Source of the DNA: a virus
IMG/VR virus record: IMGVR_UViG_3300017971_000751
Location: 1-24,330 of that record
Reading direction: 5' to 3' (one strand)
DNA: 24,330 bases
Shown here: positions 1 through 24,330 of the stretch, in pieces
Numbering within the stretch: position 1 is the stretch's first letter
Layout: every line of letters starts with the position of its first letter
Notes under the pieces: model-generated
Told to the model about the DNA's origin: nothing
The model's database searches: none
The model's input: only the letters and a program-made list of their open reading frames with translations
Position numbers and translations under genes: made by a program

Positions 1-55
1 CTTTATTCGGAGTCGTTGCCGGCCGGCAGGCTCGCTCGTTTCGACCGCGGGTCGG

Positions 56-1060
56 TTAGTCGATCAACTGCCCCTGCTTCGGCTTCGGTTCAGACAGCCG
101 CTTGACGGTCGCCTCGTAGCAACTGTCCACCCAGTCCATGATGGATGGGTCGGCCATGTCAAGGTATTTCTGGTACAACTTCGATTCGGCTGCGGTCGTC
201 TTACACTTGGCGAAGGCATCGACGATCCGCTCTTGCCAGTCCTCCAGCGGCGGGGCGCCGTCCGTGGCATCCTCGGCCGTGGGTCGGTTCGGCTCTTGGT
301 CGGGTGGCTCGGGGGTGGGGTAGGAGTCACCGTCGATCACGTTTACATCTTCGACCGGTTCATCCTCCAACATGGATTCACCGGTCGCAATCTTGTGGAT
401 GTACGCAAACAGTCGCTTCTCGGCCTTGCCGATCACGGCATCGTGTCCCATCCCCTTGTTGACTCGCACCTTGATTCGTTCGTCGTATTTCTTTCCATCG
501 CGTTCCTGCACCAGCAACTCGGCCCGCTGAACTTTGCCGTTTTGCCTCCACGTCGCCCACATCGGAACGGCGGCCGTCCGTTCGTCGATCATCTCAAATC
601 CGCCGTCGTGCCAGTCGAGTTCGGTGATGTCAGGGTTCTCGTCGAGTTGCCGCTTTGCGAACTGCTTGGTGAGGTACATCTTGCCGCCGATGATATTTAC
701 CTCATTGCCGATCAGTCGCGCACCAGCCGCCAGAGCTTGCGCTGTAACGATCTTGATTGCGTCGAGTCCGTATCCCGTCGCACGGGTCTTTGGATCACGC
801 ACCACGCTGTCTTTGTCGGTGAGGAAACCGAGCGGTGTTCCTTGCAGCGACTGAATCGGGAGCAACACATCGTCCGTCAAAGTGTCGAGAAGCCGCCGCA
901 TTAACGCCGCGGTGACCAATAGTTCGGCGGGTTTGTTTCCTTCGGCGCGAGCCATTGCGAGCTGCTCGCGGCCCTCGGTCGCGGTTGCGTGCAGTGTAGT
1001 TATTGCGTTCAGCCCGTCCACGCTCACCAGCGAGTACTTTTCGTCAGTCTGTTTCGCCAT
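56..1060 (-). CDS. RecT-like single-strand annealing protein
   Basis: The 334-residue protein resembles phage RecT-type annealing proteins, which bind single-stranded DNA and pair complementary strands during phage recombination and replication. The most telling stretches are GNEVNIIGGKMYLTK (residues 118-132) and NKGMGHDAVIGKAEKRLFAY (201-220). Both match the core pattern I know from this family (a GNxxNII-G-MY-TK strand and a GMG-DA-IGKA-R helix). Residues from about 232 on are acidic and proline-rich, followed by a helical tail, as in annealing proteins with a variable C-terminus. The ATG overlaps the end of the upstream gene by 17 bases, and GGAG lies about 10 bases before it. No partner exonuclease is visible; the PD-(D/E)XK protein at 4013-4591 is a candidate. 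An ERF- or Rad52-type relative is the main alternative. The family call is from memory of motifs, not from a search. Confidence 0.62.
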   Translation of the reverse strand: MAKQTDEKYSLVSVDGLNAITTLHATATEGREQLAMARAEGNKPAELLVTAALMRRLLDTLTDDVLLPIQSLQGTPLGFLTDKDSVVRDPKTRATGYGLDAIKIVTAQALAAGARLIGNEVNIIGGKMYLTKQFAKRQLDENPDITELDWHDGGFEMIDERTAAVPMWATWRQNGKVQRAELLVQERDGKKYDERIKVRVNKGMGHDAVIGKAEKRLFAYIHKIATGESMLEDEPVEDVNVIDGDSYPTPEPPDQEPNRPTAEDATDGAPPLEDWQERIVDAFAKCKTTAAESKLYQKYLDMADPSIMDWVDSCYEATVKRLSEPKPKQGQLID

Positions 1061-1430
1061 TGTAAATCTTCTCCAAAATTGCTAACGTCTGGATTGTCAA
1101 AAGTCGGTCGTGTTCTGCCTGTGTTTGTGCCTCACGTTCCGCCCGGTTCGCTGCCTCAATAGACACCCAATCCTGCATCCCATCGCCGTTGACTGTGCCT
1201 CTGCCGATCATGCAGGGCCACACAATGCAGAATTCACGGTCGTCGTTTTTGACGCTGACAATTTGCGGATTGTGCGGCTTGATCCACAGCACGAGCCGCG
1301 GCGGGTCTGGTACTGCGGCAATCACCGTGGCGAATTGGCCGGCGTCCAGGGCCATCTCGCCGGCTACGTCGTAGACGCGGTGCAGGCCGTGAATTACGGT
1401 TCCGGCGGGGAAGTAATCGGATGCGGTCAT
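1044..1430 (-). CDS. hypothetical early protein, coiled-coil C-terminus
   Basis: I do not recognise this 128-residue protein. The first 85 residues look like a small mixed alpha/beta domain (FPAGTVIHGLHRVYDVAGEM, then WIKPHNPQIVSVKNDD and EFCIVWPCMIGRG). Residues about 92-125 form a charged helix (NRAEREAQTQAEHDRLLTIQ). The start is well fixed: ATG overlaps the stop of the preceding gene as ATGA (1427-1430), and the end overlaps the RecT-like gene by 17 bases. The protein is therefore translated within the same short operon of zinc-ribbon protein, two unknowns and RecT-like protein. A role accessory to recombination or replication is inferred from position only. Confidence 0.75.
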   Translation of the reverse strand: MTASDYFPAGTVIHGLHRVYDVAGEMALDAGQFATVIAAVPDPPRLVLWIKPHNPQIVSVKNDDREFCIVWPCMIGRGTVNGDGMQDWVSIEAANRAEREAQTQAEHDRLLTIQTLAILEKIYNGETD

Positions 1431-1684
1431 AGCAAATCCCCCAACGCCTCGCGGGCTAACTTCGCTTGATACTCCTGCCCAGTCCGGTAACCTTGCATGT
1501 ATTCCAGGCTCGGCCCGCTGAACGTGTTCCGGTTCTGGTCAATGTCTCGCAGTCCATCACGCAGCCGCGTCATCGGCTCGTAATTGTCCGCCACCCAATC
1601 GGCACCGAGCCACTCGACTGCCTCGGTAAACTGCCGAACGCAAGCGTCGTGATGTTCGGCCCAGAGGTCCGGTTCCTCAGTCAT
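1427..1684 (-). CDS. small acidic hypothetical protein
   Basis: The 85-residue protein is rich in acidic and aromatic residues (EEPDLWAEHHDACVRQF, EWLGADWVADNYEPM) and is probably all-helical. I know no family for it. I chose the ATG at 1684 because it overlaps the stop of the zinc-ribbon gene by eight bases (ATGACTGA); the longer reading to 1855 would bury itself in that gene. Its own stop overlaps the next start as ATGA. The C-terminal segment YRTGQEYQAKLAREALGDLL is an amphipathic helix. Function unknown. Confidence 0.72.
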   Translation of the reverse strand: MTEEPDLWAEHHDACVRQFTEAVEWLGADWVADNYEPMTRLRDGLRDIDQNRNTFSGPSLEYMQGYRTGQEYQAKLAREALGDLL

Positions 1685-1895
1685 ATCGAAACTCCAGTGA
1701 GTCGTTCGGCGGGTTGTCCATTTCCGGCAACGGTCGCCGCGCCCGCAAGATGATGCGGGTCTGGCAGCTTGGACAAACCCAGCGATCGCCCATCCAGTAG
1801 GTAGAGTCGAATCCGTCAGCAACCGGGTCGTGTACCACCACGCTGTTCTGTTCAACTTGCATCAGCCGCCGGCAAGGAACGCAGATAGGCTCCAT
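1677..1895 (-). CDS. small zinc-ribbon protein
   Basis: The 72-residue protein has two CxxC knuckles, C5-VP-C8 and C41-PS-C44, separated by 32 residues, the arrangement of a four-cysteine zinc ribbon. Such micro-proteins are common in phage early regions as nucleic-acid- or protein-binding adaptors, but nothing here identifies a target. The start ATG at 1895 is chosen for its strong GGAGGTG ribosome binding site; a longer upstream start would run through a T6 tract. It is the first gene after a 330-base stretch without a confident gene, so it may open the operon that ends with the RecT-like gene. The U-tract and hairpin directly upstream are described separately. Confidence 0.75.
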   Translation of the reverse strand: MEPICVPCRRLMQVEQNSVVVHDPVADGFDSTYWMGDRWVCPSCQTRIILRARRPLPEMDNPPNDSLEFRYD

Positions 1896-2225
1896 AATTT
1901 CACCTCCAAAAAATCCCACCCCGCCGCAACCGTGCGGGTCCGTGCCCGGACAACATTACGCCGTTTCGGGGCCGGGGTGGGTAAATGTGCATTAAGGACG
2001 GCAGCGGTTTAGGTCGTCCGTAGTTCCGTGCGCCACTGCTTTCGCTTTTGGTCGTGGCCGCCTTGTCGCTGCCGCCGCAAGTGCCCGCGCCGACTGTTAA
2101 GCCGGACGCGGGCTGCCACTGAACCTCGGCGGCTCGACCCGAGTCATCGCCGCCGGGCGCCGGGCCAGCTACGAGCCGGCCGCAGCCGTTGCCAATTTGC
2201 TGCCCGCTCCAGCCGAGCGGCAATG
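1896..2225 (-). other. 330-base stretch without a confident gene
   Basis: Between the stop of the 164-residue gene and the zinc-ribbon gene I see no convincing coding sequence. One minus-strand frame is open from a TTG at 2223 to 1900 (107 codons), but it has no ribosome binding site, is glycine-, proline- and arginine-rich, and its last codons run through the hairpin and T6 tract. It could be a decayed gene or a leader. Its left third holds the structured hairpin at 1908-1981. No clear TTGACA/TATAAT pair is visible. A small RNA or long regulatory leader is possible. Confidence 0.4.
1908..1981 (-). terminator. terminator-like hairpin and T6 abutting the ribosome binding site
   Basis: On the transcribed strand a nine-base stem (CCCACCCCG at 1981-1973, CGGGGTGGG at 1923-1915) encloses a 49-base loop. 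The loop holds a smaller hairpin (GTCCG/CGGAC, arms at 1938-1942 and 1947-1951). The outer stem is followed, after GA, by six T (1913-1908). GGAGGTG and the ATG of the zinc-ribbon gene come next. The long loop makes a simple intrinsic terminator less certain; a branched RNA is possible. It repeats the U-tract-then-GGAGG layout seen before the methyltransferase gene. Confidence 0.45.
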
Positions 2226-2720
2226 TCAGTCAGTAAGCGCCTCTACACCAGATCGCAACCCCTTGCCGTCCATGACCGCCATCGGTGCAAAACCGCCACG
2301 ACACACTCGAAGCCAACCGTCGTAGCTGGCAGTTTGGCTTGCGAAGGCACTCGCGCCGTTATTAGTGAGCCACCGCGCCAACTCTTCCGGCGTGGCGAAC
2401 ACTGGCGAAATTGGGGTGCCTTCGGTGCAGGTTTCGTACATCTGGTAGTGGGTCCGTTCTTCCTCTGGCCAATCGGGCATGTAGTCAGCCTCAACAGGCC
2501 GCTCGCCAGTCCATTTAGCGTAGGTGGTTACCTCTTCGCTGCCGTCCAAGGGCTTCCAACCGCCGTCGTAATCATCGCGGAAGCCTTCCTTCCACTTCTG
2601 GTTGCCTGCGTCCCATTCGGCGGCGGCTGTCGAGAACGAATCGCCGAATAAGGGAATGTAGCTGTCGTTAACCTTGGGGTGTTCCCAGTCGGCTGGTACT
2701 CGTCGAACTTCACGTCCCAT
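2226..2720 (-). CDS. conserved phage protein (REVRRVP/MPDWPEEERTHYQMYE type)
   Basis: The 164-residue protein begins GREVRRVPADWEHPK and contains YMPDWPEEERTHYQMYETCT and SPVFATPEELARWLTNN. This motif set recurs, to my knowledge, in many phages of unrelated hosts, always without a known function. Tryptophan and acidic residues are abundant; there is no signal peptide or membrane segment. I chose the ATG at 2720 because GGAG lies eight bases before it and the family starts with M-x-REVRR; the open frame continues to 2894 but that part has no resemblance to the family. The 94-base leader can fold a seven-base hairpin (arms 2759-2765 and 2786-2792) without a T-tract. It is the last gene before the 330-base gap. 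Confidence 0.75.
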   Translation of the reverse strand: MGREVRRVPADWEHPKVNDSYIPLFGDSFSTAAAEWDAGNQKWKEGFRDDYDGGWKPLDGSEEVTTYAKWTGERPVEADYMPDWPEEERTHYQMYETCTEGTPISPVFATPEELARWLTNNGASAFASQTASYDGWLRVCRGGFAPMAVMDGKGLRSGVEALTD

Positions 2721-2814
2721 CGTCACATCTCCTGTGTGCCCCTGGTGCCCGCTCCCTCCCTCACCAAACCGTTGGCAAGCGACAGGGTGAGGTCGGGGCC
2801 GGACACCACGCCGG

Positions 2815-2928
2815 CTATCGGGAGCTATTCTCAGCCAACTGGTAAATCCACCAAGCTGCGCTGCAATAACGGATGATGCCAATAGATATGGCAAGTATCG
2901 AAACGGCGATTAAAGCGGCAAGTTTCAT
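2815..2928 (-). CDS. 37-residue membrane micro-protein, copy 2
   Basis: The protein starts MKLAALIAVSILAISIGIIR, a single hydrophobic segment (residues 2-19), followed by R20, YC, AWWIYQLA and a short polar tail ENSSR. The first 32 residues match the 34-residue protein at 9701-9805 at 28 positions. The DNA differs at roughly 16 of 95 positions, mostly at codon third bases, so both copies look maintained by selection. I chose the ATG at 2928 because the homology begins exactly there; the GGGAG of the repeated leader lies a little far upstream (about 11 bases). A holin-like, superinfection-exclusion or membrane-anchor role is possible, but none is shown. Confidence 0.72.
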   Translation of the reverse strand: MKLAALIAVSILAISIGIIRYCSAAWWIYQLAENSSR

Positions 2929-2936
2929 GGTCCCGT

Positions 2937-2978
2937 GTCTCCCGTAAGGTGGTGTAGATGCCCCGTGGTGGTCAGTTG
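2937..2978 (-). repeat. intergenic leader repeat, copy A
   Basis: Together with 3266-3316 this forms a degenerate direct repeat. Shared blocks, read on the plus strand, are GTCTCCCGT, GGTGGTGT, GATGCCCCGTGG and GGT(C/T)AGTTG. On the transcribed strand it spans the last codon (AAC) and stop of the upstream gene, an ACCACC-rich spacer, and the ACGGGAGAC ribosome binding site of the next gene. Confidence 0.7.
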
Positions 2979-3259
2979 ATTTCCAGTGCCCCGATTTCGT
3001 TTGAGTAATCAACGATCACTGCGGCGGCTTGGCCTGCGTATATCTCGCAGTAAGCGCCTTTTAGCGATCCTGAAACGATTCGACTACCCTGACAATCTTC
3101 GACGCTATCAAAAACAAATGAGAACTTTTGTCGCTTTACCTTCCGCTTTCCGGTGGCACTCGTAATGTCTACGGAACAGTTCAGAAAATTTCCGTTGAAT
3201 GTGGCCGCAATTCGCTTGGCCCCTAATCGAGAAATCAGTTCTTGTTGGAAGTTACTCAT
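2972..3259 (-). CDS. hypothetical early protein
   Basis: This 95-residue protein is not recognised. It appears to be a small beta-rich domain: IAATFNGNFLNCSVDITSA, a basic turn GKRKVKRQK, FSFVFDSVEDC, GAYCEIYAGQAAAVIVDYS. Four cysteines are present but not spaced like a zinc site. The ATG at 3259 follows the leader repeat at 3266-3316 with ACGGGAGACGAAACG directly before it, which supports the start. It belongs to the array of small genes downstream of the promoter at 3658-3685. Function unknown. Confidence 0.72.
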   Translation of the reverse strand: MSNFQQELISRLGAKRIAATFNGNFLNCSVDITSATGKRKVKRQKFSFVFDSVEDCQGSRIVSGSLKGAYCEIYAGQAAAVIVDYSNEIGALEIN

Positions 3260-3265
3260 CGTTTC

Positions 3266-3316
3266 GTCTCCCGTTGGTGGTGGTGTCGCCCCGGATGCCC
3301 CGTGGGTGGTTAGTTG
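3266..3316 (-). repeat. intergenic leader repeat, copy B
   Basis: Partner of 2937-2978: the same order of conserved blocks, with about nine extra bases in the middle. The upstream gene again ends with AAC plus a stop, and the downstream gene again starts just after GGGAG. A shorter relative (ACACCACCAACGGGAGC, about 3617-3638) precedes the ATG at 3615. Confidence 0.7.
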
Positions 3317-3615
3317 CCGAAAAATCCCATGTCAACCAGCCGATCCTCGGTCTGCCGGCTGCGAGCCTCGATGTCCGCGAGGCGGTCGGCTGCTGACAGG
3401 ACGTGCCATTCATCGCGGTGAAGCGCCTTGGCCGTCGCTCGCTTCGTCGTGATCTCCGCCTCTCGCGTCTCGATTCGGTCGCCAACGAGAATCGCATACG
3501 CTTTCGGCTCGTGTCCTTGCCGCTTCCACGTCACGGCCACGTCGGCGACTTCCGCCGCGCTGTTGCTTTGGTAACTGCGGTTTCCGTTTGCGTTCACTTC
3601 GTACTTCTTGGTCAT
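3310..3615 (-). CDS. hypothetical early protein
   Basis: The 101-residue protein starts TKKYEVNANGNRSYQSNS and ends with a helical, charged segment (LSAADRLADIEARSRQTEDR) and DMGFFGN. I know no family. The frame stays open to an ATG at 3651, but the promoter at 3658-3685 places the predicted transcript start almost exactly there. I therefore prefer the ATG at 3615, which has GGGAG seven bases upstream within a leader shared with neighbouring genes. A leaderless start at 3651 would add 12 residues. It is the first gene of the promoter-3685 operon. Confidence 0.7.
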   Translation of the reverse strand: MTKKYEVNANGNRSYQSNSAAEVADVAVTWKRQGHEPKAYAILVGDRIETREAEITTKRATAKALHRDEWHVLSAADRLADIEARSRQTEDRLVDMGFFGN

Positions 3616-3657
3616 CGTCTCGCTCCCGTTGGTGGTGTGTGGTGTTGTCATGTCCTT

Positions 3658-3685
3658 ATTGTATACGCACGGTTGATAGTGTCAA
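3658..3685 (-). promoter_or_regulatory. strong sigma-70-type promoter
   Basis: The transcribed strand reads TTGACA (3685-3680), a 16-base spacer, then TACAAT (3663-3658): six of six and five of six consensus bases. The predicted transcript start is near 3651. It should drive the small-gene array from 3615 leftward, possibly to the RecT-like gene. Confidence 0.75.
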
Positions 3686-3687
3686 CC
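3671..3687. promoter_or_regulatory. operator-like inverted repeat over the -35 box
   Basis: GGTTGATAGTGTCAACC is a perfect six-base inverted repeat (GGTTGA/TCAACC) with a five-base centre. It covers the -35 hexamer, so a bound dimeric regulator would block the promoter. The left half (GGTTGACAC on the transcribed strand) recurs at the promoter upstream of the helix-turn-helix gene. Confidence 0.5.
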
Positions 3688-3705
3688 GCATAAGGGTGTT
3701 TTCCG

Positions 3706-3723
3706 CTCGGATTTCTCGGATTT
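3706..3723. repeat. tandem 9-base direct repeat upstream of promoter
   Basis: CTCGGATTT occurs twice, immediately adjacent. It ends about 20 bases upstream of the -35 box of the promoter at 3658-3685, a usual place for an activator or repressor site. The helix-turn-helix gene at 3757-3969 lies next to it. Confidence 0.45.
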
Positions 3724-3756
3724 GGGGAAATACCTAAACGTAGACGGTGTAAACAG

Positions 3757-3969
3757 TTACGCAGAACCCGCAACCGGCTGCGGAAGTTTTCCGAATTTTT
3801 CCGACCAGCGCACCACCCGAGACAGCCGAACCAGCCGGATTCCGGGGATGCCGTCCCACGTATCCACGTCCCCGCGCTGGATGGCTCGGTTGAGCGACTG
3901 CCGCTTCACGTCCACTCGCCGGGCGGCTTCCGATTGCGTCATCAAGTCGTCAGGAATTCGTCGAGACAT
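3757..3969 (-). CDS. small helix-turn-helix DNA-binding protein
   Basis: The 70-residue protein carries a helix-turn-helix of the excisionase/MerR-like kind: MTQSEAARRVDVKRQSLNRA (residues 10-29) followed by QRGDVDTWDGIPGIRLVRLS, the usual wing and strand. This fits a repressor, excisionase-type or phage regulator that binds DNA as a small winged helix. The ATG at 3969 has GGAGG six bases upstream and its own promoter at 3988-4016. The gene sits between two near-consensus promoters that share GGTTGACAC, so it may control both itself and the downstream array; this is an inference. No integrase is nearby to support an excisionase role. Confidence 0.75.
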   Translation of the reverse strand: MSRRIPDDLMTQSEAARRVDVKRQSLNRAIQRGDVDTWDGIPGIRLVRLSRVVRWSEKFGKLPQPVAGSA

Positions 3970-3987
3970 AGATAACCTCCACCCGTG

Positions 3988-4016
3988 ATTGTAGCCGGGG
4001 GTGGGTACGGTGTCAA
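3988..4016 (-). promoter_or_regulatory. strong sigma-70-type promoter of the HTH gene
   Basis: TTGACA (4016-4011), a 17-base spacer, then TACAAT (3993-3988). The predicted start is near 3981, directly before the GGAGG of the helix-turn-helix gene, so the leader is only about 12 bases. The TGA stop of the nuclease gene (4013-4015) lies inside the -35 hexamer. Confidence 0.75.
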
Positions 4017-4591
4017 CCTTGGTCGGCGTCTACGCTAAACAACTCTTGCTGGCAGATAAATAGTCGATCCGTGCCGCTGTAGAATAAAGGATGGAATAAT
4101 TTGCGATTCCAGTACCATACGTTGACCATCTTTTTACGACCGCCAACATAGCTCGGCCCGATGCTCTCGTAATGTGATGCGTCGTGTAACTTGCGCACAT
4201 CGGCACTCACCCATTCTTCCCGCCGGTTGGTGTTGCCGCAACGGTTTCCGCCGTGGTCGTGGATCGTGTAATAAACGGCTTGCGTCGTTTCGTAGGCGAA
4301 GTCAATGAGCGCCTGCAGCCGGTATTCTTCTAGCCCGTATGACCCATACTTCGTCACCGTCTTGTGTTTGATTTCGTGGTGTTCGCCTGGTGCCGACCAA
4401 ATCGTGATATCCGGCAGTGTGAACAGGTTCCATTTATCCTCGCGTATAGAGTACGCCTGCGCGGATGCTTCGCGGCCGATCTGGTGCGGGGTCAGCATCA
4501 CGCCAGTATCCGCCATCATCTTGCAAAACTCGCGCTCCCAGAATTCGCCCAACTTACGATCACCGTTTACGTCGCCGCAATGATCGGTCAT
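4013..4591 (-). CDS. PD-(D/E)XK nuclease-like protein
   Basis: The 192-residue protein shows a plausible PD-(D/E)XK nuclease core: an N-terminal helix GEFWEREFCKMMAD (15-28, with E16 and E19), then LPD61-ITIW, then H-E73-I-K75, followed by a helix with Q93 (YRLQALIDF). This spacing of D, ExK and a trailing helix is typical of restriction-type or resolvase-type nucleases and predicts metal-dependent DNA cleavage. The C-terminal half, with many H, N and W residues, is unassigned. I chose the ATG at 4591 because it overlaps the methyltransferase stop as ATGA; an upstream ATG at 4606 is possible. Coupling to the adenine methyltransferase suggests either a restriction-modification-like pair or a repair/recombination nuclease. 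The family call is from motifs only. Confidence 0.6.
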   Translation of the reverse strand: MTDHCGDVNGDRKLGEFWEREFCKMMADTGVMLTPHQIGREASAQAYSIREDKWNLFTLPDITIWSAPGEHHEIKHKTVTKYGSYGLEEYRLQALIDFAYETTQAVYYTIHDHGGNRCGNTNRREEWVSADVRKLHDASHYESIGPSYVGGRKKMVNVWYWNRKLFHPLFYSGTDRLFICQQELFSVDADQG

Positions 4592-5550
4592 ACTTCGTTT
4601 CCCCATACTTGCCAGCCGCGCCGCTTTGTGCGGGCAAACATTTCAAGCCGCTCGCTGGCCTTCGCTGGCGTCATGGATTCAACCAACTCGTAGAACTCGG
4701 CCGGCTTCTCTGAGTGCTTGCCGCGTTTCCAGTTGAACCACGTTCTATCACAGATTTGTTTTTCCTTGAGCGACCCGCGGCGGGCGTACAGAATAAACTC
4801 GGTCGTCAGTCGGTAAGCGTCCCCGAGTCCCACGCCCCGCGGTGTCTTTGCCCAGACAAGCAACACAGACGGTTTGAATCCCCACGCCCTCGCCACTTGG
4901 TAGGATGCCTCCACGTATTTGTTCGTAGTCCACAGATACAAATGGGCATCGTCGGCAGATCGGTCTTCGACTGGCAACGCCTTGATCTGGTCGAGCCCCA
5001 TCTGTTCGTATGTCAAATGATCGTGCCCACGTTCCCCCGTCCCGTGGAATACATCCGGCCCGGTGTCGAGCCGCCACGGCGGATCGGCTACGATGCAACG
5101 GAACACACCCGCGGGAAGGTCTGGTGTCTCTGGCATCATGCCGAGACGGTTGCGGACAAGGGACACCAGAGCGCGGCGGGACTTTCGCCATTCGTCATCG
5201 GTTAATTCGCAGCCGTCAAAGGCGTGGGATAAGATGCGGAATTCTTCCCGCCGTTGCTTGTCAATAGTGTCCGCGTGCGGACCCTTTTTTCCTCTGCCTC
5301 CAGCCGTCCCAGTCCCAAGCAGTTGCCCTATACGTGCCTCCACTCGCCGTTGTGCCCCCAGCATCGGCCGTTGCAATTCCTTGTCTCGCAGATACTTCTC
5401 CAGCGCCGCCGCCCGCAGTCGGTATTCATCGAGCGTTTCCACGTCGTCTATCTCGGCAACGTGTAACGCGATTTGCTGCTCGATGTCTTGGACCACGGCG
5501 ATTGACACTTTGGCGCCGACTTTCGGCACAACCGGCAAGTTAGCGGCCAT
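4588..5550 (-). CDS. MT-A70 family adenine-N6 DNA methyltransferase
   Basis: The 320-residue protein contains CIVADPPWRLDTG with the catalytic DPPW at residues 156-159, then HLYLWTTNKY and the FKPSVLLVWAKTPRG and TTEFILYARRG blocks of MT-A70 methyltransferases, which transfer a methyl group from S-adenosylmethionine to adenine N6. The first 140 residues are helical and charged and probably bind DNA or a partner; such extensions occur in phage and plasmid MT-A70 proteins. I chose the ATG at 5550 because GGAGG sits seven bases upstream. The frame is open in phase to 5646, but that stretch encodes the promoter leader and a terminator hairpin. Its stop overlaps the nuclease start as ATGA. It may protect phage DNA from host restriction or from the neighbouring nuclease. 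Confidence 0.85.
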   Translation of the reverse strand: MAANLPVVPKVGAKVSIAVVQDIEQQIALHVAEIDDVETLDEYRLRAAALEKYLRDKELQRPMLGAQRRVEARIGQLLGTGTAGGRGKKGPHADTIDKQRREEFRILSHAFDGCELTDDEWRKSRRALVSLVRNRLGMMPETPDLPAGVFRCIVADPPWRLDTGPDVFHGTGERGHDHLTYEQMGLDQIKALPVEDRSADDAHLYLWTTNKYVEASYQVARAWGFKPSVLLVWAKTPRGVGLGDAYRLTTEFILYARRGSLKEKQICDRTWFNWKRGKHSEKPAEFYELVESMTPAKASERLEMFARTKRRGWQVWGNEV

Positions 5551-5565
5551 CCCCACACCTCCAAT

Positions 5566-5599
5566 AAAAAACCGCCCGGCTGAGACAGCAACCGGGCGG
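5566..5599 (-). terminator. intrinsic terminator in the methyltransferase leader
   Basis: On the transcribed strand CCGCCCGG (5599-5592), a 12-base loop and CCGGGCGG (5579-5572) form a perfect eight-base GC stem followed by six T (5571-5566). It can end the tail operon transcript. Because GGAGG and the methyltransferase ATG follow within 25 bases, it can also attenuate that gene. Confidence 0.8.
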
Positions 5600-5642
5600 C
5601 GGTGATTACCGGCAATCGTGGATTGTGGGCCTGCTGTCTCAG
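5580..5642 (-). promoter_or_regulatory. attenuator-like pairing between leader 5' end and terminator loop
   Basis: The segment CTGAGACAGCA at 5642-5632 of the leader is perfectly complementary over 11 bases to the loop of the terminator, TGCTGTCTCAG at 5590-5580. Pairing would compete with or lock the terminator hairpin. The upstream copy is also part of an 11-base dyad, TGTCTCAGACA (5635-5645), at the predicted transcript start, so a protein operator is an alternative reading. Confidence 0.5.
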
Positions 5643-5651
5643 ACAACCCCC

Positions 5652-5680
5652 AATCTACCCAGCCGCCCCGGCATTGTCAA
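5652..5680 (-). promoter_or_regulatory. promoter before the methyltransferase leader
   Basis: TTGACA (5680-5675), a 17-base spacer, TAGATT (5657-5652, four of six). The predicted start is near 5645, which places the complementary segment at the very 5' end of the RNA. The site lies between the fibre gene stop (5724) and the terminator. A run of eight G on the plus strand (about 5692-5699) sits just upstream. Confidence 0.6.
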
Positions 5681-5723
5681 CGGCACGATCCGGGGGGGGA
5701 TGGGGGAAGAAACGGCGGCGGCT

Positions 5724-6704
5724 CTAGGCTTCGTAGCTCATGTGCCGCTGTGCGAGGAGGTGCCCGGATGTCACGGTTACAACCGGCGCGGTCCCGACGT
5801 GCACCGTCATACCATGCAACTGCCGACACTGCTGCTGGCTCGTAAATACGTCGAGAGTGAATCCGGTAAAGCTGTGGGAATTATTGTATCCGTAGGTGTT
5901 GCTCAGAAGCCCAAATGACAAGGGCTGGGAAACCGTTGCGATGTTTGCCCATGAATCGGATGCGGAAGCGCGCCGCTGTAAAGTCATCTCTAGCGTTACC
6001 AGTAGATCATTGTGCAAGTCGCGCTTGTCGTAGTCGTGCTGATGGGCATCCGCAACGGACGTTTGCGCGGTATCGTAGAAATCGTCGTTGTAGCTGAACG
6101 AACTATCGTTCAGTTTGTACGTCCCGCACCAGTGGAACGTCCAACAGCCAGGCTCGCAAGTGAATCCCGCATCGCCCCACGAGGACGGCGAGTGAATGTC
6201 AACAGCAGCCCTCGCATCGCTCGTCGATGCGGTGCCTGGCCCGGCGTCCCACGACCATTTGATCTGCCCATCATAAGTATTGTCGAATTCAGATTGTCCA
6301 AGCGACCCGGCGCTGTGATAGTGGCGGCCAAACAGCATCAGAACCGGCGGGTCCGGCGGCTCGGCACGGAACACCAGCTTGCCCGTCCGCCGATGCCGGC
6401 GTATTTGTGCCCGCGCGTTGGCCTCGATGCCAAGGTCCAGATAATCGTGAGCCGTCACGTCATAGCTGATGTCATCGCGGGCACCGCTGCTATCGAGACT
6501 CATCAAGTCGATCGTGCCGGAAGTTTCTTCGTCAATTTGCGCGTTCGCGTGCCCGAACTCCCAGGGAATCGGAGCCAGTTGCCGATTCGCCAACCCGGCC
6601 ACGTCACGGCGTAAGTTCTGGACGATGCCCGCGAGCCGCTCGTGATCGGCTTTCAACTTACGGAATGATTCCAGGTCGAGCGTGTGAATGGTTCGCTTCG
6701 CCAC
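5724..6704 (-). CDS. putative distal tail/fibre protein
   Basis: The 326-residue protein is the last gene of the tail operon. It begins with a helical stretch (LDLESFRKLKADHERLAGIV, about residues 9-28), a possible trimeric coiled coil. The rest is rich in S, T, Y, H and D (WSWDAGPGTASTSDARAAVD, NDSSFSYNDDFYDTAQTS), as in tail fibre shafts and receptor-binding domains. A cysteine-containing patch, CEPGCWTFHWCGTY, is unusual. The start codon is GTG at 6704, two bases after the upstream stop, and the gene ends in TAG at 5724 shortly before the promoter at 5652-5680. Position and composition suggest host recognition; I see no enzymatic motif and cannot name a family. Confidence 0.6.
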   Translation of the reverse strand: MAKRTIHTLDLESFRKLKADHERLAGIVQNLRRDVAGLANRQLAPIPWEFGHANAQIDEETSGTIDLMSLDSSGARDDISYDVTAHDYLDLGIEANARAQIRRHRRTGKLVFRAEPPDPPVLMLFGRHYHSAGSLGQSEFDNTYDGQIKWSWDAGPGTASTSDARAAVDIHSPSSWGDAGFTCEPGCWTFHWCGTYKLNDSSFSYNDDFYDTAQTSVADAHQHDYDKRDLHNDLLVTLEMTLQRRASASDSWANIATVSQPLSFGLLSNTYGYNNSHSFTGFTLDVFTSQQQCRQLHGMTVHVGTAPVVTVTSGHLLAQRHMSYEA

Positions 6705-6705
6705 G

Positions 6706-7365
6706 TTAGCCCTTTACGTCAAGCAAGATTTTGACGGCACCAATCAGCCCGATAACAGCGGTGCCGGTCGCGTCGTCGTCCACGCTGGTTGTCACCTGGA
6801 TGTCGAGCAAGTCGCCGGCCGCTCGCCCGGTTGCGGTTACGGCAAAATCTTTATCGGCCAGCGTGACACTATTCATCGCAGTGGCGGCAGTCGTCACAAG
6901 GTCGGCGCTGATGCCCTCCTCCTCATCGCTGGCGTAGCACGAGAAGTCGATCGTAGCCGCCTGGTCAGCGATCGTGGTTTTCATGCCGCAGTGTGCCCGG
7001 ATGGTGATTGTTCCGCCGCTGACGTATTCGGGAGGCAAGGCAAACGTAATCCGGGCCTTGTTGGCTGTCGCCGCCCCGTTGGCCTTGTGGTCCTCAGTCT
7101 GGAGTGTCGGCGAGTTGGTGCCGAATGTCCCGTGTACGAGGCCGAGGTCGTCGCTTAGTGGCGTCGTCGGCAGGATGGCGTCCATGTCATCGAACTTCCG
7201 CCAGTCCTCGGGTTTGAGCGTGTAGACGGCCAGGCTATCCTCGTCCAGTTCCGTGCGGGAAATGCCCGTGGTGGCGCCGGTGAAATCAACGGTTCCGGTG
7301 AACACGTAATCTTTGTCTTCAATCACCTTGCTCGCGGACCGTGCGTTGCGTTGTGTTTCGGCCAT
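6706..7365 (-). CDS. putative virion/tail protein
   Basis: The 219-residue protein looks like an all-beta structural domain after a short polar N-terminus: YVFTGTVDFTGATTGISRTE, LAVYTLKPEDWRKFDDMD, NKARITFALPPEYVSGGTIT, then a repeated beta region ending VIGLIGAVKILLDVKG. The N-terminal NARSASKVIEDKDYVFTGTV recalls phage appendage proteins that begin with a linker to a beta domain. The ATG at 7365 has GGAG eight bases upstream. It lies between the 334-residue tail protein and the fibre, so it is probably a fibre or baseplate part. No catalytic motif is seen. Confidence 0.6.
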   Translation of the reverse strand: MAETQRNARSASKVIEDKDYVFTGTVDFTGATTGISRTELDEDSLAVYTLKPEDWRKFDDMDAILPTTPLSDDLGLVHGTFGTNSPTLQTEDHKANGAATANKARITFALPPEYVSGGTITIRAHCGMKTTIADQAATIDFSCYASDEEEGISADLVTTAATAMNSVTLADKDFAVTATGRAAGDLLDIQVTTSVDDDATGTAVIGLIGAVKILLDVKG

Positions 7366-7379
7366 CGTATCATCTCCTG

Positions 7380-8384
7380 CTACTGGAATAATTGGCCCAT
7401 TGGGGTTTCGATGTATTTGGAATAGATGAGGTATTTCGTCGGCTGCGTTGAGCCGAGCACGGCTCCAAACCCGTCGAGCCGAACCGGGTGCCGGACTGGT
7501 TGCCCGTGCACGTCAGTTAGGGCTACGACGTGAATTGCCTCGCCGGTTGTTTCAACGGGATCGTAATTCACATCCCATGCGCGCTCGAATCCAGCGTCAG
7601 GAATTTGCAGCCGCCAGGTGCTACGGTCCTCAGATACATTGATGTCCGTGCGCCAGTAGAAGATGCCGTTTTTGCGGCCCCACGTCCCGGTGATCGAATC
7701 CACGCGGGCGGTAGCGATGTCCCATTGCTTGTTATATTGCAGAGGATGGTGGCCCAGTTCCGGGTCCGGTACGTTCAGCGTGTACGTCAGGATTTGGCTG
7801 TTGACGGCGTTCTGGAATGCGGCAACTTTCCATTCGGGATACGTCGCCGCGTATTGGCTGATGTGATGCGTGCGGATCGGGTGCTGCGTTTCCAGCGGCG
7901 GGTCGATCAACGCGCCAGCCGAATTGACAACCGGACCGCCGCTGCCGATCGGTCTGCCGATATGATCCATCGCATTAGGCCCGCGATAGACTGCCTCGAG
8001 CAGCGGCCTGGACTCGTAGCTTGTCGAAAAACTAACGTCGTCTATCCACTTCGTCGGGTCGGCTTCCAACTCGCCGTCTTCGTTGAGGTGGTTGTCGGGG
8101 TCGTCGCTGTCGTTCGGTGCCCATTGACTCGTGACGATCCAATACAGCGATTTGTCTTTGTCCCGTTTTGGGCTGACGCTTTGCAGGTATGCGCCCGTGT
8201 CCGTCTCGTCACCTTCCGCGTATGTCGTTTCCCCCACGGTTCCGATCGCTGCCGCAACAGTCTGCACGCCGTCGTCTACGTCGTCGGTCACGACACGGTG
8301 AACGGTCGTGTACGTGTTGGCACCGCCGAGCTTGACTTGTCCGGTCGGCTGTGCGCGGAGCAGGGATGTCGATGTAACGGTCAT
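7380..8384 (-). CDS. putative tail-tip protein downstream of the tape measure
   Basis: The 334-residue protein starts TVTSTSLLRAQPTGQVKLGG and is beta-rich with many tryptophan and tyrosine residues (YWIVTSQWAPN, EWKVAAFQNAVNSQ, NKQWDIATARVDSI). Genes directly after the tape measure in siphoviruses usually encode distal tail or tail-tip proteins, and the size fits; I cannot assign it to Dit or Tal from sequence. Its ATG overlaps the tape measure stop as ATGA, so the two are translationally coupled. The central stretch about residues 85-135 is very acidic (DSDDPDNHLNEDGELEADPT). It acts in the virion tail. Confidence 0.6.
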   Translation of the reverse strand: MTVTSTSLLRAQPTGQVKLGGANTYTTVHRVVTDDVDDGVQTVAAAIGTVGETTYAEGDETDTGAYLQSVSPKRDKDKSLYWIVTSQWAPNDSDDPDNHLNEDGELEADPTKWIDDVSFSTSYESRPLLEAVYRGPNAMDHIGRPIGSGGPVVNSAGALIDPPLETQHPIRTHHISQYAATYPEWKVAAFQNAVNSQILTYTLNVPDPELGHHPLQYNKQWDIATARVDSITGTWGRKNGIFYWRTDINVSEDRSTWRLQIPDAGFERAWDVNYDPVETTGEAIHVVALTDVHGQPVRHPVRLDGFGAVLGSTQPTKYLIYSKYIETPMGQLFQ

Positions 8385-9697
8385 AGTCGATTCACCACGA
8401 CTTCTATTTCGTCGCCGGTGCCGATGGCATCTGCCAGCGCGTCGTTAGTCTGCTTCTGCTCTTGCAGTTGCTCGAATAGCAACTTGTTGGTTTTCCTTTG
8501 TTCTTCCGCTTGCTTGCGTGCCACTTCTTCATCTCGCCGCTCGCCGTAGGTGCGGGTGCGCATGCCGATTGCGTCTGTGCCGAGCCGCTCGCGGATCTGC
8601 TTATTGGTCATCGTGCCGCCCGCTTGGCCGCGGGGGGCGTCTTCTGACCTTACTTCCGGTTGCTTAGCCGCATCTTCTGCCGCCGCTGCTTGTTCTTTCA
8701 ATTGCTCGGTTGTCTTTTTGCTCGCGTCCTGCATTCGCTGTTGTGCATCTTCGGCGGCGGATGCGGCCTTTTTATGTGCGGTGCCTACGTTCTCAGCCGC
8801 TTGCTCCTCTTCCTCGAATGCGCCACCGACAAGGCCGATGAGTGCAAGGAATGGGTGCGCCAACGCTGCGCTTTTAGTGCGTTCCATGTTTTCTGCTAGA
8901 TACGCGACGATTCCCGACAGTTCCCGCATGAGTGGCGTGATGGCTTCGGCAAATGCCAAAAGTGCTTCTGATGTCTCGGGCCCTATCTCGCGGAACAGTC
9001 CTTGCACGGTCTTGTGTAGCTTGTCCATCGCGTCGTTATATTCTTCGATCTTGGCGGCTTCCTCGCGACTGAACGTCAGGCCAAGTCGCTCGGCTTCATC
9101 GATGTACTCTATGAGTCCCGCCTTGCCCTTCATGAGAAGATTCATCATCTCCTGACCGCTCCGCCCGTAGATCTGTTGGGCAATGGCAGCCCGCCGCATT
9201 GGTGATTCGATCCTCGAAATCTGTTCTGCGATTTCCATGAACGCCTGCCCTGGGTCCATCGCGGCCAATCGCTGAAGGTCTAGGCCGAGTCCTCTGAGTA
9301 GCTTAGCGTTTGCTGTGTATCCCGCCGCAGCTTCGCCGAGTACTTTGTTTTGTCGTTGGATTGCCTTGGTCACCATTTCCGTAGTTGTGCCGGTTTGCGC
9401 GGCGGCGTGCTGCAATCCGACAAGCATATCAATGGCGACACCGGTACGGTCCGATAGCTTGGCGATTTCGTCCATCTCGCGGAAGGCGTCCGTCAGCAGC
9501 GACCAGACTTTATGCAACGCGCTGATGGCTGCGCCGACACTAAAAAAACCGGCGGCCAATCCGACAACGCTTGACTTCAAACCGGCAAAGCTGCCCTGCG
9601 TTGCCTTGGCCTGACGGCCCACGGACTTCATGCCCTGTACCGCCTTTGCATGACGGCTAACGATGTTGATGGCGAGGGTGCCGACTGTAGAAGCCAC
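8381..9697 (-). CDS. tail tape measure protein
   Basis: The 438-residue protein has the tape-measure hallmarks: an N-terminal TVGTLAINIVSRHAKAVQGM, long alanine-rich helices, hydrophobic segments (VVGLAAGFFSVGAAISALHK; HPFLALIGLVGGAF) and a coiled-coil C-terminus (EEVARKQAEEQRKTNKLLFE). The motif FMEIAEQISRIESPMRRAAI with IYGRSGQEMMNLL is common in phage tape measures. It spans the tail lumen and sets tail length; at about 1.5 angstrom per residue it predicts a short tail near 65 nm. The start is GTG at 9697, three bases after the micro-protein stop, with a G-rich ribosome binding site inside that gene. The T7 tract near 9542-9548 is ordinary coding sequence (GFF). Confidence 0.88.
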   Translation of the reverse strand: MASTVGTLAINIVSRHAKAVQGMKSVGRQAKATQGSFAGLKSSVVGLAAGFFSVGAAISALHKVWSLLTDAFREMDEIAKLSDRTGVAIDMLVGLQHAAAQTGTTTEMVTKAIQRQNKVLGEAAAGYTANAKLLRGLGLDLQRLAAMDPGQAFMEIAEQISRIESPMRRAAIAQQIYGRSGQEMMNLLMKGKAGLIEYIDEAERLGLTFSREEAAKIEEYNDAMDKLHKTVQGLFREIGPETSEALLAFAEAITPLMRELSGIVAYLAENMERTKSAALAHPFLALIGLVGGAFEEEEQAAENVGTAHKKAASAAEDAQQRMQDASKKTTEQLKEQAAAAEDAAKQPEVRSEDAPRGQAGGTMTNKQIRERLGTDAIGMRTRTYGERRDEEVARKQAEEQRKTNKLLFEQLQEQKQTNDALADAIGTGDEIEVVVNRL

Positions 9698-9700
9698 CGG

Positions 9701-9805
9701 TCACCCCCCGGCCAACTGGTAGAGCCACCAGGCTGCGGCACAATAGCGGAGGATACCGATAGAAACGGCGAGAATAGAAACGGCGATTAGAGCGGCAAGT
9801 TTCAT
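9701..9805 (-). CDS. 34-residue membrane micro-protein, copy 1
   Basis: This short gene begins at ATG 9805, overlapping the stop of the GT chaperone reading as ATGA, and ends three bases before the tape measure start. The product is MKLAALIAVSILAVSIGILR followed by YC, AAAWWLYQLAGG: one hydrophobic helix with a positive residue at its end and an aromatic belt. The near-identical protein at 2815-2928 (28 of 32 residues) shows it is a real gene. Placing it between the chaperone and the tape measure is unusual. It may sit in the host membrane, or act with the tape measure at DNA entry; both are guesses. Confidence 0.7.
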   Translation of the reverse strand: MKLAALIAVSILAVSIGILRYCAAAWWLYQLAGG

Positions 9806-10439
9806 AGTCCACACTGAGCCCGCAGCCAAGCGTCTTCATTGTGTTCGGTGTGCTTCGGTTGTAGCTCTCTGATTCCACCTAACAGTTCTTCGGCCTCACG
9901 GTTGTCGATCATATCGGCGGCCAGCCGTTCGTTGAATTGTGCCCTGCTCATCTGCGCCAACATCGCGTCCACGTCGAGCCAGCCGAGACGATCGGCTAGA
10001 CGGACCGCGAACCGCCGACGATGGCATCCAGCAAGTTTTTTACCAGTACCTCAGTATTGATCTGCTGGGCCTGTTGCGTTTCCAGGCCAATGAACGTCTG
10101 TACTTCCGCCCAGATTGCATTCGCGTCGGCTCCGTCTAATTCGCTGCCGATGGCGTCCAGATCGGCGGTCGTGTCGCTATACAGCCGGTTGCCGTCGCCG
10201 TCCACGAGACACTGTTGCAGTACGCGGCGGCGTCCTTCCTCGTTGATCTGCCGCCACTTGGCGGATTGTAGTTTTTCCGGCGTGCCCGGCAGTTGGAAAA
10301 TGAACGCTTCCAGTTTGGATAACGGACCTTCGGGCAACGACTGCACGCGGAACCGCTTGCCGCTCGGCACGTCGATCGCCTTGTACCGCGGCTTATACGT
10401 TTGCAGTTCCGCCCGCGTTACGAATCCGTTGTCTGCCAT
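9802..10439 (-). CDS. tail assembly chaperone GT, -1 frameshift product
   Basis: A -1 frameshift at the heptamer A AAA AAC (10041-10035) joins the first 135 residues of the G reading frame to a second frame that is open for 77 codons, down to TGA at 9802, giving a 212-residue fusion. The added part reads RLADRLGWLDVDAMLAQMS, then RAQFNERLAADMIDNREAEE, the pattern of the T part of phage GT chaperones (LA-LG-dVd-ml-ms-qf-EW-A). The T frame has no good start of its own; the first ATG is well inside the conserved part. The neighbouring micro-protein starts by ATGA overlap with this stop, which confirms that the frame is used. In siphoviruses the G:GT ratio controls tail polymerisation around the tape measure. 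Confidence 0.85.
9996..10439 (-). CDS. tail assembly chaperone G
   Basis: The unshifted product is 147 residues and ends at TAG (9996-9998). It has the character of G-type chaperones located just before the tape measure: KPRYKAIDVPSGKRFRVQSL, RRRVLQQCLVDGDGNRLYSD, and a C-terminal helix with AEVQTFIGLETQQAQQINTE. It is not in the virion; it chaperones the tape measure and recruits tail tube subunits. The ATG overlaps the end of the upstream acidic-protein gene by 22 bases, with GAGG close before it. Only the last 12 residues differ from the frameshifted GT form. Confidence 0.8.
   Translation of the reverse strand: MADNGFVTRAELQTYKPRYKAIDVPSGKRFRVQSLPEGPLSKLEAFIFQLPGTPEKLQSAKWRQINEEGRRRVLQQCLVDGDGNRLYSDTTADLDAIGSELDGADANAIWAEVQTFIGLETQQAQQINTEVLVKNLLDAIVGGSRSV
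10035..10041 (-). other. -1 ribosomal slippery site A AAA AAC
   Basis: In the G frame the codons are GTA AAA AAC, giving the classical X XXY YYZ heptamer. A six-base hairpin AGCCGA/TCGGCT lies about 30 bases downstream and could act as a stimulator, although it is further away than usual. Confidence 0.8.
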
Positions 10440-10834
10440 TCGTCCTCGTCCTCATCTTGATCTTCGTCGGTTGGAACGTCCTGCGTAACTTCGACTTCAT
10501 ACGGTATCGCATCGGGGCCGAGCAGCTTGCTGACTCGGCGCAACACCCGCTCCGTAATTCGCGGCGGCATACAAACCGCCATCGTTCCGTCTGCGTTGCG
10601 ACGGATCGGCTTTTTCAATTCCGCTTCCGTTTGCCGCCCGATTTCCTCCGCGTCTTCGTCGCTGACTCGGACGATTAGATTCACCGGCGGGTCGTCAATG
10701 ACCGTTGAGACGTACCCCAGCCGCACGCCGTCCTCGTCCTCGATAATCAATTGGCCCATGTCGATCGGGTCGCGGCTGATGCGCGGGTTGCGGCCGAACT
10801 GCTGGCGGAACCGTAGTTGTCCGGTGGTAATCAT
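10418..10834 (-). CDS. hypothetical protein before the tail chaperone, acidic tail
   Basis: The 138-residue protein is not recognised. The N-terminus MITTGQLRFRQQFGRNPRIS is basic. The middle has strands MGQLIIEDEDGVRLGYVST and VNLIVRVSDEDAEEIGRQTE, and RITERVLRRVSKLLGPDAIP forms a helix. The last 25 residues are almost all acidic (PTDEDQDEDEDEW). The ATG at 10834 overlaps the stop of the cement-like gene as ATGA; a longer frame to 11101 lies inside that gene and is not credible. Its stop overlaps the G gene by 22 bases. Its place between tail tube and chaperone suggests a tail assembly factor. Confidence 0.68.
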   Translation of the reverse strand: MITTGQLRFRQQFGRNPRISRDPIDMGQLIIEDEDGVRLGYVSTVIDDPPVNLIVRVSDEDAEEIGRQTEAELKKPIRRNADGTMAVCMPPRITERVLRRVSKLLGPDAIPYEVEVTQDVPTDEDQDEDEDEWQTTDS

Positions 10835-11241
10835 GCTGGCACCTGTACCCCGCTGTTGTTTATTCCGAGCGTGATGACGGAGGCCGTGGTGCCGACGCCA
10901 ATGATCGAAACCCAATCTGCCGTTGCGAGATCGGCGGCCGGGCAAATCAGCCCCGATGCCGACAGGACGTAAATCGTTCCGACAGTCACAACGGCACCGA
11001 TCGTGATGCCGCCGGACGTTTGCAGCCGACCGGGTTGGCTGGCTGCGGCGCTTTGCATTGCGATGCCGCGCACCGTCGCGGTTGCGGCCGAAGTGGTGCA
11101 ATCGGCTACCCAGAATTTGCCGTCAGCCGCTTTGAGGTAGCATACTTGCCCGGCGGTTACGGCCTCGCCGTAGGTGCCCGGCTCGCTGCCGTACCCGGTT
11201 GAGCCGACAACATTGGCGGCGGTCAAACTTAGATCAGCCAT
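10831..11241 (-). CDS. cement/decoration-like structural protein (DUF2190-like)
   Basis: The 136-residue protein has the look of small phage surface proteins with alternating short strands: LTAANVVGS, GEAVTAGQVCYLKAADGKFW, TVRGIAMQSAAASQPGRLQT, VVTVGTIYVLSASGLICPAA, DWVSIIGVGTTASVITLGIN. This AGQ-YL-G / GIA / GQP / GT-YVLS order is what I recall from capsid-cement and head-fibre proteins annotated as DUF2190-like. It would trimerise on the virion surface. Its location after the tail tube rather than beside the capsid gene is atypical, so a tail-surface role is possible. GGAGG lies about eight bases before the ATG at 11241. Confidence 0.6.
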   Translation of the reverse strand: MADLSLTAANVVGSTGYGSEPGTYGEAVTAGQVCYLKAADGKFWVADCTTSAATATVRGIAMQSAAASQPGRLQTSGGITIGAVVTVGTIYVLSASGLICPAADLATADWVSIIGVGTTASVITLGINNSGVQVPA

Positions 11242-11255
11242 CGAAATGCCTCCGG

Positions 11256-11657
11256 TTAAGTTGCGTAAGTCGGGCCGGTCTTGCCGTCCAGTCTGATTGT
11301 CACCGTCGCCAATTGCGGCTCGTTCTGCGCATAGCTCGGATGTTGAATGGCTTTGATGAATGCCGTCCCAATTACCGTCGATGAATCCGGCCTGGTGATG
11401 GTAAACGTCTCGGCCACACCGACCGATGCCATCGCAACCGTAGGATCGAAAATGGCGACGTAGGTGAACGACCCCGGATCGACAAGATCACCAGGCACAA
11501 CCTCGCTGTAGCTGGTCGTTGTCAGGTCCGTGTCATCCACTTCGGGGATTTCTTCGGTATGTCCCTCGATGGAGCGGATGCGGGCGGTAATCGTTGTGCT
11601 CGCGCCGGTCGTAGCCAACGCAAGGGTCGTGCCGCCTCCCGTCGCAACTGCGGTCAT
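11256..11657 (-). CDS. major tail tube protein (putative)
   Basis: The 133-residue protein has the sequence style of tail tube proteins: TAVATGGGTTLALATTGAST, RIRSIEGHTEEIPEVDDTDL, a central PGDLVDPGSFTYVAIFDPT, and a final strand LATVTIRLDGKTGPTY. Long siphovirus tails are built from stacked hexamers of such a beta-barrel protein. The position, after the DUF3168-like completion protein and before the chaperone, is the expected one. I chose the ATG at 11657 for AAGGAG seven bases upstream; the frame is open to 11723 without a good start. Family assignment is by length, context and motif style. Confidence 0.68.
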   Translation of the reverse strand: MTAVATGGGTTLALATTGASTTITARIRSIEGHTEEIPEVDDTDLTTTSYSEVVPGDLVDPGSFTYVAIFDPTVAMASVGVAETFTITRPDSSTVIGTAFIKAIQHPSYAQNEPQLATVTIRLDGKTGPTYAT

Positions 11658-11668
11658 AATTACACTCC

Positions 11669-12106
11669 TTATGCTGGTACAGCTTCGTGATGCTGCACAA
11701 CAAGATCGAAATGAGCAACACACCGCGGCCGGCTGCTGCCGTCTATCGGGTATTCGTCCCGCTCTCCAAAGTTCTCGTGAGCCAGATCGGTAACGGTCAC
11801 GAGGTCGTCACCGACTCCCCACTGTGCGCCGCAGCTCGGTGGCGTGCTGACTCGCACCGCCTCCCGCACCGCGTATGCTTCGGTCGGATCGTCCGCGAAG
11901 CAATCAATCTGCATCCGCGTCTGTGCGGAGCCGCAGCCGCCCGTCAAGTGCTGGTCGCTTTCGCCGCTGATGATGCGGACGACGATAACCGGCTCCGTGT
12001 CGTTCTGCGGAAGAAACTGCGGGCGAATACGTGTAGCCGTCACCAACGCGGTTACGGCCGCTTTGGTTTCGAGGTATTGCGTGTACGCTTTGCGGATGTC
12101 GCTCAT
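11669..12106 (-). CDS. tail completion/terminator protein (DUF3168-like)
   Basis: The 145-residue protein starts with a helix SDIRKAYTQYLETKAAVTAL and then shows the strand pattern of tail terminator proteins: RIRPQFLPQNDTEPVIVVRI, a variable loop, TRMQIDCFADDPTEAYAVRE, and the C-terminal VAHFDLVVQHHE. Proteins of this type cap the tail tube where it meets the head. Its place after the gp10-like gene and before the tail tube matches HK97-type gene order. ATG 12106 overlaps the preceding stop as ATGA. Confidence 0.72.
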   Translation of the reverse strand: MSDIRKAYTQYLETKAAVTALVTATRIRPQFLPQNDTEPVIVVRIISGESDQHLTGGCGSAQTRMQIDCFADDPTEAYAVREAVRVSTPPSCGAQWGVGDDLVTVTDLAHENFGERDEYPIDGSSRPRCVAHFDLVVQHHEAVPA

Positions 12107-12732
12107 CGTTTTGCAAACTTGTGTCCGGGTGGCCAGAGGTGAGCTTTTTGTTTGTCCTTGGCCAGTTCGATTGTTAGCCGTTCCTCAAATTTCAGTTCAA
12201 AGGCCCGAACGGCTGCGGCCTTCTGGCTGTCCCATGCCGGGCGAATGAACGGTTTTTCCTTGGCTCCAGGGTGATGCACTTCCGGTGCGAACTTTCCGTT
12301 GGGCAACGGGCCGAGCACGGTGCTAACGCCAATTCCTGCGAGTCGGGGATTGATCGTGTGGGCCTCCGTTCCGAATTCGACTAGATGCGCATATTTGACG
12401 GGGTTGATTTTGTTGCCCTTGTCATCCGTCTGCGGCATACTACGAATCCCAACGACGAGAAGCCGCGTTGACGTGCCTCGAACTTTCGCCAATTTCGTTC
12501 CGACCGCTTTCCATAATGCCCGCGTTCGTTCCGTGCCTTGTGATTTGAGCCGCCGCCGCATTTCTTTCCGCACGGGCCGGGATGCTGCGGTTAGGGCTTG
12601 CCCCATTACCTTCTTGTGAATCTTAATGGGCAACTCGTGAAATAACTGGGCAAGTTCTTCCACGCCGTCAATCGTCATGGAGAACGGCTGACTCGTTGAT
12701 CCGACTCCGAGAAATGCCGGGTCCATTCCCAT
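12103..12732 (-). CDS. HK97 gp10-like head-tail joining protein
   Basis: The 209-residue protein shows the gp10-like pattern: SMTIDGVEELAQLFHELPIK, a helix with VMGQALTAASRPVRKEMRRR, YAHLVEFGTEAH, and the C-terminal FIRPAWDSQKAAAVRAFELK. The HLVEFGT and RPAWD elements are the most recognisable. These proteins are needed to join heads and tails or to complete the tail. I chose the ATG at 12732, which overlaps the previous stop as TGATG; the second ATG at 12726 is nearly as good. An insertion with HHPGAKEKP before the RPAWD motif is common in the family. Confidence 0.78.
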   Translation of the reverse strand: MGMDPAFLGVGSTSQPFSMTIDGVEELAQLFHELPIKIHKKVMGQALTAASRPVRKEMRRRLKSQGTERTRALWKAVGTKLAKVRGTSTRLLVVGIRSMPQTDDKGNKINPVKYAHLVEFGTEAHTINPRLAGIGVSTVLGPLPNGKFAPEVHHPGAKEKPFIRPAWDSQKAAAVRAFELKFEERLTIELAKDKQKAHLWPPGHKFAKR

Positions 12733-13109
12733 CACAGCACCTTCCGCACACCTTGCACCGCCAACCATTGCCTCGTCCCGTATGGGTCGGCGGCAAACAC
12801 AATTTCAATGAATTCACTGGTCGATTGCCGATAAATCCGATAGTCCATCACGGCCGGCGTATAGCTCGGGTCGAGTCGCTCTTGGTAACGCAGCATCACC
12901 ACGACGTTCGCCGTTGCGACAACCTGCACGCCTCGCACTCGTTCCCCGCCGCTGACGGCAATCCACTCGGCGGGAACGTCGCGGGCGATTACTCCCGCGT
13001 CTGTCGTCCAATCCGGCACCGGATAGTTCGCCGCGTCGTCAGTCGCATTCGGCTTGCGGATGGTCACCAGCCAACGAAGGTCACCGGCGCCGCGTCGTTT
13101 TCCGGGCAT
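12732..13109 (-). CDS. head closure / head-tail adaptor protein
   Basis: The 125-residue protein starts GKRRGAGDLRWLVTIRKPNA, the usual opening of SPP1 gp16-like or HK97 gp7-like head closure proteins. It continues with EWIAVSGGERVRGVQVVATA, VVMLRYQERLDPSY, the Y-R-I-Y strand (MDYRIYRQ), and the final strand of the small beta barrel (RQWLAVQGVRKVL). It closes the portal channel after packaging and presents the surface for tail binding. GGAGG precedes the ATG at 13109 by seven bases, and the stop overlaps the next start. Confidence 0.78.
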   Translation of the reverse strand: MPGKRRGAGDLRWLVTIRKPNATDDAANYPVPDWTTDAGVIARDVPAEWIAVSGGERVRGVQVVATANVVVMLRYQERLDPSYTPAVMDYRIYRQSTSEFIEIVFAADPYGTRQWLAVQGVRKVL

Positions 13110-13186
13110 CGGGTTTCCTCCACGGCGACGGGCCAGCCACTAAGCCGCCACGTGCTCGTAATCGTCAACAGGCCGCACAGTGTCAT
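13064..13186 (-). CDS. possible 40-residue gene in the connector cluster
   Basis: A short frame starts at ATG 13186, one base after the TGA of the gp6-like gene, and fills the 78-base gap before overlapping the head closure gene by 46 bases. It encodes TLCGLLTITSTWRLSGWPVA followed by a proline-containing polar tail. The tight stop/start spacing is like that of real neighbours, but there is no clear ribosome binding site and no recognisable family, so it may be chance. Confidence 0.28.
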   Translation of the reverse strand: MTLCGLLTITSTWRLSGWPVAVEETRCPENDAAPVTFVGW

Positions 13187-13187
13187 T

Positions 13188-13784
13188 TCAGTATCCGCTG
13201 ATCGTCCAGCACTCCGCATCTAAATTACGTTTGAGCTTGCCGGGTATTTCGGCAACGATCGTACCCGTAACCGTAGGGCCGCGGTTCTCGACCATCTCGG
13301 CAACAAGATCGCGTATTGCTGCGCGGGTCGTCATCGGTACTTGGTGAGCGTTTCCGTAGCCCGCGGTCAAGTTGACCGTCACCCGCTCCAACGCACCCGT
13401 CTGTAATGTTGGCCATGCGTAGCCGCTGATCGGCTGGATTCTGGCCGGGCTGTTGCGCGGCAACGACGTGTGATAGTTGGTGGCGGTGACGGTCTGGGTG
13501 TCTCCGTCTGCGTCCTTGTATTGCACCGAGACAATCGTTGCGATCGGCAGCTTATCACGAATCTCGATAACGCCGTTGGCCGGCCAGTCGTCCATCGTGA
13601 CGGCATAGGTGGCCGTCAGCAGTTGCCGACGCTGGTACGTCTCGACGCACCGCATGGCATCTTGGATCATGTCGCGCAATTGGTCGTCGCTGGTCGCGTT
13701 GCCGTCAACGATATGGCACCACGACTTGACCGCAAGCAGGTCATCCGCCAGGCCGCTCGTTGATGTTGGGGCAGACCAGAGCAC
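13188..13784 (-). CDS. head-tail connector (gp6-like adaptor)
   Basis: The 198-residue protein has the helical N-terminus of gp6-like connectors (LADDLLAVKSWCHIVDG, DDQLRDMIQDAMRCVETYQR, with RRQLLTATYAVTMDDWP) followed by a beta insertion (IEIRDKLPIATIVSVQYKDA) and a C-terminal helix, TTRAAIRDLVAEMVENRG. It forms the ring bound beneath the portal. The strand pair with LTAGYGNAHQVP before the last helix is a standard family feature. The start is GTG at 13784, with AGGAG six bases upstream overlapping the previous stop region. Confidence 0.8.
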   Translation of the reverse strand: MLWSAPTSTSGLADDLLAVKSWCHIVDGNATSDDQLRDMIQDAMRCVETYQRRQLLTATYAVTMDDWPANGVIEIRDKLPIATIVSVQYKDADGDTQTVTATNYHTSLPRNSPARIQPISGYAWPTLQTGALERVTVNLTAGYGNAHQVPMTTRAAIRDLVAEMVENRGPTVTGTIVAEIPGKLKRNLDAECWTISGY

Positions 13785-13793
13785 GGGAGACTC

Positions 13794-14378
13794 CTAGAAC
13801 TTCATCCGCCACCACGCCGCGCCAACGGTGAAATCCTCGTTTACGCTCGATGCGGAAACGTGCATACTGAGCGAGTGTCCAGGCGGAACGACCAGCCGAC
13901 CGTTGCATTCCCATTCCGTTCCACCGCCCGGCAGAACACCAGTCGCCTCGACGGGGCCAGTTCCGCCGCACGGAAACCAGCCGTCATCAATAACAGTGGC
14001 GTCAACCTCGGCGCGGACCGTGCCAAATTGCGAATCACGCCCGTCACCAGTTCCCCATTCGGTGATGGCGGTTAGTTCGTTCGCGCCTTTGGCGACGTTG
14101 ATGGCCGGCGCGTGCAGACAGTACCACATCGTGTAGTAGCTGGCCGCCGCACCCGAAACGAGCTGGAAACAGAACAGGCGATCCATGATGAGGCTGTTGC
14201 CGCCGTAGTTCTCGCCGTTGTGGAGCGTCAGCAGCGAGGTAGTTGTCGGCCGGACAACCAGAGCGGCAACGGCTGCATCCGTGATGCACGTCTCGTAATA
14301 CTTGGCGAGCCGGGCATTGCCGAGCGGGCCGGTTTTGTCAATCAGTTGTTGTAGAAGGTCGTCGGTTTTCGTGGACAT
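13794..14378 (-). CDS. putative virion protein
   Basis: The 194-residue protein has a short helical N-terminus (STKTDDLLQQLIDKTGPLGN) and a long beta-rich body: LVVRPTTTSLLTLHNGENYG, YYTMWYCLHAPAINVAKGAN, FPCGGTGPVEATGVLPGGG, and a final GRLVVPPGHSLSMHVSASS and VGAAWWRMKF. The RLVVPPGHSLSMHV phrase resembles structural proteins with a jelly-roll-like fold, but I cannot assign a family. I chose the ATG at 14378 because AAGGAG stands before it; a longer frame to 14450 overlaps the upstream gene and has a low-complexity N-terminus. It is probably a capsid or neck decoration. Confidence 0.62.
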   Translation of the reverse strand: MSTKTDDLLQQLIDKTGPLGNARLAKYYETCITDAAVAALVVRPTTTSLLTLHNGENYGGNSLIMDRLFCFQLVSGAAASYYTMWYCLHAPAINVAKGANELTAITEWGTGDGRDSQFGTVRAEVDATVIDDGWFPCGGTGPVEATGVLPGGGTEWECNGRLVVPPGHSLSMHVSASSVNEDFTVGAAWWRMKF

Positions 14379-14418
14379 GGCAGGTTCTCCTTGGCCCTCG
14401 TTGGCGGGCCGTTCGGGG

Positions 14419-14730
14419 TTACTCGGTTTCCACTTCCTCGCCCCAGCCATACTCCTCGTGCCCGCGGTGGGTCGCGTCGAGTCTGGCTAGGATTTGTTCC
14501 ATCAGGGCAATCTGTTGGGCAAGCAGTTCTTCGACTGTTTGCTCCTGCCTTACCCAACTACCGGACTCGGACCAAACGAACCGCTTGCCCGTGTCGATTT
14601 CGGTAAACACCGATCCAACCGGCGGCGTTCCGTCAATCTCGATGCCGGTTGATATGTCGGCACGGATACCCGGCTTCTCCTCGGTTGAGTAGCCGCGAAA
14701 CCGCTTTGCGCCTGTTTCCAGTTGCGTCAT
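14419..14730 (-). CDS. small phage protein with C-terminal coiled coil
   Basis: The 103-residue protein contains PPVGSVFTEIDTGKRFVWSE and GSWVRQ, a short beta motif (D-T-G-K-R-xx-W-x-x-x-x-W) often seen in phage structural proteins and attributed to virion attachment. It is followed by a coiled-coil helix (TVEELLAQQIALMEQILARL) and an acidic end. The ATG at 14730 overlaps the previous stop as ATGA. The coil suggests oligomerisation, perhaps a surface fibre or linker. Function is not known. Confidence 0.65.
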   Translation of the reverse strand: MTQLETGAKRFRGYSTEEKPGIRADISTGIEIDGTPPVGSVFTEIDTGKRFVWSESGSWVRQEQTVEELLAQQIALMEQILARLDATHRGHEEYGWGEEVETE

Positions 14731-14990
14731 CGGTTAGACTCCCGTGCGCGCATGAATCCCGGCACGTCCGTCGCCGGCTCGGGGGTGGGGTTGGTGACTT
14801 CCGCGACAGGTTCGGGCTCGGGCATCACGTCGCCCGGTGGTAATGCCTCGGCCGCCTGCACGGCAATTCTCACGCTGCCGGCGTGGCGGCTGAGTACGTC
14901 GCCAGCCGCGTTGCAGACGTGATACTTGCGATCGCTGCCCTCACCGTGATTGCCGGTTACGTTGTAGCCGTTGACGAGTCGCGTCTTCAT
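14727..14990 (-). CDS. small hypothetical protein, proline-rich linker
   Basis: The 87-residue protein begins with a small domain (KTRLVNGYNVTGNHGEGSDR, KYHVCNAAGDVLSRHAGSVR, IAVQAAEAL). It ends in a proline/glutamate-rich linker (PPGDVMPEPEPVAEVTNPTP) and PGFMRARE. I do not recognise it. GGAG precedes the ATG at 14990 by eight bases, and the gene follows the glycosyltransferase-like gene by 11 bases, so it shares that transcript. The linker would suit a scaffold or adaptor, but this is speculation. Confidence 0.6.
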   Translation of the reverse strand: MKTRLVNGYNVTGNHGEGSDRKYHVCNAAGDVLSRHAGSVRIAVQAAEALPPGDVMPEPEPVAEVTNPTPEPATDVPGFMRARESNR

Positions 14991-15001
14991 CGCTATCGCT
15001 C

Positions 15002-15766
15002 CTATGTTGGCACCAGTTCCGGCTCGGCGGCGGGCTTTACCATATCCGCCAAGTCGGCAAAACGCCGCGAAAATGTGTCGTCAATTTCCATGTCCGAAAT
15101 GTGCGTGACCGTGATCGTTGTATCAACCCATACGTCGGCCTGCACTTCCGACCGAAGGCGCCACACCATCTTTGTGTCCATGTCGGCCGCGCGTTGCTGC
15201 GTATCGTGGTCGCGCGGGTAGTACCACCAAGGTTTGTCGAGAGCTTCGATGGTCTTGCGGTCGAACAGAAGCACACCCGAGCCGATCACGTCCACCCGTT
15301 GTAACTCACCGTCCGCCGGGTCAATCGGCACGAACATATCCGGCGTCACGTCCATACCCTTAAACTCTCGGACGTTCGGTTGATCGTTGCGGATTCTCCA
15401 GCCCATCGGCTGAAACGGTTCCATATTTTGCCACGGGACGTAACCGCGGAATGGAACCAACGCGGAAATCACACCGCCCCACGTCTCGAAATATCGGTCG
15501 AGCAAGCGGTCGAACATATCGAGCGGGTGTACCTGATCGGCGCCGACGATGCAGATAAAATCAGCGTCCCAATTCAGCGCCTGTAGGCACATATCAATGT
15601 GGCGTGCCGCCGGGTCGCATCCGTTTCCGGCGAAGAAATCGCAAAGGAATCCCGGCCGCCGGAAATGTGCCATCATTCGGGCAAGGTTCGTGCTGAACTT
15701 CGACCAAATGAACGGACTTGACCAGGGCGTTACAACCGCCAATTTGTGCGGACCATGTACGGACAT
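15002..15766 (-). CDS. glycosyltransferase-like protein (GT-A fold)
   Basis: The 254-residue protein has the features of phage-encoded family-2-type glycosyltransferases: an N-terminal strand KLAVVTPW, a helix, then NWDADFICIVGADQVHPLDM (residues 66-85), where the usual DxD nucleotide-sugar/metal motif is represented by DAD or ADQ. The acceptor-side VDVIGSGVLLFDRKTIEAL (159-177), DMDTKMVWRLRSE (195-207) and a final VDTTITVTHI with H222 match the later family motifs. It should transfer a sugar from a nucleotide-sugar donor. I chose the ATG at 15766, which overlaps the beta-helix stop as TAATG; a longer frame to 15853 lies inside that gene. The acceptor is unknown; virion proteins, phage DNA or host glycans are all possible. 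Confidence 0.72.
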   Translation of the reverse strand: MSVHGPHKLAVVTPWSSPFIWSKFSTNLARMMAHFRRPGFLCDFFAGNGCDPAARHIDMCLQALNWDADFICIVGADQVHPLDMFDRLLDRYFETWGGVISALVPFRGYVPWQNMEPFQPMGWRIRNDQPNVREFKGMDVTPDMFVPIDPADGELQRVDVIGSGVLLFDRKTIEALDKPWWYYPRDHDTQQRAADMDTKMVWRLRSEVQADVWVDTTITVTHISDMEIDDTFSRRFADLADMVKPAAEPELVPT

Positions 15767-16692
15767 TAGGTTGCCGATGTTGCGGGGACGAGGGTTGTGG
15801 CGCGCTCGCTGATTGCATCGCAGAAATAATTGTCCATGAACTGAAAGCGGCATTTGCGGACGGTCTTTGCGACCGCGGCGGCCTGACTGTAAAGTGCCGT
15901 GATGTAATTATGGGCGATGATGCCCGTCGAGTTCAGCGCGCCGCCGTCGATGGCGTTGTAGCTGGATGTGTCGCTGTTGTAAATCACGTTGTCTTTGATT
16001 ATCAGCCGGGCACTCAGCGTCGTCTCTCCGAAGATGACCGCGCCCGTCCAGGTGCCGCGGAAAATGTTGTTTTCGATCGTGACATCATTGGTATCCACGA
16101 GGTTGATACAGTCGGTCGCAGCACCAGCGCCATTCTCCGTGTTAAACACGTTATCGTGGATGTACGTTCGGTCAAATGCGTTGATGTCGATCGTGCTAAC
16201 GAACTCGTCGCCCGAGGTTTCCCAGGTAAAAAAGCAGTGGTCAATCTCGCAGTCGTGCGCGTCCACGTTGATTGCCACCACGGTTGATGCGGTCGAACAG
16301 TTGAGGATCAGATTCGACAATCGGCACCCGGCGGCGTCGAGTTCGATAGTGCCGTCCGTGCCGTCGTAATCGAACGTCGGACGGTTACTGCCGCGCCCGA
16401 GTCCGATGATCGTCAAGCCGATCTTGTCAACGACACAATCCGTGCCGGCGTCCAGCGCTTCGTTGTGGCCGGGCATACAATAGATGATGTCTCCCTGGCT
16501 GGCGGTTGCCAGTCCGATCGCGTAATCCAGGGTAGCGCACGGGCTGTCGGGGTGCGTGCCGTATCCGGCACCATCTGTGCCCGTGCCGGAGTGCACGAAC
16601 CAGCGGTCACCGGTAGTTACCGATTGGTCTTCGATGTTGAAGACGCCGCCGGGCGTATGGCGGCTGAACAGAGCGGTCTTGGTTCCGGCCAT
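15766..16692 (-). CDS. parallel beta-helix (pectate-lyase-like fold) protein
   Basis: The 308-residue protein starts AGTKTALFSRHTPGGVFNIE and then shows regularly spaced short strands with N, D and hydrophobic ladders (IGLTIIGLG, IELDAAGCRLSNLILNC, VVAINVDAHDCEIDHCFF, FDRTYIHDNVFNTENG, TNDVTIENNIFRG, ARLIIKDNVIYNSD, GIIAHNYI). This is the signature of a right-handed parallel beta helix, with about 20-25 residues per turn. Such proteins act as virion spikes, glycan-degrading enzymes or carbohydrate-binding decorations. The segment SPCATLDYAIGLATASQGDI near residue 50 resembles the start of bacterial beta-helix repeats. GGAGG lies six bases before the ATG at 16692. It sits between the sulfotransferase-like and glycosyltransferase-like genes, which suggests it may be the target or the sugar-binding partner of one of them. 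Confidence 0.78.
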   Translation of the reverse strand: MAGTKTALFSRHTPGGVFNIEDQSVTTGDRWFVHSGTGTDGAGYGTHPDSPCATLDYAIGLATASQGDIIYCMPGHNEALDAGTDCVVDKIGLTIIGLGRGSNRPTFDYDGTDGTIELDAAGCRLSNLILNCSTASTVVAINVDAHDCEIDHCFFTWETSGDEFVSTIDINAFDRTYIHDNVFNTENGAGAATDCINLVDTNDVTIENNIFRGTWTGAVIFGETTLSARLIIKDNVIYNSDTSSYNAIDGGALNSTGIIAHNYITALYSQAAAVAKTVRKCRFQFMDNYFCDAISERATTLVPATSAT

Positions 16693-16721
16693 GAGACTCC
16701 TCCTCGGGGTTCTAACCGTTG

Positions 16722-17522
16722 TTAGCGAAGGATAGCGGCGGCCGTCGGGTAGCCGTGTAGGTCCGCAAACTGATTGACTTCATGGAGCAATTCAGGGTCC
16801 ATGCGTTCCGCGAGTTGCTCCATTGTCTCGCGGTCGGGTTGATTCTTAATCTTGCGGCTAAAGATGCACTCGGCACCAATTTTTTCGGCGTACTCTTTGA
16901 TCCACTCGGCAACGAGCGGATTGGATACACCCTCGGTTTCGGTGATCGTGTAGCCGGCGTTCGTGTCGGTCTTCACCTCGGCCAGTGCCGCGTCGATTTC
17001 GTCTGCCGTCCGTTCGGCGCCGATCGTGCGCAGTAGGTGCCCGATAGTGCGGGTACTGAGCCGGTCAACGTGATAGGTGAACCGCTGCCGCCCAACTAAT
17101 GCTTTTTCGATGGCAGCATTCCAATCCACCACGAACGCCGCAGCCCGGTCGATCCGCCGCTCATACGTCCAGACGCGCGGTGCGTAAATGGCGATGGTGT
17201 CGCGCACGGATAGCATTGAGCGTGCTTTGAACGTGTCGCGGTCTTTCAAAATGGAATTGCGGTTACTCAACGAGTCGATGACATGCCACGGGTTGCGGAT
17301 CGTATGTAGCACGGGCACCGACTCGGGAAACAACGGCAATAGGGTCCACGCCATCCAGGACGACTCGCCGCCGGTATCCCCGGCCCACCATCGCAAGCAG
17401 TCCACGACGGTTGCCAGCGGTCGAAGGTGTGTCTCGTGAGTACACATCACACCCAGCGCCGACAGCAACCGCGCGGCGTACTTCGTGGCGGATCGGGGAG
17501 TACCAGTGACGATGAATCGCAT
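16722..17522 (-). CDS. sulfotransferase-like (PAPS-binding P-loop) protein
   Basis: The 266-residue protein begins with RFIVTGTPRSATKYAARLL, the 5'-phosphosulfate loop of sulfotransferases (G7-T-P-R-S-A-T-K14). It carries the 3'-phosphate site VLHTIRNPWHVIDSL with R76 and S84 eight residues apart, as in PAPS-dependent enzymes. The intervening H29-E30-T-H32 and the later KDRDTFKARSMLSVRDTIAI fit the family, but I cannot place the catalytic base with certainty. The C-terminal portion ends in a helix (LAERMDPELLHEVNQFADLH) of unclear role. It would sulfate a carbohydrate, lipid or tyrosine. The ATG at 17522 is seven bases after the preceding stop with only a weak ribosome site. A sulfotransferase between capsid and connector genes is rare as far as I know; a P-loop kinase is the main alternative. 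Confidence 0.75.
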   Translation of the reverse strand: MRFIVTGTPRSATKYAARLLSALGVMCTHETHLRPLATVVDCLRWWAGDTGGESSWMAWTLLPLFPESVPVLHTIRNPWHVIDSLSNRNSILKDRDTFKARSMLSVRDTIAIYAPRVWTYERRIDRAAAFVVDWNAAIEKALVGRQRFTYHVDRLSTRTIGHLLRTIGAERTADEIDAALAEVKTDTNAGYTITETEGVSNPLVAEWIKEYAEKIGAECIFSRKIKNQPDRETMEQLAERMDPELLHEVNQFADLHGYPTAAAILR

Positions 17523-17528
17523 CCGTGG

Positions 17529-18005
17529 TCAGTCCGTTATGACGGTCGGCGGTGTCGCCTGCGGGTAGCGGGTTTCGATGATCGCAAGTGCGGTTATGTT
17601 GTTGGAATTGTTCCCGCCGGTGTCTGCCAGTTGGATACAGTCGTATCCACTGGAGAACTTGGCCGGGTCCCATTCGATCACTACCAACTGGTCCCGCTCG
17701 GTCGCGGTCGTGGTGTTGATGGAATAACTGGCCGCATCCGTCTGCTTGGTCAACGTGTCGCCGCTCAAATTGACGGTTTTATTGACCCAAATCGGGAACG
17801 TCGCGGTGACGGCCGTGGTTGTCGAGTTCGCCACGTCGGTAGACTCGACTAAGGACAACGTGCAGTCGGTGTCACTGTCGCCGATGTGGCTAACAATGAA
17901 CCAGACCTTGAGCGCGTCCTTGCAGGAAATGGTGTCGTAGGTGACGGAATCGGCTGCCGCCGTCGCACCCACAACCACGATCTTGAAATTTTCAGGAAGG
18001 TTCAT
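17529..18005 (-). CDS. putative capsid-associated structural protein
   Basis: The 158-residue protein follows the major capsid gene directly and is mostly beta: NFKIVVVGATAAADSVTYDT, ISCKDALKVWFIVSHIGDSD, LTKQTDAASYSINTTTATER, QLVVIEWDPAKFSSGYDCIQ, ITALAIIETRYPQ. The final pattern (LVVIEWDP-F-GYDCIQL..ALAIIETRYP) is familiar from small phage virion proteins beside the capsid gene that probably coat the capsid or neck. GGAGG lies seven bases before the ATG at 18005. It may be the surface on which the sulfotransferase and glycosyltransferase act, but that is only a positional inference. Confidence 0.65.
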   Translation of the reverse strand: MNLPENFKIVVVGATAAADSVTYDTISCKDALKVWFIVSHIGDSDTDCTLSLVESTDVANSTTTAVTATFPIWVNKTVNLSGDTLTKQTDAASYSINTTTATERDQLVVIEWDPAKFSSGYDCIQLADTGGNNSNNITALAIIETRYPQATPPTVITD

Positions 18006-18016
18006 TGACCGTCCTC

Positions 18017-19411
18017 CTAACTACGGGTTTGCAGGGTGATGGTCGGGCCGACCGTGTTAGAACTGCCCTTGTAGGGCGTCAGACTCGACGCGAGCCAAGG
18101 TTGCGAATCGACCGCGAAAACAAATCTGAAGACCTGTTCGAGGTAATCGAATCGCAGGTGCATGGAAATTGCGGACTCGATGCCGCCTTTCGTGCCGGTG
18201 CATTGGTAGTCAAGGTTCGTCAGGATGATGTCGCCCTCGGTGCCGAGTGTCGCGCAATACTCGACGGGCTGCACGGGCAGGCCCATCAGCGTGCCGTAAG
18301 GAGAGCTGACGAGTTGGTTCTGCGGCAGGTAGACGGGGACGCCGCCGGTTCCGACCGCAACGTGCATCTGTAGCAGTTGCGGCAGGATGTCTTGGTTGAT
18401 AAACCAACGGGCGCCGCGAATAGCGGACGGGATCAACCGGGCATACATCTTCATAATGTTTTCCGCCACGATCGTCGTAGCGGCTTGGCCCGTTTCTTTG
18501 CTCACCCTGACTCGCGGCTTGTTGACGGCACCGGCCAACAGCCCACGAGGTTGACCCGCACCCGTACCGTTGATGATCGTGTCCGAAACCATGAACGCGA
18601 TTTCGTCGGCCGCTGCCCTGGAAAGGAACGTATTCAGCGCCGGGGCGTTGGCAAGTAATTTGTCGGTGACGTAGACCAACACGGCGAGCTGATGCGGCTC
18701 CAGTTTGATCTGCCGGAACGTCGGAGCGCTGGCTGTGAGTTGAGCGCCTTCCGCGATCCAGTATCCACGGACGCCGCCTTGCCGGCTGCCGGTCGCTCGG
18801 CTCGTTTCCGCGCTGGCGTTCAGTGTGAGCGAGTCGCCGACGACTGGATGTTGATCCGTGAGCGGCAACAGGTTGCTCTCGTTCTGTTGCATCCTGTCCC
18901 AGATGGCCGTCACGAATGCGGGTGGGACAAGAAAACCGCCGTCACTGCCGATCGTCTGGCCCATGCCGGTAATAGCCGCCAGCGGCGCAAGTCGCTCATC
19001 GCGTGCGGTTGCACCTGGCGTACTCGCGGCATGTACGGATAGCGCGAACGCGCCGAGGTCGTCGTAGCCGCGGTTCGGCTGCGTTTCGCTGGCGGGGCCG
19101 TGCCCGGTCAGTCCGCCGCTAATCTCGACGCCTTGATTCTCGCCGGCCGTGCGGATCACGCGGGCCGACTTCTCATCTTCGAGCGCTTGCCGCAAGTTTT
19201 GGATTCGCGGCTCCAGGGTGTCGATCTTGGCCGTGAGTGCCTCGACCGTACCTTGCGCCGTGGTCTGCTGCTGCTGTTCTTCCTCGGTCAAATCGCGGTT
19301 GTCGGCGGCTTCTGCAGCGGCCAAGATAGATTCGATTCGCTGCCGGGCTTCCGCTCGCTGCTCCCGCGCGGCTGCCAGGGCGTCGAGCATCCTCTTGAGT
19401 TCCGGGTTCAT
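18017..19411 (-). CDS. major capsid protein (HK97 fold) with scaffold domain
   Basis: The 464-residue protein has the classical HK97 layout. Residues 1-90 form a charged coiled coil (LDALAAAREQRAEARQRIES), the delta/scaffold domain that the protease normally removes. After a linker, the body starts around GQTIGSDGGFLVPPAFVTAI and shows LAVLVYVTDKLLANAPALNT, ISDTIINGTGAGQPRGLLAG-like residues, and WFINQDILPQLLQM, typical of the E-loop, axial and peripheral domains. It builds the icosahedral head. The ATG at 19411 has AAGGA eight bases upstream. It is preceded by a 188-base non-coding leader with a terminator-like hairpin, unlike its tightly packed neighbours. Confidence 0.93.
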   Translation of the reverse strand: MNPELKRMLDALAAAREQRAEARQRIESILAAAEAADNRDLTEEEQQQQTTAQGTVEALTAKIDTLEPRIQNLRQALEDEKSARVIRTAGENQGVEISGGLTGHGPASETQPNRGYDDLGAFALSVHAASTPGATARDERLAPLAAITGMGQTIGSDGGFLVPPAFVTAIWDRMQQNESNLLPLTDQHPVVGDSLTLNASAETSRATGSRQGGVRGYWIAEGAQLTASAPTFRQIKLEPHQLAVLVYVTDKLLANAPALNTFLSRAAADEIAFMVSDTIINGTGAGQPRGLLAGAVNKPRVRVSKETGQAATTIVAENIMKMYARLIPSAIRGARWFINQDILPQLLQMHVAVGTGGVPVYLPQNQLVSSPYGTLMGLPVQPVEYCATLGTEGDIILTNLDYQCTGTKGGIESAISMHLRFDYLEQVFRFVFAVDSQPWLASSLTPYKGSSNTVGPTITLQTRS

Positions 19412-19452
19412 CGGGCGAGTCCTTATGTTCGGTTGCTCGCCGCCGGACCATC

Positions 19453-19506
19453 AAAAAAGCCACGGCGGCCGAAAATCTCCATTGGAAATTTCCAGACGCC
19501 GTGGCT
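19453..19506 (-). terminator. strong hairpin plus T6 in the capsid leader
   Basis: On the transcribed strand AGCCACGGCG (19506-19497) pairs with CGCCGTGGCT (19467-19458). After a small internal loop, GGAAATTTCC pairs with GGAGATTTTC through a second ten-base helix (two G-U pairs) around a tiny AAT loop. Six T follow at 19458-19453. It lies 42 bases before the capsid start, so it can terminate, attenuate or be an RNase processing site. A second GCCACGGC, at 19550-19543 upstream in the leader, can pair with the same 3' arm. Confidence 0.75.
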
Positions 19507-19575
19507 GTTCTGGTTATCTCGGGGGTTGTTGCTTCGCCGGGTGCCGTGGCAATCCCGCTCAGCGCGTGATTTCAG

Positions 19576-19603
19576 ATTAAGCGGTTTCGGGGGTGAGTGT
19601 CAA
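19576..19603 (-). promoter_or_regulatory. promoter-like site before the capsid leader
   Basis: TTGACA (19603-19598), 16 bases, then CTTAAT (19581-19576, four of six). The protease TGA stop (19602-19600) lies inside the -35 hexamer. The predicted start, near 19569, gives a leader of about 158 bases that passes through the hairpin at 19453-19506 before the capsid gene. Confidence 0.5.
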
Positions 19604-20466
19604 GACCAAGCATCCAGCCGAGCCGCAGCCGCTTCCGCCCGAGGCCGCTTGCCGATCCGGCCACGGGGATTGCTGGCTCGTGCGAGCAAGTCTCGCATTC
19701 CCTCGACGCGATCAATTAACCCCGCCGCCTTCGCAGCCGTATCCAGCACGGGCCGCCCTTGGCCGTAGGACTTCCGCACCGTATCCGGGCTAACCCCGCG
19801 GCCTTTGGCAACTGCCGCCACGAATCGGCCGTAAAGTTCGCTGGCTTCTGACTTTAGCCGAGCTATCACCGCATCGGTTGGCGTCTGCTGGAATTCCTCG
19901 ACCTTGCCCTCGGGCTCGCCGACGATGATTTCCTCAACCCCCATTGCCTCCTCGGCCTTGCTTGTGTCGAGCCGGGCGAACAGCACGCCGATTGACCCGA
20001 CCGAGCCGGACGGTGACACGACCGCCTCGCCCATCTGACTTAGCAGCCAGTAGCCAGCACTCATCGCAACGCTATTGGCGATACCGATTTGCGGCTTCTG
20101 GATCGTGCCGAGCAACTGCGTCAGCGGTTCGATGCCCCAGACCGAGCCGCCCGGGCTGTCAAAGTCATACACGATCCGGCTAACGTCCGGGTTGTTGTCG
20201 GCCTCCAATGCCATGTTGCCGATCTGCTCGTAGCTCGCCCCGCCGAACAGCATACCGAATAGACCGCCTATCGGCCGCTGGGTGAGCACCCCGCGCACGG
20301 GGATGACTGCCACACCGGCTCGGCCTTGAGCGTCCACACGGGCCGCTGAGACGGGTACAGACTGCAATTGGGCAGCATGAAGCCGGAACGTGCCGGGAGC
20401 GACCGCCCAGGGTTGGGACTCGATGAATGCCGCCACGGCGGCTAGGGTGTCGTATTGTTCGGGCAT
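19600..20466 (-). CDS. S49-family head maturation protease
   Basis: The 288-residue protein is an SppA/lambda C-type serine protease: IVYDFDSPGGSVWGIEPL (98-115), then IANSVAMSAGYWLLSQ with the probable nucleophile S136, SGSVGSIGVLFARLD (153-167), and G-E-P-E-G-K188 with the likely general base lysine. The C-terminal helix (RFVAAVAKGRGVSPDTVRKS) and GLIDRVEGMRDLLA close the family domain. It cleaves the capsid scaffold during head maturation. I chose the ATG at 20466, with GGAGG seven bases upstream, inside the end of the portal gene (25-base overlap); a longer frame to 20574 adds unrelated residues. No second, internal scaffold gene is apparent; the scaffold is fused to the capsid protein. 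Confidence 0.88.
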   Translation of the reverse strand: MPEQYDTLAAVAAFIESQPWAVAPGTFRLHAAQLQSVPVSAARVDAQGRAGVAVIPVRGVLTQRPIGGLFGMLFGGASYEQIGNMALEADNNPDVSRIVYDFDSPGGSVWGIEPLTQLLGTIQKPQIGIANSVAMSAGYWLLSQMGEAVVSPSGSVGSIGVLFARLDTSKAEEAMGVEEIIVGEPEGKVEEFQQTPTDAVIARLKSEASELYGRFVAAVAKGRGVSPDTVRKSYGQGRPVLDTAAKAAGLIDRVEGMRDLLARASNPRGRIGKRPRAEAAAARLDAWS

Positions 20467-22016
20467 AGTATCGCCTCCAGTTCTGCCGCCAAGCGGCTCG
20501 GTTTGTCGGTTTTCCACTCGGCCAGTAGGTGCGGCACGTCCCGGCCGCTGAGTTCGTTCATGGCAGCCACGCACATCGCGTCACCGTCTACCTCACAGCC
20601 CGTCGCAGATTCCAGCGGGGCGAGTACCTTGCCGATGTAATCGCCGTGCCGGCCGTAGAATTCCGCAGCCCATTTGGTGAATTGCTGCGGGCTACCGTTC
20701 GCCTTCTCGGCCAACCGTTCCAACCCTCGGCACTCGGCAGCCACGATCCGCGCGGCTGCGTCGGCAATCAGCGGGCGTAGGTCCGGCCCGCGGGCTTCCT
20801 CGTCCTCATCATCATCTTCGTTTCCCGGCTCGGCTCGCTGGTTGAATTTCTGCGGAACATTTTTAGCCGGAATCGACTGGTTGGGCGGCGGCGGCAGTTC
20901 GGCAGCTTCGCCGCCCTTTGGTGCCAAATCTTCCAGTTCACGCACTTCGTCGATCGTCTTCCATGCCCGCCCGGCAAGAGCCAATCCGTGAGATTCGTAG
21001 CGTGCCTTGGTTTCCGCTCGCACGATCGCATCGCGGTTGAACTGTGAGAAATAACCCGGACCAATCCACGGTTGTATCGACTGCTCGAATTCAACGAGGA
21101 TCGGGTTCAGATGGAACGCGAGCCACTCGCGGCCCTTTTGCTCCATGTTCGCTTTGCTGTCCGAATCCAAAAACACGAGATGCGGCGGCGTGCCCATGAA
21201 CTGACAGAACTGGCGGCCCGTCCACTGCTGCGACTCTAGCCACTGGGCGTCTACCATCGACAAGCCGAGCGTGACTATCTTGGTTCCGTCGTCCAGCACG
21301 TTGAGGTTTCCGTCTTGCTGGATGCCTTTCCATCGCTCGGTGAACGCCTTATATTTCTCATCGTTCATCGGCTTGTCGCTCTCGATGTAGAATCGCGGCG
21401 CGCCGCCCTTGTCGAATGTTTTTTGTGCGTGGCTCTGCTGCGTGGCAACCAGCGTCGTCAGCGTCCGCGCGTAGGTGAACGGCGTAACACCAACCAACCC
21501 GTCGAACGATGGTCCCATGACGTGATACACCTGGTCCTGCGTCATGTCCCGCTTCGGTCCGTTCTCCTCGCGGTATTCGTATTGCTTGCGGCCGTTCTCC
21601 AGTTGCTTTACCGTCATTCGGTCCGGGTCGAGCGGTCGTAGTCGCGGCGTCGGCAATATCACGCTCGGCGGCTGCACCTCGGCGTAGAAATTGCCGCGAA
21701 CGTCAACGTGCGTCATTGCCAAGGTTTTCAACTGCTTCGGCGTTTGCGATTCGTTCGGCTTCGTGTGCAGCGTCGGATACCACGGGTGCTCGGTTGCCTT
21801 CTTCTTCGCGGCGTCCGGCTGGTCGCGGTAGATGTGCCACGGCATCGCGCCGACCGTGTTGCTGCGAACCCGGATGCACGCAAAAACGGTGCTGATCGTC
21901 AACGCATCGTCGGCGGTTGTGCCGACCGGGTTGTACCAGAAGTTTGACAGCGGATCGCGGGTGCCGGATGTCTCGGCCCGCGGGCTGAACGCTCGGGAGA
22001 TTAGTTCGGCTATCAT
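20442..22016 (-). CDS. portal protein (HK97 family)
   Basis: The 524-residue protein shows the HK97-type portal pattern: SNFWYNPVG, ALTISTVFACIRVRSNTVGA (41-60), HPWYPTLHTKPNESQTPKQL, RGNFYAEVQ, YEYREENG, DQVYHVMGPSFDGLVGVTPF, then RFYIESDKPMNDEKYKAFTE and FCQFMGTPPHLVFL. It forms the dodecameric DNA channel at one capsid vertex. The C-terminal 130 residues (after EVRELEDLAPKGGEAAELPP) are acidic and helical, a common extension. ATG 22016 overlaps the two-helix membrane protein stop as ATGA. Confidence 0.9.
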   Translation of the reverse strand: MIAELISRAFSPRAETSGTRDPLSNFWYNPVGTTADDALTISTVFACIRVRSNTVGAMPWHIYRDQPDAAKKKATEHPWYPTLHTKPNESQTPKQLKTLAMTHVDVRGNFYAEVQPPSVILPTPRLRPLDPDRMTVKQLENGRKQYEYREENGPKRDMTQDQVYHVMGPSFDGLVGVTPFTYARTLTTLVATQQSHAQKTFDKGGAPRFYIESDKPMNDEKYKAFTERWKGIQQDGNLNVLDDGTKIVTLGLSMVDAQWLESQQWTGRQFCQFMGTPPHLVFLDSDSKANMEQKGREWLAFHLNPILVEFEQSIQPWIGPGYFSQFNRDAIVRAETKARYESHGLALAGRAWKTIDEVRELEDLAPKGGEAAELPPPPNQSIPAKNVPQKFNQRAEPGNEDDDEDEEARGPDLRPLIADAAARIVAAECRGLERLAEKANGSPQQFTKWAAEFYGRHGDYIGKVLAPLESATGCEVDGDAMCVAAMNELSGRDVPHLLAEWKTDKPSRLAAELEAILCPNNTTP

Positions 22017-22174
22017 CTGCGTATCCCTCCACGGGCAGCCAGCAGGACGCCCGTTACTATCGCACCAATCGGCACAACCAGACAGCCCAATCGCCAGTCA
22101 AGCCAGAAACCAACCGATAGCGCAACGGCTGCGGTTATGCCGGAATAGATCAGTGCGTTGGCGATGGGCATCAT
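22013..22174 (-). CDS. 53-residue two-helix membrane protein
   Basis: A short gene lies between terminase and portal. ATG 22174 overlaps the terminase stop and its own stop overlaps the portal start, both as ATGA. The product MMPIANALIYSGITAAVALS continues VGFWLDWRLGCLVVPIGAIV and ends ARGGIRR: two hydrophobic helices (about 5-23 and 30-47) joined by DWR, with a positive C-terminus, predicting a hairpin in the inner membrane. I know no family. Small membrane proteins at this point are found in some phages without assigned function; holin-like or superinfection-exclusion roles are conceivable. Confidence 0.72.
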   Translation of the reverse strand: MMPIANALIYSGITAAVALSVGFWLDWRLGCLVVPIGAIVTGVLLAARGGIRR

Positions 22175-23871
22175 GCGGGCACGCTCCTCGGCCCCGCGCC
22201 GCGGTAGCTGTGCACCGCACCCGCAACAGCCCGCCCCGCCGCCATCACGGCCGCCACGATGCCATCGATCTTGTGTTTGCTTTTTTTCTTGTTCGGCTTG
22301 ATGTTGCCCGCGGGGTCTTGATCCACGATGCAGTGGCTTATCATCCACTTGGCTACCGGGTTGTTCCCGTGCCGCAACTCGCAATCGGCAATCCGCCGCT
22401 CGAATTCCTTGCAGGGGGTGTTCATGCTGATATAGCCTTGCCGATGCTCGACGCAAGCGTGGCCGTCGTGTTGCTCCAGATCCTCCACCAGTTGCGTTGC
22501 GTTCCATGGGTCATAGGCGATTTCCTCGATGCGGTACTTGTCGCGCAACCCGCTGCCGTCAACCCGCGTGGCGTTGCCGTCTTCGTCGAAGGTTAGCCCG
22601 CTGATTAGCCCGCGGATGTTGCGATAATTGACTGACTTGCCAGGTGTTTGGATCATCCAGCTATCAGACACCCACGCCCGCAGCGGCACACCCCAGCGAT
22701 CTTCTTTATCGCGGATGCCTTCCTTCGGCATCCAGAACCACCACGCCAGGTCGATCACACCTTCCTCGGCCCACCACGCCGCACATAGTGCGGTTACGTC
22801 CAATACCGCCGACAAGTCTAACCCGAGCCAAACGGACTCGCCCTCGTGGTTGCCAATCATGCCGCCGCACGCTGCCCAGCTATCGGGCGAAATCCAGGGG
22901 TCTTCAATGACGCTCACCCAGCGGTTGCAGATGTAGCGGGTAAACTCGCGAATCTTGCGAGGTGTCTTGCGGGCCTCGTCGCACTTGCTTTGCAGCTTGA
23001 CGAGGTTGCCGAGTCCCTCGGCTATACTGGGGTTGGCTTGCTGCCAGCCATCGGGGTTGTCCCATTCGTGCTCGTCGCCGGCCTCGCGGATGCACGCAAA
23101 ATGCGACTGAGAATAAAACGGGTCGTTCGGATCAAGCAACGCCTTGGCAAACTCGTATTCCTCAAATCCGATCGACTCGTCATCGTCCCCGGCCGTCGTA
23201 ATCATCAGGAACAACGGCTCGGCCCGCACGATGTCACCGTACATTAGTTTCGTGAAAAACCGCCGATCCTTCCACTCGTGCAGCTCATCGCAGATCAGTA
23301 GCACCGGGTTCAACCCGTCGGCGGTGTCCGCGTCGCTGCTGATCGCCTCGAAGAATGACGCGCTACCGTGGTGTACGATACGCTTCTGCGAGTCCACCCG
23401 CTTCAAGATGGATCGCAAGTGCGGCGATTGCCGAACCATTTCGCTTGTCTTGCGATAGATCAACGTGGCTTGGTCGCGGTCCACTGCCGTGGCGTAGGCT
23501 TCGGCCTCGTGGATGCCCTGGGCAAGGATCATATACAGCGGCAACCCGGACAGCACAGTTGACTTACCAGACTTCTTCCCTGTCGTCACAAATGCTTTGT
23601 CGTAGCGCCGCCGGCCGTCCTTTTGCTTCCAGCCAAACACCGGCGCCAGCACATCACGATACCACCAGTCGAGTAAAACAAACGGCTGCACACCACCGCC
23701 GGGGGCCGGGATGCACAAGCAGTCGAGATAAAAACCGCGGACGTGTTCGGCCGCTGCGAAATCGGGATAGCACCCGTCGAGCATGGCGCGTTCGTCGTTG
23801 GGGTGCGTGATCGGCCACGGCCAACCCGCGTTGGCGGCGTCGAGTTTCAACTGTGCTAGGCTCTTGGTCAT
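22171..23871 (-). CDS. terL: terminase large subunit
   Basis: The 566-residue packaging motor has an ATPase domain with Walker A TGKKSGKST (97-105), Walker B LLICDE (191-196) and the coupling motif ITTAGDD (224-230). A nuclease domain has candidate acidic residues D352 (LGLDLS), D454 (IAYDPWN) and D536 (HKIDGIVA). It cuts concatemeric DNA and pumps it through the portal. The N-terminal region includes HVRGFYLDCLCIPAPGGGVQ, typical of this group of terminases that pair with P27-type small subunits. ATG 23871 overlaps the zinc-ribbon stop as ATGA. Confidence 0.94.
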   Translation of the reverse strand: MTKSLAQLKLDAANAGWPWPITHPNDERAMLDGCYPDFAAAEHVRGFYLDCLCIPAPGGGVQPFVLLDWWYRDVLAPVFGWKQKDGRRRYDKAFVTTGKKSGKSTVLSGLPLYMILAQGIHEAEAYATAVDRDQATLIYRKTSEMVRQSPHLRSILKRVDSQKRIVHHGSASFFEAISSDADTADGLNPVLLICDELHEWKDRRFFTKLMYGDIVRAEPLFLMITTAGDDDESIGFEEYEFAKALLDPNDPFYSQSHFACIREAGDEHEWDNPDGWQQANPSIAEGLGNLVKLQSKCDEARKTPRKIREFTRYICNRWVSVIEDPWISPDSWAACGGMIGNHEGESVWLGLDLSAVLDVTALCAAWWAEEGVIDLAWWFWMPKEGIRDKEDRWGVPLRAWVSDSWMIQTPGKSVNYRNIRGLISGLTFDEDGNATRVDGSGLRDKYRIEEIAYDPWNATQLVEDLEQHDGHACVEHRQGYISMNTPCKEFERRIADCELRHGNNPVAKWMISHCIVDQDPAGNIKPNKKKSKHKIDGIVAAVMAAGRAVAGAVHSYRGAGPRSVPA

Positions 23872-24029
23872 GGCGACAAGGTTCCACCGAAGTCGTAATA
23901 GACATCAGTCGTTGTCGTGGAAAGTGTGAACACATGGCCGCAACACAAACACGAATACCATTGCATCGTGTCATTGTTTGCCGACCACGGCCACACGTAA
24001 CTACAGTTGCAGTTTGGGCAATACGTCAT
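23868..24029 (-). CDS. 53-residue zinc-ribbon protein between terminase subunits
   Basis: This short gene starts with ATG 24029 overlapping the small terminase stop (ATGA) and ends overlapping the large terminase start (ATGA). The product starts MTYCPNCNCSYVWPWS and has a second knuckle in WYSCLCCGHVF: C4-PN-C7 and C27-LC-C30, a compact four-cysteine zinc ribbon with an extra C9 and C29. The C-terminus is threonine- and tyrosine-rich. Being locked between the two terminase genes suggests a packaging accessory, such as a DNA-binding or HNH-helper adaptor; there is no nuclease motif. The double overlap is the main proof that it is real. Confidence 0.78.
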   Translation of the reverse strand: MTYCPNCNCSYVWPWSANNDTMQWYSCLCCGHVFTLSTTTTDVYYDFGGTLSP

Positions 24030-24330
24030 CCTACGATCCCGTATTTGGTAAGCGGGTTGTCGTCCGACTCGCCTACCACAAGGCTTGATCGGCTGCTCGG
24101 CGTCATGCCGAATTCACGAAGGAATGACATCACCTCAGCCTTGTAGCGGTGCACCTCGGTACTGAACGGGTTACGCCGCACCTCGATGAAGTCGCCGTCC
24201 TTGTCCCGCAGCCGCCGGACCATCGCCACTTGGTATTTCTCGACTTGGATCAGCGCCTCGCGGTAGCTGGCGTAGCTCTCGCAGTACAGCTCTAGGGCAA
24301 CCGCGTCGGCTTCGGTCATCACCCGCAGCC
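24026..24330 (-). CDS. terS: terminase small subunit (P27-like), 5' end outside window
   Basis: About 100 residues are visible and the frame remains open to the window edge. A GTG at 24322 could start it, but family members are longer, so the true start is probably outside. The visible part reads EADAVALELYCESYASYREA, EKYQVAMVRRLRDKDGDFIE, RRNPFSTEVHRYKAEVMSFL and REFGMTPSSRSSL, the standard P27-like C-terminal half ending in the F-G-x-T-P-x-S-R motif. It recognises phage DNA and feeds it to the large subunit. Its stop overlaps the zinc-ribbon start as ATGA. Confidence 0.85.
   Translation of the reverse strand, partial: LRVMTEADAVALELYCESYASYREALIQVEKYQVAMVRRLRDKDGDFIEVRRNPFSTEVHRYKAEVMSFLREFGMTPSSRSSLVVGESDDNPLTKYGIVG

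Follow-up and report, generated by a model that had tools for sequence, protein, structure and literature searches.

A predicted PAPS-dependent sulfotransferase gene that recurs beside capsid-decoration genes in divergent phages and may serve to modify the phage's own virion

The DNA analysed here, referred to as the window, is a stretch of 24,330 nucleotides from the viral record IMGVR_UViG_3300017971_000751, which carries a compact series of head genes on its minus strand. The series is anchored by the gene for an HK97-type major capsid protein (MCP, 18017..19411, 464 aa; PF05065 Phage_capsid, E 2.4e-37), followed by genes for a predicted jelly-roll capsid-decoration protein (P158, 17529..18005, 158 aa), a predicted PAPS-dependent sulfotransferase (ST, 16722..17522, 266 aa), a predicted right-handed parallel beta-helix head protein (BH, 15766..16692, 308 aa), and a predicted GT-A-type glycosyltransferase (GT, 15002..15766, 254 aa). 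The gaps in this order are 11, 6, 29, and -1 nt, and the BH/GT junction consists of exactly TAATG, confirming the consecutive arrangement and positions which an earlier note on this DNA had given for the four genes after the capsid gene. GT starts at the ATG at 15766, and an open reading frame reaching 15853 merely reflects an alternative upstream start. On the same strand lies the small conserved gene p87 (14727..14990), which shows 59% identity in the related contig L005. Pfam assignments identified genuine head genes as neighbours, namely those for capsid (PF05065), portal (PF04860) and TerL. Strong ribosome binding sites of the AGGAGG type precede P158 and BH, while those of ST and GT are weak or absent, which is the pattern we would expect for enzymes encoded beside structural proteins. 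No promoter-like site was found on the minus strand between 12000 and 24330, and the place of ST is not accounted for by a tRNA, an Rfam RNA or a promoter-like site.

The translated ST contains a putative 5'-PAPS-binding loop, GTPRSATK, at residues 7-14 (17481..17504, minus strand) and a putative 3'-phosphate-binding motif, R76-x7-S84 (17271..17297, minus strand). Because both motifs jointly appeared in none of 200,000 shuffled versions of the protein and are kept in divergent phage homologues with 36-55% identity to the window ST, they do not represent chance matches, and the cofactor motifs proposed in the earlier note were borne out. G7, P9, R10, T13, H29, E30, R76 and S84 are invariant in 11 homologues. 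PAPS sulfotransferases are defined in part by a basic residue, Lys or Arg, within their 5'-PAPS loop (PMC11625862), and this residue is R10 in ST, while R76 and S84 provide the Arg and Ser eight residues apart that characterise the 3'-phosphate motif. The candidate catalytic bases H29, E30, E53 and H73 are likewise invariant among the homologues. The family also has motifs of its own, GE[SA]SW[MLI]AW and P[WF]xV[IV]DSL.

An AlphaFold2 model of ST, built from 5 sequences, was of moderate quality (pLDDT 70.8). All of the best 50 matches listed by VIA-align were PAPS sulfotransferases with Z-scores of 8.6-11.6, the highest among them belonging to human TPST1 (Z 11.6), whose lead over other sulfotransferases such as that of the curacin pathway (Z 11.5) is within noise, making them effectively tied. 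The top 23 rows of a Foldseek search were also all PAPS sulfotransferases. Adenylate kinases ranked far below them, so the nucleotide-kinase fold, raised in the earlier note as the outcome that would speak against its proposal for 16722-17522, was rejected. The predicted fold agrees with TPST1/2 and polyketide-pathway sulfotransferases over most of its length, and ST shares with PAPS sulfotransferases the Arg-type PAPS loop, the R-x7-S phosphate motif and a candidate Glu/His base, but it shares only ~13-15% identity with TPST1/2 and the polyketide-pathway enzymes, scores below the Pfam cut-off, and differs from known PAPS sulfotransferases in being phage-borne within a capsid operon. Searches with the window ST gave no usable sequence match in Pfam, PHROGs, NCBIfam, PDB sequences or phage records; a set of 50,697 phage records yielded no member of the family, and scans of contigs from 84,980 prokaryote species with ST and P158 profiles retrieved no relative of either protein. 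The relatives of ST had Sulfotransfer_3 (PF13469) as their first match at sub-threshold E-values of 6e-5 to 1e-3. Because they reached at most 22 bits against a cut-off of 27 bits and the window ST gave no match at all, we assign ST to the PAPS sulfotransferase superfamily and not to PF13469. Judging from the model, a PAPS-dependent sulfotransferase fold is well supported for ST.

P158 was modelled by AlphaFold2 as a jelly-roll with a pLDDT of 88, in keeping with the beta-rich protein previously proposed. Its nearest solved folds were YomS (Z 11.0) and XepA (Z 10.9), and further matches included a neck/capsid chain of Agrobacterium phage Milano (Z 8.9), a capsid chain of phage 7-7-1 (Z 8.8) and chain 3j4u_H of BPP-1 (Z 7.0). 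Milano capsids carry gp10, a jelly-roll minor capsid protein, as an outer decoration (PMC10491603). P158 resembles gp10 and the BPP-1 cementing protein in predicted fold (Z 8.9 and 7.0, respectively) and gp10 also in its place after the capsid gene (cf. gp9-gp10 in Milano), but it has no detectable sequence relation to either of them. The predicted structure supports P158 as a capsid-decoration-like jelly-roll protein. In 23 aligned phage sequences its gene comes after that for the capsid protein, and the recurrence of this order in many contigs hints at a place on the capsid exterior. When we looked by eye for tyrosines of P158 exclusive to ST carriers, one alignment column leaned in this direction, from which we make no claim.

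The window BH gave weak Pfam matches only (best NosD, E 0.036), but a 61%-identical relative in the contig L009 exceeded the cut-off of PF13229 Beta_helix (26.4 vs. 25.9 bits), which upholds the parallel beta helix proposed before. BH occurs downstream of capsid or decoration genes in three phage backgrounds, which include the Mu-gpT-type phage L044 and the podovirus ctMEh928, where it follows the capsid protein. These sequence comparisons support BH as a probable head-module protein.

The location of ST inside a head module recurs across phages: it adjoins capsid or P158 genes in 11 of 12 lineages, directly following P158 in nine and MCP in two more, with the tail-module location in L004/L015 as the remaining case. 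In relatives devoid of ST (L033, L035, L036, L037 and L038), P158 is directly followed by BH, leaving an empty site. Many phages possess P158 and BH without ST, and ST and BH occur together in most relatives. Distance correlations between ST and each of MCP, P158 and BH were not significant (Mantel r 0.10-0.27, p 0.09-0.24).

The GT-A-like assignment of GT was corroborated by two relationships: an orthologue with 63% identity in L009 matched the PHROG glycosyltransferase family phrog_34859 (E 9e-6), and hhalign related GT to an Anp1/GT2-like double glycosyltransferase protein of L039, in its C-terminal domain (E 2e-6, probability 89.5). A paralogue in L044 matched PF00535 at a sub-threshold E-value of 6e-4. 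The site of the DxD-type motif reads VGADQ in the window GT, VDADQ in the L044 paralogue and MDTDE in L039, and its first Asp is replaced by Gly in the window, L009 and L044. GT is predicted by homology to be a GT-A-type glycosyltransferase; a search for GT-B enzymes (PF00534) gave no match in 29 records. In all three lineages containing GT (window, L009 and L044), the gene directly follows BH, and because p87 takes this place in L005/L016, it marks the insertion site of GT. The co-occurrence of ST, BH and GT expected in the earlier note held in most relatives for ST and BH but not for GT, whose family was seen together with a sulfotransferase in just two cases: the window and, differently arranged and with a sulfotransferase-glycosyltransferase fusion, L009. 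The fusion protein surpassed the PF13469 cut-off (40.2 vs. 27 bits), and a profile-profile comparison with ST aligned the PAPS loop alone (probability 12), which does not support close kinship. The ST contigs L018 (44 kb), L019 (27 kb), L025 (19 kb) and L043 (24 kb) contain no recognisable GT, and GT is the less constant partner of ST. Other glycan-type enzymes are encoded in the same operon of relatives, namely a glycosyltransferase-methyltransferase fusion and a hexapeptide acyltransferase in L044, a PseF-like cytidylyltransferase in L016, and a GT2 enzyme in L017.

We give even chances to the explanation that ST is a phage sulfotransferase which sulfates the phage's own head-surface proteins and is made late from the capsid operon. 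The gene order, the sulfotransferase fold of the model, the conserved cofactor motifs, the recurrence of ST at the P158-BH junction and the BH-GT adjacency in different phages are all observed. ST would be expressed late in infection from this operon and would use PAPS provided by the host to transfer sulfate either onto P158 or BH themselves or onto sugars attached to BH by GT. The gene positions suggest P158 and BH as the acceptors rather than a host molecule; both proteins would be exposed on the virion exterior, and the resulting negatively charged surface may alter adsorption or shield the particle. Because some ST contigs lack a recognisable GT, the acceptor may be a protein residue or a host-made glycan. 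A tyrosylprotein sulfotransferase as the best structural match would fit a protein residue as acceptor, although its lead is within noise.

An unlikely alternative places the target on the host, where ST (and GT) would modify the surface, e.g., LPS or capsule, and thereby block superinfection or ease release. Serotype-conversion genes are normally expressed from prophages and lie outside the head operon. Unlike these, ST and GT are packed among head genes, where no promoter-like site was detected and neither a flippase nor an anchor gene was seen beside them, and the position of ST is kept in nearly all lineages, although ST is predicted to be soluble and could meet cytoplasmic precursors. Serotype-changing phage glycosyltransferases are well known, as noted in PMC12619734, and bacterial glycan sulfotransferases of the Sulfotransfer_3 type exist, e.g., NodH (PMC11625862).

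Quite unlikely, too, is a role of ST as cargo or as an auxiliary metabolic gene which sulfates a small molecule and lies near the capsid gene merely at a tolerant insertion site. Since no clear correlation links its divergence to that of the MCP, P158 or BH genes, ST could be a cargo gene repeatedly landing at one site, and its presence in a tail module in one lineage fits this view, as do the sulfotransferases listed as auxiliary metabolic genes (PMC8290583, PMC10829341) and the Sulfotransfer_3 genes which OM43 phages and cyanophages are reported to carry with no role assigned (PMC10580990). Against this, a single ST family recurs at the same junction by decoration genes in divergent phages, and its base composition resembles that of the neighbouring genes. 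A role of ST in hypermodification of phage DNA bases is highly improbable: nucleotide modification involving glycosyltransferases and sulfotransferases has been reported in phages (PMC10829341), but no nucleotide-modification genes lie beside ST, and its family is linked to head proteins and not to DNA genes. It is hardly credible that ST is a P-loop-like enzyme of a different kind or a structural protein without catalytic activity, as its missing sequence match to sulfotransferases might allow, given the sulfotransferase structure matches, the invariant PAPS-motif residues and the Sulfotransfer_3 matches of its relatives.

Returning to sulfation of the phage's own virion, we put forward more tentatively, at somewhat less than even chances, that a tailed-phage lineage builds sulfated virions by means of a variable capsid-operon module acting on jelly-roll and beta-helix decoration proteins. 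This module would comprise a sulfotransferase and a glycosyltransferase, supplemented in some phages by methyltransferase, acyltransferase or nonulosonic-acid activation functions, and would provide the phage with a polyanionic coat of its own, comparable to the sulfated glycoproteins of eukaryotic cells. We know of no bacterial virus with sulfate-coated particles. Freeman et al. (2023), as cited in PMC12619734 and PMC11256854, reportedly described glycosylated virions in mycobacteriophages such as Che8. The glycosyltransferases encoded by these phages are believed to act on proteins of the capsid or tail, and a shield has been proposed. The window cluster resembles this type in its phage-encoded glycosyltransferase with virion proteins as the proposed target, but these sources mention no sulfotransferase and place the glycosyltransferase genes of Maravista near the genome end, whereas the window GT lies inside the head operon. 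Phage sulfotransferases are described as auxiliary genes of unknown role in OM43 phages and cyanophage S-SRM01; ST resembles these Sulfotransfer_3 genes in being phage-encoded, but they are presented as accessory, and the available text reports no link to capsid decoration (PMC10580990). Phage sulfotransferases and glycosylated virions are each known already; the fixed link between ST and a module for capsid decoration seems to be new. The retention of ST by capsid-decoration genes in all lineages but one provides a positional clue to its target. If the proposal is true, phages can use sulfate to adapt the chemistry of their particles, with consequences for their adhesion to mucus, biofilms or charged surfaces and for their escape from being bound.

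The late genes of the window, which spans an entire IMG/VR virus record (24,330 bp), lie on the minus strand in the order TerL, portal, protease-like gene (S49-type as judged by eye), capsid gene (18017-19411), a group of four, and finally head-completion and tail genes. The four consecutive and tightly packed genes code for a predicted jelly-roll decoration protein (P158, 17529-18005), a predicted PAPS-dependent sulfotransferase of 266 amino acids (ST, 16722-17522), a predicted beta-helix protein (BH, 15766-16692) and a predicted GT-A-type glycosyltransferase (GT, 15002-15766). The gaps amount to 11 nt between the capsid gene and P158, 6 nt between P158 and ST, and 29 nt between ST and BH, and BH and GT are joined by a TAATG overlap. 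GT starts at 15766, its longer reading frame being a start-codon artefact. The motifs and coordinates in the earlier note, which had proposed that such genes were inserted in the capsid operon, proved correct. The record's other side holds what looks by eye like an MT-A70-like adenine methyltransferase with a DPPW motif (4588-5646).

Searches with the window's ST in Pfam, PHROGs, NCBIfam, the PDB and 50,697 phage records yielded no sulfotransferase sequence match; its relatives in IMG/VR share 36-55% identity with it, and five lineages of them reach Sulfotransfer_3 with sub-threshold scores. We built an AlphaFold2 model from five IMG/VR relatives (pLDDT 70.8, pTM 0.72). Comparison with the PDB by Foldseek gave only sulfotransferases in rows 1-23 (E from 4e-3 upward), and all 50 matches listed by VIA-align were PAPS sulfotransferases. 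Human TPST1 led the listed matches (Z 11.6, 189 residues, 4.9 Å), followed by a curacin-pathway sulfotransferase (Z 11.5) and TPST2 (Z 11.3); because rows within 1 Z unit count as tied, the tyrosylprotein sulfotransferase match of the model gives no more than a lead to the acceptor. Eleven homologues share the invariant residues T6, G7, P9, R10, T13, C27, H29, E30, W45, G52, E53, S55, W56, R76, P78, D83, S84, R88 and N89. The superfamily hallmarks named in PMC11625862 are a PAPS-loop Lys/Arg, a Ser on the phosphate-binding helix, a central sheet and a Glu/His base; ST has the first three, the sheet being taken from the model, and the base could be E30 or H29. Fold and cofactor motifs are well supported, and ST is almost certainly a sulfotransferase by predicted fold.

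ST is present in 12 lineages (near-identical contigs being taken as one), and it keeps its place across them. It directly follows P158 in nine (window, L002, L003, L005, L011, L017, L018, L024, L025) and the capsid gene in two (L019, L043), where another small beta-rich protein and BH come next; the remaining lineage (L004/L015) has it in the tail module. BH follows ST, directly or one gene on, in 10 of the 12. Another 14 contigs, counted likewise, have P158 and no ST; five of these (L033, L035, L036, L037, L038) show an empty site with BH directly after P158. The small gene p87 (14727-14990) is separated from BH by GT in the window and directly follows BH in L005/L016. Because of these empty sites and direct BH-p87 junctions, both ST and GT look inserted in a core order of capsid gene, P158, BH and p87. 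A GT2 glycosyltransferase (L017:7662-8666; PF00535, E 9e-19) follows a tail-tube-like gene in L017, approximately where L004/L015 carries ST, and may mark a second site where surface-type enzymes insert.

The products of the genes flanking ST, P158 and BH, look like head-surface proteins. Modelling of P158 from 23 sequences (pLDDT 88) gave a jelly-roll, whose best structural matches are the prophage-derived YomS (Z 11.0) and XepA (Z 10.9), followed by neck or capsid chains of the Agrobacterium phages Milano (Z 8.9) and 7-7-1 (Z 8.8); the BPP-1 jelly-roll capsid protein gave Z 7.0. Milano gp10, numbered next to the capsid protein gp9, is described in PMC10491603 as a jelly-roll minor capsid protein decorating the capsid exterior. 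BH is a beta helix, judged by its relative in L009, and also follows the capsid gene in podovirus ctMEh928 and in L044, a phage with a Mu gpT/Phage_capsid_4-type capsid. The ctMEh928 relative (MW202647.1:24458-25357; L045:7947-8846), encoded immediately behind the capsid gene, bears the presumably automatic annotation lacto-N-biosidase; if this is real, BH could be a glycan-acting enzyme rather than a modified decoration protein. A MuF-like head protein in L003 (L003:18-1289) has, by eye only, an apparent intein-like interruption (CLLPGTRV ... NGILSSNC).

GT shares 63% identity with an L009 protein that has a hit to a PHROG glycosyltransferase family (E 9e-6), and it aligns with one domain of a double glycosyltransferase protein in L039 (hhalign E 2e-6). 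Its metal site is non-standard, since GADQ replaces the usual DxD in the window, L009 and L044. In these three lineages, the only ones with GT, it directly follows BH, in two capsid backgrounds. The Mu-gpT-type head operon of L044 (L044:2653-9225) contains a GT-SAM methyltransferase fusion, BH, further GT-family genes including a second GT paralogue, a hexapeptide acyltransferase and, by eye, a dehydrogenase-like gene, and thus forms a glycan-modification island in the midst of capsid genes. In L009, BH and GT are soon followed by a gene for a 546-aa protein (L009:7377-9017) whose N-terminal Sulfotransfer_3 domain exceeds the Pfam cut-off and whose C-terminal domain is glycosyltransferase-like (phrog_12406). 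Among the structural genes of the ST-carrying L016, a gene for a cytidylyltransferase closest to PseF of pseudaminic acid activation (E 1.6e-39, below the equivalog cut-off) is followed by one for a 248-aa protein resembling, by eye, DUF115/Maf-like transferases (L016:11734-13160). From the cases of L044, L009, L016 and L017, glycan-type enzymes are repeatedly placed in the structural operon of these phages. No GT was detectable in the ST-carrying contigs L018 (44 kb), L019, L025 and L043, and ST is therefore independent of the window's GT family.

Phage sulfotransferases are already known, with no explanation of their role according to PMC10580990, and glycosylated virions are known too (Freeman et al. 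2023, as cited in PMC12619734 and PMC11256854). A full-text literature search of incomplete coverage found no phage sulfotransferase described as linked to capsid genes. Going only by its position, we consider the chance that ST acts on virion components to be about even. Against such a role speak the tail-module ST of L004/L015, the divergence of ST and capsid without clear correlation, and the many phages lacking ST. As rival explanations, ST could change the host surface or be a metabolic cargo gene; modification of DNA is a further rival. The simplest account is that of head-protein modification, by which ST would be expressed late together with the head proteins and would act on them before or during assembly, using PAPS supplied by the host; the acceptor may be a GT-made sugar, another sugar or a protein residue.
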